Below are positions 1 through 64,000 of a stretch of 64,000 nucleotides of DNA, piece by piece. Source of the DNA: Syntrophobotulus glycolicus DSM 8271. Its GTDB lineage: Bacteria > Bacillota > Desulfitobacteriia > Desulfitobacteriales > Syntrophobotulaceae. The stretch spans positions 1-64,000 of the forward strand of contig NC_015172.1 of the NCBI RefSeq assembly GCF_000190635.1. The letters run 5' to 3'. How positions within the stretch are numbered: the stretch's first letter is position 1; each line of letters starts with the position of its first letter. The position numbers were made by a program, and so were the translations under genes. The notes below the pieces were generated by a model, which saw only the letters and a list, made by a program, of their open reading frames with translations, had not been told where the DNA came from and ran no database searches.

Positions 1-4
1 AGAT

Positions 5-13
5 TGTGTATAA
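5..13 (-). promoter_or_regulatory. DnaA box upstream of dnaA
   Basis: Read on the minus strand these nine bases are TTATACACA, a match to the DnaA-box consensus TTATNCACA. The site lies 43 bases before the dnaA start, where the upstream part of a bipartite Firmicutes oriC and the dnaA autoregulatory region normally sit. Most of that region is outside the window. Confidence 0.6.
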
Positions 14-55
14 CTTTTTTCGACTCTACGTTATTTTTATTATTTGGAGGTGCAA

Positions 56-1396
56 ATGAGCCCCAATTCCACATATTTAAACGCATTCTGGGAAAATATT
101 TTGGATAAGCTCAGAAATGAACTTTCCAAGGCAAGCTTTGATACATGGCTTTCCTCAACAAAATTAGTCAGCTTTGTCAACAACCGCCTGACCATCAGTG
201 TTTCTAACGAATTCGCCAAAGACTGGTTGGAAAGCAGGTATTCCGCTTTAATTAAATCCACGGTTCAAAATTATCTGAATCGACCAGTTGCTCTAACCTT
301 TGTTGTCGAACAGGAACAAAATTATCAGCCCGAAATCATTGAAAGCAATGACCAGAAATTCGGTATTTTGTCACACCCTCTCAACAGAAAATATACTTTT
401 GATACCTTCGTTATCGGAAACGGAAACCGCTTCGCCCATGCCGCAGCTTTGGCCGTTGCCGAATCCCCGGCTAAATCATATAATCCTTTATTTTTATATG
501 GAGGAAGCGGCTTGGGAAAAACACATCTCATGCATGCCATCGGCCATATCATTAACAGAAATTTTCCGGAAATGAAAATCGTTTATGTTACAGGAGAACA
601 ATTTACCAACGAAATGATCGATTCTATTCGTTATGAACGTCAGGTTGAATTCAGAAATACATATCGTAAGGTAGACTTGCTTCTTATTGACGATATTCAG
701 TTTCTAGCAGGTAAAGAAGGTACCCAGGAAGAATTCTTTCATACCTTCAATACTTTATATGAAGCGAATAAACAAATTATTATCTCTTCAGACCGTCCTC
801 CCCGGGAGATCCCTACATTGGAAGAAAGGCTCCGGTCCCGCTTTGAATGGGGATTGACCACAGATATTAATCCGCCGGACTATGAAACAAGAATAGCCAT
901 TTTGAGAAAAAAAGCCCAACTGGAAAATTATATTGTTCCTGATGAAATCATCACATTTATCGCATCTTCGATCCAATCCAATATTCGAGAGCTCGAAGGA
1001 GCTTTAAGCAAAATCACAGCATTTTGCATGCTGACAAATCAATCTATTACGGTGGAATTGGCCGAAGAAATCCTGAAAGATATGATACCAAACAGAAATC
1101 AAAAGATTATCTCTATAGAATTAATTCAAAAAACCGTTGCTGAACATTATAAAATGTCTGTAAATGAATTAAAACAAAAAAAGAGAACCAGAACCATTGC
1201 TTTTCCCAGACAAGTAGCCATGTATATTTCCAGACAGCTTACAGATTGTTCACTTCCTCAAATAGGAGAAAAATTTGGCGGCCGTGATCATACGACGGTT
1301 ATTCACGCCTTTGACAAAATTTCTGAGATGAAAGAACACGATCCATTTGTAGAAAAAAGCATTAATGAAATTATTAATAAGATTAAATCAACCTGA
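56..1396 (+). CDS. dnaA: chromosomal replication initiator DnaA
   Basis: DnaA is the AAA+ ATPase that binds DnaA boxes and opens oriC. The 446-residue protein has the usual length. It shows an N-terminal domain I, a Walker A motif GGSGLGKTH near residue 148, Walker [11 protein letters not shown] near 208, and the domain IV DNA-binding signature [12 protein letters not shown] near 407. An in-frame TTG lies at 44, but the ribosome site GGAGG (46-50) fits the ATG at 56. It is the first gene of the standard origin cluster dnaA-dnaN-recF-gyrBA, and the following 157-base gap carries origin sites. Identification is secure from motifs and context. Confidence 0.99.
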
Positions 1397-1503
1397 TATC
1401 CACAAGATTCTCATGCTGTTAATCTACCGCTCAACCCCCCATTATTTAAGGCAAATTGCGGATATCCACAAAAAAACGACTTATACTACTACTACTGCTA
1501 ATC
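1396..1503 (+). other. oriC unwinding region: DnaA boxes and DnaA-trio
   Basis: Two near-consensus DnaA boxes (ATATCCACA, one mismatch to TTATCCACA) lie at 1396-1404 and 1462-1470. Fourteen bases after the second box comes TACTACTACTACTGCTAATC (1484-1503), a run of CTA/CTG triplets of the DnaA-trio type. In Bacillus the DnaA-trio next to a DnaA box is the basal unwinding system onto which DnaA loads as a filament on single-stranded DNA. Position between dnaA and dnaN matches the unwinding half of a bipartite origin. The role is inferred from pattern and position. Confidence 0.8.
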
Positions 1504-1553
1504 TATTAATCATATTACTGATGCGAAAAAAATATTCCTGAGGAGTCTTTTTG

Positions 1554-2651
1554 ATGAAAATAAAAGTTACAAAAACTGATCTCTTGACTGGAGTAAATAC
1601 TGTTCAAAGAGCCGTTTCAGCCAAAAATACACTTCCGATTTTGCAAGGAATCAAACTCCGGGCTGAAAACAATACGCTCTGTTTTGAGGCGACGGATTTA
1701 GAATTAGGCATTCGCAGCAGTTTTGATGCAGAAATTATTGAAGAAGGGACAATCGTTTTACCTTCCAGATTGTTTTCTGAAATCGTTCGAAAGTTGCCGG
1801 ATAGTGATGTGGTTTTAGAATCGACTGATCATATTACAAATATTAATTATTCAGGATCCAGCTTTACCATTAATGGTTATGATCCGGAAGAATTTCCTGA
1901 AATAGGCGATGTTCCTGTTGAGGATGAAATAAAGCTGCCTGCCGACCTGTTTAAAAATATGATCAGGCAAACAGTGTTTGCTTGTGCTGCTGAAGAGACA
2001 AGGCCTGTTTTTACAGGGCTCCTTCTCCATCTGGAAGAAGATAATCTGGCCTTGGTTGGTACAGATACTCATCGTTTAGCTTATCGTACAGCCAAGATAC
2101 CCGGCAATAAGCAAAAATTTAAAGGTATAGTTCCGGCGAAATCCATGCAGGAAATCTATAGATTATTACAGGATGATCATGACTTAACGATATATTGTTC
2201 CAAGTCGCGAGTATTTTTTAATTTCGGATCAATTCAGCTTCAAGCTCGATTAATTGATGGGCAGTTTCCCAATTATAAACAAGTCATTCCTCAAAAATGC
2301 AATACGAAGTTATTGATCAATACCAAGAATTTCACAGACATGGTTGAAAGAGCTTCCCTGTTATCAAAGGATAATTTAATTAAAACAGGTTCAGTAAGGA
2401 TAAATGTGGAAAACTCTGTCTTGAAAATCAATCAGTTTTCAGAAGCGGGTAAAATCAATGAAGAAATGAAGATCAATCAGGATGGAGAAGATGTTTCGAT
2501 TTCATTTAATTCAAAATATGTTCTGGATCTTTTAAAAATCATTGATAGCGAAAATATTTTGATGGAAACTTCAGGTGCGGTTAATCCGTGTATTTTTAGA
2601 CCGGAAAATGATCAGGATTATTTATGCCTGGTTTTACCATTAAGAAATTAG
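1554..2651 (+). CDS. dnaN: DNA polymerase III beta sliding clamp
   Basis: The 365-residue product is the ring-shaped processivity clamp of the replicative polymerase. It opens with the typical MKIKVTKTDLL, has the conserved segment LPILQGIKL near residue 27, and ends in the usual pattern of hydrophobic residues followed by LPLRN. The start is the ATG at 1554, eight bases after the GAGGAG ribosome site at 1540; a TTG three bases earlier is less well placed. It follows oriC and precedes recF by four bases, as in other Firmicutes. Confidence 0.98.
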   Translation: MKIKVTKTDLLTGVNTVQRAVSAKNTLPILQGIKLRAENNTLCFEATDLELGIRSSFDAEIIEEGTIVLPSRLFSEIVRKLPDSDVVLESTDHITNINYSGSSFTINGYDPEEFPEIGDVPVEDEIKLPADLFKNMIRQTVFACAAEETRPVFTGLLLHLEEDNLALVGTDTHRLAYRTAKIPGNKQKFKGIVPAKSMQEIYRLLQDDHDLTIYCSKSRVFFNFGSIQLQARLIDGQFPNYKQVIPQKCNTKLLINTKNFTDMVERASLLSKDNLIKTGSVRINVENSVLKINQFSEAGKINEEMKINQDGEDVSISFNSKYVLDLLKIIDSENILMETSGAVNPCIFRPENDQDYLCLVLPLRN

Positions 2652-2655
2652 GAAT

Positions 2656-3755
2656 ATGCTAATCCATAATCTTTACTTCAAAAATTTCAGAAATTACAGT
2701 GAACAGGAAATAACATTTACAAATGGGATTAACATTTTAGTAGGTTCCAATGGACAGGGAAAAACCAATGTCCTTGAAGGAATCTATTATCTTTTAATGG
2801 GAAAATCTTACCGGGTAAATCAAGAAAGTGAGCTTATTTATTGGGGACAGAAAAATTTTTACCTGAGAGCGAACTTTGAAGCCTATGAGCGTAAATATTG
2901 TTTAGAAAGCTATTACGAAAAAGGAAAAAAGGCCATAAAAATTAATCAGCTGGCTTGTCAAAAATTATCGGAATACGTAGGAATGATCAATGTGGTTTTT
3001 TTTACGCCTGATGATTTGAACATCATTAAAAGCGGTCCTTTGGAAAGGCGTAGATTTATTGATCTTCTGCTTATTCAGGTCAAACCGGCACATATTTCAT
3101 TGTTAAATACCTATATCAGGATTCTTAAACAAAAAAGTATTCTTTTGAAAAGAAGTCTGAATAAAGCTGCGGCGAATGACCAGCTTCTGGTCTGGAATGA
3201 ACAGCTCTTAGAGACTGGGAGCCGGGTGATCAGAAATAGATATGAAATGACAGAAAAACTTCAGAACCAATGTGGTAAAATGTTCAGTAAGGTCTTCGGC
3301 TGCCATGAAAATATGGATTTACAGTATGTTTCTCTTGGTAGAAAGAGCCTTGATGAAGCTTTGGCCTATTTCCCCGAGGCTTTAGAGAAACAAAGGGATG
3401 CTGAGATAGAACGGCGGGCAGTGCTTGTTGGACCACACAGAGATGATATAATAGTAAATATAAACGGGCGCTCAGCAAGGTATTATGCATCACAGGGGCA
3501 GCAAAGATCACTGGTTCTTTGTTTGAAATTAGCAGAAATGGAAATAATAAATAAAGAGAAAGAAGAATATCCCATTTTGCTGCTGGACGATGTTTTGTCT
3601 GAACTGGATGAAGGACGCAGGGAGTATCTGATGGAATACATCAGTAATTCAAATAAACAAACCATGATCACGACAACCGACCTTGGTCAAATTGAAAAAC
3701 AAAAAGACCCAGCTGTGTACATCGTCAAACAGGGGACAATAAGGAGGGAATCCTG

Positions 3756-3756
<1 letters not shown>
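2656..3756 (+). CDS. recF: DNA replication and repair protein RecF
   Basis: RecF is an SMC-like ATPase that helps load RecA at gaps covered by SSB. The 366-residue protein has a Walker A GSNGQGKTN near residue 30, the conserved FTPDDL segment near 116, and the C-terminal signature and Walker B region around LLLDDVLSELD near 312. It starts four bases after dnaN and its TGA overlaps the ATG of the next gene by one base, so the three genes are probably cotranscribed. Confidence 0.98.
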
Positions 3757-6076
<2,320 letters not shown>

Positions 6077-6088
6077 GAAAAGGAGCGA

Positions 6089-8563
6089 GTGTCAAAAGCT
6101 ATGGATATTTTTGAAGGTAAAGTTTTACCGATCGATATTTCCGATGAATTAAAAAAGTCATTCTTGGCTTACTCCATGAGCGTCATAGCCAGTCGAGCCC
6201 TGCCTGATGTCAGGGACGGGTTGAAACCGGTTCACCGGAGAATTTTATATACCATGCATGATTTGGGAATGGTCCCCAGTAAGTCATACAGTAAATCAGC
6301 CAGGCTGGTCGGGGATTGCATGGGGAAATTCCATCCTCATGGGGATTCCTCCATTTATGATGCGGTAGTGAGAATGGCACAGGAGTTTTCCAGCCGTTAT
6401 CCTCTAATTGACGGGCATGGGAACTTTGGTTCAGTTGACGGTGACTCAGCCGCGGCCATGCGTTATACGGAAGTGAAGATGGCCAGCTTGGCTACCTATA
6501 TGCTGGCCGATATCGATAAAGATACGGTGGATTTCGGACCAAACTATGATGAAAAGGAAAAAGAGCCTTCAGTTTTGCCTTCTAAATTCCCCAATCTTCT
6601 GGTCAATGGTTCATCAGGCATTGCTGTTGGTATGGCCACGAATATTCCCCCCCATAATTTAGGTGAAGTAATAGACGGAGTAAATTATCTGATTGATCAG
6701 CAGGGGGCGGAAGCTCCGGACAGCGATCAGGAAATAACTGAAAAACTTTTAAAATTGATTAAGGGACCCGATTTTCCCACAGCCGGGTTATTAATGGGTA
6801 CCGAAGGGATTCAAAAGGCTTACACAACAGGGCGGGGATCAGTTAAAATCAGGGCCAAAGCTATTATTGAAAAAATAGAAAAAAACAATAAGATGCAAAT
6901 CATCGTCACGGAAATTCCTTTCATGGTCAATAAGTCCAGACTGATTGAAAAAATAGCTGAGCTTGTTCAGGAAAAGAAAATTGACGGCATCACTGATTTG
7001 CGTGATGAATCGAATCGTAAAGGCATGCGGATAGTTATTGAGCTGCGCAGGGATGTCAATCCCCAGATCATCTTGAATTTGCTTTATAAACATACTCAGA
7101 TGGAAGAATCCTTTGGGATTAATTTATTGGCTCTGGTTGATGGTACTCCTAAAACATTGACATTAAAAGCTATGCTGGAGTATTTCATTGCTCATCAAAA
7201 AGAAGTCATTATCCGAAGAACTCATTTCGAGTTGAAAAAGGCCCAGGATGAAGCCCATATTGTGGAAGGCCTGCGAAAGGCTCTGGATTTTATTGATGAA
7301 GTCATTGAGATTATTCGTTCATCCAAAAATGATGAAACAGCCAGAGAAAGATTAATGACCCGGTTTGAATTCAGTGAAAGACAATCCCAAGCTATTTTAG
7401 ATATGCGCTTACGGAGACTGACAGGTCTGGAACGTGAAAAACTGGATGCTCAATTTCAGAAATTAAGTGATGAGATCGCTTATCATCTGGCCGTTCTGCA
7501 ATCCGACAAGATGGTCAGGGAGATCATCAAAACAGAATTGGGAGAAATCCGGGTTAAATATGATAATCCGCGCCGGTCAATCATTACTATTGATACCACT
7601 AAGATGGATATTGAGGATCTGATTGCCGACGAGGATGTTGTGATCACTGTCACCCATAAAGGATATATCAAAAGACTGCCGTTGACTACCTACCGCAGCC
7701 AACGAAGAGGTGGCCGCGGCGTCACCGGAATGTCTACGGGTGAAAGTGATTTTGTCGAAAAATTATTTATTGCTTCAACCCATCATTTCATTTTATTTTT
7801 CAGCACAAAAGGCAAGGTCTACAGACTGAGAGCCCACGCAATACCTGATGCCGGCAGGACAGCCAAAGGGACGGCAATGATCAATTTGCTTAACCTTTCT
7901 CAGGACGAAAAAATTACGGCGACGATAGCTGTGAAAGATTTTAAGGATGACTCTTATTTGCTTACTGTGACCCGCAAAGGGATTATCAAAAAGACTGCTT
8001 TAGAGGAATATCATACTCAGAGAAAAGACGGCTTAATTGCCCTTACTCTGGATGATGATGATGAATTGATCGCAGTGAGACAAACGAAAGGCAAGGATGA
8101 TATTTTGCTGGCTACTCCTTCCGGAAAGATCATTCGTTTCCCGGAAAATGATGTTCGCCCGATGGGCAGGACGGCCAGAGGAGTACGAGGGATGAAACTG
8201 GGCAAGAAAGAATATGTTGTCGGAGTCGATGTTATCGGCGGCTATGATAAAGATATGGAACTTTTGACGATGACCGAGAACGGTTTTGCCAAAAGGACAA
8301 GGCTGGATGAATTTAGAATTCAAAATCGCGGCGGGATGGGTGTAATAGGCCATAAGGTAAATAAGAAAACGGGTAAGCTGGCCGGGATCAAAGTTGTTAC
8401 TTCCGAAGAGGAATTAATGGTCATTACCGATGACGGTATTGTCATCAGACAAGAAGTCAGTGGGATATCGGTTCAGGGAAGATCGGCTCAGGGAGTAACC
8501 GCGATGAAAACCGGGGAAGATAATAAAGTCGTTGCACTGGCTAAGTTTGTAAGCAAAGATTAA
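6089..8563 (+). CDS. gyrA: DNA gyrase subunit A
   Basis: GyrA is the DNA-breaking subunit of gyrase. The 824-residue protein has the catalytic tyrosine in AAMRYTE near residue 125 and the GyrA box QRRGGRG near 536, which separates gyrase from topoisomerase IV. The quinolone-determining segment reads [12 protein letters not shown], so the positions equal to E. coli Ser83 and Asp87 keep Ser and Asp. The likely start is the GTG at 6089 just after AAAGGAG; an ATG at 6101 is an alternative. It is cotranscribed with gyrB. Confidence 0.97.
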
Positions 8564-8618
8564 AGATTGATCCGGGATTAAAGAATTTTATCTATATTTT
8601 TAGGAGGATGCATTGATC

Positions 8619-9506
8619 ATGGGAACAGAGACAGGCTCTTGGAAAGTAAAGACCGGCTTGGCAGAAATGCTTAAGGGCGGAGTAATAATGGATGTGACGA
8701 CACCGGAGCAAGCTAAAATAGCCGAGGAAGCCGGAGCTTGCGCTGTCATGGCACTGGAAAGAGTACCGGCCGATATCCGGGCAGCCGGCGGGGTAGCCAG
8801 GATGGCCGATCCAACCATTATCAAAAGGATTATGGAGGTTGTCACCATTCCGGTCATGGCCAAGGCCAGAATCGGGCATTTTGTTGAAGCTCAGGTCTTG
8901 GAGGCATTAGGAGCGGACTATATTGACGAAAGCGAAGTGCTGACTCCGGCGGACGACCTCTATCATATTAATAAGCATGATTTTAAAGTTCCTTTTGTTT
9001 GTGGTGCCCGCAATCTGGGAGAGGCACTTCGCCGGATCGCCGAAGGTGCGGCAATGATCAGAACGAAAGGCGAACCCGGAACAGGAAATGTCGTTGAAGC
9101 AGTCAGACATATGCGGGCAGTAATGGCCGATATTCGTCGATTATCCAATATGCCTCAAGAGGAATTAATGACCGCGGCGAAAGAAATGGGTGCTCCTTAT
9201 GACCTGGTCTTAGCTGTGGCTGAAAACGGCAAATTGCCTGTCGTCAATTTTGCAGCGGGCGGTATTGCCACCCCGGCTGACGCAGCTTTAATGATGCAAT
9301 TGGGCTGTGATGGTGTATTTGTCGGTTCCGGTATTTTCAAATCGGCCGATCCCGCCAAAAGGGCCAGGGCAATTGTTTTGGCGACAACTCATTATAAGGA
9401 TGCGGCGATGCTGGCTGAGCTTTCGGAAGATCTCGGCGAAGCAATGCCCGGCTTAGAAATTTCCACAATTTCGGACTCTGAAAGAATGCAGGAGCGTGGC
9501 TGGTAA
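8619..9506 (+). CDS. pdxS: pyridoxal 5'-phosphate synthase subunit PdxS
   Basis: PdxS is the lyase subunit of the DXP-independent vitamin B6 route. It builds PLP from ribose 5-phosphate, glyceraldehyde 3-phosphate and ammonia delivered by PdxT. The 295-residue TIM-barrel protein has the family landmarks [28 protein letters not shown] and the loop GEPGTGNV. The AGGAGG at 8602 could serve either the TTG at 8613 or the ATG at 8619; the ATG is given because it matches the usual N-terminus. pdxT follows with no real gap, so the two subunits are translated together. Confidence 0.97.
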
Positions 9507-9507
9507 G

Positions 9508-10089
9508 ATGAAAAGGAAAGTTGGCGTCCTGGCCATCCAGGGCGCTTTTCGTGAACACCGCAAAGTTCTTGAGAAGCTGGGCTGTGAAGTGATTGAGGTT
9601 CGGACATCAAGCGATCTCCAGGGAATTGAAGGGCTGATCATACCTGGAGGAGAAAGTACAGCAATTGGTAAACAGCTGGCGCTTGATGGTTTTGGAGAAG
9701 ATATTATAACAGCCGCAGCTGAAGGAATGCCGGTATTCGGGACCTGTGCGGGCATGATTCTCTTAAGTAAGAAAATTATCGGCAGTGAACAATACCGGCT
9801 GGGTCTTCTGGATGCTGTTGTGAAAAGGAACGCTTTTGGGCGGCAAGTGGCCAGTTTTGAGGCTGATCTTCAAATTAAAGGACTGGATGATGACATCCGG
9901 GCAGTTTTTATCAGGGCGCCGTATCTTTTAGAGGTGTCACCAGAGGTAGATATACTGGCTGAATACGCTGAAAAAATAGTTTTTGTCCGTCAGGGTCATA
10001 TTTTAGCCTGTGCTTTTCACCCTGAGCTGACCGAGGATAGCAGAATTCATGAATATTTTTTAAAGATTGTTGCAGAATACCAGGGATAG
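9508..10089 (+). CDS. pdxT: pyridoxal 5'-phosphate synthase glutaminase PdxT
   Basis: PdxT is the glutaminase partner of PdxS and feeds ammonia into its active site. The 193-residue class I amidotransferase shows the GGESTAI oxyanion loop near residue 46, the nucleophile in GTCAGM near 80, and the catalytic HPE near 172. Its ATG lies one base after the pdxS TAA; the ribosome site is weak, so translational coupling to pdxS is likely. An in-frame GTG at 9496 inside pdxS is less likely to be the start. Confidence 0.96.
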
Positions 10090-10100
10090 GGGGGTATCTG

Positions 10101-11366
10101 ATGCTTGATCTGAAATTGGTACGCAGTAACCCGGAAAGGGTTAAAGAAGCTTTAAATCATCGCAATTCGGATATCAATCTTGATGATTTTCTCAAATTGG
10201 ATGAGGAGAGACGAAAAATTCTCGCTGATGTGGAAAAGATGAAAGCTCGCCGCAATAAAGTATCAGAGGAAGTAGGCAAGCTAAAGAAAGCGGGAGAAAA
10301 TGCGGATCAGCTTGTTACAGAAATGCGGGAAGAAGGGGAAAGGATCAAAGCCCTGGAAAGCGACCTGAACACGATTGACCGGCAAATGACAGAAATCCTT
10401 TATGTTATCCCTAATATTCCTCATTCTACAGTCCCGGTTGGCAAAGATGAACACGATAATATTGAGCTTCGGAAATGGGGAACACCCAAAAAGTTTGAAT
10501 TTGAACCAAAGGCGCACTTTGAACTGGGAGAAAACCTTGATATTTTGGATTTTGTCCGTGGTGGTAAAGTTACCGGAGCCAGATTTACCTTCTATAAAGG
10601 TTTAGGGGCAAAGCTGGAAAGGTCTTTGATCAACTTTATGCTGGACAGGCATACAGCGAAAGGCTATAGTGAGATCTTCCCTCCGTTTATGGTCCACCGC
10701 AATTCCATGTTTGGCACAGGACAGCTGCCGAAGTTTGAGCAGGATGCTTTTAAAGTAGAGAATACGGAGTATTTTCTAATTCCGACGGCAGAAGTGCCGG
10801 TAACGAATTTATATCGGGATGAAATACTGGAAGCCGAGAAGCTGCCGATCCGCCACTGTGCTTACAGTGCCTGTTTTCGGGCTGAAGCCGGGGCGGCCGG
10901 GCGCGATACCCGGGGAATCATACGACAGCACCAATTTAATAAAGTGGAGCTGGTTAAATTTTCGCTGCCCGAGAAATCGTATGAAGAGTTAGAAGAGCTG
11001 ACCAACAGTGCGGAAACGATTTTGCAGGAGCTGGAGCTTCCGTACAGGGTGGTGGCGCTTTCAACAGGAGATATGGGCTTTAGCTCAGCCAAGACCTATG
11101 ATATTGAAGTTTGGCTGCCAAGCTTTAATACCTACAGGGAGATATCCTCCTGCAGCAACTTTGAAGACTTTCAGGCCCGCAGGGCAAACATCAGGTTCCG
11201 GCGCGGACCGAAGGAAAAGCCGGAGTTTGTGCATACTCTTAATGGCAGCGGGCTGGCAATCGGCCGTACGGTTGCGGCCATTTTGGAAAACTGCCAGGAG
11301 GAAGACGGCCGGATCAGAGTCCCAAAAGCATTGTGGTCATATATGGGTGTAGAGTATATTGAATAA
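10101..11366 (+). CDS. serS: seryl-tRNA synthetase
   Basis: SerS charges tRNA-Ser with serine. The 421-residue class II synthetase has the N-terminal coiled-coil arm (about residues 30-100, rich in Lys/Glu) that grips the long variable arm of tRNA-Ser, motif 2 around [14 protein letters not shown], and motif 3 [16 protein letters not shown] near the C-terminus. It starts 11 bases after pdxT behind a GGGGGG ribosome site, and a tRNA-Ser gene follows directly. I see no T-box leader in the short space before it. Confidence 0.97.
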
Positions 11367-11403
11367 AACGTAAAAAAAATTGATCATGAACCGTTATGAT
11401 TAG

Positions 11404-11432
11404 TTGTTTTACGTTTTGAAATATGGTATACT
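11404..11432 (+). promoter_or_regulatory. promoter for tRNA-Ser(UGA)
   Basis: TTGTTT at 11404-11409 and TATACT at 11427-11432 are separated by 17 bases, and the tRNA starts 15 bases further on. An 11-base inverted repeat, AAAACGTAAAA (11365-11375) and TTTTACGTTTT (11407-11417), overlaps the promoter and may be the end of serS transcription. Confidence 0.5.
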
Positions 11433-11447
11433 TTTTTTCGTCTCGAT

Positions 11448-11536
11448 GGAGGGGTGTCCGAGCGGTTTAAGGAACCGGTCTTGAAAACCGGCGACTCCGA
11501 AAGGGGCCGTGGGTTCGAATCCCACCCCCTCCGCCA
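11448..11536 (+). tRNA. tRNA-Ser(UGA)
   Basis: The acceptor stem GGAGGGG pairs with CCCCTCC before the encoded GCCA. The anticodon loop CTTGAAA gives anticodon TGA (codon UCA), the T-loop is GGTTCGAATCC, and the long variable arm of class II tRNAs is present. Confidence 0.95.
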
Positions 11537-11610
11537 TTTGCTTTAACCAGATCAGCTGGTTTTTTTACTAAGTAATCCTATACTTTTGGGTAGAAGTGTG
11601 CTGAAATCAT

Positions 11611-11689
11611 GGCCTCGTAGCTCAGGCGGATAGAGCGGGGGTTTCCTAAACCCTGTCTTGCGGAGGTTCGAGTCCTCCCGAGGTCACCA
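11611..11689 (+). tRNA. tRNA-Arg(CCU)
   Basis: GGCCTCG pairs with CGAGGTC before the encoded ACCA. The anticodon loop TTCCTAA gives anticodon CCT (codon AGG). The D-arm GCTCAGGCGGATAGAGC and T-loop GGTTCGAGTCC are standard. Confidence 0.94.
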
Positions 11690-11753
11690 TTGAAATTAGA
11701 CAGTGAACAGACAAGGCAATCATAAGAAATAAAGAAGGAGCAGACGCAAAAGG

Positions 11754-12200
11754 ATGAAGCATGAAGACTGGATGCGTCTAGCCTTAAAACAAGCAGAGAC
11801 AGCTTTGGAGAAGGACGAAGTCCCAATCGGAGCTGTAATTGTCAAAAATGGGGAAATATTGGCCTTGGCCCATAATGAAAAGGAAACGAACCAGGATCCA
11901 ACTGCGCATGCCGAAATGCTGGCAATAAAAAGAGCGGCTCAAAAGCTGGGAGCCTGGCGCCTATCCGGCGCCACTCTGTATGTAACGCTGGAACCCTGCC
12001 CGATGTGTGCGGGAGCAATCATTCAGTCCAGAATAGAAACGCTGGTTTATGGAGCGGATGATTCTAAAGGAGGGGCTGTGGGGTCCGTCCTAAATGTTCT
12101 CCAGCATCAGCTGTGGAATCATAAAGTGGAAATCATAACGGGTATCCTGGAAGAAGAAAGCGCCCGCCTGTTAAAAGGTTTTTTTCGAAGCAAGAGATAG
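11754..12200 (+). CDS. tadA: tRNA-specific adenosine deaminase TadA
   Basis: TadA deaminates adenosine 34 of tRNA-Arg(ACG) to inosine. The 148-residue protein has the zinc deaminase motifs HAEM near residue 52 (His ligand and catalytic Glu) and PCPMC near 82 (two Cys ligands). The ATG at 11754 follows AGAAGGAGCAG. It stands among tRNA genes. The small SRP RNA that follows tadA in some Firmicutes is not recognised here. Confidence 0.94.
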   Translation: MKHEDWMRLALKQAETALEKDEVPIGAVIVKNGEILALAHNEKETNQDPTAHAEMLAIKRAAQKLGAWRLSGATLYVTLEPCPMCAGAIIQSRIETLVYGADDSKGGAVGSVLNVLQHQLWNHKVEIITGILEEESARLLKGFFRSKR

Positions 12201-12328
12201 AGAAGGATAGACGGAACCAGCAAACCTTATAAAACGGGAATTTCTGGGGAACAGGAATAACTGAATACTTGCGAGGAAGATCATTTTTCTTAAAAGCGTT
12301 TTTCCGCTTCGGCGGTTAAACTATATAC

Positions 12329-12420
12329 GGAGCGGTATCGAAGTGGTCATAACGAGGTGCACTCGAAATGCATTTGCCGGGTTTACTGGCACGTGGGTTC
12401 GAATCCCACTCGCTCCGCCA
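12329..12420 (+). tRNA. tRNA-Ser(CGA), first copy
   Basis: GGAGCGG pairs with TCGCTCC (one G-T pair) before GCCA. The anticodon loop CTCGAAA gives CGA (codon UCG), with a long variable arm and T-loop GGTTCGAATCC. It shares GTATCGAAGTGGTCATAACG with the second tRNA-Ser(CGA) at 16,704, so the two are related copies. The decayed island starts right after it, which suggests an old integration point. Confidence 0.93.
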
Positions 12421-12423
12421 CAT

Positions 12424-12462
12424 GGAAGCCTGCAATCTCAAGGGATTGCAGGCTTTCGCCAT
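12424..12462 (+). terminator. rho-independent terminator after tRNA-Ser
   Basis: A stem AGCCTGCAATC/GATTGCAGGCT with a short loop, followed by TTTCGCC and a T run, lies four bases after the tRNA. It should end transcription of the tRNA. Confidence 0.6.
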
Positions 12463-12597
12463 TTTTGAACGGTGCTGTTTTTTCGCTTGTTCCGTTCATG
12501 GTTCTATCCACTCCTTTCTAAAAACCGCCTATTTACAGGCTTTTTGGGCTATTCGTTTGGACGCACACATAGCCAAGCCATTCCCTACTGTATTCTT

Positions 12598-12955
12598 TCA
12601 TCTAGTATAACTCCTTTTCTGTCTGCGGCTCTGCTGCCACCGCTCACCGTTCCAAAGCGCCCGAAAAACCTTGTCGCGCTCCAGCCCGGTATGCAGGAAC
12701 CGATCCTGCGCGGCACTCGGAACAGGGGCGGCAGTGGGGAGCCGGATAACCCTTTGCGCCGAGTCGGGCAGCAGGAACTTATCGTGGACGGCCTGCAATT
12801 CGGCTGTGCGGGTCGCAATGGGCTTGATGCCGCACATCACATTGCCGGTGACGGTGAAATACCGCCCTGTGCTGTAAATCTCCACAAAGGATGCCCCACG
12901 CCACCCAATGCGGCTGCCGACGCAACTGCGCTGGTATGTTGTCGTAATAGTGCAT
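12598..12955 (-). pseudogene. phage/plasmid primase remnant, internally deleted
   Basis: On the minus strand an ATG at 12955 behind GGAGGATACA begins MHYYDNIPAQLRRQPHW, typical of the N-terminus of D5/P4-like primases. After HWVAWG the coding sense continues only in another frame with EIYSTGRYFTVTGN, a primase segment normally well over a hundred residues further on. It then runs to a stop at 12598 (ending RQKRSYTR). A deletion joining the two frames explains this. The rest of 12,421-13,029 holds nothing else I recognise apart from the terminator after the tRNA. Confidence 0.7.
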
Positions 12956-13029
12956 TGTATCCTCCTTCAATAGAAAAAGCCGCCCGGTTTTCAAAGCCGG
13001 ACAGCTAGGTAAGAAGCTGATATTTAGTT

Positions 13030-14241
13030 TTAGTATTCCTCACTCAACAGGAAATCCGCAATGTGCATGGTTTTAATGCCCTGATAATTTCCACCTGCGA
13101 ATTCATCTGCAAGGAGTACATATTTGGGGTAATTATCTGCGATACCGAGAAGCCTGCCGTACTCCCGCTGCTGTGTTTCTTCGCGTTCAATCCGCTCGGC
13201 AATCTGGATATACAGCTTATTTTCCTGCTTTGTGGCGACAAAATCTATCTCGGCATTGTCGAGCTTGCCGATGGTTACCTCATATCCGCGCCGCAAAAGC
13301 TCAAGGTATACGAGGTTCTCCAACATGGCAGCCACGCTGTCCGGCGTGTAGCCGAGAACACTGTAACGGAAAGCAGGGTCAGATAAAAAGAATTTCTCTT
13401 GAGTTTTCAGGATTTCCTTGCCCTGAATATCAAAGCGGGAACAGCGGTGCAGGATAAAGGCGCTTTCCAGTTTGCTCAAATAATTGTAGACGGTTTCATT
13501 GTCGATGGAACGCTGTTCATTTTTCAGATACTTGGCGATGGATGAGGCTGAAAATGTTCGGCCAACATTATTAAAAGCAAACCTGACAATGCGCTCTAAC
13601 TGGTCTACCTTGCGTATCTGATTGCGCTTTACAATATCCGTGAATATGGTGGAGTTGTAAATATCCTTCACAATCGTATAGGCTTCGTCCGGCGTATATT
13701 CCTGCAAATGGACGGCAGGAAAGCCGCCCAGCCGGAGGTAACGCGCAAGTTCCAGCCGAATGTCGCCTAGGGAAGTATATTCTTTACGGAACGACAAGTA
13801 TTCCGCAAAGGAAAGCGGGAAAATGCGGAAAGAAATATACCTGCCTGTTAGGTAGGTGGATATTTCAGAGGACATCATGCGGGAGTTGGAGCCTGTCACA
13901 TAAATGTCCACATCAAAATCTGTCATAAAGGAATTGACGGCCTTCTCCCATGACTTTACTTCCTGGATTTCATCTAAAAACAGATAGGTCTTGCCGTCCT
14001 TTGACAGTTGCCCCTTCACAGTATCATACAAGAGCTTTGCAGTTTTTATGTCCTCATGCTGTAAGGAATCGAAGTTATACGCCAGTATTCTTTCGTCCGG
14101 GATACCGCGCCCCCGGAGTTCTTCAGCAATCATTTTCACAATTGTAGATTTGCCGCAGCGACGGACACCGGAGAGGACTTTGACAAAGGGCGTATCCACA
14201 TAGGGCATAATTTTTTCAATATACATGGGTCTTAGAATCAA
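13030..14241 (-). CDS. AAA-family ATPase with DUF4143 domain
   Basis: This 403-residue protein belongs to the AAA_14/DUF4143 group, widespread ATPases of unclear role often found on mobile DNA and islands. Walker A GVRRCGKST lies near residue 25, Walker B LFLDEIQEV near 98, and a sensor-like motif TGSNSRM near 128. The C-terminal DUF4143 part (after about 200) ends in a nuclease-fold-like segment with EIDFVAT. A TTG at 14241, eight bases after AAGGAAGG, looks the best start; an ATG at 14226 is possible. It appears complete. It has no obvious operon partner, and its target is unknown. Confidence 0.75.
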   Translation of the reverse strand: MILRPMYIEKIMPYVDTPFVKVLSGVRRCGKSTIVKMIAEELRGRGIPDERILAYNFDSLQHEDIKTAKLLYDTVKGQLSKDGKTYLFLDEIQEVKSWEKAVNSFMTDFDVDIYVTGSNSRMMSSEISTYLTGRYISFRIFPLSFAEYLSFRKEYTSLGDIRLELARYLRLGGFPAVHLQEYTPDEAYTIVKDIYNSTIFTDIVKRNQIRKVDQLERIVRFAFNNVGRTFSASSIAKYLKNEQRSIDNETVYNYLSKLESAFILHRCSRFDIQGKEILKTQEKFFLSDPAFRYSVLGYTPDSVAAMLENLVYLELLRRGYEVTIGKLDNAEIDFVATKQENKLYIQIAERIEREETQQREYGRLLGIADNYPKYVLLADEFAGGNYQGIKTMHIADFLLSEEY

Positions 14242-14503
14242 ACTAATCACCTTCCTTTCCAATAGTATACCCTAAGACGCATGTCGAGTAAACAGTTTTA
14301 CGGTTATAACCATATAAATATTTTATTTTTAGATACTTTTGCGGAAATATAACTGTCCGGCGAAAGTCGAACAGCTATGTAATTACTCTATGAATGCACC
14401 GATAATCTCTCTCCCTCAGTCATGTTCAGGACATAAAAAAACCGCCTCGAAGGGTGGCTCAAATCACATAATTATATATATTTTAGTGTAAAAAATCACA
14501 TTT

Positions 14504-15052
14504 TTATATGACGCTATCCTTAAACTCCTGATTGTTTTTAACCAGTTCAGCAAAGGTAACAGGTCTGAAATGATTGATATCAACACCCGCATTTAGGGCG
14601 TTCGGCATGGTCTTGAGCAGCTGAAAATAGGCGGCGTCAGTATTGTTATGTATGTGGGCGTAAATATGATAACTGCCTTTGGCAATGCCATTCCACGTCA
14701 TCATCGGGTAATGGCAGAGCGTGATTTTGTGTGAGCCGTCGCTGATTTCAAGCAGACTGGATACACTTATAAAGTGCTTGTCCAAGTCGACTTTCTTCAT
14801 CCAATCCTTGTCGTGGTTGCCTTTAATCAAATGTTTTTTGCCATGAAGTCCACTCAAATATTCATCCGCCGACACCACATTACGGAAAAACAGGTCACCG
14901 AGAATATAAACTGTGTCGCTCGCACCAACGCTGTTATTCCATTGAGCCAATAGGTATTCATTCATTTCTTCGACTGAATCGAATGGCCGAGTACAATGCT
15001 TTATAATATTAGCGTGACCAAAATGCTGGTCAGCGGTAAAATAAATCAGCAT
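14504..15052 (-). CDS. calcineurin-like metallophosphoesterase
   Basis: The 182-residue protein shows the phosphoesterase metal motifs in order: ADQHFGH near residue 7, GDLFF near 52, KGNHDKDW near 77, LCHYPMM near 112 and HIYAHIHN near 130. Such small stand-alone enzymes hydrolyse phosphomonoesters or diesters; the substrate cannot be read from the sequence. It begins three bases after the regulator fragment upstream, so the two may once have been one transcript. It could equally be annotated as a YfcE/MJ0936-like phosphodiesterase. Confidence 0.85.
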   Translation of the reverse strand: MLIYFTADQHFGHANIIKHCTRPFDSVEEMNEYLLAQWNNSVGASDTVYILGDLFFRNVVSADEYLSGLHGKKHLIKGNHDKDWMKKVDLDKHFISVSSLLEISDGSHKITLCHYPMMTWNGIAKGSYHIYAHIHNNTDAAYFQLLKTMPNALNAGVDINHFRPVTFAELVKNNQEFKDSVI

Positions 15053-15055
15053 AAA

Positions 15056-15823
15056 TCACCCCATTCTATCTGATAAATACCGGACAGATCTCGCCATGCC
15101 GGATTTTTTAATTTTTCTCTCCTCAAGTAACTCGTTTAATAGCTTGATCGCAAGTTGCTTGGTAATAGATAAATTTGACTCTATATCCTTACGGGACAGG
15201 TCTCCCTTATCAGTAATCAGCCTCAATATTTCCTGCTTCTGTTCCTCTTGTGAAAGAACGACCGTTTGAGCTGTGAGGTTCGGAAGCGTAATAACGAAGG
15301 AGGCTGGAGCAGGTTGAATTTCGGGTTTTCGCAGAGCTTCTGAATAACTCTCGAAGATTTTTTTAATACCAGTTCCGCAGCTTTCAATCAGCTCCAAGCG
15401 GTAAAAAACATCCGCAATAATAGGATTGCGAGGCTGAGACACGCCGTTCATAATGTCAATTACGGTTATCCCTTTAACAAGTCCCCCTATGGACACAAAT
15501 TCTATGCGATCCTCATATACGTTAATAATGATGCTTCCCGAATAATCATAGTCTCTATGAATGACAACATTAAGCAAAGCCTCGCGAATTGCCTCCGCAG
15601 GATAATCCGGATGATCAATCCTCTTAAGGCCGTCAAAAGTGGAGTTTTGATTGTTGCTCAGGTTCACATATTCATAAGCCTCATCCATTTGCTTAAGTAT
15701 AGAGCCAAAGAATTCCTTACGGGCTTTAAATTTGGTTTTCCCAACCCCATCGTAAACGGCACATTTGATGCTGTGTTCGCATTGGTCGGACAGCAGCAGC
15801 GCCGTATTGGTTATAATATCCAT
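15056..15823 (-). pseudogene. AlbA/HATPase-type transcriptional regulator, 5'-truncated
   Basis: The 255-residue frame matches the C-terminal two thirds of the ATP-binding (RecG-like/AlbA_2) regulators. It has an ATPase-fold segment with YPAEAIREALLNVVIHRDY near residue 72, the glycine motif ESCGTGIKKI near 146, and a C-terminal winged helix. The usual N-terminal AlbA_2 DNA-binding domain is absent, and the frame opens in mid-domain (NTALLLSDQCEHSIK). It is probably a truncated remnant. A shortened functional protein starting at an internal codon cannot be excluded. Confidence 0.6.
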
Positions 15824-16039
15824 CGACGTCTATCAGCTTGAGTGTGCGGCGATTCTCGAGTGTATGACGATTGCAAAATAAATCTCTGATTTATCAAGTG
15901 TTACAGGTGATTTTATATCGTCAAAACTCGACCAAAAACAAGCGAAATCGTTTTAATCGTTATGAGAAAACGATATTTATGACGATTCTCTGACATCAAG
16001 CCCTACGATGTGATATAATGCCCGCAGAGGTGGTTGACG

Positions 16040-16180
16040 ATGGATAAGGAAAAGCAACTAAAATTGGATAATGAGCTTGATACAGCCATAACGGAAGCTG
16101 AGGCTGAGTATTGTTCCGAGGAACAACTTATAGATGCAAGAAAGGCTCTATCGGAATTAAAGAAAAAGCATTTCGGGTAA
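16040..16180 (+). CDS. small charged protein, 46 residues
   Basis: An ATG at 16040, preceded by GCAGAGGTGG, opens a 46-residue frame beginning MDKEKQLKLDNELD and ending KKKHFG. It is rich in Glu, Lys and Ala with heptad-like spacing, as in a short helix or coiled coil. A strong stem terminator follows 13 bases after the stop, supporting a real small gene. I do not recognise the family. It is isolated in the decayed island on the strand opposite to its neighbours. Confidence 0.45.
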   Translation: MDKEKQLKLDNELDTAITEAEAEYCSEEQLIDARKALSELKKKHFG

Positions 16181-16193
16181 AATGCTGACACCT

Positions 16194-16234
16194 TGCTAAC
16201 AAATATCCGGAAAATATTCTTTTGTTAGCATTTT
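16194..16234 (+). terminator. terminator after the 46-residue ORF
   Basis: The 10-base arms TGCTAACAAA (16194-16203) and TTTGTTAGCA (16221-16230) pair and are followed by TTTT. From here to the tRNA fragment at 16514 I see no gene or other feature. Confidence 0.6.
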
Positions 16235-16513
16235 GAGCAAAGCCTCATACAGCAAGCATCACAGCCCTCAAACCCGTACCGTTACGCCATTTGCCCGCTC
16301 CGAGCGACACCCAAAAGCACCGACATGACACTCGTGAAAACTCACAAATACTCACTCGAAAAGGTTTGACGATTTTGCCAAGGGAGTTCTCAAAAACCCT
16401 GATATAATGGGACTTTTGCCCTGCTAGGTTCCACTGTCGCTTATCATGTTTGCTCTATATGTTTGCTCAAATTCCGAGCGGCGTATAGTGGAAGATAAAA
16501 CAACTTAATATAC

Positions 16514-16566
16514 GGAGGAGTACTCAAGTGGTCCAAGAGGCGTGACTCGAAATCCACTCGGTCAGT
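16514..16566 (+). pseudogene. tRNA-Ser 5'-half remnant
   Basis: GGAGGAGTACTCAAGTGGTCC begins like the acceptor and D-arm of a class II tRNA-Ser, and GACTCGAAATC would be the CGA anticodon loop. The anticodon stem is poor, and no T-arm, matching acceptor strand or CCA follows. It appears to be the 5' half of a tRNA-Ser(CGA) whose 3' half was replaced, as happens after repeated integration at a tRNA 3' end. Confidence 0.6.
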
Positions 16567-16703
16567 TGCCTTGATAATGCCGGAAACCCTTGAGTTTCCG
16601 TGGGTTTGCGGGATTTTGAAAATTTAGTGTTTTAGCGATTTCTACGGTTTTTCTACACTTTGCCTTGACTTCTACGCGGGGCTTGGTGTATTAAAATAAA
16701 TAT

Positions 16704-16792
16704 GGAGGCGTATCGAAGTGGTCATAACGAGCCTGACTCGAAATCAGGTTGTCCTCACGGGCACGTGAGTTCGAATCTCACCGCCTCCGCCA
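16704..16792 (+). tRNA. tRNA-Ser(CGA), second copy, ICE attachment site
   Basis: GGAGGCG pairs with CGCCTCC before GCCA. The anticodon loop CTCGAAA gives CGA, with a long variable arm and T-loop AGTTCGAATCT. The ICE integrase gene starts about 200 bases downstream and points towards the tRNA, the usual arrangement when the 3' end of a tRNA is the attachment site. The matching att repeat at the far end of the ICE is not in the window. Confidence 0.93.
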
Positions 16793-16793
16793 G

Positions 16794-16838
16794 GGGCCTG
16801 TTTGCGGTCAATGTCCGCAACAGGCCCTCCATTTTTTT
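16794..16838 (+). terminator. terminator after tRNA-Ser
   Basis: A long stem, GGGCCTGTTTGCGG (16794-16807) with CCGCAACAGGCCC (16815-16827) and one bulged T, is followed by a T run. It lies directly after the CCA end of the tRNA, inside the left end of the ICE. Confidence 0.65.
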
Positions 16839-16988
16839 ACCTTTTCTACGCTCTCTTTTGAGGGCGTTTTTTTGTTTGTGTAGAAAACGGATATGCCTGA
16901 GTCCTCACTCTATAAGGCTTTTCCGTATTCCCATAAAGCAGTCCGTAGAAAATCAGTTGACCGCTGCAAGTCCAGTAGGTTCTGCCAC

Positions 16989-18200
16989 TTAGTTTCTTTC
17001 AAACATCCCATCCATAACCAAGCCAGATTCGATCTGTGCGTGGAAGTCCAGATGAGAGTAAATGTCCGCTGTGGTCGAAAATGTGCTGTGCCCCAGCCAT
17101 ATCTGGATTTGCTTCATTGATATCCCATTTGCAAGCAGTAGGCTGGCGCAGGAATGTCTTAAATCGTGAAACCGGATTTTTTTGAGGTCGGCTTTTTCAA
17201 GCACCCAGCTAAAGTGATCCGTCACATAATTAGGGCGCATGAGCTTCCCTGTTTGGTCGAGGCAGATGTAGTCGAGGTAATCCCGGCAGTAAGAGCGCTT
17301 GAACAGCTTTCGATACATTTCTTGCTTTTCCTTTTCTGCAAGCAGTAGCTTTTCCACCGATGGCAGTAACGGAAGGGTGCGGAAGCTGGACTTGGTTTTC
17401 AGTACATCTTCCCCGACCGCTATGGATTTGCCATCTACCGTGTCCTCAATCACCTTGTGCTTGATGGAGATGGTTTTTTGTTCGAGGTTGATCGCATCCC
17501 ACTTTAATCCCAGGACTTCACTTCGGCGTAAGCCATAGTAAGCTGCCAGCTTCACACAAATCTCCAAGGGATCATCTGATATCGCATCAAACAGCGCCAT
17601 CATTTCCTCTGCGGAATAAAACTGAGCATGGTATACATTCTTCTTTGGCCTGTCTACCCTGTCAGCGGGGTTACTGCCGATGATCTCCTTTTTCACCGCA
17701 TTCTGCAATGCTCTGCGGAGGACTGCGTGATAATGGATGACCGTATTCGGTGTGTGACCCTCATCAAAAATTGATTGATGAAAGTCCTGAATATGCTGTG
17801 GAGTAACCTCCGCCAAGGTGATGTCCAGTTCAGTAAAGTACCGGCTGATTCGCCCATCCAGCATGGTTTGATAGCCTTTGAATGTTGTTTTGGCTATCGT
17901 GGGCTTTGCTTGTATCAGCCATTTTTGAAGGTAGTCGGTAAACAGCACCTCCGCATGGGGATTACGTTTGCCCTCGATCAGCTCTCTGGCCCGTTCCTCG
18001 GCCTCCCGACGCTCCTTTTCTTCCTGCTCCTGTTCGTATTCCAACCGAATTTGGTCAAAGGCTTTTTTAGCTTTTCTGTCGCTGGTTCCCGCTACCGGCA
18101 GTCCGGTGGGAATCCATTTGGTTTTTCTTTTTCCGTCTACTTTGATATAAAGGACAGCATAAAAAGTATTGTTTTTTTCTTGTAGGCAGCCTGTTATCAT
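16989..18200 (-). CDS. int: ICE tyrosine integrase
   Basis: This 403-residue site-specific recombinase should integrate and excise the ICE at tRNA-Ser. It has an AP2-like arm-binding N-terminus (about 1-60), a SAM-like core-binding domain (about 85-170), and a catalytic domain with Arg in YYGLRRSEVLG, HDLRHSC, WLGHS and the tyrosine nucleophile in TADIYSHL. The length is typical of Tn916/Tn1549-type integrases. AGGAGGATAACC precedes the ATG at 18200. It lies next to the attachment tRNA, pointing at it, with the excisionase-like gene just upstream. Confidence 0.95.
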   Translation of the reverse strand: MITGCLQEKNNTFYAVLYIKVDGKRKTKWIPTGLPVAGTSDRKAKKAFDQIRLEYEQEQEEKERREAEERARELIEGKRNPHAEVLFTDYLQKWLIQAKPTIAKTTFKGYQTMLDGRISRYFTELDITLAEVTPQHIQDFHQSIFDEGHTPNTVIHYHAVLRRALQNAVKKEIIGSNPADRVDRPKKNVYHAQFYSAEEMMALFDAISDDPLEICVKLAAYYGLRRSEVLGLKWDAINLEQKTISIKHKVIEDTVDGKSIAVGEDVLKTKSSFRTLPLLPSVEKLLLAEKEKQEMYRKLFKRSYCRDYLDYICLDQTGKLMRPNYVTDHFSWVLEKADLKKIRFHDLRHSCASLLLANGISMKQIQIWLGHSTFSTTADIYSHLDFHAQIESGLVMDGMFERN

Positions 18201-18335
18201 GGTTATCCTCCTTTGAAATAACAGCGTATTTGCCTACCATTGACAACATCACAATACCACAGAAGGCATGGGATAGCTACTGTTTTACGCGGAAGCAACC
18301 CAACGGATTTTTCTACGGTCTTGGGCCAATAATAA

Positions 18336-18367
18336 GCAAAAAACCATATCAACCAATCTTGATATGG
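18336..18367 (-). terminator. terminator at the end of the excisionase gene
   Basis: On the minus strand the stem CCATATCAA/TTGATATGG is followed by TTTTTTGC. The stem overlaps the last codons of the excisionase-like gene, so the toxin-excisionase transcript probably ends here before int. Confidence 0.6.
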
Positions 18368-18567
18368 CACATTTCTTCACTCAGTAAATATTCAATAACG
18401 CATGCTTTGGGAATCTTATAGGTCCGTCCAATGCGAACACTATGTATCTCTTTTTCCGAAAGCAATTTATAAGCCAGTTTCCGGCTGATGCCTCCGAGCA
18501 TTTCTCGTAATTGATTTACCTCGACTACATCGGGGTATTTTTCAAACATGATTGTTTTGTTGCTCAT
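18349..18567 (-). CDS. xis: excisionase-like helix-turn-helix protein
   Basis: The 72-residue protein is a MerR/excisionase-type DNA-binding protein: VNQLREMLGG forms the first helix, KLAYKLLSEKE the recognition region, and VRIGRTYKIPKACVIEYL the wing and last helix. In Firmicutes ICEs such proteins bend the attachment site to favour excision, and this one sits just upstream of int. The ATG at 18567 is eight bases after a GGGGGG ribosome site; an in-frame ATG at 18585 would overlap the preceding toxin gene. Confidence 0.8.
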   Translation of the reverse strand: MSNKTIMFEKYPDVVEVNQLREMLGGISRKLAYKLLSEKEIHSVRIGRTYKIPKACVIEYLLSEEMCHIKIG

Positions 18568-18581
18568 AAAAATTCCCCCCT

Positions 18582-18950
18582 TCATAAAAAAAGCGCCGGA
18601 CTAAGTCCGATGCTGATAGAAAGTGCCTGGTTGATTTCTTCCATCTCCTGTTCATCCAGTTTGCCGATCCAGCCCCGAAGTCGAGTCCGGTCAATGGTGC
18701 GTATCTGCTCCAGAAGTGCAAAGGACTCTCTGGACAATCTGCCCGCCCCGGCAATAGCCGTATGGGTGGGTAAGGGCTTTTTCGGCTTGCCGGTGATGGC
18801 GCAGACGATGGTGGTGGGGCTGTAGTGGTTGCCTATGTCATTTTGCAGGATAAGTACAGGACGGATGCCCCCTTGTTCACAGCCCATAACGGGGTTTAAA
18901 TCGGCGTAGTAAATATCGCCGCGGCTGATGCCTTGCTTCATCGTGTTCAA
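18582..18950 (-). CDS. MazF/PemK-family endoribonuclease toxin
   Basis: The 122-residue protein has the MazF landmarks SRGDIYYADLNPVMGCEQGG at the N-terminus, RPVLILQND, SPTTIVCAIT and the later ALLEQIRTIDRTRL. MazF toxins cut single-stranded RNA at short motifs. The start is probably the TTG at 18950, eight bases after AAGGAGG. No MazE-like antitoxin gene is seen beside it; the next gene is the excisionase-like protein, two genes from int. It may serve in ICE maintenance or act as an RNA-processing factor of the element. Confidence 0.85.
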   Translation of the reverse strand: MNTMKQGISRGDIYYADLNPVMGCEQGGIRPVLILQNDIGNHYSPTTIVCAITGKPKKPLPTHTAIAGAGRLSRESFALLEQIRTIDRTRLRGWIGKLDEQEMEEINQALSISIGLSPALFL

Positions 18951-19084
18951 ACTTTACACCTCCTTGATTCGAGATTCTCTGTTTTTTCTTAATGGCACAA
19001 ATATAGGGATCGCCCTGCTGTATAAGCAGAGCGATCCCCATCGCTTCTGACATTAAGTCTTTTTTTATAATCAAGGCGCTTAAT

Positions 19085-19530
19085 TCGACACTACTCCCCA
19101 AGCGCACTGTGCAAAGCGTATGAGTCTTGCACAACAAAGGCGATGGCCTGAACTGCGGCTGGCTTCGCCGCATCATGGGAATTTCACCCCCGCCAGGATC
19201 TCTGCCGGTTGCTCTCATTGCGTGATCCCCCGGTCGCGGGGGGCTATGACGGAGCAAAAGTATCATTATAGGCTGACGGGATCATTGCGAGACAGGCCGC
19301 CACAGCCTGTTTTCCGGTCGGATGGGTACCGCTTTGCACCTTATTTGGCCGTCTTTGATAGGAGCAGGAAGAAACGAGCGAACAGAAAAATGAGTGATTT
19401 CACTTTTCTTGCTGCCTGCCTACAGGTGGTCTTGGCGCATCCTCCGAGGTCGCTTTACCCTTTCGGGGTCCGTCAGCTAACGTGTTCAGGTCATCGGATA
19501 TTAAGTTTTCAAGGAACCATGGAGGGAATG
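19085..19530. other. GC-rich noncoding block with hairpins between toxin and sigma genes
   Basis: The 18,951-19,586 interval has no convincing gene: the long frames in it lack ribosome sites and family resemblance. It has several stems, including CCCCC/GGGGG around 19222-19241 and a pyrimidine-rich hairpin near 19450-19470. Read on the minus strand it begins near 19505 with GGTTCCTTGAAAACTTAATA, resembling a leader or a structured RNA. Its GC content contrasts with the AT-rich flanks. It could be a structured noncoding RNA or a regulatory/replication site of the ICE. Confidence 0.35.
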
Positions 19531-19537
19531 AGAAAAA

Positions 19538-19577
19538 CCCCCTCACTACTAATCCGGTTTCGTGAGGGGGTTGGACG
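19538..19577. terminator. bidirectional terminator after the sigma-factor gene
   Basis: The stem AACCCCCTCAC/GTGAGGGGGTT has A-rich sequence on the left and lies just after the stop of the minus-strand sigma-factor gene. It is a strong candidate terminator for that gene and may protect the noncoding block beyond. Confidence 0.65.
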
Positions 19578-19586
19578 GAAAAATTT

Positions 19587-20006
19587 TTACTTTTCCATAA
19601 GTTTTTTTAAAGTACGCAGAATTTTAACCTTTCGGTCGTGGATTGTCATGCGCGGGATACCAGTTTCCGCTGCCAGTTGATGCTCGCTTTTATTCTTAAA
19701 AAACAGAGTAAAAATCAGTTCCTGTTCCTCTTTGGCAAGCTGGGAAAGGCACAAGTGGAGTTTTTCGGCTATCAGCTTGTCCGTGACAATATCCTCCACA
19801 CGGGGAGAAGAGAGATCTGAAATCGCATCCTCACCATTGGTTTCCTCCGTATCCAAGGCACTGTAATAAAACACACCATGTGCTGCGTCCTTTTCCTCCA
19901 GATGTAGTTCACGGCGTTTCATGCGGTAATATGTTAAATAGACTTCTTCGGTGACAGGGACGAGCTGCCCCTGAACTTTGATTTGATACTCTTTCTTTTC
20001 TGCCAT
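19587..20006 (-). CDS. small sigma-70-like factor of the ICE
   Basis: The 139-residue protein resembles the short sigma-like regulators of Tn916-type elements. Residues 20-60 form a charged linker, and residues 85-139 form a sigma region 4-like helix-turn-helix with LAKEEQELIFTLFF followed by AAETGIPRMTIHDRKVKIL. It lacks a full region 2. The ATG at 20006 is eight bases after GGAGGA. It lies between the integration module and the riboswitch region, so a role in switching ICE genes is likely but inferred. Confidence 0.75.
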   Translation of the reverse strand: MAEKKEYQIKVQGQLVPVTEEVYLTYYRMKRRELHLEEKDAAHGVFYYSALDTEETNGEDAISDLSSPRVEDIVTDKLIAEKLHLCLSQLAKEEQELIFTLFFKNKSEHQLAAETGIPRMTIHDRKVKILRTLKKLMEK

Positions 20007-20162
20007 ATGGCTTGTCCTCCGTTTTCTGAAATTTTGATGGTGAGTCAAAATGTCAGAAGCGGAGGGGAGCGGCAGCGTGGAAACGACCTGCTTATATTAG
20101 AAACATGCCACATTTCCCCTGAATATGGTAAATATGGTCGGAGTATAGATTTTTTTGTCGAA

Positions 20163-20207
20163 AGAAAAAAGTCAGCACTGCGCCCATGGCGAAATGCTGA
20201 CTTTTTC
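20163..20207. terminator. terminator hairpin upstream of the sigma-factor gene
   Basis: AAAAAGTCAGCA (20166-20177) pairs with TGCTGACTTTTT (20195-20206), with T runs on both strands. On the minus strand it ends the riboswitch-containing leader before the sigma gene. A 20-codon GTG frame (20212-20274) ends just before it and might be a leader peptide, but its start is weak. Confidence 0.6.
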
Positions 20208-20298
20208 AAAATTACAATATGAGATTGTTTGGGTGGTGGGTAATATGTACGAGCTCTGTCTGCTCTATTGCCACCTCTTATAAGTATAAAACCCCATA

Positions 20299-20408
20299 GG
20301 ATACCCCTCTCGCCGGAGCATGGCGAAAGCCGGTATCCCGATATCCTGTTTATCCGTCAAAAACCGACAGACAGATATAGAGCCTGCCCTTTGAATGAGG
20401 GCAGGCTC
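20299..20408 (-). promoter_or_regulatory. two hairpins downstream of the riboswitch
   Basis: On the minus strand, after the aptamer, comes the perfect 12-base stem GAGCCTGCCCTC/GAGGGCAGGCTC (20380-20408; the inner bases may form the loop), then the longer stem GGATACC/GGTATCC with inner CGCC/GGCG (20299-20338). Neither has a clear T run, so they are unlikely simple terminators. They may be the expression platform. Confidence 0.4.
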
Positions 20409-20419
20409 CGCATGGTTTT

Positions 20420-20505
20420 TGGCAGCCAGGCTATCATAGCGCAGTAAAGCACCTTAGACCCTATGGCTTTGCGTCCCCATCTTTTGATGGGTTTGCCCTT
20501 GGCTT
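20420..20505 (-). ncRNA. cyclic di-GMP-I (GEMM-I) riboswitch
   Basis: Read on the minus strand the segment has GGGCAAACC, a small stem CCATC-AAAA-GATGG, the invariant GGGACGCAAAGCC, then GGGTCTAAGG and a second stem closing at GATAGCCTGGCTGCC. These match the GEMM-I aptamer core of the Vibrio Vc2 type in order and spacing. It would sense c-di-GMP and control RNA towards lower coordinates. There lie two hairpins, a terminator and the ICE sigma-factor gene about 400 bases on. Which gene it controls is inferred. Confidence 0.85.
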
Positions 20506-20567
20506 TATTTTTATTTTTACTGGACTTTCTCTATGCATCGTTAAACTTCATGCATTGAACAGGTATT

Positions 20568-20627
20568 TTATAACACCTTCACTCTATTTCTTCCTTCTGC
20601 TTTTGCCATATACATAGCTTCAGTTCC
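20568..20627 (-). pseudogene. GGDEF diguanylate cyclase C-terminal remnant
   Basis: The last 19 codons before a TAA at 20568 read GTEAMYMAKAEGRNRVKVL, the hallmark C-terminus of GGDEF domains (ADxAMYxAKxxGRNRV). The frame is closed by a stop just upstream, so only the tail survives. It lies directly upstream of the c-di-GMP riboswitch. A second open frame (20580-20736, 51 residues from MYLSTKM) overlaps it and is not recognised. Otherwise 20,506-20,846 holds nothing clear. Confidence 0.6.
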
Positions 20628-20846
20628 TTAAAGCAATACTGATAGAACAGCTCTCTGTTCTTTTTTAAGCACTCCAATTCAGTCAAATAACGGTAATTAC
20701 CTTTTATATCCGTCATTTTCGTGGATAGATACATTCCCTCGATTTCCGGCAAATTGGGATGAACTACGTCTTATAGATCCGTTGAAATTGCCAAGATGAT
20801 AGGGACAACATGAGTGCTATTCTTTTGACTTCATAACAAATTAATC

Positions 20847-22388
20847 TCAAAAGAATACAGCAAACAATCTAAGGAACGATTGAACGCATTTTATGTGCCA
20901 GGGACGGCGACGCCATTCATCAAGACTTATTTCTTCACAAACATCAAATGTTTGCTGGAGGTCATTTTTTATGTCTTGGAGTACAGGCGATCCGCAAATC
21001 CACACACCGTTTTCAAAGTGGAGATAAAAGCTCCGGTAATCCATGTTAATGCTTCCGCAAATGGCATGATCATCATCGCTTATGATAGTCTTTGCATGGA
21101 TGAACCCCGGGGTATATTCATAGATTCTAACACCCGATTCCAGCAGCTCTCCATAATTCGATTGCGTTACCATATGCACATACCAATGATCCCATATCTT
21201 TGGAGTAATAATCCTGACATCTGTACCTCCCTGTGCGGATGTACACAACGCTTCCTTCATGGAGTTGTCAATGACAAGATAGGGGGTAGATATATAAACA
21301 TATTTCTTTGCATTATATATCATCGTGCGGTACATAACCTCGGCAGGGTTATCGGGATTATTTGAAGGCCCGTCTGAAAATGGTTGATAGAAGCCTTGAC
21401 CCTCGTAGTTCACTACAGACCGGTAAGCTTCGTAATCTGTAGTTCCTCCACTTTCAGCATCCCACATCTGAAGAAATATTGAGGTCAGACCCCAAACCGC
21501 GTCGCCTTCAAGCCGGATTGCCGTGTCTTTCCAATGGCCGTGCTTTGGGTATATGTTGGCATATTCATCAGCAAGATTCGTTCCCCCTGTATACCCAACG
21601 CAGCCGTCTATGACCGTAATTTTCTGGTGATTACGGCAATTGAAGCAAAAGGATGAAATATACCGATGAACTGGATTAAAACGCAACACCTGAATATTGT
21701 GACTGTTAAGAGCCTTAATCAGATTATCTGGTGCTGTAACAATACTCCCAAAGTCATCGAACATCAGCCGTATTTCCACTCCTTGTTCGGCTTTGCGAAT
21801 CAATACTTCTGAAATCCTGTCCCAAAGCTCCCCACTATCTAAAATAAAATATTCCAAGAAAACGTATCTTTCAGCGTTTTCAATATCCTTTATCATTGCT
21901 TCAAATTGATACTCGCCAAGCGAGAAATACTCACACGTTGTATTTTTATAAAGAGGGAATCCTTTCCTGCCTAAATATCCTGCTATTCTTTTTCTTGACG
22001 GATGGATTTGATCGAGTTCGGCGTAAACTTCCGGGTCCTTATATAAATACATGGAACCGTGCTGGATAGCCGCTCTTATTCGATTATTTCTTATACATCG
22101 TCCGAACACATCGGAACGACCCCATAAGAGATATAGGAAATAACCGAAAACCGGAAGGATAAATATTATAATAAGCCATACGATTATGTAAGATGTGTTT
22201 TTACTTTTGCTCACCATAATAAAGATGTTTATTACCGCTATAATTTGAATGAGTGCATAAAAATATACCGCATAGTTTTTGAGTATATTGATGATAAAAT
22301 AGATAAATAAAAGTTGTAAAATCACAACAAGGGTGGCCAAACCGATACGAAATATGCCCGTCAAGTTTCTATTTTCTTTTCGCTTCAC
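20847..22388 (-). CDS. cls: cardiolipin synthase
   Basis: This 513-residue membrane enzyme joins two phosphatidylglycerols to make cardiolipin. Two transmembrane segments lie in the first 90 residues (around VVILQLLFIYFI and WLIIIFILPVFGYFLYLLWG). Two phospholipase-D HKD motifs follow, HQKITVID near residue 255 and HAKTIISD near 435, each followed by a glycine-rich GG or GSINMDYRS segment. The length is typical. The likely start is the GTG at 22388, eight bases after GAGAGG. It is placed beside lspA and the cadmium operon as ICE cargo. Confidence 0.93.
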   Translation of the reverse strand: MKRKENRNLTGIFRIGLATLVVILQLLFIYFIINILKNYAVYFYALIQIIAVINIFIMVSKSKNTSYIIVWLIIIFILPVFGYFLYLLWGRSDVFGRCIRNNRIRAAIQHGSMYLYKDPEVYAELDQIHPSRKRIAGYLGRKGFPLYKNTTCEYFSLGEYQFEAMIKDIENAERYVFLEYFILDSGELWDRISEVLIRKAEQGVEIRLMFDDFGSIVTAPDNLIKALNSHNIQVLRFNPVHRYISSFCFNCRNHQKITVIDGCVGYTGGTNLADEYANIYPKHGHWKDTAIRLEGDAVWGLTSIFLQMWDAESGGTTDYEAYRSVVNYEGQGFYQPFSDGPSNNPDNPAEVMYRTMIYNAKKYVYISTPYLVIDNSMKEALCTSAQGGTDVRIITPKIWDHWYVHMVTQSNYGELLESGVRIYEYTPGFIHAKTIISDDDHAICGSINMDYRSFYLHFENGVWICGSPVLQDIKNDLQQTFDVCEEISLDEWRRRPWHIKCVQSFLRLFAVFF

Positions 22389-22419
22389 TGTGACCACCTC
22401 TCAATTGTGTTTATATATT

Positions 22420-22992
22420 TTATATTCTGGTATATTCAGACGTTGTGTTGGGAAGGAGTTTGCATCCGCTCCGAAACCATATAGCAAAAGCTATATCTTC
22501 TGTATTGAGATCGTTTGAATAAGACTTTTTTAGCTTTTTTTCATGCCGCCACGTCCAAATTAGAGCCAAAATCCATCCCGTGTTCAGAAATACGTCCTTT
22601 GTATCAAAAATAAACCAATTGAATAAACCAATAAAGTCAAGGCTGCCGCCCCAGAACACTACATCAATAAATGAACATAATATGCCAGCAGATGCAAAAC
22701 AGAATGCTCCACTCAACAAGCGACTCTTTGCACCAACTTTATATGTTTGGAATCGATAGAATAAAAGCAATCCTGCTATAGCCGTTATCTGTAAAAAGAT
22801 CATTCCGATTACAGGAGTCTTAAAATTAGCCATACTTGCAAACCAATTCAAATTTGTGTTCTGGAAAGGCTCAAAACGCAAAACACTCGGTATCCAGATA
22901 ATCATCTTATCTATCGCAAAATGAGCTATCAGCAGTTTTATTGTTTGATCAACTGCTGCCAAGATTCCTGTGATAAGCCATTGCTTTTTCAT
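22420..22992 (-). CDS. lspA: signal peptidase II-like protein (LspA)
   Basis: LspA cleaves prolipoprotein signal peptides in the membrane. The 190-residue protein has four hydrophobic segments, the early VDQTIKLLI with the conserved Asp, and a C-terminal FNWFIFDTKDVFLNTG segment that corresponds to the catalytic FNxAD region but is divergent. Plasmid and ICE copies of lspA often travel with cadA/pbr heavy-metal ATPases. The start at 22992 follows GGAAAGG. It is 31 bases upstream of cls and probably cotranscribed. The divergence makes exact activity less sure. Confidence 0.78.
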   Translation of the reverse strand: MKKQWLITGILAAVDQTIKLLIAHFAIDKMIIWIPSVLRFEPFQNTNLNWFASMANFKTPVIGMIFLQITAIAGLLLFYRFQTYKVGAKSRLLSGAFCFASAGILCSFIDVVFWGGSLDFIGLFNWFIFDTKDVFLNTGWILALIWTWRHEKKLKKSYSNDLNTEDIAFAIWFRSGCKLLPNTTSEYTRI

Positions 22993-23123
22993 GCCACACA
23001 CCTTTCCATACAACATATTTTCTGTTTATGCTTTAATTCAATCGCGCTCAATAGCTCAACTGCTTTCACCAATAAACCGAATAAAATAATCTTCATATAA
23101 TGATTCTCACTTTGCCCCTTATC

Positions 23124-23346
23124 TCAGTGAATAATGAGGATGCCGCCGGCCACCATCCACACATTTGATACCTCTAAAGTTTCCGGCATAAGCTCAAAGA
23201 ACACAAGGCTCATCATTACGCCACCAGCGAAAACTAAAAGGCAATTCGCCATATTTTCAGAAAACTTCTTTTGTTATAATAGCAACTGCGCTACCAAAGC
23301 AAGTTCACAAAATCCCAACTAACAAGGCAATCAGGACAATTAACAT
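23124..23346 (-). pseudogene. ZIP-family metal transporter remnant
   Basis: From an ATG at 23346 the minus strand reads MLIVLIALLVGIL, then TGA, then TCFGSAVAIITKEV, then a one-base shift, then SENMANCLLVFAGGVMM and FFELMPETLEV, ending at a stop at 23124. The pattern of glycine-rich hydrophobic helices and the segment before LMPE are those of ZIP zinc/iron permeases. A premature stop, a frameshift and loss of the rest of the gene make it a pseudogene. It lies 39 bases downstream of cadA and fills most of the gap before lspA. Confidence 0.65.
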
Positions 23347-23385
23347 TTTACTTATCGCTTCCGATACAACAGGCTTTTGACCTGA

Positions 23386-25227
23386 TTATAATTTCTTTGT
23401 GTTTAAAGCACGGAAAGAGTTCAATACCGCTATAACCGTCACACCAACATCTGCAAACACAGCCTCCCACATGGTAGCAAAACCGAGTGCACTGAGTACA
23501 AGCACAATTGCTTTTATCGACAAAGCCAGCCATATATTCTGTTGTGCGATTCTTAGCGTTTTCTGTGAAATTTTCATACCTGTAGCTAGTTTGGACGGCT
23601 CATCGGTCATTATTACAACATCGGCGGCTTCTATAGCCGCGTCGGAACCCAAGCCACCCATCGCAATACCAATGTCGGCACGAGCTAAAACTGGTGCGTC
23701 ATTAATCCCATCGCCTACAAAGGCCAGCTTGCCTTTAGCTGATTTTTGAGCCAGCAGTTCCTCTACTTTATCTACCTTGTCACCGGGAAGAAGCTCTGTG
23801 TAAACCTTATCTAACCCCAATTCCTTGGCAACTTTTTCTCCCACACTCTTGGCGTCGCCCGTCAGCATCACCGTTTGACGGATATTTGCCTTTTTTAGCA
23901 ATCTAATCGCTTCCGCTGCATCTTCCTTAACCTCATCAGCAATTACAATATATCCCGCATATTTGCCATCAACAGCAACGTGTACGGCTGTTCCAATAAT
24001 TTCGTCTTGAGAAAATTTAACGCCGATTTTTTGCATGAGTTTTGTATTTCCTGCGAAAACTTTACGACTATCAACCGTTGCGCTGACGCCGTGGCCTGCG
24101 ATTTCCTCAACATCCGTAATCCTTTCGTTGTCAATATCTTTCCCATAAGCAGTTTTCAAAGAGAGTGAAATGGGGTGATTGGAATAACTCTCAACATGTG
24201 CGGTAAGTTCCAGCAGTTCTGCTTCGGAAATGCCGATAGCATTTACCTCTTGTACTTTAAATACGCCTTTTGTCAATGTCCCCGTCTTATCAAACACAAC
24301 GATTTCAGTCTGCGCCAAAGCTTCTAAATAGTTGCTACCCTTAACAAGCACACCACGCCTTGACGCGCCGCCGATACCGCCAAAGAAGGAGAGTGGAATA
24401 GAAACAACCAGAGCGCAAGGGCAGGAAACCACTAAGAAAGTTAAAGCCCTGTAAATCCAGTCGCCCCAAGTACCACCAAAGAACAGAGGCGGGATAATTG
24501 CAAGCAACAGTGCGGCAGCCATAACAATCGGAGTATAAACTCGTGCAAATTTTGTAATGAAATTCTCGGTGTTCGCCTTTTTACTACTGGCGTTTTCCAC
24601 GAGATCAAGGATTTTGCTGACCGTCGATTCCCCAAATTCTTTTGTGACCTCAATCGTCAGTACGCCGTTCACATTGATACAGCCGCTCAAAACATCAGAG
24701 CCAACACCAGCTTCGCGCGGAACAGATTCGCCGGTCAAAGCGGACGTATCAATCATTGAATTGCCGTCAAGCACCTTGCCGTCAAGCGGGATTTTTTCAC
24801 CAGCACGGACAACGATGATATCGCCAATCGCAACTTCGTCAGGGTCGACTTTTACCAATTCATCGCCCCTCTTAACATTTGCGTAATCAGGACGTATATC
24901 CATTAAGCTTGCAATGGATTTCCGCGACTTCGCAACGGCATAACTTTGAAAATATTCGCCAACCTGATAAAACAGCATAACGGCAATGGCCTCTGGATAT
25001 TCCCCAATGATAAGTGCGCCACCGGTCGCCACGGTCATTAAAAAGCTTTCCTGAAAAACTTGGCCTTGCATAATATTCTTGATGGCTTTTATTACGACTT
25101 CGCTGCCCACTACAATGTAGGCGGCAATGAAGATAGCGGGACTAAGCCAAACAATGTCGGTTTTTACTAGCAGCCCGATTACGAAAATAACCGCTGCTAT
25201 GATAATTCTTACAAGCTTCTTGTTCAT
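23386..25227 (-). CDS. cadA: P1B-type Cd/Zn/Pb-exporting ATPase
   Basis: This 613-residue ATPase pumps soft divalent metals out of the cell. The order is: membrane helices from residue 5, actuator motif TGES near 170, SCPCALV channel motif near 290 in the CPC helix, phosphorylation motif DKTGTLTKG near 335, SNHPIS near 370 and GDGINDAPVLARADIG near 513. The N-terminal metal-binding domain of usual CadA is missing here and is encoded as a separate 73-residue protein upstream. AAAGGAG precedes the ATG. The operon order is cadC, HMA gene, cadA. Confidence 0.96.
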   Translation of the reverse strand: MNKKLVRIIIAAVIFVIGLLVKTDIVWLSPAIFIAAYIVVGSEVVIKAIKNIMQGQVFQESFLMTVATGGALIIGEYPEAIAVMLFYQVGEYFQSYAVAKSRKSIASLMDIRPDYANVKRGDELVKVDPDEVAIGDIIVVRAGEKIPLDGKVLDGNSMIDTSALTGESVPREAGVGSDVLSGCINVNGVLTIEVTKEFGESTVSKILDLVENASSKKANTENFITKFARVYTPIVMAAALLLAIIPPLFFGGTWGDWIYRALTFLVVSCPCALVVSIPLSFFGGIGGASRRGVLVKGSNYLEALAQTEIVVFDKTGTLTKGVFKVQEVNAIGISEAELLELTAHVESYSNHPISLSLKTAYGKDIDNERITDVEEIAGHGVSATVDSRKVFAGNTKLMQKIGVKFSQDEIIGTAVHVAVDGKYAGYIVIADEVKEDAAEAIRLLKKANIRQTVMLTGDAKSVGEKVAKELGLDKVYTELLPGDKVDKVEELLAQKSAKGKLAFVGDGINDAPVLARADIGIAMGGLGSDAAIEAADVVIMTDEPSKLATGMKISQKTLRIAQQNIWLALSIKAIVLVLSALGFATMWEAVFADVGVTVIAVLNSFRALNTKKL

Positions 25228-25273
25228 ATTGAACTCCTTTCTTATCTTTGCTATAAGAGAATGACGAGTAACA

Positions 25274-25289
25274 TTGAGTGAACGCTCAA
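25274..25289. promoter_or_regulatory. CadC-type operator upstream of cadA
   Basis: TTGAGTGAACGCTCAA is an imperfect palindrome (TTGAG/CTCAA) almost identical to the one upstream of cadC. Its repetition inside the operon, 47 bases before cadA, suggests a second regulator binding site. A GC stem with TTTTGGCG/CGCCAAAA follows at 25333-25370. Confidence 0.5.
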
Positions 25290-25388
25290 CTATTGTCGCA
25301 AAAAAATTTGAATTTTTTAAATTCCTTCGCTTTTGGCGTATCGCTTTGAAGTGTTACGCCAAAAGCTGGAATTATTGCCGGTAAATGT

Positions 25389-25610
25389 TTACGCCTTTTT
25401 TACGACAACATGAGGTTCATGCTTCTTGACGATTTTTTCAGCGGTCTTAATAATCTCGTCCATTTTGTCGTCGTCTGCCACAAGAACCATCTTAGTCGTC
25501 ATAGCGTTTACGGTTACTTCGGTTACGCCGTCCAGCGCCTTGATGTCCTTTTCGATTTTCGCCGCACAGTTGGCGCAGTCCAGTCCTTCCAACCTAAATG
25601 ACTTTTTCAT
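25389..25610 (-). CDS. heavy-metal-associated (HMA) domain protein
   Basis: The 73-residue protein is a single ferredoxin-like HMA domain with the metal-binding loop GLDCANCAAKIE near residue 10 and the second half VTEVTVNAMTTKMVLV. It would carry a soft metal ion to the ATPase. It looks like the detached N-terminal domain of CadA, encoded as its own gene 161 bases upstream. A ribosome site AGGAGG lies before the ATG. Confidence 0.9.
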   Translation of the reverse strand: MKKSFRLEGLDCANCAAKIEKDIKALDGVTEVTVNAMTTKMVLVADDDKMDEIIKTAEKIVKKHEPHVVVKKA

Positions 25611-25635
25611 GTTATTTTCCTCCTATAATTAAATT

Positions 25636-25992
25636 TTATTCAGTTACATGGCTTAAACTTTGTTCCAAAACGATTTTCACATGGTCATCCGCGAGAGAGT
25701 AATAAGCAATCTTACCATCTTTCCTAAATTTGACAAGATTTGCCTGTTTCAAAGTGCGTAGCTGGTGTGATATAGCGGATTTTGTCATACCAAGCAAGAC
25801 TGCCAAATCACAGACACACATTTCACTGACATCCAGAGCCCATAAAATTCTGATCCTTGTACCATCTCCCACAGCTTTCAAAAATTCCGTCAAAATATTA
25901 AAAGTATCATCTGAAAGCATTTTTGTTTTTACTGCGGTGACGGTTTCTTCGTGTATAACATCACAATCGCAAACATCGCTTCTGACAGACAT
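25636..25992 (-). CDS. cadC: ArsR/SmtB-family metal-sensing repressor CadC
   Basis: The 118-residue winged-helix repressor releases its operator on binding Cd, Pb or Zn. It has the N-terminal cysteines CDCDV near residue 7 and the ALDVSEMCVCDLAVLLGM motif near 55, which together form the CadC alpha3N thiolate site, followed by the recognition helix KSAISHQLRTLK. The ATG at 25992 follows GAAGGAGG; longer in-frame starts lack a ribosome site. It is the first gene of the cad operon and lies behind an operator-promoter. Confidence 0.93.
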   Translation of the reverse strand: MSVRSDVCDCDVIHEETVTAVKTKMLSDDTFNILTEFLKAVGDGTRIRILWALDVSEMCVCDLAVLLGMTKSAISHQLRTLKQANLVKFRKDGKIAYYSLADDHVKIVLEQSLSHVTE

Positions 25993-26018
25993 AATTAGTC
26001 CTCCTTCCGAAATTTTAA

Positions 26019-26072
26019 TTGAGCAAACGCTCAACTGTATATAGTATAGTTGAATATATACTCAATTGTCAA
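26019..26072 (-). promoter_or_regulatory. cad operon promoter and CadC operators
   Basis: On the minus strand TTGACA (26067-26072) and TATACT (26043-26048) are 18 bases apart. The spacer is a palindrome, TTGAGTATATATTCAA, and a second palindrome, TTGAGC-GTTT-GCTCAA, lies at 26019-26034 just after the start point. Such paired repeats are typical of CadC/SmtB operators. From 26,090 to 26,308 I see nothing. Confidence 0.7.
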
Positions 26073-26308
26073 GGGGTTTTTAGAATATTTTTTTAAAATC
26101 ATCCCAACACGAGATCAGGCTGTGTAGTGGTTCGTAGCAGTTTATCTGCTGCGTGGAACGGAAGTCATGTGGCACGAAGTTTACAATCAATTAAGCAAAA
26201 AAAGTGCGGGATACCAATGCAAGTCTTTTCGATTGAGTGAGTGTAAATCTCTTAACTTTATATTCATCCAAAAGGAATTTGAATGGAAATTCTGTTTTGC
26301 TCTAAACA

Positions 26309-26349
26309 AAAAAGCCAATTAAAATCAATGACTTTAATTGGCTTTTTTG
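26309..26349. terminator. terminator at the end of the ars operon
   Basis: AAAAAAGCCAATTAAA pairs with TTTAATTGGCTTTTTT across a short loop, with U runs on both strands. It lies 32 bases after the arsC stop and separates the ars and cad operons. Confidence 0.75.
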
Positions 26350-26380
26350 AATTTAGCATTTACAGCCAATGATTTTACTA

Positions 26381-26776
26381 CTAAAGAACCCCCACAAAAT
26401 TTTTTAGCTCAAGCATTTTTTGCTCAATCTGTTTTATAACCTGAATAAATTCCTCGTCGCTTTTGCCCGTTGGATCATCCAGCCTCCAATCTTCGCGGTG
26501 TTTACAGGGCAGATACGGACACTCGACATTGCAGCCCATTGTAACGACAATATCAACAGGCGGGATTTCGGACAAGAGTTTGCTGCGCTGTGTCGCTTCC
26601 ATGTCAATGCCATAAAGTTGTTTCATCAGCCGCACGGCATCCTGATTGATTTGCAGCTTCGTTTCCGTTCCCGCCGAATAGCTTTCAAAAGCGTCGCCGG
26701 CAAGATGCCGTCCCAGCGCCTCTGCAATCTGGCTGCGACAAGAATTATGAACACAAATAAATGCAACTTTTATCAT
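26381..26776 (-). CDS. arsC: thioredoxin-coupled arsenate reductase
   Basis: ArsC of the low-molecular-weight phosphatase fold reduces arsenate to arsenite for export. The 131-residue protein has the P-loop CVHNSCRSQ with the nucleophilic Cys near residue 8, the later Cys pair in MGCNVECPYLPC (near 80), and the Asp motif DDPTGKSDEEF. These are the marks of the thioredoxin-dependent class. It is the last gene of the ars operon, 10 bases after arsA. Confidence 0.95.
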   Translation of the reverse strand: MIKVAFICVHNSCRSQIAEALGRHLAGDAFESYSAGTETKLQINQDAVRLMKQLYGIDMEATQRSKLLSEIPPVDIVVTMGCNVECPYLPCKHREDWRLDDPTGKSDEEFIQVIKQIEQKMLELKNFVGVL

Positions 26777-26786
26777 TTTTACCTCC

Positions 26787-28523
26787 TTACAGCGCCAGCA
26801 GACTGTCGCCCTTGATTTCCTCTGCGCTCCACGCGATCAGGGCAAATTTGCCACCGGCGTGTTCGTCGATGAGGTTGAGCCATTCCACTTCGCCAGCCGC
26901 CTTTGACACCAGCATAGGATTGGTGGTGTTCGTGCCATAAAGGGATTGATTGACCACCCACCATTTGGCGGCGATGCCCGCCCGTTTCAGATCGTCCTCC
27001 AAGCGGTGCGCCTCATAAACAGGGGTCGCTTCCGGCAGGGTCACAATCAGTACCTCGGTTTCCTCGGATTTCAGCCTCGGCAACAGCTGCGCCACCGATT
27101 CGGGGATTTCGCCCTTGGTACGCTGAATTTCATGGTTATAGCTTTGTGTGGATTCCAACAAAAGCAGGGTATGCCCTGTGGGGGCGGTGTCAATTACCAC
27201 CACCTGATCGTCAGCTTTTTCGACGATCTCGGCGAAGGCGCGGAATACGGCGATCTCCTGTGTGCAGGGCGAACGTAGATCTTCCTCGACATAAGCAATA
27301 TCCTCATCGCCCATGCCGGACGCGCGGGCTTTGAAAAGCACCTCGGACTGATACTTTTTCAATTCCTCGGCTTCGTCGATATGGCTCATGGACACGCCGC
27401 CAGTTTCATCCAGCACAAACTTCAGGTGCGCGGCGGGATCGGTGGTAGTGAGGTGGACTTTCTTTCCGCGCTTCGCAAGCCCCAGCGCAACGGCGGCGGC
27501 GACGGTGGTCTTACCCACACCACCTTTGCCCATCGTGAAAATAACACGTTTGCCCTCCATCGCTAACTCATCTATCACATCGTTCAGCGCAGGAATATGC
27601 GTGGCATTTAGCGTTTGCACGGGAGCAGTAAAATAATCGGTGTTCAGCAAGGCGCGGATATTTTCCAGCCCTGTGACATTGTAAGCTCGCAGAGGAACGC
27701 TATGGATTGGAAGCGCCCTCAGACTTTCCGGCATCGCGGCAAGTGCAGACTGCTGTTTTTCGTACAGACTGGAAGATAGATCATCGTTATGTTCCATCAA
27801 TATTCCGTTGACAACCAGCATTTGATTGTCGACGCCCAGCGCGGACAATTCGCCGGAAGCACGTTCCGCTTCCTTGAACGGCGCGGTTTCCGAGCGGGTG
27901 ACAAGGAGTAGCGTGGTCAGGCTTCCGTCGGCCAGTGTTTCCACGGCTTGCTTGTAAATGGCTTTCTTGCTCTCCAAGCCGGAGAGTTGACCGAGGCAAG
28001 ATGCACCGTGGGTGCTTTCACTGATGAAATTACTCCAAGCGGACGGAAGCTGAAGCATCCGCAGGGTGTGTCCAGTAGGGGCGGTATCAAAAATAATATG
28101 GTCGTATTCCTGCTGAACCTTACCGTCCGTAATGAAATTGGAAAACTCATTGAATGCCGCAATTTCTATGGTGCAGGAGCCAGAAAGCTGCTCCTCCATA
28201 TTCGTGATGACAGATGCGGGCAGCTTGCCGCGATAAGGCGCGATCACGCTTTCCCGGTACTCAGCCGCCGCTTGTATGGGGTCAAGGTTCGCTACCACTA
28301 AATTCGGCACATCGGAGATGGGCACTCCTTTGTTTGTCAGTTCCATCGAAAAGACATCCTGTAAATTGGAAGCAGGGTCGGTGCTGATAAGCAGCACCTT
28401 TTTCCCACTGTCCGCAAGGGAGACGGCGGTGGCACAGGCAACGCTGGTTTTACCAACGCCGCCCTTGCCGGTATAAAAAAGATACTTTGTCAGTTTGATA
28501 CTGCCGGGATCGAATTGATTCAT
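26787..28523 (-). CDS. arsA: arsenite-stimulated ATPase ArsA
   Basis: ArsA is the soluble ATPase that energises arsenite export. The 578-residue protein is a tandem of two homologous halves, each with a deviant P-loop: GKGGVGKTSVA near residue 18 and GKGGVGKTTVA near 332. Each half has a DTAPTGHTLR/L switch II motif. Metalloid-binding cysteines are present (GASCLG, SGSCTIE and SPCTQE). The ATG directly follows the arsD TAA, so the two are coupled. In the classical system ArsA works with ArsB; here the efflux protein is ACR3 type. Confidence 0.96.
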   Translation of the reverse strand: MNQFDPGSIKLTKYLFYTGKGGVGKTSVACATAVSLADSGKKVLLISTDPASNLQDVFSMELTNKGVPISDVPNLVVANLDPIQAAAEYRESVIAPYRGKLPASVITNMEEQLSGSCTIEIAAFNEFSNFITDGKVQQEYDHIIFDTAPTGHTLRMLQLPSAWSNFISESTHGASCLGQLSGLESKKAIYKQAVETLADGSLTTLLLVTRSETAPFKEAERASGELSALGVDNQMLVVNGILMEHNDDLSSSLYEKQQSALAAMPESLRALPIHSVPLRAYNVTGLENIRALLNTDYFTAPVQTLNATHIPALNDVIDELAMEGKRVIFTMGKGGVGKTTVAAAVALGLAKRGKKVHLTTTDPAAHLKFVLDETGGVSMSHIDEAEELKKYQSEVLFKARASGMGDEDIAYVEEDLRSPCTQEIAVFRAFAEIVEKADDQVVVIDTAPTGHTLLLLESTQSYNHEIQRTKGEIPESVAQLLPRLKSEETEVLIVTLPEATPVYEAHRLEDDLKRAGIAAKWWVVNQSLYGTNTTNPMLVSKAAGEVEWLNLIDEHAGGKFALIAWSAEEIKGDSLLAL

Positions 28524-28895
28524 TTAACAGCAACCTCCCTTGCAACAGCCTCCGCCGGACTCGGATTTTTTCTGCTTGCCCAGCACATTTTCAGGAAGGT
28601 CGAGCAGCTTTGTGAATTCTTCATTGGTGGGATACCGACCTGTGATGACAATTTTGCCATCGAGCATCACAGCGGGCAGTCCCTCTGTGCCTTTCTCATT
28701 AATATAGGCATTGATGGTCTGGTCGGTGATAAACTCTGCCGGTGCGCTGCCCTAGTTAAAACGTTCAACAATAACGCCATGTTTTTTCAGTGTTTCCAGT
28801 ACCGTGGACATACGCAGCAGTTCAGGGTCAACACCCAAGCCGCAAAGCCCGGTCGGGCAACACATGGCGGGTTCAAAGATTTTCATTTTTTTCAT
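28524..28895 (-). pseudogene. arsD: arsenite metallochaperone ArsD with in-frame amber codon
   Basis: ArsD hands arsenite to ArsA. From the ATG at 28895 (ribosome site AGGGAG) the frame has KIFEPAMCCPTGLCG with the Cys12-Cys13-Cys18 site, then TLKKHGVIVERFN followed by TAG (28752-28754). The same frame resumes at once with APAEFITDQTINAYINEKG, TGRYPTNEEFTKLL and a cysteine tail GGGCCKGGCC, ending at a TAA joined to the arsA ATG. Only this one codon interrupts an otherwise complete 123-codon gene. A point mutation, read-through or pyrrolysine decoding are possible. It is called a pseudogene provisionally. Confidence 0.75.
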
Positions 28896-29099
28896 AATAA
28901 TTTTCTCCCTATATTTATTAAAAGTTTTCACAATATCTGAGTAACAGCAAATTCCCTTCGGATTATTTACAGCGCAATTACTGTTTTGCATGGCTCCGGT
29001 AATCTTAATAACATCATCTACATTTTTTGCACCTTTTTCTGTAATTGCTTTCATGATATCTGCTTCTTTGACTTTGTTGCAATAGCATATATACACCAT
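28752..29099 (-). CDS. BFD-like [2Fe-2S] protein in frame with ArsD start
   Basis: The frame opens with MVYICYCNKVKEADI and has the four-cysteine pattern CYC ... NCAVNNPKGICC of small bacterioferritin-associated-ferredoxin-like (BFD) domains, about 65 residues. Such proteins accompany arsenic operons in Firmicutes. There is no stop before the arsD ATG at 28895, so the frame runs straight into ArsD as a possible 115-residue fusion that ends at the arsD amber codon. It starts one base after the acr3 stop. Internal initiation at arsD is also supported by its own ribosome site. Confidence 0.65.
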   Translation of the reverse strand: MVYICYCNKVKEADIMKAITEKGAKNVDDVIKITGAMQNSNCAVNNPKGICCYSDIVKTFNKYREKIIMKKMKIFEPAMCCPTGLCGLGVDPELLRMSTVLETLKKHGVIVERFN

Positions 29100-30152
29100 T
29101 TAAACCTCCTTTAGAAACCAGTGGTGGGTCTTATTAATAAAGCGTACTAGCAAAAGCATAACGGGGACTTCGGTCAATACGCCCACCGTACAAGCAAGCA
29201 CAACCGGCGAATTTGGACCGAAAAGGGCAATTGCTACCGCTACAGAAAGTTCGAAGAAGTCCGAGGCTGCAATCAGAGAAGCCGGAGCCGCAATATTGTG
29301 TGGTTGCTTTGTCCACTTGCATATCAAGTAGGTAAAGTTGGCGGAGATTACGTTTTGCAGAACCAGCGGTACTGCGATCAGCAAAACGAACAGAGGCTGT
29401 TCCAAAATAATGTCACCTTGGAAGGAAAAAATGATAATCAAGGTGAGCAGCAACCCCAAGGTCGTGATGCCGTCAAACTTGGGGAGAAATCTTTCGTTGA
29501 AATACTCTATGCCTTTTTTCTGTATCATCAGAAAGCGCGTAAGTGCGCCGCCAGCCAGCGGAACGACAACGAATAATACGATGGAAAAGAAGAGCGTATC
29601 CCAAGGAATCGTAACGCCGTTTACTCCCAACAAGATTTGTACCAATGGCACAAACAATACGAGAATCAAGAGGTCATTGACCGAAACCTGTACAAGGGTA
29701 TGCGCCGGATCGCCTTTGGTCAGATGACTCCATACAAACACCATCGCCGTGCAGGGTGCTACGCCCAGCAATACTGCGCCTGTTACGAAGTCCTGTGCCA
29801 AATCCGCTGGGATGAAGGCTTGAAAGATAACTTTGAAAAACAGGGTTGCTAACCCGAACATGAGGAAGGGCTTGATGAGCCAGCTGCTACCGCTGGAAAT
29901 AAGGATGCCTGAAGGATTTTTCCTCACATTCTTGATAGACTGGAAATCAATCTTCATCATCATGGGGAAAATCATAATCCAAATGAGTACGGCAATCGGG
30001 AGGTTCTGCCCGGCGTATTGAAATCCTTCCAAGACATCTGGAATGCCGGGCAGGAATTTTCCGACAAGGATTCCAGCCGCCATGCACAGCAGCACCCACA
30101 CGGTTAGATATTTTTCAAAAAAGCCAATACCTTTATTTTTTTCTTGGCTCAT
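29100..30152 (-). CDS. acr3: arsenite efflux permease, ACR3 family
   Basis: ACR3 exports arsenite across the membrane. The 350-residue protein has about ten hydrophobic segments, the conserved ILIWIMIFPMMMKIDF near residue 58 and GVAPCTAMVFVWSHL near 131, which contains the essential cysteine. The end region ASDFFELSVAVAI is also typical. The length fits. Its ATG overlaps the stop of the DUF2703 gene, and the BFD-like gene follows, all in the ars operon. Confidence 0.95.
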   Translation of the reverse strand: MSQEKNKGIGFFEKYLTVWVLLCMAAGILVGKFLPGIPDVLEGFQYAGQNLPIAVLIWIMIFPMMMKIDFQSIKNVRKNPSGILISSGSSWLIKPFLMFGLATLFFKVIFQAFIPADLAQDFVTGAVLLGVAPCTAMVFVWSHLTKGDPAHTLVQVSVNDLLILVLFVPLVQILLGVNGVTIPWDTLFFSIVLFVVVPLAGGALTRFLMIQKKGIEYFNERFLPKFDGITTLGLLLTLIIIFSFQGDIILEQPLFVLLIAVPLVLQNVISANFTYLICKWTKQPHNIAAPASLIAASDFFELSVAVAIALFGPNSPVVLACTVGVLTEVPVMLLLVRFINKTHHWFLKEV

Positions 30153-30694
30153 ATCACATCACCGCCCTTTCCCTGACGTTCCGTTTCATCCTTGTGTGTC
30201 TTGGCTATAAAGTATGTTTCCAGATTTTCTGGAAGCCAATAGGCTTCACGCTCCGGCTCGCCCTGATTGGGGTTATACACTTCCCGTAGAATGGCATCCA
30301 CGATCAATTCCTTCGGAGGGGATGTATATTCGACTCCGTTATATACCCATACACGGCAATCTACGGTATCACCGCAATGTTCTCCACAGTCCTCGCAGAC
30401 TGATTCCCGCGATTCCACGGCAATATCGTTTCCGTTCACACGGATGGTCGGTGAGCTGACCAAATGATACTGTATCGCCAACTCTCTCGTTGTGATGTTC
30501 ACTTCATTTACCTTGACTTCATATCCTGACGCATTCAGCACCACGGCTACGCCGGAAACTGCGTCGTCCAGAGCTTTTTCCGTATCCTGGCACCTGCCGC
30601 AAACGGTCGTGTCCAGATAAAGAAAATCAATGTTTATTGACTTTTTCGGCTCTGGCTGGCAGCAATTTTCAGAAGAACAACAACATTTACTCAT
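30149..30694 (-). CDS. DUF2703 cysteine-rich protein of the ars operon
   Basis: The 181-residue protein starts MSKCCCSSENCCQPEP, has a thioredoxin-like core with the pair CGRC in DTTVCGRCQDTEK near residue 37, and an additional SVCEDCGEHCGDTVDC cysteine cluster. DUF2703 proteins are recurrent neighbours of arsR and acr3; a role in binding or transferring arsenite or in thiol redox is likely but unproved. The ATG at 30694 overlaps the arsR stop by eight bases; longer frames run back into arsR and are unlikely. Confidence 0.8.
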   Translation of the reverse strand: MSKCCCSSENCCQPEPKKSINIDFLYLDTTVCGRCQDTEKALDDAVSGVAVVLNASGYEVKVNEVNITTRELAIQYHLVSSPTIRVNGNDIAVESRESVCEDCGEHCGDTVDCRVWVYNGVEYTSPPKELIVDAILREVYNPNQGEPEREAYWLPENLETYFIAKTHKDETERQGKGGDVI

Positions 30695-31022
30695 TTTCGT
30701 TACACCCCTTACAACAATTTGTTTTATCTCTGCAAATACAATTTTCTTTATCGGATGTGATCGCCCAGAAAAACTGCTTTGTTTTGCCGATGGCATCATC
30801 ATCCAAAGAATAATACGTCCATTTGCCTTCTGCCCGTGCCTTGACAAGTCCGCATTCGCAGAGGAGTTTCATGTGATGGGACAGCGTGGATTGGGACATT
30901 TCAAACTTCTCTAAAATCTCGCAGGCACAAAGTTCTCCACAGGAGAGCATATCCACAATCATGGCTCTTTTGGGATCGCCCAATGCTTTGAACACTTTTG
31001 TGTTCTCTAAGTAATAGTTCAT
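30687..31022 (-). CDS. arsR: ArsR-family arsenical repressor
   Basis: The 111-residue winged-helix repressor controls the ars operon. It has the metalloid site motif SCGELCACEILEKF near residue 27, the recognition helix QSTLSHHMKLLCECGLV, and a C-terminal cysteine-rich tail (CICRDKTNCCKGC) that may add ligands. It is the first gene of the operon and is preceded by an operator and good promoter on the same strand. Confidence 0.94.
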   Translation of the reverse strand: MNYYLENTKVFKALGDPKRAMIVDMLSCGELCACEILEKFEMSQSTLSHHMKLLCECGLVKARAEGKWTYYSLDDDAIGKTKQFFWAITSDKENCICRDKTNCCKGCNENE

Positions 31023-31031
31023 ACCAACACC

Positions 31032-31087
31032 TCAAATCTAAATACTTTGATATGTTATATTATATGTTTCAAATCGAAATTCGTCAA
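31032..31087 (-). promoter_or_regulatory. ars operon promoter and ArsR operator
   Basis: On the minus strand TTGACG (31082-31087) and TATAAT (31059-31064) are 17 bases apart. Downstream, TCAAAGTATTTAGATTTGA (31032-31050) is an inverted repeat with arms TCAAA/TTTGA, the kind bound by ArsR repressors, placed between the start point and the arsR ATG. Confidence 0.75.
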
Positions 31088-31182
31088 TGTGAAGTCATGA
31101 TTTTTTATAGAAAGTTTTTTCGCACATCAAGGATAGCTTTCAATCACTTTATCAATAGCAAAAGAGCCTCTGAGAGAGACTC

Positions 31183-31350
31183 TTATTCGTTTACTGCCAT
31201 TTTTCTTTTGAGGTGGTGTGCTTTTTGATCATTTACCTCCACCATTTCGCTAATCATTTCAATCTGTTCCGGTATCAAATGTTTAAACTGCTTTCCGAGC
31301 TGCTCCACGCTGTCAGGTATCACGGGATGTTCCAGAAGATCTCCAAAATG
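31183..31350 (-). pseudogene. C-terminal fragment of an unrecognised gene
   Basis: On the minus strand a 55-codon open stretch begins right after a TAA and reads HFGDLLEHPVIPDSVEQLG, then KHLIPEQIEMISEMVEV, ending KRKMAVNE and a TAA at 31183. The amphipathic, Glu/Lys-rich pattern looks like protein, but there is no start or ribosome site. It is probably the tail of a gene cut by the cargo insertion. I do not recognise the family. Apart from this and the terminator, 31,088-31,512 holds nothing clear. Confidence 0.35.
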
Positions 31351-31454
31351 TTACATAAAAACATAGTAAGATACACCTTGTTCTTTTTCTGTGATAATAT
31401 CTTCTTAGAGTGAGAGATTCCGGTGGGTTCACCACGAACCGCACCTCGGTCCAG

Positions 31455-31489
31455 CAAAAAAACGGAGTACCCCCTTGGCGGGAACTCTG
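31455..31489 (-). terminator. terminator of the transfer operon
   Basis: On the minus strand CAGAGTTCCCGCC pairs with GGGGGTACTCCG, allowing two mismatches, and is followed by TTTTTTT. It lies 24 bases after the stop of the last gene of the transfer region. Confidence 0.6.
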
Positions 31490-31512
31490 TCTTTTCGCTT
31501 TGCCGCATCCTG

Positions 31513-31779
31513 CTATTTTCTTAAAATAAGTCTGTTGCTGGTATTGCTCCCATTCTCCCGGAAGCGAGGCTCCTTTTCAATGAGTCCCGCCCTCACCAGA
31601 TCATGTAAGGCACGCTTGACGGTGCTGCGGGAAAGCTGCAGATCGGAAGCAATGGTCTTTACCGCAGGCCAGCAGTCCTTTCCTTTTCCTGCCCGGTCAC
31701 AAATATATATATAAACAGCCCTCGCCCGATGGGGAATCTCATCGGGCGAAGCGGTATAAATGTGGTTGAAGTAGCTCAT
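31513..31779 (-). CDS. winged-helix DNA-binding protein
   Basis: This 88-residue protein has a helix-turn-helix of the replication-initiator/GntR-like kind: CWPAVKTIASDLQLSRSTVK near residue 36, then RALHDLVRAGLIEKEPRF as third helix and wing. It lies 11 bases downstream of the coupling-protein gene and is the last gene of the minus-strand transfer region. Small HTH proteins at this spot are common in Firmicutes ICEs. A regulatory role in transfer is inferred. Confidence 0.75.
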   Translation of the reverse strand: MSYFNHIYTASPDEIPHRARAVYIYICDRAGKGKDCWPAVKTIASDLQLSRSTVKRALHDLVRAGLIEKEPRFRENGSNTSNRLILRK

Positions 31780-31790
31780 GGGAACCTCCT

Positions 31791-33614
31791 TTACGTTTTG
31801 AGTACATTACGGCGGCGCATGGTGTTTTCAGATGGTTCTGCTACCGGGGTATGAAGGGTTCCTGTTCTGGACGGCGGCTCCAATATCTCCCCGGTTTCTT
31901 CGTCCACCATAAGGCAGGCCGTGTGCTTGCGGACGATATTTTCCTCCAGCATCTGCTTATCGGCATAGACCACTTTTCGATGAGCTTTTTCCTCCATGGT
32001 GTAAGCCTCTCCGAAACGGATGCCCCATTCAAGGAACAGCCGCAGCTTTGTCCTCATGGGATGGGTGCCGGTTTTCATCACGACAAAGCTGCCCTTTGGA
32101 ATGGATTTCAATTCGTCCGGTGTCATGAGAGGGCGCTCCATCATCTGCAAGGATTGGCTGGGGTCATTCTTACCACGACTCACGCTGCCGCTCATGATCG
32201 TGCGGCTGCCCAATGCTTTACTCAGCACTTCGGCGGTCTGGCTGTTGGGGGCAAAGCCGCCAAAGATGGTGTCCTGGCAATTGTCCACGATTATTTCTGA
32301 ACCCTCTTTGCCGTAATTCTTTTCGAGCTGGCCGAAGGACTGTATGATTGGTACCATAGAAAGCCGGCGAGAGCGTGAGGCGCTGAAAATTAATTCGAGC
32401 GATTCGATGGCTGGAAGCGTTCCGAGCTCATCGCAGTAAAACATTACTCGGTTTTTCAGCTTGCCTCCGTTTTCATCCGCAACCGCAAGGATTTCCCTGT
32501 AGAGCTGTTGGATCATAAGGCTGACCATAAAGTATTTGGTCAAATCTTCTTCTGGTAATACGATGAACAGAGCGGATTTTTCGTTACAGAATTTCTCCGC
32601 ATCAATGGATGTTTCAAAACACAGAATCTGTTCCATTTCGGAGTCGAGAAAGGCATTCAAACGGGATAGCACAGTGGAAAGTACCGACGCCATAGCCTGC
32701 TCCGCGGAATTTAGGGCTGCTCCTGCAAACCAGCGGGCCTTGTGGTCGGATGGCAATTTATCCATTAATAGCTGAAACTGACTTTTCCCCTTTACCTTGC
32801 TGGGCACGAGTAAGTCCTGAACCAATTTGAACACGCTGATGATATGGCGGCAGTCCACCTTTTTCCCATCTACCTCAGTGGGGGGCAAATACTCGGCAAT
32901 CAGCAGAATCACTGAGGACAGGAGTCCTTCTGCGGCATCATAAAAAAACTGATTCTGTCCGTAATTCTCGTTGCTGGCGTTGATGATGGTTTTGGAGATA
33001 ATCTTGGCGTATTTTTCTGCTTTTGCCTTTGCCACAATGTTGTTTTCATCGGCAAGGTACTGATCCATGTAGGTGTTCACCAGATGGAGCATATTGTTGC
33101 CGTCCGAGCGGGTGGGGTTTCTTAGGTCGATGACCGCCACATGGTAGCCGTAGTGGTTGCGGGCGATAGTTCCATAGTTTCTATACAGGTCGCCCTTGGT
33201 GTCGGTGGTCAGGAAGCTCATGCCGGAGGCACAGGCATATTCCAGGTTGGGGTATAAAAAGTATGCAGTTTTCCCCACGCCAGAGGCACCGATCATGAGA
33301 CAGTGGACATCGTCAGTATCCACCATTGCCGTAACTTTATTTTTTGCACCTACGCTTCCGAGAATGATTCCCTGCTCGGCGGCAGTAGGGAGGCATTGTC
33401 CTTGCCTCCACAGCTCCGGCTGAAAGGGGATGTGCTTATAGGTATTTTTGATTTCCTGTTTTGATGCGAACCGTGCCGTACCATGCTGGCCATCACCTAC
33501 CGTGCGGGACTTGATTCCGTTTAGGGTATAATAGTGAGCCAAAAGGGAAAGACCGCCGATGACACAAAACATCACGGCGGCCGCTGCAATTAAAATATAG
33601 ACCTGAGACGGCAT
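31791..33614 (-). CDS. traG: VirD4/TraG-family coupling protein
   Basis: The 607-residue ATPase couples the relaxase-DNA complex to the secretion channel. An N-terminal membrane segment (VYILIAAAAVMFCVIGGLSL) is followed by Walker A IGASGVGKTAYFLYPN near residue 107, TTDTKGDLY near 140 and Walker B VMFYCDELGTLP near 395. A DNA-pump-like SRSRRLSMVPIIQS segment follows. The length and single visible membrane segment (a second may lie in the N-terminus) fit T4CPs of Tn1549-type ICEs. It lies 66 bases after the Toprim protein gene. Confidence 0.95.
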   Translation of the reverse strand: MPSQVYILIAAAAVMFCVIGGLSLLAHYYTLNGIKSRTVGDGQHGTARFASKQEIKNTYKHIPFQPELWRQGQCLPTAAEQGIILGSVGAKNKVTAMVDTDDVHCLMIGASGVGKTAYFLYPNLEYACASGMSFLTTDTKGDLYRNYGTIARNHYGYHVAVIDLRNPTRSDGNNMLHLVNTYMDQYLADENNIVAKAKAEKYAKIISKTIINASNENYGQNQFFYDAAEGLLSSVILLIAEYLPPTEVDGKKVDCRHIISVFKLVQDLLVPSKVKGKSQFQLLMDKLPSDHKARWFAGAALNSAEQAMASVLSTVLSRLNAFLDSEMEQILCFETSIDAEKFCNEKSALFIVLPEEDLTKYFMVSLMIQQLYREILAVADENGGKLKNRVMFYCDELGTLPAIESLELIFSASRSRRLSMVPIIQSFGQLEKNYGKEGSEIIVDNCQDTIFGGFAPNSQTAEVLSKALGSRTIMSGSVSRGKNDPSQSLQMMERPLMTPDELKSIPKGSFVVMKTGTHPMRTKLRLFLEWGIRFGEAYTMEEKAHRKVVYADKQMLEENIVRKHTACLMVDEETGEILEPPSRTGTLHTPVAEPSENTMRRRNVLKT

Positions 33615-33680
33615 AATAGTATCCTCCTTCTTCTGAATTCATTTAGAATGTCAGAAGCGGGGATGGAGTTATTGCCGGGA

Positions 33681-35099
33681 TTACATAGACAGTTTCATTT
33701 CCTGGGTCTGCTCCATCTTTTGCCGGTATTTCTCCAGCAGGATCGCTCCTTTGAGGCCGTGGGAGGCAATGCGTTCATAGCACTCTGCCAGCTTTTCCTT
33801 TTCACCGGCGGTCACCACACGCTCAAAGCCCTGCAGAGCCATGATATCGGATTCCAGTAAATCCAGCCGGGTTTTCAGATGTCCGCGGTTTTCATAAGTC
33901 CTGAAACCACTATGCAGGCGGCTTTGCACCGTGGAGAGATTCCGGCTGTGATCCATCTGCCGATACTCCCTCGCAGCAGCAGCCATGGAGAGGCGACACA
34001 TTTCCCTCAGACATTCATCCACCCCTGAAAATTGTCCCCAATGCAGATGGGATCGGGCTTTTACGAGCAGGGCTGACAGGGTGTTGGCGGAACAGTTGGA
34101 TTTCACAGTCATTGACGTTTCGGTAAGCTCCCGGCATATTTCATCCCGGATTAAATGCTGGGGATGTTCCTCAGCAGGGATTGCCGGTAATCCGTGATTT
34201 GCCTTGATATCCTCGTTCCAGTCCTTGTGTATGGACAAATCCCTATCACATGAAACACACTTTTCTATGAGCAGATCGTGATATTTCTCCGAGGCTTCGA
34301 TCCCCGCCTCGTCATGATCCAGACACAGAACCACATGGTTTAGGTTCGGATGCAGCTCCAGCATCTTCAGCATGGCGTATTCGGAAACACCGCAGAGCGC
34401 CACATAGCTGTGGTTCCGCCAGTCGTTGGGATGCAGGGTGATGTAAGACAGCAAGTCGATGGGAGCCTCAAACACATAGAGGTGGTTACTTGTGCCGATG
34501 TGGTGGAAGCTGTATGCCGGATCGCAGCTATCCACATTTCCTTTGAAGCCGGTTCCCTCGGTATAGAGCCCTCGTTTATGGGCATGGCGGGGAACTCCGT
34601 TTTCATCGTATCCCACAAAGACCGCATTGTGGTATTCCTTCATGCTGTCCTTAGATTTTTCACAGCTCTCATACAGGAGCTTCGCCTTGGCAAAGTAACT
34701 GACCACTTCACGGTCGATGAGCCGGGTTTTCACCAAGTACGCATAGACGCGGCGCATATCGCTGTGGGGATTCGGAAGGGCAAAGGGCTGTTTCGCCTCC
34801 TGTTTCTTTTGTGAGGCGGGTCGATAGACTTCGCCCTGCTCACCGCCCAGCAGCATGGTTACAGCCTCAGGAAAGGTGAGGCCATAGAACTGTCGCACGA
34901 AGTCAATGGCATACCCGCCGCTCTCTGCAGAGTGATCGTACCACTCGTTTCCCCGGACGGTAATGCTGTGGTCGGACGCCAACCGCTTATCCCGGCCGCT
35001 GGGGATTAGCTTCTCACCGCGCCGATGGAGAAAATCCACGAGGTCTACATTGTTGGCACGGTATTTCTGGTCATCTGTAAAATGCACATATACACCCAT
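33681..35099 (-). CDS. DUF3991/Toprim primase-like protein
   Basis: The 472-residue protein has an N-terminal zinc-finger-like CHC2-type primase region (about 1-90), a DUF3991 region with VVSYFAKAKLLYES near residue 125, and a Toprim domain with YVFEAPIDLLS near 215 and VVLCLDHDEAGIEA near 268, where the acidic metal ligands lie. Such proteins on ICEs are thought to prime the complementary strand of transferred DNA, although activity is not proven for most. The C-terminal 150 residues are helical. The Toprim acidic motif is intact. Confidence 0.85.
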   Translation of the reverse strand: MGVYVHFTDDQKYRANNVDLVDFLHRRGEKLIPSGRDKRLASDHSITVRGNEWYDHSAESGGYAIDFVRQFYGLTFPEAVTMLLGGEQGEVYRPASQKKQEAKQPFALPNPHSDMRRVYAYLVKTRLIDREVVSYFAKAKLLYESCEKSKDSMKEYHNAVFVGYDENGVPRHAHKRGLYTEGTGFKGNVDSCDPAYSFHHIGTSNHLYVFEAPIDLLSYITLHPNDWRNHSYVALCGVSEYAMLKMLELHPNLNHVVLCLDHDEAGIEASEKYHDLLIEKCVSCDRDLSIHKDWNEDIKANHGLPAIPAEEHPQHLIRDEICRELTETSMTVKSNCSANTLSALLVKARSHLHWGQFSGVDECLREMCRLSMAAAAREYRQMDHSRNLSTVQSRLHSGFRTYENRGHLKTRLDLLESDIMALQGFERVVTAGEKEKLAECYERIASHGLKGAILLEKYRQKMEQTQEMKLSM

Positions 35100-35109
35100 G
35101 ATCCCCCTC

Positions 35110-35229
35110 CTATTTATGGCGAGTGCCGATTCTATGAAAAAAAGCCGCCCTTTTTACAGGACGGCAATAGGTCTGGAGCGATTTCTCTTTGATCGGCGGC
35201 TGCTCAATTTTCTTTTTCTGTTTCTTCAC
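35110..35229 (-). CDS. small basic protein, 39 residues
   Basis: A GTG start at 35229 lies seven bases after GGAGG. The 39-residue product is very basic (KKQKKKIEQPPIKEK near the N-terminus, ending RIGTRHK). It fits between the relaxase and Toprim genes with 10 and 16 base gaps, which supports a real gene. Function unknown; a nucleic-acid or membrane contact role would fit the charge. Confidence 0.5.
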   Translation of the reverse strand: MKKQKKKIEQPPIKEKSLQTYCRPVKRAAFFHRIGTRHK

Positions 35230-35245
35230 GGTTATCCTCCAATCG

Positions 35246-38122
35246 TTATAATGACATGGTCTGTTCGTGGTCATCCCTCGCATGGCCCTGCGCCTGCTTT
35301 TTCTCACGGAGCTTGCGGAGGAGCTTACGGTCGGTTCTCTGGCCGGGTGGTTTCAGCGGTGGGGCGTTGTCTGCAAAAACACGGCTCATGTGATGCAGGA
35401 GCCGTGTTCCCGCCAGCAGAACGGAGGGGTCTTTGAAATCATCTATATGGGCGAGGAAAAATTGGGCGTAAATGTTGCCCTGTGCTGCCGAGAGGGTAAA
35501 CCAGCGGACGGCAGTTTCTTTGTCTTTGGGGACATCTTTTCCCATCAGATACAGCTTGCCGAGGGTGTACTGCGCATACTGATTTCCCTGTTCTGCGGCA
35601 GCCGTCAGAAATTGCAGGGCAGTCTGAATATCCTTTGGCACATCCTCGCCCATAAGGTAAATCTTGCCCAGCCGGTACTGTGCAAATTGATTGCCCTGAC
35701 CGGCAGACCGTTTTAGGTATTCCAGAGCTTTGGGAACATCCTTCGGAACATCCTCCCCCTTGAAGTAGAGGACGCCGAGGGCATATTCAGCAAATTGGTT
35801 CTTTCTGTCGGCGGCAAAGGTCATCCAGCGAATGGCGGACTCCACATCCTTCAGTACGCCCTCACCGCCGAGGTACAGCTTGCCGAGCCGGTATGCGGCG
35901 AAGTCATTATCCTGTCCTGCGGAAAGGGTATAAAGCCGTATTGCCTCTGCGATATTCTGCGGAACGTGCTGTCCCTTTTCATAGAGCTTGCCGAGAAAAT
36001 ATGCGGCATAGGGATTCTCAGCCTCCACCGCTTTTTTGAGGTAGCCGAGGGCTTTCTCCACATCCTGCTGTGGTGCTTTTTCATCGGAGAGGATAAGCTT
36101 GGCAAGCTGGTGGTAGGCAAAGGGGTTTCCCACGAATGCCGCTTTTTCAAAGTATTCCTTTGCCCTGGCTTCATCCTTGTCGGTACCCACACCATTCAGA
36201 AGCATCCAGCCCAAACGGTACTGGAGCTTATCATCATGGCCCTGTTCCTCCAGGGAAACAAAACCGAGAAAGGCTTCCTTGAAACGACGGTCAGAGTCCT
36301 GCTGATTTTTTACACAGCCAATTCCGTCCCTCAGCATTTTACCAAGTTCAAAACTGGCATAGGGGAAGCTCTGGTCTGCCGAGCGGGTGTAGAGGGCAAA
36401 GGCAGATTCATGATCCTGATCCACACCTTTGCCATGGTAATACAGGCCGCCAAGAGAATACTGTGCGTACTTGTAATTCTCATCCGCAGACAGGGTGAGC
36501 CAATCCGCCGCCTGCAGATAGTCCTGCTCTGTGCCAAGTCCGGCGGCATACATTTTGCCGATACGGTACTCGGTGTACTTCCAAGGTTTTTCTTCCTCGG
36601 CAGCATGGAAAACAGCAAGGGCCTTTTCGTACCAGCGGTATGCTTCATCGGCGTCCGCTTCGCAGCCAAGACCATCCGCAGACATTCTGCCCAGGTCACA
36701 TAAGGCGAGAGGGTTATCTGCCTCCGCTTCCATGAGGAAGAGTTCATGGGCTTTTTCAAAATCCTGCAAAATTCCGGCATCCTCATCGCCATATAAATAT
36801 TGCTTTGCCTGTTTGTAGCCATCCGTCCACCATGAGTCGGAGGATTCCTTATCGGCAGAGGCTTCATCGCTGGAGGACCGTTCCCCGGAATCATCTGCCG
36901 GTTCCTGATCTTCTTCATCCGCCATGTCAGAGGAGGGCATCTCCAGATCATCCTCCGACTCCGGCAGGGCTGTTTCCACAGATGCCGGTTCCTCAAAGGT
37001 CATGCTCCCAATCAGCAATGCTTCTTGAATGACCATGTTGCGGATGGGCTTAAAATCATCACAGCGGGAAAGGGGCGGCGGCTCTGACGGTGTTTCGGTG
37101 TAGATGGATTCGATCCTGCCCCTGACCTCCCACCACAGGCGATAGGCTTCTGCGATACGGCTGTCCTTGGCAAGCTCATCCACGATTTCATCCACCACAT
37201 TTTTCAGGTCTGCTTTGAGATAGCCATACTGTTTTTTACCGGAGGTGTTTTGCAGGCGCTCAGCAAGGTGTGTAATGAGCTGCTCCATGCGGCCGCTCTG
37301 TAAAACGCCGCCTTTCATCTGACGGATCATCTCCCTCATGGACTCGGCCGCCTGTTCCTTCAGGTCATCCCGCCGCTGCGTCTTTTCTCCGTAGAGCGGA
37401 ATGAGCTCCTGACGAAAAATCTCATTTGCCAGAGAGGACTTCATTTTTTTGATGCCCTGTTTCGTAAGATAGCCCTCTCTTGGGTCGGTGCTATAGCAGA
37501 CCATGTGAATATGCGGATGGTGCGATTCATTGTGAAAGGCGGCATACCATTTCAGATGGTCAGGATGGATTTTCATGTTCTCCGCAATTTCCACAGCCTT
37601 TTCAGAAAGCAGAGCCTTCCATGCAAGTACATTGTCATATCCCATCTGTGCGGCATCCTCACGCCGGAGAGAAATAATCGGAGTCCACACATTTCCGGTG
37701 TGGTTGGCTACTTCATCAGCGACCTGTGATAAAACTAGCGGATCGTCACCGGCTGTGAATAAGCCATGGCTGTCAAACTTTTCGACACGGGGACGGTTTG
37801 CGATGTAGTCCAGATATTTTTCCCGGCCGCTGATTTTATCAAGATGCCGTTCCAATGCGATGGTGATGAATTCGGAGGCGTTTCCCCGGTTGGAATTTTC
37901 GAGGTAATCCTCATATTCAAACAGTTCCTTGGCATCGGGAAACTCCCGGAGTATCTGTGCAATCAAATCCTTTTGTTTTTTGGTGGAGTGCCAGAGCTTA
38001 TGACCACTTTCCATTTTTTCTACGCCGTCGCGGGTGGCAATGTATTTGACGAGGTTGCTTAAATGGGCAGCAGTCTTTTCCCCGCCTTTGAGGTAGGGGC
38101 ACTTGAGAATGATGCGGGCCAT
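35246..38122 (-). CDS. MobP-type relaxase with C-terminal Sel1 repeats
   Basis: This 958-residue protein joins a relaxase to a repeat domain. The N-terminal ~300 residues have the histidine triad HNESHHPHIHMV near residue 194 and early helix KYIATRDGVEK, as in MobP relaxases of Firmicutes ICEs, which nick oriT and stay bound to the 5' end. An acidic linker around 390-430 follows. Residues about 450-900 carry 11-12 Sel1-like repeats (patterns such as YAQYSLGGLYYHGKGV), a solenoid for protein contact. Its ATG overlaps the MobC-like stop by one base. It appears intact. Confidence 0.88.
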   Translation of the reverse strand: MARIILKCPYLKGGEKTAAHLSNLVKYIATRDGVEKMESGHKLWHSTKKQKDLIAQILREFPDAKELFEYEDYLENSNRGNASEFITIALERHLDKISGREKYLDYIANRPRVEKFDSHGLFTAGDDPLVLSQVADEVANHTGNVWTPIISLRREDAAQMGYDNVLAWKALLSEKAVEIAENMKIHPDHLKWYAAFHNESHHPHIHMVCYSTDPREGYLTKQGIKKMKSSLANEIFRQELIPLYGEKTQRRDDLKEQAAESMREMIRQMKGGVLQSGRMEQLITHLAERLQNTSGKKQYGYLKADLKNVVDEIVDELAKDSRIAEAYRLWWEVRGRIESIYTETPSEPPPLSRCDDFKPIRNMVIQEALLIGSMTFEEPASVETALPESEDDLEMPSSDMADEEDQEPADDSGERSSSDEASADKESSDSWWTDGYKQAKQYLYGDEDAGILQDFEKAHELFLMEAEADNPLALCDLGRMSADGLGCEADADEAYRWYEKALAVFHAAEEEKPWKYTEYRIGKMYAAGLGTEQDYLQAADWLTLSADENYKYAQYSLGGLYYHGKGVDQDHESAFALYTRSADQSFPYASFELGKMLRDGIGCVKNQQDSDRRFKEAFLGFVSLEEQGHDDKLQYRLGWMLLNGVGTDKDEARAKEYFEKAAFVGNPFAYHQLAKLILSDEKAPQQDVEKALGYLKKAVEAENPYAAYFLGKLYEKGQHVPQNIAEAIRLYTLSAGQDNDFAAYRLGKLYLGGEGVLKDVESAIRWMTFAADRKNQFAEYALGVLYFKGEDVPKDVPKALEYLKRSAGQGNQFAQYRLGKIYLMGEDVPKDIQTALQFLTAAAEQGNQYAQYTLGKLYLMGKDVPKDKETAVRWFTLSAAQGNIYAQFFLAHIDDFKDPSVLLAGTRLLHHMSRVFADNAPPLKPPGQRTDRKLLRKLREKKQAQGHARDDHEQTMSL

Positions 38123-38538
38123 TATTCTTCCGTCTCAGGGCTGCTCTGGAAATCCACCGCATCGTCCAGACGGATTTTCCCTCTGGTCCGTTTTACCTCG
38201 GCAACGCATCGGCCGCGGAGCCGGTGCAGTTCCTCATCGGTAATCTCCAGCGTAGTTGCCAGCAGATGCATCATCATGCTGATTTCCACAGAAAGCCGAA
38301 ACAGATTGTTTGCCACCCGGTTTTCGGTCTTTTGCAATGTGCCCTGGATGGATACAAGCAGAGCCTTGGAGAGATAGGAGGAGATGTCCTCCGTCCCAAG
38401 GTAGCCCATGTAGAAGCTGAGTGCCTTTTCAATAAACTCGCTGCGGCTCTTGCAGTTATCCTTTGACAGCCAGCCGTCCAGCCGTTCCATTGTTTCGGGG
38501 TACAGCCAGACCGCTGTTCGTTCCTTGTTATTTTTCAT
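38122..38538 (-). CDS. mobC: MobC-like relaxosome accessory protein
   Basis: The 138-residue protein starts with a ribbon-helix-helix-like segment (RTAVWLYPETMERLDGWL, then SRSEFIEKALSFYMGYLG) followed by a long helical part with VANNLFRLSVEISMMMHLLA. Proteins of this shape directly upstream of relaxase genes bind oriT and help nicking. The stop overlaps the relaxase ATG. The 400-base noncoding stretch in front of it has palindromes fitting an origin of transfer. Confidence 0.8.
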   Translation of the reverse strand: MKNNKERTAVWLYPETMERLDGWLSKDNCKSRSEFIEKALSFYMGYLGTEDISSYLSKALLVSIQGTLQKTENRVANNLFRLSVEISMMMHLLATTLEITDEELHRLRGRCVAEVKRTRGKIRLDDAVDFQSSPETEE

Positions 38539-38559
38539 GTGAAATCCGACCTTTCATGG

Positions 38560-38935
38560 GTGTCCACCTGTGAGGTGACCGTGTAAATTCCTTTGTTTTC
38601 TTGCCTTTTCTAAAATCCCGACCACCCTGACCGTGACAAATCCGGAATCCGACCACCTCATGGGAAAGTGCGAAAAACGCCCAGCACTGCTGGGCGAAAT
38701 GGTTGGCAGGAGGGCGCTTGCGACCACCCGCCTTTATCCTGCTCTTTTTTCGACCGTAGAGGCCGCATGAGGGTTCTGTATGCTTTGGCTGAGAAGCGGG
38801 GTTCTTACAGCTCTGCACAAAGCCCTCAAAATCGGTTGTATTCGGTTTGGCGGGTAAACCTGTCACCCAGCCCCGCAAAAGCCCACACAGGGGCGAACAG
38901 GGGGCAACGCTGGGTGACGGGGGCAGTAGGGCGGT
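38560..38935. other. candidate origin of transfer (oriT)
   Basis: The 38,539-38,938 interval upstream of the MobC-like and relaxase genes has no convincing gene. CGACCACC appears three times (38608, 38650, 38719 regions). A perfect hairpin CGCCCAGCA-CT-GCTGGGCG lies near 38678-38695, and a 10-base inverted repeat GTCACCCAGC ... GCTGGGTGAC spans about 38859-38923. Repeats and palindromes next to mobC are the usual content of oriT. The nick position is not determined. Confidence 0.45.
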
Positions 38936-38938
38936 ACG

Positions 38939-39211
38939 CTACTTCATCTCCATGCCAGAATAACCTTGGGTAGGCTCAGATTGGCAAAGTTCTGTTTCTC
39001 TTAGGCTGAAAGAGGAAAGCGGATAGAACTCCCGGTCAAACTCGCCCAAGCCGTGCTGTTTCAGAAATTCATCATTGCTGGCATTGATGCCGAGATCCTC
39101 TTTGCCGTATGAGTCAGTGCAGGCGTATATTTCCTCTATGCTGCCGTCCTCCATTCGGAGAAACATTCCGGCCTTAATCTCATTGCCGTGCTTATCAAAA
39201 TACTGCATCAT
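38939..39211 (-). CDS. hypothetical protein, 90 residues
   Basis: This small acidic protein (YFDKHGNEIKAGMFLRMEDG at the N-terminus, then IEEIYACTDSYGKEDLGINA) overlaps the stop of the DUF6103-type gene upstream by four bases and ends just at the oriT candidate. It has no signal peptide or membrane segment. Similar small beta-rich proteins are frequent in the relaxase region of Firmicutes ICEs, but I do not know a function. Confidence 0.6.
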   Translation of the reverse strand: MMQYFDKHGNEIKAGMFLRMEDGSIEEIYACTDSYGKEDLGINASNDEFLKQHGLGEFDREFYPLSSFSLRETELCQSEPTQGYSGMEMK

Positions 39212-39468
39212 TGCTCATCCGCCTGCCTCGGCTCTGCGGTCTGCCTGATTTTTTCTTTCTGTTTTTTAGACAAAGTGCTTGCCGGGGTTTCGATATCGGC
39301 ACTTTCATCGATGTATTCCCGCACATTGGCAGGGACGAATTTTTCATAAAGGCGCTGGAGCTGGTCGCAAAGCTCCTGCTCCAAGTCCGCATCTTTCTTC
39401 TCCATATAGCGTTTGACCGCTCGGAGTTTTTCGGCATCCATTTGTACGGTGATGGCTTCTTTTTTCAT
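39208..39468 (-). CDS. DUF6103-like small protein
   Basis: The 86-residue protein starts MKKEAITVQMDAEKLRAVK, continues with a helix ELCDQLQRLYEKFVP and VREYID, and ends in a polar tail. This is the pattern of the DUF6103 family in conjugative elements; the first strand-helix resembles ribbon-helix-helix DNA-binding proteins. It overlaps the next gene by four bases, so the two are coupled. A role in the relaxosome or in regulation is possible only by context. Confidence 0.6.
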   Translation of the reverse strand: MKKEAITVQMDAEKLRAVKRYMEKKDADLEQELCDQLQRLYEKFVPANVREYIDESADIETPASTLSKKQKEKIRQTAEPRQADEQ

Positions 39469-39537
39469 ATTGAGTGTCCTCCCTTGAATTTTTTATTGGT
39501 ATCAATGCCGCAAAACAGAAAGAAAAAACCAGCCTGT

Positions 39538-41046
39538 TTACGGCAAATAGTTTCTCGGATTCTTCTGCGCACCGTTCACTCTCACCTCAAAGTGCAGATG
39601 ATTTCCGGTGCTTCGCCCTGTGGAACCTACCTTTGCAACGGTTTCTCCGGCCTTTACCGTCTGCCCCTCACGGACGAGGATTTGAGAGCAGTGTCCGTAT
39701 AAAGTGACCATTCCATTCCCATGGTCAATGGTCAGATAGTAGCCGTAGCCGGTGTTTCCGTAGACCACAGTTTTCACTGTCCCCGCCTTTGCCGAGCGGA
39801 TGGCAGTTCCTTTGGAGGCGCCAAGGTCAAGGCCGGTATGTCCCGCCCATTCCCCTGTGAGGGGGTCTGTCCTGCCACCAAATTCCGAGGTCACCATGGA
39901 ACGCCAGCCGCTGCCGAGGGGAGAAATAAAGCCATCGGCAGAAGATTTTTGTGCCTCGGCGTAGGGTCTGCCGTACAGAACCTGATTGCCGGAATCGAAT
40001 AAGTCCCGGTAGACGACCTGTCCTCTGGAGGAGGAAGCGTCAACCACTTTGCCGTCACCGGCGTAGATTCCCACATGGGTGATGTTCATGAAACGGCCGT
40101 TAGGTTTATGGCTCCAGAACACCAAATCACCGGGAGCAAGACTTGATTTTGGAATGGTCAGCCCATTGTCCACGCAGTATTTTCCCTGCGCCGCAGCCGT
40201 GCCGGGAAGATTTACCCCCAGCTTTTTGTACACCCACCGCACAAGATAGCTGCAGTCGGTGTAGCTTCCTTGTCCACGCAGCTCTTGGGAGTAGGGATCA
40301 CCGAGGCGGGAAAGGCCGAGGCGGACAGCTTCAGCTCCCACCTCACCCACAGGCAAGTCAGAAAAGAAACCGTCAAGCTGGTCTGGAGTCCAACCCTCCC
40401 ACATGGTGAAATCATCATCCTCGGCCGGAGCTCCGATACCGTATAAGGCACGGTAATAGATTTCATTGGCGTTTGCCTGATCCTCATAGGTAATAGCTCT
40501 GCCTAACAATGTCCTGATGTTGTTGTAGATGGCAGGCAGAGAGGTAATGGGAACAGCCACGGTATAAGTTTCCTCCGAGGTTGTTCCGTCATCATTTTCC
40601 ACGGTGCGGGTGCGTTCCTCGTAGGTCACAAAACAGTCCACATATTTCCGGTGTTCCAGCCGGGAGGGGGACTCAGCGCCGAAAAACAGAGAATAAAAAA
40701 TAGCCTTGACCCGGTAATCGTCAAGGCTGTTGCCGTCCTCCATCTGCGAATTCACTGTGGCGATGGCTCCGTCTATGAGGGTAAAGCTGCGACGCATATC
40801 CCCGATGTATTCCCTGTAATCCGCGGGCATACTCCCCGGTATCACACCGCCATGGAAGCACAGCTCCACGGCGGTGTTGTTGTGGTTGGTGGTTCCGGAG
40901 AGCAGGGAGCAGACCAGCACGATGATTAAAATAAGCGGCGACAGGATGGCGGCAATGGTCCAGCCGATGGTCTTTCGGGTGCGTTCATCCGAAAGAGCGG
41001 CAGCGGCGGCTTTTGCAACAGCCGTAATGGTAGCGGGATCTGCCAT
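39538..41046 (-). CDS. NlpC/P60 and M23 bifunctional cell-wall hydrolase
   Basis: This 502-residue protein would open the peptidoglycan for the mating channel. After a cytoplasmic start, one membrane segment (IAAILSPLILIIVLVCSLL near residue 40) anchors it outside. An NlpC/P60 domain has the nucleophile in SYTDCSYLVRWVYKKLG near 262 and its His in ITHVGIYAG. A C-terminal M23 domain has HTGLDLGAS near 412 and HLHFEVRV near 482. Such VirB1-like proteins lie near virB4 in Gram-positive ICEs. The ATG at 41046 is preferred to an upstream start overlapping the cyclotransferase. Confidence 0.9.
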   Translation of the reverse strand: MADPATITAVAKAAAAALSDERTRKTIGWTIAAILSPLILIIVLVCSLLSGTTNHNNTAVELCFHGGVIPGSMPADYREYIGDMRRSFTLIDGAIATVNSQMEDGNSLDDYRVKAIFYSLFFGAESPSRLEHRKYVDCFVTYEERTRTVENDDGTTSEETYTVAVPITSLPAIYNNIRTLLGRAITYEDQANANEIYYRALYGIGAPAEDDDFTMWEGWTPDQLDGFFSDLPVGEVGAEAVRLGLSRLGDPYSQELRGQGSYTDCSYLVRWVYKKLGVNLPGTAAAQGKYCVDNGLTIPKSSLAPGDLVFWSHKPNGRFMNITHVGIYAGDGKVVDASSSRGQVVYRDLFDSGNQVLYGRPYAEAQKSSADGFISPLGSGWRSMVTSEFGGRTDPLTGEWAGHTGLDLGASKGTAIRSAKAGTVKTVVYGNTGYGYYLTIDHGNGMVTLYGHCSQILVREGQTVKAGETVAKVGSTGRSTGNHLHFEVRVNGAQKNPRNYLP

Positions 41047-41050
41047 GCCA

Positions 41051-41554
41051 TCACCACCATTTCTGGCTGCCAAAACCGAACAGGTTCTGCTGTTCCGGCT
41101 CCGGTTCGCTTTCCATGAGCTGCTCGGTATAATCTATCGCCTGCTCCAAAACAGCGGTATCAAAGCCCGCAGTTTTGTAACCGTCATGGATGGTATTGTA
41201 ATAATAGTCGGAGGGATAGCCCAGGCGATGCCCCGGCGTCATAACGTAGACCATGGCTGAAACAGTCTTGCCGTCCAACGGGAGGTCCATGGTTTCCTTG
41301 TCGTAAAATCTGGGAAAGCCTTCATAAATATCGAGGGCAGTCTCATCTTTCGGCGTGATCTTCCACAGCAAAACAGGAACAGAAGAACCCTCGCAAGGCT
41401 CAATGGTAGCCACCGCACCGTGCCTGCCGCCCCGAAACACAAGGGCATAATCCTTTATCTCGGAAGCCCCGACCACCTTGGCGGTGGGGCATCTCCCAGC
41501 CATCTGCGGCAGATTGAGGTTGCTGCCATAGGCAATATACAGTTTGTTTTTCAT
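41051..41554 (-). CDS. gamma-glutamylcyclotransferase-like protein
   Basis: The 167-residue protein has the GGCT fold marks: YIAYGSNLN at residue 4 (substrate loop), the glutamate region DIYEGFPRFYDKET near 76, and a following VYVMTPG strand. Enzymes of this group split gamma-glutamyl amides with release of 5-oxoproline, or have related transferase roles. It begins 11 bases after an amidoligase gene; the two are a recurring mobile-element pair, with the amidoligase making and the cyclotransferase undoing a gamma-glutamyl-type amide. The substrate is unknown. Confidence 0.82.
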   Translation of the reverse strand: MKNKLYIAYGSNLNLPQMAGRCPTAKVVGASEIKDYALVFRGGRHGAVATIEPCEGSSVPVLLWKITPKDETALDIYEGFPRFYDKETMDLPLDGKTVSAMVYVMTPGHRLGYPSDYYYNTIHDGYKTAGFDTAVLEQAIDYTEQLMESEPEPEQQNLFGFGSQKWW

Positions 41555-41564
41555 ACGATCTCCT

Positions 41565-42602
41565 TTACATTGACATAGTAAAAGCGGAGGACTGTTCATC
41601 CTCCGCTTCCAATACAGTTTCCGGCACAGCTTCTTCCGGCGGTGTCTGCTCCTGCGACCGCTCCGCTTCACGCTTTTGCCGCAGCCGTTCTTTTTGCCTT
41701 TCTGCCTGTGCCGGGTCTTTCCATGCGATGCAGCCCTCCAAGTGATCCAGCAGATGCTTACGGGCCGTTTTAAATTCATCCCCAATCATACCGAGGCGCA
41801 AAAGCCACACCCGAAAGGTATATTTTTCATTGGTGGACTGTGTTTTTGTCGGGCTTGCCGACCGCTGGTTGAGCGCCTGTGCGGTCATGGCGAGGCAGAA
41901 CTGCACATATGCTTTGACTTTTCCGGCATGGAGGTCCCCATTGAAAGCACGGAATTCCACCGTGCCTTTCTGGAACACGCTGTGCAGATTGAGACAGTGG
42001 TAGCGGCTATCGTGATAATGCTCCCGGCTGCCATCGCTGCCGTTGTACCAGATACGCTTCAGTTGGTCGAGGGTAGTGGGTTTCTGCCGGTTGATCCGCT
42101 CTAAAAAGGCAGAGTCAATCTTTTGGCAGTAGTTGGTTTCCCTGCCTCTTGAAACCTTTAATGCCTTATAGATCATATCCTCCTTGGCCGCCATGATGTT
42201 GACCAAGTTGCGGAGTTTGGGGGCATCAAAGGGGGCGGCATTGATGTGGATATGGATACCGCAGGAGGAATTCACAAATGCCCCGGCTTCCCGGAGCTTG
42301 CGCATCAATTCCTGCACAGTTTCGATATCCTGGTACTGGCAGATGGGGCTGACCATCTCTACGCTGTAGCTCCTGTCGGCGCTTACTTTTCTGCGGCCGT
42401 CTTTCTTCTGACAGTCAATACTGCCGTCACTCATGACCCTCCATTTTCGCCGCTGGCTGTCACAGGCATAATAGGCATCGTAGAAGCTGCCTTCATATTC
42501 CTTTGTCGTGCCGAAATGTTCTGCAATCACCTCGGCGGCACGGCTTCGTGTAATCCCAGTCATTTCAATTTCAATCCCGAAATTCTGACCTTGTATCTCC
42601 AT
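41565..42602 (-). CDS. putative amidoligase (glutamine synthetase-like fold)
   Basis: The 345-residue protein matches the amidoligase_2 family: FGIEIEMTGI at the N-terminus with the metal-binding Glu residues, a VEMVSP segment near 82, CGIHIHINA near 115 and GTVEFRAFNGDLH near 214. These form an ATP-dependent ligase site related to glutamine synthetase and gamma-glutamylcysteine ligase. Members are predicted to join amino acids or peptides to proteins or cell-wall material. The tail is charged and Glu-rich. It lies between VirB4-region genes and the cyclotransferase. Confidence 0.85.
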   Translation of the reverse strand: MEIQGQNFGIEIEMTGITRSRAAEVIAEHFGTTKEYEGSFYDAYYACDSQRRKWRVMSDGSIDCQKKDGRRKVSADRSYSVEMVSPICQYQDIETVQELMRKLREAGAFVNSSCGIHIHINAAPFDAPKLRNLVNIMAAKEDMIYKALKVSRGRETNYCQKIDSAFLERINRQKPTTLDQLKRIWYNGSDGSREHYHDSRYHCLNLHSVFQKGTVEFRAFNGDLHAGKVKAYVQFCLAMTAQALNQRSASPTKTQSTNEKYTFRVWLLRLGMIGDEFKTARKHLLDHLEGCIAWKDPAQAERQKERLRQKREAERSQEQTPPEEAVPETVLEAEDEQSSAFTMSM

Positions 42603-42615
42603 TTACCCACCGCCT

Positions 42616-43095
42616 TTACCACATCCTGTGCTGCAGGGTAAGGTCTTTTTCCTGTGACAGTCCCGCTGTTTCCGCAGCAGAGTTGATGAATCCGCACAGC
42701 CGTTCCCTGCGCCAGGTATCAATCAGGTACCGTCCGCATTCCTCATTGAGAGCATTGATTTTCAAGACTGTATCCCGCACACACTCCGAGATAGCGGCAG
42801 GATCACCCTCTGCGGATACGAGATCATCGATGTACTCATCCAGAATCTTTCCCATGAGGGACACATCATCCGGCGTATAATGGTAGCCCCCGGCGTAAGG
42901 GTTGGGGTATTCCTTTCCGTCCATGCAGCACCGGAGATGCTCCAAAATAGCAGGGCGTTCTTCGTGATCCGCTTTTTGGTACTTCTCCATAAAAGCTAAT
43001 ATATCCGCTTCCCGGTTCGGAGTGTAGCGGATAAAAGACAGCATATCATCGAGGATACCCGCCTTGTTTTCTTTCTGATTTTGAACTCTGTCCAT
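42616..43095 (-). CDS. hypothetical helical protein of the transfer region
   Basis: The 159-residue protein has no signal peptide, membrane segment or catalytic motif that I recognise. It reads as acidic and helical (GILDDMLSFIRYTPNREAD; KILDEYIDDLVSAEGD). The ATG at 43095 is placed well after GGGAG, whereas an earlier ATG overlaps the virB4 stop without a ribosome site. It sits between virB4 and the amidoligase, so a link to transfer is likely only by position. Confidence 0.65.
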   Translation of the reverse strand: MDRVQNQKENKAGILDDMLSFIRYTPNREADILAFMEKYQKADHEERPAILEHLRCCMDGKEYPNPYAGGYHYTPDDVSLMGKILDEYIDDLVSAEGDPAAISECVRDTVLKINALNEECGRYLIDTWRRERLCGFINSAAETAGLSQEKDLTLQHRMW

Positions 43096-43115
43096 GACTT
43101 TTTCTCCCTTCTTCA

Positions 43116-44945
43116 TTATCTGCCACCCGCCTTTCCGAACAGCTTTTCCTTGTAGGCAGGGGCATGGACCGCAAGGTTATACCGCTCTATGCCGCATTTG
43201 TAGAGGCACACACCACGCTGGGGGAAGCGGATTAGGTTGTATTCGGATTCCTCTAACTGGAGGCTGTCGATATAAAACTGTTTGTCAATGTTCCCTGCAT
43301 TAAAGAGGAAAGCGTGAGTAGGAATGGAGAACAGCGGTTTTGTCAGCTCCCTGATGCCCTCTATATTGAAGTCCTCCAAATTCTGAGAAGCCAGAATTAT
43401 CGCCGACTCCTTTTTTCTGACACGCTTCATGAAATTTCGGATATACTCAATCGCAGTCAGATTGGTCAGGAACAGATACAGCTCATCAATTGATGCGGCG
43501 GTATTTCCCCCGGTCAAGAGCTTGTCGCTCATAAAGGAAAGCACATTGAACAGCAGGGCGTTTTTCACATTCCGGCTGGCTTGCAGCAATCCTTTTACTC
43601 CGAACACAATAAAGCGGTGGTCGGTCACGTTGGTGTGGCCGTTGAAGAATTTACTTTCGGCTCCCATACACATGGAGTGGAGCCCCAGCAGGATTTCCTG
43701 CAGCAATTCCTGCGGGTAGAGCTGATAGTTACTTTTGTCATATCCCCTAAACTCATCGTCAATGAGAGCATAAAGGTCAGATAAGACAGGATAGTCTGTG
43801 GTGGCAAGGCTTCTGAAATCAGTGCGGTCGCTGATGCCAAATTTTTCGTACAGCTTGCCCAGCATGATTTCTATGGCGTCGATGTGGCGGTCGGAAAAAT
43901 CTTTATAACAGCGGAAAAAATCCTTAAGAAAGGAAATGTGTTGACTGAGCTTGGTGGACTGGCGGAATGCCTGGGGTGCGTCGGTGTCCTCCGGGCTGCC
44001 TCCTTCATCCCATGTTTTAGGCTCCAGAGGATTGATACGGTATTGCCCGCTCATCAAGTCGATGAAACAGCCGAGGTTCTCTGCGAGGTCAACATATTCA
44101 TGTTCAGGATCAAGGCACAGGACGGACTTACCCGATTCGAGGATGTTACAGAGGATGAGCTTGAGGAGATAGCTCTTGCCCTGACCGGAGTTACCGAGGA
44201 TTAAAATGTTCGCATTCGTCTTGTCATCGTCACGCTTATCGAAGTCCACAATGATATTTGAACCAAATTTATCACGGCCAAGATAGAAGCCGTGGGGATC
44301 GGTCTTGCCACTGTAATTGAACGGATAGAGGTTTGCCACCGAGCTGGCGGGTAAAACCCGTTCAAATTGGCTGCCGAACACATTCCGTCCCGCAGGGCCG
44401 ACCGACAGAAAGCCCTCCCGCTGGCGCAGTATCAGCCGGTCTACATTGAGTTTTGAGCGGACCAGCTCAGTCAAGACGTCGGTCTGGAGGAGCTTTAAAT
44501 CGTCCAAATTGTTCGCTGTCAGCTCAATAAAAACAGCGCAGTGGAGGAGCGGCTCACGGTTTCGGTGCATGGAGGACACCAGTGTGACCACATCCTGCAA
44601 ATTGCTTTCGGCGGTGACTGTCTGCTGGAGATCGTTGGTGCTGCTCTTATCCATGCGGTTTTTATTGGCTGCGTTATGGATGATTCTCTTTTCCTCTGCC
44701 GCCGTTACCTGTCTGGTGTAGATACGCAGGGTCACACCGTCCTTTTCCCCAAGATGACGCAGGATGGCCTGCTCATCGGTTGCGGTAGGGTACTCACGGA
44801 GAGCCCAGACACACCGATAGGTGTTGCCGCATATAAAATGGTCCGTATTGAACTTGATGATGCCCGGTGCGATCATGTCAAGAAAATCCTTGATTTTCGA
44901 CTCTGCCGCCCCAGCATCAGCCTTTGTTTTTTTGATTTTAGGCAT
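43116..44945 (-). CDS. virB4: VirB4/TraE-family conjugation ATPase
   Basis: VirB4 powers assembly of the type IV secretion channel. The 609-residue protein has Walker A ILGNSGQGKSYLLKLI near residue 250 and a Walker B/DE region IDELYLFLTN near 480, then ILASQNLEDFNIEGIREL near 540. The usual N-terminal VirB4 domain is shortened; the following gene upstream (45,028-45,615) looks like the missing part. A ribosome site AGGAGG lies before the ATG, inside a short inverted repeat (GGGAGGT/ACCTCCC near 44970-45010). Confidence 0.94.
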   Translation of the reverse strand: MPKIKKTKADAGAAESKIKDFLDMIAPGIIKFNTDHFICGNTYRCVWALREYPTATDEQAILRHLGEKDGVTLRIYTRQVTAAEEKRIIHNAANKNRMDKSSTNDLQQTVTAESNLQDVVTLVSSMHRNREPLLHCAVFIELTANNLDDLKLLQTDVLTELVRSKLNVDRLILRQREGFLSVGPAGRNVFGSQFERVLPASSVANLYPFNYSGKTDPHGFYLGRDKFGSNIIVDFDKRDDDKTNANILILGNSGQGKSYLLKLILCNILESGKSVLCLDPEHEYVDLAENLGCFIDLMSGQYRINPLEPKTWDEGGSPEDTDAPQAFRQSTKLSQHISFLKDFFRCYKDFSDRHIDAIEIMLGKLYEKFGISDRTDFRSLATTDYPVLSDLYALIDDEFRGYDKSNYQLYPQELLQEILLGLHSMCMGAESKFFNGHTNVTDHRFIVFGVKGLLQASRNVKNALLFNVLSFMSDKLLTGGNTAASIDELYLFLTNLTAIEYIRNFMKRVRKKESAIILASQNLEDFNIEGIRELTKPLFSIPTHAFLFNAGNIDKQFYIDSLQLEESEYNLIRFPQRGVCLYKCGIERYNLAVHAPAYKEKLFGKAGGR

Positions 44946-45027
44946 GAAAAAATACCTCCTGTCCAGCCGTGGGAGGTTCCATGCCTTTTGGCCGCAAGGT
45001 ACCTCCCTACGGCCTATTGAATTTTAC

Positions 45028-45615
45028 TTATTCTCCGAGAATCACCCAGCGCTCGCCGTCATAATCCTCATACATCTTAGTAGTGACATTTTGCTCATAG
45101 TAGACTCCAAGCAGACGCTTGGTATCGGCTTCACCGGCTCTGCGCGCAGTAAAGCCCTGATCCTTGAGGCTCTTTTCGATACGGGAGAGGTAGGGGCCTA
45201 CGTCCTTTTCTTTTTCTCCACGCAGGCGGATGATGATTAAAAATTCCCGCGCTGTTGCCATCTGCACTTGCATACGGTCAAGGGCGGTCATGTCCTGTGC
45301 CAGCAGCTTTCGGATGACAGGATTCTGCTCGGCATCCATCCTGGCTTTCAGATAGCTCTTGTTGCCCTCAAAGTTTTCACGGCTGTTAAGGCACAGCATT
45401 TCAATATCCGAGATGCCTTTCAGCACATTCATAAGAGCATAAATCCTTGCCCCGATGCTGGAATCGGACAGGACGCTGATGTTGGTGGGTTTAACCATAA
45501 AAAACACCAGCTCACCATGGGGAGTCACAAGGCTGTGGCCTGTGATGTCCTCGATGCCGATGAGCTGGCGGGTGGAGGCTTTCTCCCTTGCCTCCTGTTT
45601 CCTTTTTCTGTTCAT
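45028..45615 (-). CDS. VirB4 N-terminal-domain-like protein
   Basis: The 195-residue protein starts with a basic segment (RKRKQEAREKAS), then GHSLVTPHGELVFFMVKPTN and a region YALMNVLKGISDIEMLCLNS, the strand-helix pattern of the N-terminal domain of VirB4/TrbE ATPases. It has no P-loop. Many Gram-positive ICEs encode this domain apart from the ATPase, between prgI and virB4, as here. The ATG at 45615 fits a GGAGGG ribosome site better than the upstream starts. The assignment is by fold pattern and position. Confidence 0.7.
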   Translation of the reverse strand: MNRKRKQEAREKASTRQLIGIEDITGHSLVTPHGELVFFMVKPTNISVLSDSSIGARIYALMNVLKGISDIEMLCLNSRENFEGNKSYLKARMDAEQNPVIRKLLAQDMTALDRMQVQMATAREFLIIIRLRGEKEKDVGPYLSRIEKSLKDQGFTARRAGEADTKRLLGVYYEQNVTTKMYEDYDGERWVILGE

Positions 45616-45617
45616 AT

Positions 45618-45875
45618 TCATGCCCTCCATTCATAGGATTGTTGCTTGCCGAAGAAGAAAGCGGCGGCATAGCGGATAAAATCGAGGATACTCACGTCCT
45701 CAAAACGTATGGATAAAAAGGCATAGAGCGCCGTCAGGACGATGGGCGGCAGCCAGCCGAGCTGGGAAAGGGCAAAGACAGAAATCAGACATCCGACGCC
45801 GATGATTCCAATATCCCGTAGCTCCCATAGCCACAGGGTAGCCTTTGACTTTAAGTTGTCGGGGTAGATATACAT
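45618..45875 (-). CDS. prgI: PrgI/VirB3-like membrane protein
   Basis: The 85-residue protein has the PrgI family start MYIYPDNLKSKATLWLWELR and two adjacent hydrophobic segments (DIGIIGVGCLISVFALSQLG and PPIVLTALYAFLSI), with a C-terminal DFIRYAAAFFFGKQQSYEW. PrgI takes the VirB3 position and recruits VirB4 to the membrane. It overlaps the end of the methyltransferase gene by 25 bases and the VirB4-like gene follows after two bases. Confidence 0.9.
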   Translation of the reverse strand: MYIYPDNLKSKATLWLWELRDIGIIGVGCLISVFALSQLGWLPPIVLTALYAFLSIRFEDVSILDFIRYAAAFFFGKQQSYEWRA

Positions 45876-48017
45876 GGGGGTGATTCCTCCTGTTCCTCAT
45901 GGATTATTCGCAAAAAATAAGCGATGCCACGGAGGACAAAGTCCACGCACGGTATCGCCACGCTGTTTCCAAGTGCCTTGTATCTGGCACTGTCCGATGC
46001 TCCCGGTATCAACGTCCAGCCATCAGGAAAGCCCTGGAGCCGCTCACATTCCAGAGGAGTAAGTCTGCGGATGAGGTTGCGTCCATTCTCTTTTACAAGA
46101 TTTTCGCTTCCGCCTCCGTTGTCGCCACCCTGGGCACGCAGAGTGGTACAGCCCTCCGCATAGTTGCCATATTGTGATTGGCCGAATACTTCAGGCTGAC
46201 AAATGAGATCGGTGGCATCCTTATGCTGCCTTGCACTTTGTGTGGCAACCACATCATTTTCGGAAAATTCATCGCTCCGCTGTCGGCTGAATACCGCATG
46301 GCGGTCGCTGGTGGTAATGGTATAGCTGATGTCCGGCTGACAGCCCAATCCGTTGCCGCCGTTCTCCGGCTCCCGGTCAATGGTGTTGCCAGCAATGCAG
46401 ATGGTTTCCTGCAAAATAGCACTTCCCACGAGCGGTACATTATTGCCGCCGGTACCATAGGTCGAGGTGACGGTAGGGGCTACCTCCAACGGTCCGTTAT
46501 ATCTGCAATCCTTGGCATGGTTATCAAACAGCACCGGCTGGTTGTTTCCGCTCATGCCTGCGCTGGCAGTGATGGTTGGGCAGATGCCGACGCCGATTTC
46601 TGCGCCTCCCTGCTGGGTCGCCATGACCAGCGGCTGGTGACCATGCTCCTGGGCGCGGAGCGTACCTGTGATGTCCTCCGTGCAGTGCATCTGGCTGCCG
46701 CCTTGATCGTTTAAGCAAAGCACGGATGGAGCAGTACCGGTTTTAATAGTGGGCGAACACTCTGACTGATAACCGATTCCTCTGGCCTCTGCGCTGGCAT
46801 TGCCGCAGAATCCTGCGGTAAGCACACAGGGATAGCCCTGTCCGGCCTGACCGCCGCCGCTGGTGATGGAGGTATGAACCTCCGGCGTGAGAAAACAATC
46901 GCCGTCACCTTTGCTGATAACTCCTGCCGCAAATAGAAGTCCTGCCGGGTTTCTTCCGCCGCCCCCGTCCGCTCCGGCAAGAGTGGGCGCCACACCCTCC
47001 GGCGTGAACACACGGCTTTGCTGGGTATCCCATCCGTTTAGACAGTTCGGCTGGGATATAAGGGGAGGATGACCTCCCATGTCTGCACGGAGCGTAGGGG
47101 TTACTTCCTCGGTGATATCCATTCGTTCTCCGCCATGGTCGTTTAAGCAGACCAATGGCTGCTGGGTGACAAAGGTCTGCATCTGCATATTGCGGGTTGC
47201 CAGCAGAGCGCCTGATATGCCGTCAAGATCAATCACCTCGTCCCGTTGGTTGACATGAAAAGCGCTGATTTTTTCAGCATCCGCCACAAAAGTCTGCTGT
47301 TTCATGCCGGGGCTGGCACCCAAGGCTCCGGCTACATCCTGGAGGTTCCGCACTTCATCACGCTGGTTGGCGGCAAAGGCTATCGCTGTTTTTTCCTCTG
47401 TCTGGATATACCCATGCCCGCCGCCTTCGCCGCCATAAAGAGAGGGCCATGTTCCAGTTTCCTCAAAGATGCGGCGGCTCTGCACATCCCATGGGGTCAG
47501 GCAAGCTCCGCCTGTATCGTCAGTGCCTCCTTGAGCTGGGGCGGCAGCTCCTTGCCCCTGGCTTCCGCTCTCCGCAATATCCCCAAACAGGCCGTCTTGC
47601 TTAAATAGTATTTCGGGTGCGGTTGTGCCTCCAAAATCTGCGACAAGGAAGATGCGACGGCGACGCTGGGCGACTCCCCAGAATTGAGCGTCCATGACAC
47701 GCCAAGCCAAGCTGAATTCAGTTCCCAATATGACAGCCCCAGCAGATTCCCAGCGCCCGGACTCAGGTCGAGGCACATCACAGGCACTGTACTTAATGCG
47801 GACGATCTCCTCGATGACCGCCCTGAAATCCTCGCCGTCTGCGGAGCTAAAGGCTCCGGGGACATTCTCCCAAACGAGGTATCGAGGTCGAATAAAGTGA
47901 GCTGGTACGTTTCGCTGCTCATCGGCTTTTCTCATCTCCTTTGCAATCCGTGTCTGCTCCATAAATAGACCAGAGCGTTCTCCGGCAAGTCCGGCACGCT
48001 GCCCAGCCACACTCAGG
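45851..48017 (-). pseudogene. cytosine-5 DNA methyltransferase, C-terminal part (split by RIT element)
   Basis: This frame continues the methyltransferase after its catalytic motif. It begins DLSVAGQRAGLAGERSGLF (motif IV end), then motif VI region VWENVPGAFSS, then motif VIII with QRRRRIFLVADF. After that comes a long insert of repeated degenerate units (such as LNDHGGERMDITEEVTPTLRA and LNDQGGSQMHCTEDITGTLRA), and at the end motifs IX-X with RRLTPLECERLQGFPDGW and YKALGNSVAIPC. The protein joined to its N-terminal part would have about 795 residues. The separated part cannot work alone because motif I and the nucleophile lie beyond the insertion. Confidence 0.85.
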
Positions 48018-48049
48018 TCCTGGTTATTCCGAATTCGGGATAACCAGGA
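48018..48049. repeat. 32-base near-perfect palindrome at the left RIT junction
   Basis: TCCTGG is followed by TTATTCCGAATTCGGGATAA and CCAGGA, so the two halves pair with one mismatch. The centre GAATTC and arm TTATCCCGAA recur in the terminal repeats. Only the left junction has it; the right end goes directly from the terminal repeat to the methyltransferase. It may be a recombinase site or a scar of integration. Confidence 0.8.
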
Positions 48050-48131
48050 TTATGCCGAGAAAATAGTTATCCCGAAGTTTAAGCCGTTGCCCTTGTAAAT
48101 AAAGGGGTTGTGGTCAAAAACTTCGGGATAA
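48044..48131 (+). repeat. RIT left terminal inverted repeat, 88 bases
   Basis: It starts CCAGGATTATGCCGAG and ends AAACTTCGGGATAA. It is the reverse complement of 51825-51911 apart from one substitution and one extra base near position 43-49. Inside it TTATCCCGAAGTTT and AAACTTCGGGATAA form an inverted pair, probably the recombinase binding sites. Confidence 0.9.
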
Positions 48132-48210
48132 TAGAATTGTGTTCATCGTTTAATTGCATAATAGAAAAGGCAGGTTTCATCTGACTATCTGAAAATGCGA
48201 GGTAAAACAA

Positions 48211-49824
48211 ATGGACACATTTAATTTGAAAGTGGCCGCCGAGCAGTCTCTAAGGCTACTGGAGAGGAGCGGCGCAAGCGCGAAAACAGTTAAAGGGTAT
48301 CGAGTTACAGGTTTTGGTGCAATTATTCGCCATTTCACCCGACAGGGTGTTATGGATGTGAACGCCGAAATGCTTGACGCTTTTGTGCTGGAACAGCGCG
48401 AACATTTTGAACAGGGTGAGTTTTCCGAATGGAAATGGCGGCTGGTCCGGCGTGGGAGTGAATTACTCAAACACTTTGCACAGACCGGTACAGCGGAGTT
48501 GACCGGACTCCGCCCTTGGAATCCTATTTTGAGAAAACCGCGCCAAAGTGTTGAACTGGACATGCCAACACCTGAACAACTGACCGACCCCGACGATCTT
48601 TTCGCACTGATTTGGCGAGTGAAGCAAGAGCTTCTCAAAGCGGGGCTGACGAAACGGACAGTGCGGCATTATACGGTCGAAGGAATGACAATCATCTTGC
48701 GCAGGCATACAGAGCAAGGACTGGCACACTATTCTGAATCACTGTCATCCGACATAGTGGCGGAAATACGAAGCAAATATGAGCAAGGTCTTACCTCACG
48801 GGTTTCATACCAGAACCTGCGCAAAGCGAGTTACCTTCTGGCTGAAATGTACCGAACCGGGGGCATTACTTTCTGCAAGATTCCAGATTGGGGGCAGCGC
48901 GAACCGGCTCCCGAATTTTCAGCCTTGCTTCTCCATTTCTGTGACAATGCTAACCGTACCGGCATACTTGCGGGCAGCACGGTCAAGACGGCTCGAAGCG
49001 CCATACGCACCTTTTTCTTTGAACTGGAAGCGCGTGGCAGGATATCCTTTGACGGCATCACTTTGGCAGAGGTCAGCGACACCATAACCCATATGGCAAC
49101 CCGATATACCAGCGGTCTGCACTCGGCCATCTTTTCCGTGCGGATATTTCTCCTGCATTTGTATGAAAACAATTTCACACCGGAGAACCTCAGCCTTGCG
49201 GTTCCTGAGATGGTCGCACGCAGAACTGTATTCCGAGAGGGTTTTACCGGCGACGAAACAGCGTGCCTGCTGGATGAACCAGATTTAGCAACGGCTGTCG
49301 GTAAGCGTGATTACGCCATGATGCTTTTGTCCGCCCAAACCGGCCTGCGCGCCTGTGATGTTGTAAATCTCAAACGGGAGGACATTGACTGGCGGGCCCG
49401 GGAGATTCGCATTGTTCAGCAGAAAACGAGAAAGCCGCTGAGTCTTCCTCTTGAACCTGAAAGCGGCAACGCAATTGCAGACTATCTGCTCCATGCCCGC
49501 CCAGAAAGTGATTTGCCGTATATTTTCCTGTGTCACACCGGCGCTCTGCGCCCCATTAACAACCGCAGCGCCAGCGCCCTTGTGACAAAGTACCTGCACC
49601 GCGCAAAAATTGCTTCAGATATTCCCCACCGGGGGTTCCATAGTTTCCGACGGGCGTTTGGAACCCGGTTGCTGCAAAACGAGATACCGCTTGAATTGCT
49701 TCGACAACTTTTGGGGCATTCAAAGATTGATTCGGCGAAACCGTATCTCTCCGTAGATGAGCAAGGCCTGAAAACCTGCGCTCTGGGGCTTGTGCCTTGC
49801 GAGAAGGTTGGTGATTTGGCATGA
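48211..49824 (+). CDS. ritA: RIT tyrosine recombinase A
   Basis: The 537-residue protein is the first and longest of the three recombinases. An extended N-terminal part holds two core-binding-like repeats (similar segments around residues 10-95 and 120-205, each with a KTVKGYRVT/KRTVRHYTVE start). The catalytic domain has Arg in AQTGLRACDVVNL near 374, HSFRRAFGTRLL near 475, LLGHSKID near 497 and tyrosine in KPYLSVDE near 508. ATGA overlap couples it to the second gene. Confidence 0.9.
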   Translation: MDTFNLKVAAEQSLRLLERSGASAKTVKGYRVTGFGAIIRHFTRQGVMDVNAEMLDAFVLEQREHFEQGEFSEWKWRLVRRGSELLKHFAQTGTAELTGLRPWNPILRKPRQSVELDMPTPEQLTDPDDLFALIWRVKQELLKAGLTKRTVRHYTVEGMTIILRRHTEQGLAHYSESLSSDIVAEIRSKYEQGLTSRVSYQNLRKASYLLAEMYRTGGITFCKIPDWGQREPAPEFSALLLHFCDNANRTGILAGSTVKTARSAIRTFFFELEARGRISFDGITLAEVSDTITHMATRYTSGLHSAIFSVRIFLLHLYENNFTPENLSLAVPEMVARRTVFREGFTGDETACLLDEPDLATAVGKRDYAMMLLSAQTGLRACDVVNLKREDIDWRAREIRIVQQKTRKPLSLPLEPESGNAIADYLLHARPESDLPYIFLCHTGALRPINNRSASALVTKYLHRAKIASDIPHRGFHSFRRAFGTRLLQNEIPLELLRQLLGHSKIDSAKPYLSVDEQGLKTCALGLVPCEKVGDLA

Positions 49825-50789
49825 CATACACGTTTGAAAGCCTTTTTGACAAGCGTCTGTGCGGGTTTGTACAGCAAAAGAATGCCGTCGGATTTCCGTA
49901 TAACGAATCGTTACGACTGCTGCGCGATTTCGACCGGTTCTGCCTTGACAGGTTCCCCTCTGAAACCGCTTTGACTAAAGAGATATGCTTGGCTTGGGCT
50001 GTCCGAAAGAATACGGAGGGCAACAATACTTTTCGCAATCGCTTAATGCCGGTCAGGGAATTTGCTCGTTACCTAAACCGTTGCGGGGAACCGGCCTTTG
50101 TGCTCCATCCCAATTTCGCAAAGAAAGGTCAGCGGCACATCCCACACATTTACAGCGAGGAAGAAATCGCTGAACTATGGGATGTTTTAGACCATCTGCG
50201 GCCGCGCAAGGGCTATCCTATCCGCCATTTTGTTCTTCCAACGCTTGTCCGGCTATTGTATTGCTGTGGCCTGCGCCCCTGCGAGGCCCGAAAACTCCGG
50301 ACTGCCGATGTGGATTTGGAAAAGGGACGCTTGGAGATTATGGAAAGTAAGGGTCACAAAAGCCGCATTGTGATGATAGCGGATGATGTTGTTGAAATGT
50401 GCAGGCGATATGATGAAATTGTTTCACGGCTTATGCCGGGACGTGAGCTGTTCTTTCCCAATTCCGATGGAAATCTGTACACCAAAGAGTGGCTGGAAAA
50501 GACATTTCGCATTGCTAAAGCCAAAGCAGGAATCGGAGCATCCGGTGAGCATTCCCCCAGACTTTATGACTTCCGGCACACATTCGCGACGCACCGTCTG
50601 TACCAGTGGATGCGTGATGGCAAGGACGTAACCGCCATGCTGCCGTATCTAAGCGCGTATATGGGCCACACGCAGTTAAGCGACACATATTACTATATCC
50701 ACTTGGTTCCGGGCCTGTTTGAAAAAATGGCGGGGTTTGACTATTCAGCGTCAGAACATCTTTTGCCGGAGGTGGAGTGCGATGAATGA
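49821..50789 (+). CDS. ritB: RIT tyrosine recombinase B
   Basis: The 322-residue protein has the integrase catalytic set: CCGLRPCEARKLR near residue 150, KGHKSRIVMI (beta-hairpin lysine) near 182, LYDFRHTFATHRL near 253, MGHTQLSDTYYYIHL with the tyrosine near 295. Its ATG overlaps the ritA stop and its end overlaps ritC by eight bases, so the three are made from one message. Presumably it acts in a complex with the other two. Confidence 0.9.
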   Translation: MTYTFESLFDKRLCGFVQQKNAVGFPYNESLRLLRDFDRFCLDRFPSETALTKEICLAWAVRKNTEGNNTFRNRLMPVREFARYLNRCGEPAFVLHPNFAKKGQRHIPHIYSEEEIAELWDVLDHLRPRKGYPIRHFVLPTLVRLLYCCGLRPCEARKLRTADVDLEKGRLEIMESKGHKSRIVMIADDVVEMCRRYDEIVSRLMPGRELFFPNSDGNLYTKEWLEKTFRIAKAKAGIGASGEHSPRLYDFRHTFATHRLYQWMRDGKDVTAMLPYLSAYMGHTQLSDTYYYIHLVPGLFEKMAGFDYSASEHLLPEVECDE

Positions 50790-51807
50790 TTTTTTTAATA
50801 CCATCAGAAGTTTTCTGTTGGAGTATCTGCCCAACCAAAGATGCTTTAGCGAAAATACGGTTCGATCCTACCGCCAGGCGCTGAATCTATTCATTTTGTA
50901 TTTGCGGACGGAACAAAGGATGTCCGTTAAGCAAATACGATTTGATGCCATGAACAGAGAAATGATTTTGAATTTTCTTGATTGGCTGGAAAATGACCGG
51001 CACTGCGGCGTCAATACCCGAAACCAACGGCTTATGGTATTGCGCTCATTTTTTAATTACGCCGGGGAGCTCGACTGCACGCAGATTGCATTAAGCGTAA
51101 CCGTCCAGAATATTCCGATTAAAACTCCGCAAAGCAAGGTGGTAGAGTATCTGTCGGAAACAGCGTTGGAGGTTTTACTGAAACAGCCATATCCGACAAA
51201 ACGAACCGGGTTGCGCAACCTGTTTTTTATGGTGCTGATGTATGATACAGCCGCGCGTTGCGGTGAACTTTTGGACATGAAGGTTCGTGATCTGCGCGTT
51301 AAGGTTCAGCATCCCATTGCCTATTTGCACGGCAAAGGAAACAAGACCCGCACGGTACCTTTGCTTACCGGAACAGTTCAGCATTGTGAGCGATATTTGC
51401 GTACATTCCATACCAATGAACCGGCGGACAGTGAAAAACCTTTATTCTACACCGTTATTCATGGAATACAGCAGCCTATGTCCGCAGATACGGTGGCGCT
51501 GTTTCTGAAAAAATACGGAGATTTGGCTTGCCGTGCCTGCCCGGAGGTCCCGCCACATATCCATGCGCATATGCTCAGGCATACCAGAGCAATGCACCTG
51601 TACCACCAAGGAATGCCGATGATGTTGCTTTCTGAATATCTCGGTCATGCCAGTGAAGAAACAACCAAAGTATATGCTTACGCAGATACCGAAATGAAGC
51701 GCGCGGCGATTAACAAAGCTGAGATCGTTCGAGGTAACGCTCCGCCACCCGTGCCGGTTTGGGTTGACGATGAGGACATGATTCTCAAATTATCTGGCTT
51801 AATCTAA
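50782..51807 (+). CDS. ritC: RIT tyrosine recombinase C
   Basis: The 341-residue protein has an N-terminal SAM-like domain (CFSENTVRSYRQALNLF), then TAARCGELLDMKVRDL near residue 155 with the first Arg, KGNKTRTVPL near 187, HMLRHTRAMHLY near 262 and YLGHASEETTKVYAY with the tyrosine near 297. The ATG at 50782 has GGAGGTGG before it; longer frames back into ritB are unlikely. The gene ends 17 bases before the right terminal repeat. Confidence 0.9.
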   Translation: MNDFFNTIRSFLLEYLPNQRCFSENTVRSYRQALNLFILYLRTEQRMSVKQIRFDAMNREMILNFLDWLENDRHCGVNTRNQRLMVLRSFFNYAGELDCTQIALSVTVQNIPIKTPQSKVVEYLSETALEVLLKQPYPTKRTGLRNLFFMVLMYDTAARCGELLDMKVRDLRVKVQHPIAYLHGKGNKTRTVPLLTGTVQHCERYLRTFHTNEPADSEKPLFYTVIHGIQQPMSADTVALFLKKYGDLACRACPEVPPHIHAHMLRHTRAMHLYHQGMPMMLLSEYLGHASEETTKVYAYADTEMKRAAINKAEIVRGNAPPPVPVWVDDEDMILKLSGLI

Positions 51808-51824
51808 TGAAATACCCAATATTG

Positions 51825-51911
51825 TTATCCCGAAGTTTTTGACCACAACCCCTTTATTTACAAGGCAATGGCTTAAACTTCGGGATAACTATTTTCTCGG
51901 CATAATCCTGG
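51825..51911 (-). repeat. RIT right terminal inverted repeat, 87 bases
   Basis: Read on the minus strand it starts CCAGGATTATGCCGAG and ends AAACTTCGGGATAA, matching the left repeat except for one substitution and one missing base. The methyltransferase N-terminal part follows directly. Confidence 0.9.
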
Positions 51912-52126
51912 CATGGGCTGCCCCCGCAGATCACATCCACAAGAGGCAATGCCGCTCCGTCAAGTTTTGTGATATCTCCGACATGGAGCATTTCAGGAAA
52001 TCGGATTTTTGTCACTTCAATGGGAAAGGCTTCGATTTCACTTGCCCATAAGGGGGTGATTCCATTGTGGACAGCAACAAGCGGGAAGCCTCCGATCCCA
52101 TCGAAGAGGCTCCCCATCGTCATCAT
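51912..52126 (-). pseudogene. cytosine-5 DNA methyltransferase, N-terminal part (split by RIT element)
   Basis: The first 74 codons carry motif I GSLFDGIGGFPL (AdoMet binding), a motif II-III region PLWASEIEAFP and motif IV ICGGSPCQD with the catalytic Cys. From there the frame runs into the RIT end (AEKIVIPKFKPL) and stops. Removing the element between the CCAGGA copies would join PCQD to LSVAGQRAG and restore the gene. The start ATG overlaps the DUF4406 gene stop by one base, showing that the gene belongs to the transfer operon. Confidence 0.88.
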
Positions 52127-52509
52127 CAGACCATCCTCATAGCCTGTTCGGGAGCCTCGGCCGGTACATTGTTTTTTACTCTGCCTATGGCAAAGCCGTT
52201 TTCCTGTTCCATTACCCGGCGTACCGGGATTCCGAGTCTGCCCGCTTCCTCGATTTCAAGGTGCATTCCGAGTGAGATATGGTCGCCGTAGCACCATAAC
52301 TCATCACAACGGGACAACATGGCGATTCCCATGTCAAGCCCAAGCTGACGCTGTTCCGGCTGATGTTCGTCCAGAATGGTGGGGTATAGCAAATGGGGCG
52401 CAAAAAAAGCGTACCCCTCGTTCATTACATGATGGCACGCTTTCTTGGCAAACTCGGTATTCTTTTCGATGTCCCCGGCGTAGGGGGACGCCATATAAAT
52501 CAATTTCAT
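52126..52509 (-). CDS. DUF4406 nucleoside deoxyribosyltransferase-like protein
   Basis: The 127-residue protein has the DUF4406 pattern: KLIYMASPYAGDIEKNTEFA at the N-terminus (phosphate/sugar loop), FAPHLLYP near 43, and DELWCYGDHISLGMHLEIEE near 72 with a possible catalytic Glu. Relatives of this Rossmann-like fold cleave or exchange nucleosides and nucleotides. On ICEs they often stand beside DNA methyltransferases, as here. The substrate is unknown. The ATG at 52509 follows AGAAAGGA and lies downstream of the VirB6-like gene, which it overlaps at 52529 only in longer frames. Confidence 0.75.
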   Translation of the reverse strand: MKLIYMASPYAGDIEKNTEFAKKACHHVMNEGYAFFAPHLLYPTILDEHQPEQRQLGLDMGIAMLSRCDELWCYGDHISLGMHLEIEEAGRLGIPVRRVMEQENGFAIGRVKNNVPAEAPEQAMRMV

Positions 52510-52528
52510 GGCCTTTTTCCTTTCTGCG

Positions 52529-53434
52529 TTATTTCGGTGCAACCGCCTGCACCACAGTTCGGGTGGTGTTCACAGCGGCCTGCGCCGTGTACACGGCACT
52601 CATCACATTAGCCTTTGTGCTGGTGTCCAGCCCAAAAGCTCCAGCGATTCTTGGCACTTCCCCTGCGGAAAGCATCAGCCCAAGCCCCAGCAGGGCGTGG
52701 GTTCTCAGGACCATAAGCCCTGCGGCAAGGATGGTTGCCTGCAAAAATGTGGTGAGGCACAGACCGATGATCTGCTTGCACCACTGTGTAAATCCGTCAA
52801 TGTAACCGCGAGGAACGGAAAACATATACAGGCTGCCTACAGCAATCTGGATCAGCAAAATGCCCCCACGTTTTAAATTGGCAAAAAAAACTTTAATGAC
52901 CGAGTATCCCATCATGATAATCAGGAAAAGCATCATGATGGGGTTTGTGATGCCCGACAGCCCTCCAAAGATACCGGAGCCCATAGCACCGCCCAGGTCT
53001 GACGAGCTGCCAAGCTCTGCTATGATGTTCCCCGCAAGGTCACCGAAGCTGCTTCCGTAGCCGGTGATTCCTGCCGTGAGGCTGCTCTGGAGATTGACCG
53101 AGAGCTTGAACAGCTCCACCGGTAAGATGGTAAAAAGGGACACCGCCATAAAGCCTTTGATGGCGTTTAAGGCGGCGTCTTTTATGCTGCCCCGGCCGTG
53201 CTGGTACTCGATTCCGGTTTCAAACACCGACACCACAAGCCCGGTCCCGTACAGCGCCCAAGCCAGATAAGAGAAAAACAGGACGATGGACTGTACCCAT
53301 TCCATAGAGAACAGCTCCACGCCCATATTTCCCATTTGTGCAAAAAAGTCAGCAAGAAAGCCAACCACTTGTCCGTAGAGCCATTCGATGATCTGATCCA
53401 TCACGGTTCCGAGGACAAAATCCCATATAAACAT
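52529..53434 (-). CDS. VirB6/TrbL-like conjugation membrane protein
   Basis: The 301-residue protein has about six membrane segments (SIVLFFSYLAWALYGTGLVV near residue 50; FMAVSLFTILPVELFKL near 96; PIMMLFLIIMMGYSVIKVFF near 170; ILLIQIAVGSLYMFSVP near 198; FLQATILAAGLMVL near 238) and a polar C-terminus. This is the layout of the inner-membrane VirB6/TrbL pore component. GGAGGTGA lies eight bases before the ATG at 53434. It neighbours the pilin-like DUF3852 gene. Confidence 0.85.
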   Translation of the reverse strand: MFIWDFVLGTVMDQIIEWLYGQVVGFLADFFAQMGNMGVELFSMEWVQSIVLFFSYLAWALYGTGLVVSVFETGIEYQHGRGSIKDAALNAIKGFMAVSLFTILPVELFKLSVNLQSSLTAGITGYGSSFGDLAGNIIAELGSSSDLGGAMGSGIFGGLSGITNPIMMLFLIIMMGYSVIKVFFANLKRGGILLIQIAVGSLYMFSVPRGYIDGFTQWCKQIIGLCLTTFLQATILAAGLMVLRTHALLGLGLMLSAGEVPRIAGAFGLDTSTKANVMSAVYTAQAAVNTTRTVVQAVAPK

Positions 53435-53631
53435 TTGGAAGTTCACCTCCTTCGAGACATAAAAAATCACACCGTAGCAAGGCACACGGTGTGTTCATTC
53501 ATCTCGGTTAATAAATTTCGAGCAATGATTTTTATTTGAGTAAAGCTCAAAAACAACTTGACAATCAGCTCTTTCAGAGTTTCAATACCACACAACGGTG
53601 GCCGCCGAAATAATCTTAGGAGGTCAATTGC

Positions 53632-53799
53632 ATGGCAGATTACAAAAAAATGTACGATTCGCTGTTCAATGATGTGACGGACGCGATATCGTTGCTTCAG
53701 CGCGCACAGCAAAAAACGGAGGAGCTTTTTATCTCTGGCGATGATGGCATCGTACTTGAGATTAGAAAAGAATCCGGGCCTGAGGGCGAAAAAGAATAG
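53632..53799 (+). CDS. small protein on the opposite strand, 55 residues
   Basis: ATG at 53632 follows AGGAGG with eight bases between. The product starts MADYKKMYDSLFNDVTDAIS and has a helix with LLQRAQQKTEELF and an acidic tail. A strong terminator follows 17 bases after the stop, and TTGACA occurs upstream near 53557. It is the only plus-strand gene in the transfer region outside the RIT element, so it is independently transcribed. I do not recognise a function; the length and charge would suit a small regulator or anti-silencing factor. Confidence 0.7.
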   Translation: MADYKKMYDSLFNDVTDAISLLQRAQQKTEELFISGDDGIVLEIRKESGPEGEKE

Positions 53800-53816
53800 C
53801 GGAATCATTTTGTAAA

Positions 53817-53853
53817 GTAAGGAGAGTGGCACGAGCTGCTCTCCTTACTTTTC
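53817..53853 (+). terminator. terminator after the 55-residue gene
   Basis: A perfect stem GTAAGGAGAG (53817-53826) with CTCTCCTTAC (53839-53848), followed by TTTTC. Confidence 0.75.
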
Positions 53854-53890
53854 TGATGTAAACACCATCATGCATAATCGGAACACCTTA

Positions 53891-54229
53891 CTACATCCCC
53901 AAAATCGTCCAGATGTAAGTCGGAGCCGTAAGGGTGAACACCAAACAGGCGAACAAAATCGCCGGAGCCGCCCACTCAAACTGACCATGCTTTCGATAAT
54001 CAAAGTACGCCATCCCTAATTTTGCAAAGAAAAACACCGCCAGAATGAGGTCGATTGCGGGAAACACCACCTTGTTGACCACCGTCTTAATCTGCCCGGA
54101 GGCGTCATTCCATGTGCCCTCAATAGCTCCCGCAACATCGCCATTTGCCGCAAAAGCGGTTGTGCTGAAGAACATGGTTACCATGAGGACGAGGATAAGC
54201 ATAAGAGCAATTTTCTTATACCTTTTCAT
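53891..54229 (-). CDS. DUF3852 (Maff2-type) pilin-like membrane protein
   Basis: The 112-residue protein has a signal peptide (KRYKKIALMLILVLMVTMFF...AFA, cut near residue 27) and two membrane segments (VFPAIDLILAVFFFAKLGMAYF and WAAPAILFACLVFTLTAPTYIW). The size and form are those of VirB2/TrbC-like subunits; Maff2-type proteins are constant members of Tn1549-type transfer regions. It lies upstream of the VirB6-like gene, separated by the 55-residue gene on the other strand. Confidence 0.82.
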   Translation of the reverse strand: MKRYKKIALMLILVLMVTMFFSTTAFAANGDVAGAIEGTWNDASGQIKTVVNKVVFPAIDLILAVFFFAKLGMAYFDYRKHGQFEWAAPAILFACLVFTLTAPTYIWTILGM

Positions 54230-54299
54230 AAAAACCACCTTTCTAAAAGTTAAGAAAAGGCCGCAGAATTGCTCCTGCAGCCTTGTTCTTTTTCTGTAT

Positions 54300-54769
54300 T
54301 TATAGTTTCATTGTCATATCCATGCCCTGAGCCTGTTCTTCCAGGAGCGAGGACACTTCAATTACCTGGGGGTTCTGATAAAATTTCAGGTCACCGCGGA
54401 AGCCTTTCTTCAACAAGCTGAATTCTTCAGCCTCCGCAAGTATTTCGGGAGGACGCCGGGTGGCATCTCCTGATTCCATCTTACCCATTCCCCATTTTGA
54501 TGCCGTTGCTCCAGCTTTAGGATGATGTAACCCTCTGGTACAAAAGCGGGGTATCTCTGTAAAAATCCCCGTGTATCAACATAGGGATGTCCTTCCTTCA
54601 TGACGGTCATTTCCATAAGCTGCAGGGTGTCTGCGAGAGAAGTGCAGAACCAGCACTCACGATCTCCAAATCGCCGGATGCGCCCATCCTGCAATATTGC
54701 ATCCAGCCGGTCCTTTTGCGTGTAGTGGTACAGGCTGCCTTTTGGCGCCTCAATTCGTTCATATGCCAT
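54300..54769 (-). pseudogene. DarT/ADP-ribosyl-like small ORF, frameshifted
   Basis: From the ATG at 54769 the protein reads IEAPKGSLYHYTQKDRLDAIL, then DRECWFCTSLADTLQLMEMT and WNQEMPPGVLP, after which the frame goes wrong and stops at 54410. One base of shift near 54445 gives a natural continuation, EILAEAEEFSLLKKGFRG, QNPQVIEVSSLLEE, to a stop at 54300. Joined it would be about 156 residues. The YHYTQKDRLDAIL start is reminiscent of small ADP-ribosyl/DarT-like folds, but this is weak. A single-base deletion or sequencing error explains the break. Confidence 0.5.
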
Positions 54770-54782
54770 TGTATCCTCCCTG

Positions 54783-56483
54783 CTATGGCTTCTTAGGAGC
54801 GACGTGCCAGTCCTGCCACAAGTTGCCCCTTATGGTCAGGCTGTCTGTAAGGTTGGCCGACAGCATTCCATCCGGAGTCCACCCATCAATGAGCCATGTG
54901 TTAACGGTATATGCTCCGTCCGGCATCCAGATCGGGCTGAAATGGGTGCGGTTTTTGTAGGTGGAGTAAGGGTTTTGCTGAAGCTCAAATCGCCCCGATC
55001 CCATGCGCTCCAAGAGCCGCCAATAGGTTTCATAGGCAAATTCGGGAAAATAGCTGACCGCATTCTGCGGCTGGGTAACCGCCGAGCTTTGGTTGGAGCT
55101 GATACTTCCGGTGACGGTCTGGTTGATGCCATATCCCGATTTCATCGTTCTTCCGCTGGCAGTCGGATTCATGCTGTCGCATTTGATGCTCATGGCGGCG
55201 GTCAGGCTGGCACTGTAACGGTTCAGGTCAAACTCCCACCATCCGTGATCGCACCAATATCCGTTATCGTTTCCTTCATCGTCATAATCACTGTGCCACA
55301 CCCAATATTCCTGCCACCACGGCCGCCAGACACTCCAGCTTGCCGAGCTTTTTACCGCTCTGCTTGGTATGGCAGAAGCACGGAAGCTATCGTTGCGGTC
55401 ATCGGCTACGGGATTGGGCGGAGGGTTCTTATCAAGGTCAAGGATTTTGACGTTGAGGGTCATTTTCGCCGTACTGCCGGGACCGGATACCGTCACCTGA
55501 ATTGTCATGTTCTGCTCAGTATCGGGGGTTTTCCATTTTACCCACGCAAGCTGGCTATCGCCTTCGGGGTAGTAGACATTGCCCACACTGTAGGTTTGCC
55601 CACCGATATTAAAGCTGATGCGGGTGGGCCTGTCGGGATCGGACTGACCTCCGCTGATCCTCACCGCCGTGATGACATTGGTGTTTACCCGGTACTCATA
55701 ATCGTAGGCGTCAATCTGAGGTTCCTCTGGTTTCTCCGTAAAACGGACAATGCCAAGTCCAAGGCTGGACTTGATATCCGCATTGGATGCGGCGCTGCTT
55801 TTGCTGCCTCCCCATGCGGGATAGCCGAGGTCGCCTACCTCCAAAAACATGGCGAGGGGCAGATTCTTGTGGGTAAGAGACACCATTCTTCTGCGGAGCA
55901 GACCGCTAACCTGTTCATCATACAGGGCGGCTTCGGTAGCGGTGGTGGCAATCATAACTCCCTCAAATTTGTAGTAGGCAATGGGCTCCAAGAGGATTTT
56001 ATACTCACCGCCGATGAGAACATCGTAATTCATGCCTGTTACATCTGCAATGCGTTTGATGACATATTCCGAGCAGAAATACTTCTTGATGGCGGCAATA
56101 TTGTTGCTTCCGTTGGTACTGATAATGCGGGGTATGGTTTGAGCTGGATTGATATAATGGTACACACTTGTGGTAGGGCTTAATTGCTGACCGGAGCTAT
56201 AGGACAGTTTGCTTACCTTTCCAAAATGAACACGAATATTGTCCGGTTTCTTATTTGTAAAATCTACCGGCGTGGTGACCGTTGCGTGATCACTTGCCCG
56301 AACCACAGTAATACGCACACCCTCGTTACCGCCGCTCCATGTGTTGGTGCTGGTTCCGCTGCCCATGCCTCCACCGCCGCCATCGATATTTCCGCTGCCG
56401 CCGGTATCAGCAAATGCGGTTAGGGGGCAGAATAGGCAAAGCACCAGCATAAGACTGGCTATGCTCTTGAATAATTTCTTCAT
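54783..56483 (-). CDS. large secreted protein of unknown function
   Basis: The 566-residue protein has a signal peptide (KKLFKSIASLMLVLCLFCPLTAFA) and a glycine-rich stretch with GGGGGMGSG after it. A middle part has beta-strand patterns like Ig-type domains (ITVVRASDHATVTTPV; VTVSGPGSTAKMTLNVKIL near 330). A tryptophan-rich segment near 395-425 has WSVWRPWWQEYWVWHSDYDD. It lacks an LPxTG or transmembrane end. The place among pilus and secretion genes suggests a surface or fibre-associated role, for example a tip or adhesin protein. It is not recognised further. Confidence 0.7.
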   Translation of the reverse strand: MKKLFKSIASLMLVLCLFCPLTAFADTGGSGNIDGGGGGMGSGTSTNTWSGGNEGVRITVVRASDHATVTTPVDFTNKKPDNIRVHFGKVSKLSYSSGQQLSPTTSVYHYINPAQTIPRIISTNGSNNIAAIKKYFCSEYVIKRIADVTGMNYDVLIGGEYKILLEPIAYYKFEGVMIATTATEAALYDEQVSGLLRRRMVSLTHKNLPLAMFLEVGDLGYPAWGGSKSSAASNADIKSSLGLGIVRFTEKPEEPQIDAYDYEYRVNTNVITAVRISGGQSDPDRPTRISFNIGGQTYSVGNVYYPEGDSQLAWVKWKTPDTEQNMTIQVTVSGPGSTAKMTLNVKILDLDKNPPPNPVADDRNDSFRASAIPSRAVKSSASWSVWRPWWQEYWVWHSDYDDEGNDNGYWCDHGWWEFDLNRYSASLTAAMSIKCDSMNPTASGRTMKSGYGINQTVTGSISSNQSSAVTQPQNAVSYFPEFAYETYWRLLERMGSGRFELQQNPYSTYKNRTHFSPIWMPDGAYTVNTWLIDGWTPDGMLSANLTDSLTIRGNLWQDWHVAPKKP

Positions 56484-56549
56484 TGCGGCCTCCTTTTTGC
56501 AAAAGTAAAGGCACGGTCTGTTTCAACCGTGCCTTGTGAAAGTATTCTG

Positions 56550-57122
56550 TTATTCCCCCATATTGCCGACTTGTTTATTGATATCGCCGTCACCGTCTAC
56601 AGTTGTGCCTTGACCGCCACCGCCGTTATCGTCAATCCACCCGAAACCCGGCACATAAATCTTGCCGTCCTTGGTTTCGCCGCCCTGCGGCTGATTGTCG
56701 TTTTTTGGGGTATCCTTGGGCTTTTCCACCTTATCATGGTCGACGGGCTTGGGAGGCTCCGTGACCTTTTCGCCGTCAGGTTTCTGCGTGGGGTCTTTGA
56801 GCTGTTCCTCAGTATATTCCGGCTTGGTTGCATCGCTTTGGATGGTCTGTTCCGTGCCGCTGGAAACTGCACCGTTGTCGATGTTTGTCGGTTGGGTGGT
56901 ATCAGGCGGGGCTACGGTGCTCTCTTTTTCTTTCTCTGTGCTATCCGGCACCCTGGTGTCCACCGTCACATTGCTCACCTCGGAGCTTTGGGGCGAGGGT
57001 GGGGTATCCACCGGCTTTGGGGTTATGAATTGCTGTCCGATCAGTACCACAAGCACCGCACAGAGGGCGAGGCATCCGGTTACGGCCAGCCATTTCTTCG
57101 TTTTGGCATTCATATTTTTCAT
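56550..57122 (-). CDS. DUF6550-like membrane-anchored Pro-rich protein
   Basis: The 190-residue protein has one N-terminal membrane segment (WLAVTGCLALCAVLVVLIGQQF) and a long Pro/Thr/Lys-rich, probably unfolded region with many charged residues (PKPVDTPPSP; EEQLKDPTQKPDGEKV), ending in a small globular GKIYVPGFGWIDDNG motif. The architecture suits a spacer through the cell wall. It lies between the secreted protein and pseudopilin genes. The DUF6550 name is from memory and fits the C-terminal motif. Confidence 0.6.
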   Translation of the reverse strand: MKNMNAKTKKWLAVTGCLALCAVLVVLIGQQFITPKPVDTPPSPQSSEVSNVTVDTRVPDSTEKEKESTVAPPDTTQPTNIDNGAVSSGTEQTIQSDATKPEYTEEQLKDPTQKPDGEKVTEPPKPVDHDKVEKPKDTPKNDNQPQGGETKDGKIYVPGFGWIDDNGGGGQGTTVDGDGDINKQVGNMGE

Positions 57123-57230
57123 AAGAGTGTCCTCCTATTTGTTAAATTTTGATAGGTTCCTGTTAAGTCACACCCTACCACGAACTTTTCAAAAAGTCTA
57201 TCATTATTCCAAGAAAACTTCTCCGCAGGG

Positions 57231-57779
57231 TTAAAACCTCGGTGTGTATCCGGCGCTGGTCTTGACTTTGATCGTCATGGGGGGCAGCAGTTTTCCGCCA
57301 AAAGACACGGGAACCTCCAGCATGATGGTGCTGTCAGCTTCAAAGCGGGAGGAGGCTTGGTCGCCCGATGCAAAGGGAGCGTTTCGGATATCCACCTCCA
57401 GATTCCACACCTTAAATTCCAACTTGCCGTCCGGAGTGCGTTTTTCATGATAGCCGCCGCTGTAGGAAAGACCGAGTACACCATCCAGCCTGTCATAGAT
57501 ATCGCCGTAATCAATGCTTTCCTCAAAATCCTCGGCAATGGGCTGGTAGGCTCCCGAATAACCCTCCCGCACGCCGTGGTACACATCGTCGTAGTTGTCG
57601 TTGACGGTGGAGATAACAGCGGTCTGCACCGCATCCCGCACGCCCTGCGCTACGATTACAAGCCGGAAATATTCTGAAATGCCGGTAAAGATAATCACCA
57701 GCGACAAGGCGATGGCAATGATGAGCGGGAAGCCTGAGCCGCTTTTCCCTTGTAGGATTTGCTTGATTTTTTCCGTCAT
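57231..57779 (-). CDS. TadE-like pseudopilin 1
   Basis: The 182-residue protein starts with a short basic leader (MTEKIKQILQGKSGSG), then a hydrophobic helix FPLIIAIALSLVIIFTGISE and the following YFRLVIVAQGVRDAVQ, the pattern of TadE/prepilin-like proteins whose leader is removed by a prepilin peptidase. The rest is a mixed beta domain with acidic patches. It overlaps the following (upstream) pseudopilin gene by four bases. The processing site after the glycine is inferred. No prepilin peptidase gene is in the window. Confidence 0.75.
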   Translation of the reverse strand: MTEKIKQILQGKSGSGFPLIIAIALSLVIIFTGISEYFRLVIVAQGVRDAVQTAVISTVNDNYDDVYHGVREGYSGAYQPIAEDFEESIDYGDIYDRLDGVLGLSYSGGYHEKRTPDGKLEFKVWNLEVDIRNAPFASGDQASSRFEADSTIMLEVPVSFGGKLLPPMTIKVKTSAGYTPRF

Positions 57780-58171
57780 TTCCAGTAGACCTCGCTTTTT
57801 CCCGCTGCATCTGCTCTCAGCGTAATGGGGAACGAGCCAAACCCGGCAAAAAGCCCGATGTTGGTCTTGTAGGTGACCGTCACCGTGACTTCTTCATTAA
57901 GCTGAATCCTGCCGGTCTTGGACCATGTCACGGTGGGGGTCAGTCCGGTCTTTTCCCGCAGGAATTGTTCACGGCGGCCGGTTTCGCTGCCGATCTGACC
58001 GGAGATTTCCGCCTCCCGAATGAGTTCCACGGCAAAGGTGTCAATCTGCTGTTTTTGGATATACACCGGGAACACCTTCACCGCAAGGGCGATAACCAGC
58101 ATGGCACACAGCACCAGCACCGCCACATCAATGTAGCCTTCTCCGGCTTTGCTTTTCAGTATTTTCAGCAC
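57776..58171 (-). CDS. DUF4320/TadE-like pseudopilin 2
   Basis: The 131-residue protein has leader LKILKSKAGEG, then YIDVAVLVLCAMLVIALAVKVFP and a helix QKQQIDTFAVELIREAEISG, matching DUF4320, a TadE-like group found with ICE-encoded Tad genes. The C-terminal part forms strands (VTWSKTGRIQL; EVTVTVTYKTNIGL). It overlaps both neighbours by a few bases and is clearly cotranscribed with the TadE-like protein and the DUF3848 gene. Confidence 0.78.
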   Translation of the reverse strand: MLKILKSKAGEGYIDVAVLVLCAMLVIALAVKVFPVYIQKQQIDTFAVELIREAEISGQIGSETGRREQFLREKTGLTPTVTWSKTGRIQLNEEVTVTVTYKTNIGLFAGFGSFPITLRADAAGKSEVYWK

Positions 58172-58821
58172 ATGGTCACCCCCTGTTCAAAGGGGGCCTG
58201 CTCCTGTTCCGGCTCCCGGATGTAATCGCTTAATATGCGCCATGTACCCTTGCTGAAACTGGCCCTACGGACTTCTTGATTAAGCAGTTCCTCCGCGGTG
58301 ATTTCCCTCCCATACTCAGGACTGCCAGGATGCCCCATTATGCTCTGCCCGGACAGCAGAAGCTGTGCTTTTTCCGGAGTCAGATACACACTACCACCGG
58401 GAGTCAACATGTCGAGATTGGCACAGGGATGGTGTTCAATGAATTCCCGCACAGTGTTTTTTTTGTCTGTTGCGGGACCCGGCGTATATTCCGGGTCAAG
58501 AGCATAATCCTGTTCTGCTGTACCCTTGTCCATCAGACTCCAGAGCGCATGATTGAGTTCTTCACTGAAATCCACCGATTGCTCCGATATCCACTGATCC
58601 CTTGCGACCTCCAGCGGGTTTTCAAAACACAGGAGGTATTCCATATAGTCCTCCGGGTACCCACCACCGTACAGCTCGTTATAGACAAAGCGGGCGGCAG
58701 TAATCTCATCGCTTTTTCCGATGAGAACACCTTTGGAAAGTCCGTCCAGTTCACGGAGGTAATCGTTCCAGTTGCGGTCGAGTTTTTCCCGAAATGCATC
58801 TATCATCTGTTCTCGCTGCAT
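58165..58821 (-). CDS. DUF3848-like cytoplasmic protein
   Basis: The 218-residue protein has no membrane segment. It has helical blocks with DGLSKGVLIGKSDEITAARF near residue 26 and YPEDYMEYLLCFENPLEVARD near 56, typical of DUF3848 domains, common in ICE transfer regions. The ATG at 58821 is seven bases after AGGAGG; a GTG at 58827 is less likely. It is embedded between the TadC and pseudopilin genes. Function unknown. Confidence 0.7.
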   Translation of the reverse strand: MQREQMIDAFREKLDRNWNDYLRELDGLSKGVLIGKSDEITAARFVYNELYGGGYPEDYMEYLLCFENPLEVARDQWISEQSVDFSEELNHALWSLMDKGTAEQDYALDPEYTPGPATDKKNTVREFIEHHPCANLDMLTPGGSVYLTPEKAQLLLSGQSIMGHPGSPEYGREITAEELLNQEVRRASFSKGTWRILSDYIREPEQEQAPFEQGVTMC

Positions 58822-58833
58822 TTGCACACCTCC

Positions 58834-59706
58834 TTAAAACATCCCGCCGAGGGATGTGATGATTTCATAGACAATAATCGCCATGTAGGTCATGAGAAAG
58901 CACATCAGCATGGCAAAGGAAAATACTCGGATTTTGGGCGGAATCTTCATGGCCTGCGCTTTAAGCCGCTGGAGTTCCAGTTGCTTCATGTCGTGTGCCA
59001 GCATCTGAAAATACATCCCGCCGTCATCTCCGCGAAGTACGCCAATCAGCCCTCGCGTGATATCCGAGAGCATGGGCGAATTGAACCTTGACTCGAACCT
59101 CGTCAGTGCCGCCTCGTAGCTGGAGGAGCGCATATCTGCAGTGAGGATATCAAGCTCTGCGGAAAAATCTTCTCCCGCATTTCTCTTGAAATTCTCCAGC
59201 ATGGACAGCACATCCCGGCTGGCTTTCAGCTCCTGGGTGATGGTTGCAACGAAGCGGGGCAGTTCCTGTTCGATTTTGCCTCGTTTAGCTGCCAGAGCCT
59301 CGTCCGCCTTGCGTATCTCTTTGAAATAGACCAGCACGGCAGCAAACAGTACAATGGGTGTCAGCAGCGGGAGGACGATAAGGCAGGGAATGATGCAAAG
59401 CGCAATACTCATTGCCTTGACGATTGCCATTGCCGTGAACAGCTCCGGCGAGTCGGAAAGTCCTGCCGCCGACAGCACATTTTCCATTCTGCTTTTCTTG
59501 TACTCATCCATGCGGAGGTAGCGGGAAAGCTGGACGGCGGCGTTTCGCAGCAGTGCATCGGTGGCTTTGGGTTTTGCCTTGGCCTGCTTACCCGCCGACA
59601 GCATCGCCTTTTGGGTGGCGAGAGTGGGCAGCCGCAGCAGATCGGCGGTAATGAAAAAGAGCCCTGCCGACAGGAGGACTCCAAATAAAAAGATGTAGAT
59701 TGTCAT
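58834..59706 (-). CDS. tadC: TadC-like pilus platform protein
   Basis: The 290-residue protein belongs to the type II secretion F (GspF) family, the inner-membrane platform of Tad pili. Membrane segments lie at the N-terminus (IYIFLFGVLLSAGLFFITADLL), near residue 105 (IALCIIPCLIVLPLLTPIVLFAAVLVYF) and at the end (FAMLMCFLMTYMAIIVYEIIT). The cytoplasmic part has QELKASRDVLSMLENFK and SDITRGLIGVLRGDDGG, typical of TadB/TadC. The ATG at 59706 follows AGGAGG. It is 10 bases after tadB. Confidence 0.88.
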   Translation of the reverse strand: MTIYIFLFGVLLSAGLFFITADLLRLPTLATQKAMLSAGKQAKAKPKATDALLRNAAVQLSRYLRMDEYKKSRMENVLSAAGLSDSPELFTAMAIVKAMSIALCIIPCLIVLPLLTPIVLFAAVLVYFKEIRKADEALAAKRGKIEQELPRFVATITQELKASRDVLSMLENFKRNAGEDFSAELDILTADMRSSSYEAALTRFESRFNSPMLSDITRGLIGVLRGDDGGMYFQMLAHDMKQLELQRLKAQAMKIPPKIRVFSFAMLMCFLMTYMAIIVYEIITSLGGMF

Positions 59707-59716
59707 GAGCGTCCTC

Positions 59717-60646
59717 CTATCTTCGATATTCGATGGGCTGCGTGAGCTTGATGACAAACGCCGTAGAAACGAAAATCACGGCGGCGCAAATGGTCAGAAT
59801 AATCTGCCCCAGCGGTGTGTGCATCAGCGTGTGGTACCAATCCTTGTTCAAAAAATACATGAGCGGGATATTGCCGACGACGAGAACCTGCATGATGATG
59901 AATTCCTTTCTCGGCTCAAACACCATGTTTTCCAGCTCACCGTTAACCACCCGCATATCGGACAGCTTGCTGACGATAGGGGTCAAGGTGGTCTTGAGGC
60001 TGCGGTCGTGCTGGCAGGCAATGAGGGCATCACACCATTCGACATATACAGCGTTGTCGATGCGGTCTTTCAGGTCATGGAGCGCTGCCGTCACATCGGG
60101 GTCAACCAACCTGACACGGGACACAAACCCTTTGAAAACCGATAGCACGGGAGGGTTAAGATACGGCAGATTTTCGTCTACTGCCGTCAGGATGTCCTCG
60201 TTTCTGAGGTAGGCTGTGGTGATGATACTGAGCGCTGTTTCCAGCTCCGCCGCAATATCCCGCTTGAAGTGGCTGGCTGTGAGCTTTACCCACCAGAAAG
60301 GCAGGAACATACAGCCTACCGCCATCACAGGAACAAGGAAAAAGTTCGAGAGCATGATGGCGATGGATGCGCCCACGGCAAAGCACAGCAGAGACAGGGC
60401 ACAGAGCATGGGAAAGCGTGCCGTCCTGCCTGTTACCTTGAGAATAGACTGCACCTCGGCAATTTCCCGGCGCAGATAGGACTGCTTTTTCCTGCGGGTG
60501 AATTCACCCACTTCGTCGCGGAGAGACTTGGGCCTGTCGGTGAGCTTTCCGAACACTGCCGTGGTGAACTCTATCGGAGTAAGGCCGAGTAAAATAAAAG
60601 AGCCTGCTATCATTCCGATGCAGGCGATTAAGAGTACCGTTGTCAT
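59717..60646 (-). CDS. tadB: TadB-like pilus platform protein
   Basis: The 309-residue GspF-family protein pairs with TadC. Membrane segments: VLLIACIGMIAGSFILLGL at the start, MLCALSLLCFAVGASIAIML near residue 76, and two at the end (VLVVGNIPLMYFLN and IILTICAAVIFVSTAFVI). The cytoplasmic middle has ELETALSIITTAYLRNEDIL near 137 and YVEWCDALIACQHDRSL near 200. The ATG at 60646 overlaps the cpaF stop (ATGA); a longer frame to 60856 lies in cpaF and is rejected. Confidence 0.88.
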   Translation of the reverse strand: MTTVLLIACIGMIAGSFILLGLTPIEFTTAVFGKLTDRPKSLRDEVGEFTRRKKQSYLRREIAEVQSILKVTGRTARFPMLCALSLLCFAVGASIAIMLSNFFLVPVMAVGCMFLPFWWVKLTASHFKRDIAAELETALSIITTAYLRNEDILTAVDENLPYLNPPVLSVFKGFVSRVRLVDPDVTAALHDLKDRIDNAVYVEWCDALIACQHDRSLKTTLTPIVSKLSDMRVVNGELENMVFEPRKEFIIMQVLVVGNIPLMYFLNKDWYHTLMHTPLGQIILTICAAVIFVSTAFVIKLTQPIEYRR

Positions 60647-62175
60647 GCGCTTTGCGCCTCCTTTCCCCGCAAGCTCTCGATGACCGCCTGGGGCATACCA
60701 TTTTCCAGCAGCCGCTTGGCAAGGCTCTCCGAGATGGCATTGATCTGTTCGTGGTGTCCCTCGATGATGAATTTGCCGTCCTCCATGCGGTTTTCGGTAA
60801 TGATATACTGGAACAATGGACGGTAGTTTCTTGTGCCGTCCGGGAGGATCTCGCACTCCTGAATCTCCATCATGCGGCGCTGCTTATTTTCAAGCTGCTT
60901 GCAGAACACCACAATGGGGTAGGCTTCGGTGACATAGTCCATAAGGGTCTGGTCGGACATATCCACCGCACGTTTGCACAGGGACACCATGCGGCGATAG
61001 GTAGCCTCGCAGGAATTGGAGTGGATGGTGGTCAGCACCGCAACTCCGGTTCGGGCGGCTTCCTGGGCGGCATTGGCCTCGGCGCCTCTCATTTCGCCCA
61101 CTACGATAATATCCGGATTAAAACGGAGCGCATAGTCCAGGAGGTTGGTTTGATCGATGCGCTGGCGGTCATTGTCGCTGTCGCGGGTCAGGGTATGGAT
61201 GACCGAATTGATCACCTTACCGTCCTTTTCCCGAACCAATGCCAGCTCACGGGAACCGTTTTCAATGGTATAGATTCTCTTATTGTCGGGGACGGTTGTC
61301 AGCACCCAGCCCGCCACGGTGGTTTTGCCGGAGCTGGTGGCGCCCGCCACGCAGACCGATATGCCGTAGCGGATACAGAGGGATAAAAAGTCCAGCATGG
61401 GGTCGGTCGCCGTACCGCTTTTGACAAAATCGTCTTTCTTCATGCTCTGCGGGTTGACGATACGGATGGAGGCGGCGACGCCCACATCTTCATCCACGAT
61501 GGGACTTTTGAGAACGGCAATTCGGATGTTTTTAGAAAGATGCCCCAGCACGATGGGGCTGGCGTTGTCCAAGACCATGCCGCTGATGTGGAGCATCCTG
61601 CGGATTACATTGACAGCGTGCTGGGGGCTCTCAAAGCGTTCCTCCAGCTTGACCGTGCGGCCGTCCGAATATTGCACTTCAATGTCCCGCCACGAGTTGA
61701 TGTCGATTTCCTCGATTCCGGTGCCGAAGATATATTTCGTCAGAAATCCGAACTCCGCCATTTCGGTGTAGAGAGCATCCGCCAGCTTGCCGCCGCTCAT
61801 GCCGTTTACCGATACGCGACGGTCCTGAACGTACTTTGTGATGTAGCGTTTGAGCTGTGCCTTGGCATCCTCGCCGCCCGCAGTGATGAGGGTGCTGTAA
61901 TGTTCGGAGATGTACTCCTGCACATCGGCAAGGACTGATGAGAAATCCTTACCCTCTGCTTCAGGTGTGAAGAACAGCGTATGGGTGCGGTTTACCCCTG
62001 AAAAATCCACAGTGCGGTTCACCGTAGACTCCTGATCCATGGTGTTGCTCAAAGCGGGAGCCGTCGCCGGGGGTGTGGATGGTTGGTTTTGTGTCTGTTT
62101 TTTCTGCTCCTGTTCGGCCTGTGCCTTATTTTTTCCCTTGGCAAATGCCGGGGTATTTCTCTTTTTCCCTAACAT
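60643..62175 (-). CDS. cpaF: CpaF/TadA pilus assembly ATPase
   Basis: The 510-residue protein is a type II/IV secretion ATPase that drives Tad pilus assembly. The N-terminal ~60 residues are polar. Then a PilT-like N-terminal domain with LEERFESPQHAVNVIRRML, Walker A AGATSSGKTTVAGWVL near residue 290, Asp box VREKDGKVI, Walker B PDIIVVGEMRGAEA near 366 and His box TTIHSNSCEATYRRM near 392 follow. Both membership (CpaF/TadA) and integrity look sure. Overlaps with tadB and the CpaE-like gene show one operon. Confidence 0.95.
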   Translation of the reverse strand: MLGKKRNTPAFAKGKNKAQAEQEQKKQTQNQPSTPPATAPALSNTMDQESTVNRTVDFSGVNRTHTLFFTPEAEGKDFSSVLADVQEYISEHYSTLITAGGEDAKAQLKRYITKYVQDRRVSVNGMSGGKLADALYTEMAEFGFLTKYIFGTGIEEIDINSWRDIEVQYSDGRTVKLEERFESPQHAVNVIRRMLHISGMVLDNASPIVLGHLSKNIRIAVLKSPIVDEDVGVAASIRIVNPQSMKKDDFVKSGTATDPMLDFLSLCIRYGISVCVAGATSSGKTTVAGWVLTTVPDNKRIYTIENGSRELALVREKDGKVINSVIHTLTRDSDNDRQRIDQTNLLDYALRFNPDIIVVGEMRGAEANAAQEAARTGVAVLTTIHSNSCEATYRRMVSLCKRAVDMSDQTLMDYVTEAYPIVVFCKQLENKQRRMMEIQECEILPDGTRNYRPLFQYIITENRMEDGKFIIEGHHEQINAISESLAKRLLENGMPQAVIESLRGKEAQSA

Positions 62176-62984
62176 CCGAACACCTCCTTTGCAATTTTTT
62201 CAATCTCCCTGCGGAACAAGCGGCTGTCTTTTAGGGACAAATCAGCCAGCAGATTTCCTGCAAGGTACTGTTCCTCCAGCTCCTGAGAATGGATGATGGT
62301 AAAGGCTACCGAACCCAGCGCCTGACCGATCTGCTCCCTGGCCTGCTGGGGCTTTACGTTGCTGGCAACCTTGTATTGTTTATCAGCATCCCATTTGGAA
62401 TCCCGAAGCAGAGGGAGCTGGCTGGAGAGATAACTCACAGACTTGAGGTCTGCATTGGCAAGGCGCAGGACGCTGTCTGCCTCCATGAGCGCCACGGCGG
62501 AGAGAATGTCGTTGGCGATATAGCTGCCGCAGTCCACCACAACGAATGGGGCGATTTCCCGTAGTCCGTCCATCAGCTCCTGTGCCTGTAGCTGCTCATA
62601 GGGCGGATAGGTGTACTCGTTCTCACCCTTTTTCATGCCGAGGATGGTCAGGTGGCTGTTTTTCTTGAGGGTCACCAGATTGTGCTTGATGAGGGCTTCG
62701 GTCACATGGGTAGCGGCAAGGATACTGCCCAGCGAATGCTCACTCTCCAGATCGGAGGGAGGGCAGACACAGGGCAGCATGGGTGCGGTCATATCACAGA
62801 GCAGAAGTACCACGTTTTTCTTCCGGTCCGCAAGATGCTTTGCAATCTTCACGGCGGTGACCGTCTTTCCGCTGCCGGGAGAGCCCCAAACGGCAAGAAT
62901 GCCGCTCTGAGGCTCCTGCTCCGGTGGGGCATCTTCCCTGGCGGACTGGCGGGTGAAGATGCTCTTTTTCTTGAAATTCAGCAT
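62169..62984 (-). CDS. cpaE: CpaE/TadZ-like ParA-family ATPase
   Basis: The 271-residue protein has a MinD/ParA P-loop, AVWGSPGSGKTVTAVKIA near residue 32, DMTAPMLP near 65 and VVVDCGSYIAND near 137. Members of the CpaE/TadZ group place Tad machines in the cell. It has no N-terminal receiver domain, so it is a short form. The ATG at 62984 overlaps the cpaB stop. The usual TadZ site KGGxGKT is modified here (GSPGSGKT), which keeps the second Lys but loses the signature first Lys. Confidence 0.85.
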   Translation of the reverse strand: MLNFKKKSIFTRQSAREDAPPEQEPQSGILAVWGSPGSGKTVTAVKIAKHLADRKKNVVLLLCDMTAPMLPCVCPPSDLESEHSLGSILAATHVTEALIKHNLVTLKKNSHLTILGMKKGENEYTYPPYEQLQAQELMDGLREIAPFVVVDCGSYIANDILSAVALMEADSVLRLANADLKSVSYLSSQLPLLRDSKWDADKQYKVASNVKPQQAREQIGQALGSVAFTIIHSQELEEQYLAGNLLADLSLKDSRLFRREIEKIAKEVFGC

Positions 62985-63808
62985 CACTGCACCTCGCTTT
63001 CCGCGGGTGTTTCGGATGCAGTGCTTTCCTCCGATTCCTGAGACTTGGGTTCAGATGAGCTGTCCTGTGGCACCTCCACAGGATACAGAGCGGCAATGAC
63101 TTTGTCCTGCGCCTCTGTAAACTTTGCGGTGTTGGCAGGCGTGCCACGGTAAACGAGGGCGAGGTGGAGCTTGCCGTCAGCCTCCAGCTCCGCCAACACT
63201 TTGCTCTGTTCGGGAGATACCAGCAGGGTTACGGTGGAGGGCAGCTCACGCTCATCCTTCTCGGATTTGGCCTCACCGGTGTTGGCGTCATAGCCGGAGG
63301 AGGCAGTCACGCTGATGACCTCCACATATTTCAGCTCGGCGGGGATGACGGTGGAGCCCTGTTTTTTGTGGTCGGCGGCAATGACCGACACTATATCGCC
63401 GCTCTGGAGCTTGCCGGACAGACCGTTTGCAAAGCTCTTGATGGTCACCGACATGGCCTGCTTGGTGCCGTCCAAATTGTAAAGATAGGCATTCTCCGCA
63501 GCGGGGGTGTCGGACAGCTTGGTGTTCAAGATATAATCACCGATGGAGAGGTCGGATTTGGCATACTTGCCGATGACCATTTCGCTCTGGCGGATGACGT
63601 TGTCGGGCAGACCGAAGCCACCTACCTCCACGGTCTGGACCGTATCCTTTGTGATCTCATCGCCTGCTTTGATTTCCTTAACCACGCGGACGATCTCGGT
63701 TTTCTGGCTGACGGACTTGTTGAACAGCGGCGTTACGCCGAAGCAGATAAGCAGGGACAAAAGGATGCAGATTACACCGACAACAGTGCGATTCTTAAAA
63801 AGACTCAT
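62984..63808 (-). CDS. cpaB: CpaB/RcpC-like SAF-domain pilus protein
   Basis: The 274-residue protein starts with a membrane anchor (VVGVICILLSLLICFGVTPLF), then a SAF domain with VKEIKAGDEITKDTVQTVEV near residue 43 and LPDNVIRQSEMVIGKYAKSD near 70. A strand-rich part LSGKLQSGDIVSVIAAD follows, then an acidic Ser-rich tail (SSEPKSQESEESTASE). This is the CpaB (RcpC) architecture, a periplasmic or exterior component in Tad pilus assembly. AAAGGAGG lies before the ATG. Confidence 0.88.
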   Translation of the reverse strand: MSLFKNRTVVGVICILLSLLICFGVTPLFNKSVSQKTEIVRVVKEIKAGDEITKDTVQTVEVGGFGLPDNVIRQSEMVIGKYAKSDLSIGDYILNTKLSDTPAAENAYLYNLDGTKQAMSVTIKSFANGLSGKLQSGDIVSVIAADHKKQGSTVIPAELKYVEVISVTASSGYDANTGEAKSEKDERELPSTVTLLVSPEQSKVLAELEADGKLHLALVYRGTPANTAKFTEAQDKVIAALYPVEVPQDSSSEPKSQESEESTASETPAESEVQ

Positions 63809-63836
63809 AGGATTTCCTCCTTTATTTCATTGTGAT

Positions 63837-63971
63837 TTAGAAGCTGACGGAGCTGTATTTGCGGTATTTCGCTGCTTTCACAGCCCCCGGAATAAGGGCG
63901 GCAGCCAGCGAAACGGCGGCGATACCGGCGATGAGAATGGTCTTTTTTCTGCTGATATGGATTCTTTTCAT
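63837..63971 (-). CDS. small membrane protein, 44 residues
   Basis: An ATG at 63971 follows GGAGGAG with six bases. The product has a basic start MKRIHISRKK, one hydrophobic segment TILIAGIAAVSLAAALIPGA and a basic end KAAKYRKY. It lies 28 bases upstream of cpaB in the same orientation, as the first pilus-module gene visible. It lacks the Flp pilin motif (Gly followed by Glu-Tyr), so it is not an obvious pilin. Its role is unknown. Confidence 0.6.
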   Translation of the reverse strand: MKRIHISRKKTILIAGIAAVSLAAALIPGAVKAAKYRKYSSVSF

Positions 63972-64000
63972 GAGATAACTCCTCCGATATTTAGAATGGT

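Follow-up and report, generated by a model that had tools for sequence, protein, structure and literature searches.

Analysis of the window (a 64,000-nucleotide stretch of DNA) showed that it constitutes the start of the complete genome of the Syntrophobotulus glycolicus type strain DSM 8271, for which a size of 3,406,739 bp has been published (PMC3156405). A C5 cytosine methyltransferase gene of this region is interrupted directly after the PCQ motif by a RIT (Recombinase In Trio; Van Houdt et al. 2012, PMC3414803) element containing the genes ritA, ritB and ritC, as recognized in a first-pass annotation of the sequence, which placed three recombinase genes at the catalytic motif. The element is present in one copy in the 3.4-Mb genome.

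The N-terminal part of the methyltransferase gene (positions 51906–52126, minus strand; Pfam DNA_methylase, 9.7e-14) extends from motif I to PCQD and ends with a 6-bp core sequence, while its ORF continues into the element (51854–52126). The C-terminal part (45851–48017, minus strand; DNA_methylase, 1.8e-22) encodes the ENV and QRRRR motifs, the repeat region and motifs IX–X, and matches the PADLOC orphan methyltransferase PDLC03715 (2e-88). The two parts terminate (52126 down to 51906) and restart (48017 down to 45851) at GGSPCQ/D and LSVAGQRAG, respectively, much as originally read, with the refinement that the break is placed past the Gln codon of PCQ and within the next Asp codon, so that the catalytic Cys is retained in the N-terminal fragment. 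When the flanks were joined across one core, the anticipated uninterrupted frame of about 795 codons was obtained (795 codons with a single, terminal stop). This frame carries the FDGIGGF, PCQ, ENV, QRRRR, RRLTPLECERLQGFP and GNSV motifs, and yields one DNA_methylase match (3.9e-44; span 2–200) that runs across the junction, located at residue 72. No other PF00145 gene occurs in the complete S. glycolicus genome; the gene is split by the insertion and most likely inactivated as a result.

The region fits an ICE context, since it is flanked by conjugation genes encoding a VirB4/TraG-like ATPase (43116–44945, minus strand; Pfam AAA_10, DUF87, P-loop_TraG) and a TrbL-type conjugal transfer protein (52529–53485, minus strand; TrbL_5, 8.4e-151).

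The three genes of the element, arranged in the order A-B-C typical of RITs on the plus strand, encode tyrosine recombinases of 537 aa (ritA, 48211–49824), 322 aa (ritB, 49821–50789) and 341 aa (ritC, 50782–51807), all of which match Pfam Phage_integrase (4e-26, 2.1e-19 and 1.4e-28, respectively). The genes overlap by 4 bp (ritA/ritB, 49821–49824) and 8 bp (ritB/ritC, 50782–50789). As previously supposed, the three proteins appear intact: the catalytic set R-K-HxxR-H-Y is complete in RitC and in RitA (R380, K405, H477, R480, H503 and Y512), and box II of RitB reads Y-D-F-R, with Tyr replacing His, as it does in the related RitB frames examined.

In the AlphaFold model of RitA, three tandem four-helix bundles, predicted to be core-binding, precede the catalytic domain; with a mean pLDDT of 80 but a pTM of 0.40, the model can be relied on for the shapes of these domains but not for how they are arranged. 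RitA has been described as having two sequential core-binding domains (PMC8138268), a number that is present here and exceeded by one bundle. Repeat comparison identified bundle 2 as a sequence repeat of bundle 1 (E 3e-12), and an alignment revealed that the extra bundle is common to most of this clade and absent from L019 (Flavonifractor An10) and from other clades. Foldseek grouped RitA with the Xer recombinases. Among plasmid records, RitC has 657 matches (e.g. Cupriavidus sp. P-10, 32% identity over 90% of the length) and, as judged from such similarities, the element is related to proteobacterial RITs. The dN/dS values of the rit genes (0.09–0.18) indicate purifying selection, which fits active selfish genes.

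Read from the N-side of the methyltransferase, the element comprises the target core CCAGGA, an inverted repeat, the antiparallel rit genes, a second inverted repeat and an inner core, beyond which lie a 20-bp palindrome, an outer core and the remainder of the methyltransferase gene. Comparison of the junctions identified the N-side core as target-derived (51906–51911, minus strand; TG^CCAGGA^) and located the outer, C-side core at 48018–48023 (minus strand). Both read CCAGGA (TCCTGG on the plus strand), which agrees with the first report of this hexamer at the two junctions. The right inverted repeat (51814–51905), recognized by repeat identity and pattern matching, has the tip TTATGCCGAG, running inward from 51905 on the minus strand; the left repeat occupies 48050–48142. 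These terminal repeats (~98 bp) are 94% identical, and a 29-bp end pattern has exactly two matches in the window and zero in shuffles. The palindromic spacer TTATTCCGAATTCGGGATAA (48024–48043), in this clade always on the side of the methyltransferase C-terminal part, separates the outer core from the inner core CCAGGA (48044–48049, plus strand), a third core copy in inverted orientation. The ~98-bp repeats, the 20-bp spacer and this third copy had escaped the first reading. RITs are characterized by a palindrome that overlaps their terminal inverted repeats, as noted previously (PMC3414803); the dual-core reading of these ends is new in this analysis. Other RIT clades were found to have a 20-bp palindrome of this kind (TTATN4ANNTN4ATAA) as well, likewise flanked by two inverted 6-bp cores.

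RIT elements have been known since 2009, but a 2023 publication still counted target choice, excision and mode of movement among their untested properties (PMC10214605). Known examples reside in radC of a Tn4371-like ICE and of the B. petrii island GI3, in IS66 tnpA and in a Tn6049-type transposase gene (PMC3414803, PMC2864759). The element described here shares with them the three overlapping tyrosine recombinase genes (A-B-C), the inverted repeats with an overlapping palindrome, a size of ~3.5–4 kb and a location within a gene of a mobile element. It differs in its target, the PCQ codons of C5 methyltransferases, struck recurrently across unrelated genes, as well as in the third core-binding bundle of RitA and in the dual-core palindromic joint deduced for it. 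Similarly to SE, GInt and Tn554 elements, it combines several tyrosine recombinases and site specificity with unlike ends, of which one carries a 6-bp target core and the other a 6-bp footprint of different sequence, and the asymmetry between its N-side and C-side cores resembles the fingerprint/footprint rule for the asymmetric 6-bp cores of SE and Tn554 (PMC10214605). Unlike these elements, it contains no tfp, srap, ginD or tnpC gene: in place of the SE set intA-tfp-intB-srap only ritABC is found between the repeats and, in contrast to the tnpA-tnpB-tnpC set of Tn554, all three genes encode recombinases and there is no tnpC-like ORF. The palindromic spacer also sets it apart from SEs and GInts, at least as these have been described.

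Streptococcal IMEs, which integrate into the conserved ICE genes traG, maff2 and snf2 (PMC5357655, PMC5704250), are likewise small elements that target a larger conjugative element, disrupt one of its conserved genes and are able to travel along with it. However, they rely on serine integrases and carry mobilization genes, whereas the RIT has tyrosine recombinases, no mobilization gene and a target within the coding sequence of an enzyme active site. Insertion at active-site codons of high conservation is also known from homing introns and inteins, which are thereby assured of targets in many hosts. In contrast to these, no RNA or protein splicing is involved here, and the host gene is broken for as long as the element is present.

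The distribution of related copies was examined by a RitA scan of genome contigs and viral contigs and a search of phage records, followed by extraction of the junctions. The junction lies directly after the PCQ of a C5 methyltransferase in 13 copies: the window element and those of Lacrimispora amygdalina (L015), a Clostridia MAG (L016), a Lachnospiraceae MAG (L017), Flavonifractor An10 (L019), Lacrimispora defluvii (L020), a prophage contig (L036), two human gut phage records (L048, L050), G009, from the family of the window host (L060), and three viral contigs (L061–L063). Eight of the nine copies found through their recombinase genes and with a flank present occupy this site, a ratio outside which stand L061–L063 (found with a core-favouring pattern), L060 (methyltransferase search) and L050 (end alone). 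In L050 and L060–L063 only the element end is visible, and L060–L063 come from searches favouring the PCQ site. The exception, L049, lies outside any methyltransferase; its left junction, CCGTGCCAGTG, still contains TGCCAG, which argues for specificity towards the DNA and not the gene.

The interrupted methyltransferases occur in ICEs and prophages and belong to unrelated subfamilies, with identities to that of the window ranging from 70% to 25%. In L017, for instance, the host methyltransferase is 25% identical and the element 77% identical in DNA. The rit genes are antiparallel to the methyltransferase in the window, L015, L016, L019, L048 and L060, and parallel to it in L017, L020 and L036; the spacer nevertheless faces the C-terminal part in 11/11 visible cases and is absent from the N-terminal side in 8/8. 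The N-side core continues the target PCQ codons in every case (TG^YCARNN), but the C-side core may differ from it (CACTGA against CCAAGA in L015 and L036; TCAGGA against CCAGGA in L019). All inner cores read YCARGA or CCAGGC, as expected if the earlier insertions had also taken place at PCQ codons.

These junctions bear on an alternative interpretation, a plain knock-out in which a RIT without target preference landed by chance in a dispensable gene. The methyltransferase is indeed an accessory ICE gene of the orphan type and intact relatives without the element exist, but the same codon has been struck in at least 13 methyltransferases, distant subfamilies included, with the side of the spacer fixed. 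The junction table contradicts such an origin, whose probability we regard as close to nil. The first-pass annotation had held that its switch would be refuted if all related ICEs had the same decayed, interrupted gene; this was not borne out, as an intact relative is carried by G003. The closest intact gene is 78% identical, and no close relative with an empty site was found. No RIT was found in the other 24 members of the host family, and among the 398 genomes of the phylum, host aside, there was one, at 30% identity. Comparison of the whole element by blastn gave no match with plasmids and three fragments with phages. The literature search, whose coverage did not extend to Ricker 2013 and Nielsen 2017, retrieved no report of RIT insertion in methyltransferase genes.

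Comparison of the divergence of elements and host genes revealed a mismatch. Relative to L015, the closest relative, the window element is 97% identical in DNA (rit dS 0.05–0.14), whereas the methyltransferase halves are 85–89% identical (dS 0.77–0.83); for L036, the DNA of the element is 93% identical, while its host prophage methyltransferase has 52% aa identity over the best 169 residues. This indicates that the element moves between methyltransferases. As read from the sequences, the PCQ insertions are independent between lineages. One old insertion, inherited with the ICE and tolerated as the gene survived as a split, two-piece enzyme, is thus highly improbable: element and host-gene divergence disagree in L015 and L036, orientation and cores vary, and the start of the C-terminal part is limited to an internal GTG. 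What speaks for such inheritance is the retention of motifs and open frames by both halves in the window and L016, together with the rit dS between these two (0.49–0.75), which is not far below that of the methyltransferase (0.75–1.05).

It is therefore strongly favoured that the element is a RIT transposon with site specificity, which homes on the codons for conserved motifs in mobile-element genes, and its target is very probably the short DNA TG^YCARNN, encoding the Cys-Gln of the catalytic PCQ motif in C5 methyltransferases. RitABC would generate a circle with the joint IR'-core-spacer-core-IR, predicted for the window element to be GGCATAATCCTGGTTATTCCGAATTCGGGATAACCAGGATTATGCC, and the target site in this model would be TGCCAGGAC. 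Since the joint is palindromic, either core could recombine with the target, which would account for two orientations with a fixed spacer side. The choice of strands is likewise part of the model, in which, as with SE and Tn554 elements, target and donor would each contribute one of the two 6-bp cores. Because the targeted codon is conserved and its gene is common among ICEs and phages, the element would gain landing sites that are themselves mobile, and with them transport between hosts. Limits are set on homing by L049, which is not in a methyltransferase, and by the footprint rule for the 6-bp C-side core, which covers most loci but fails for CACTGA (L015, L036 and L063). The junction set provides a defined target sequence and a prediction for the circular joint, together with a rule for orientation and a number of independent clades.

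The first-pass annotation had proposed that the insertion may act as a reversible on/off switch of ICE DNA methylation. In a fuller form of this reading, RitABC would excise and reinsert the element within one lineage, toggling cytosine methylation of the ICE or host, with reversibility being selected. The suggestion that the element could excise cleanly holds on paper, since both window cores are CCAGGA and the joined 795-codon frame is open, and precise excision from the window would restore the gene, although it is probably rare or replaced by a copy-out mode. Excision as such is conceivable, because the related GInts can restore the empty site, detectable in some strains only (PMC5385486). 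Furthermore, with no second C5 methyltransferase in the genome, the methylation state would follow the element, and 7/10 interrupted genes with a visible C-terminal part are otherwise open. Open frames are, however, equally expected of young insertions, and the dN/dS of the methyltransferase halves (0.07–0.13) cannot separate the two cases because the insertions are independent. Three of these ten genes (L015, L019, L050) contain a second recombinase element, which argues against a switch, as do the independence of insertions between lineages and the unequal cores of L015 and L036, where the motif left after excision could be PCT rather than PCQ. The same holds for the behaviour of SEs, which do not leave an empty site behind (PMC10214605). 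The single S. glycolicus assembly contains only the interrupted state, and no empty site was found in the same lineage, one assembly per species giving this search little power. The same applies to the circle junction of RITs with TTATGC tips, for which a low-power search of viral contigs and 126 loci returned none. Selected switching is consequently unlikely, and the pattern of repeated, independent homing insertions, with cores often unequal in relatives, does not support it. DSM 8271 offers a clean case in this respect: with the split gene as its sole C5 methyltransferase gene, the presence of 5-methylcytosine would be a sign that excision had occurred.

Two 4.3-kb phage records, considered as candidate excised circles, proved to be linear contigs in which a RIT edge adjoins a methyltransferase, with no terminal repeat. 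In L015 a separate three-recombinase element interrupts the same methyltransferase at ECER^LQGFP, and G007 shows two such cases.

RITs of other clades, identified by a RitC-profile scan of viral contigs combined with a methyltransferase profile, have the same end architecture and occupy other motifs. Within methyltransferases, the ENV motif is exactly interrupted in L086, L115, L080 and by the second RIT of L019, and N(D)QGG segments are interrupted in L037 and L052; the second RIT of L086 lies at motif X, and the RIT of L103 between motifs VIII and IX. Joining of the flanks revealed interruption of a reverse transcriptase at PQGG/S^xLSP (L025, L090), of the ParA Walker A motif at ...NLKG^GVGKTT (L091) and of a DDE transposase at PADK^GKIE (L021), as well as insertions in genes for an amidoligase (L104), DUF4314 (L095, L098) and DUF932 (L027); a Pfam check of the joined flanks took in L021, L025, L027, L091, L095 and L104.

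On balance, the evidence leans towards RITs in general being motif-homing transposons, in which the recombinase set of each clade would be matched to the codons for a single motif, conserved and in many cases catalytic, of a protein family that mobile elements commonly carry. The C5 methyltransferase PCQ, ENV, N(D)QGG and motif X, the reverse transcriptase PQGG/S, the ParA Walker A, the transposase PADKGKIE, and the amidoligase, DUF4314 and DUF932 sites may all be examples of this behaviour, which would be a DNA-level likeness of inteins and homing introns without splicing. If RITs do home on catalytic codons, they would represent a natural source of recombinases pre-set for conserved protein motifs. 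The RITs already described in radC and transposase genes (PMC3414803, PMC2864759) fit the motif pattern of these other clades.

The split gene was found to be the only C5 methyltransferase gene (PF00145) in the whole genome of the window host, and 5mC profiling would therefore provide a clean test of excision of the RIT element (a ritA-ritB-ritC tyrosine recombinase trio).

Methyltransferase genes of this type are also interrupted at sites other than the PCQ motif. RITs from another clade than that of the window copy are inserted exactly at ENV|P (motif VI) with the core YGTNCC, as identified in four comparison loci: L019 (Flavonifractor An10; 4216–7439), L086 (4654–8099), L115 (392–3836) and L080 (2764–8118). 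Two of these, L019 and L086, carry two RITs within one methyltransferase gene. In L080 (2700–8180), a single RIT with a radical-SAM cargo gene has the methyltransferase N-terminal part on either side, each with its own spacer; the arrangement suggests recombination between two RIT copies.

A GInt/Tn554-like element with three recombinase-like genes interrupts the same methyltransferase at motif IX (ECER|LQGFP); near-identical copies of it are present at one Lacrimispora locus and at two loci of genome G007 (L015 853–5782, minus strand; L066 4350–8867; L067 741–5258). At its junctions the target is continued by the N-side 6-mers, and the C-side 6-mers differ (TGGCGG, GCAAGG and GAACGG). Two large recombinase genes, a pair in a human gut phage record (L050 1–2920, minus strand), form a second interruption of the same methyltransferase, further downstream.

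RITs also lie at conserved motifs of other protein families: a ParA-type ATPase, exactly at the Walker A codons (NLKG|GVGKTT; L091 4666–8105), reverse transcriptases, at PQGG/S|xLSP (L025 7631–11152 and L090 5196–8654), and, in five further loci (L021, L027, L095, L098 and L104), a DDE transposase, a DUF932 protein, two DUF4314 proteins and an amidoligase.

Within the window clade, CACTGA replaces YCAGGA as the C-side core in L015, L036 (a prophage contig) and L063 (a viral contig), which differ in their elements and targets; no rule behind these cores was found at the three junctions. In RitA of this clade, one additional core-binding bundle is predicted at the N-terminus, which brings the number from two to three (window 48211–48500). 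The RIT in the L036 prophage methyltransferase contains a passenger gene between ritC and the right end (11606–12529), encoding a repeated GSGS-rich polypeptide of 307 aa.
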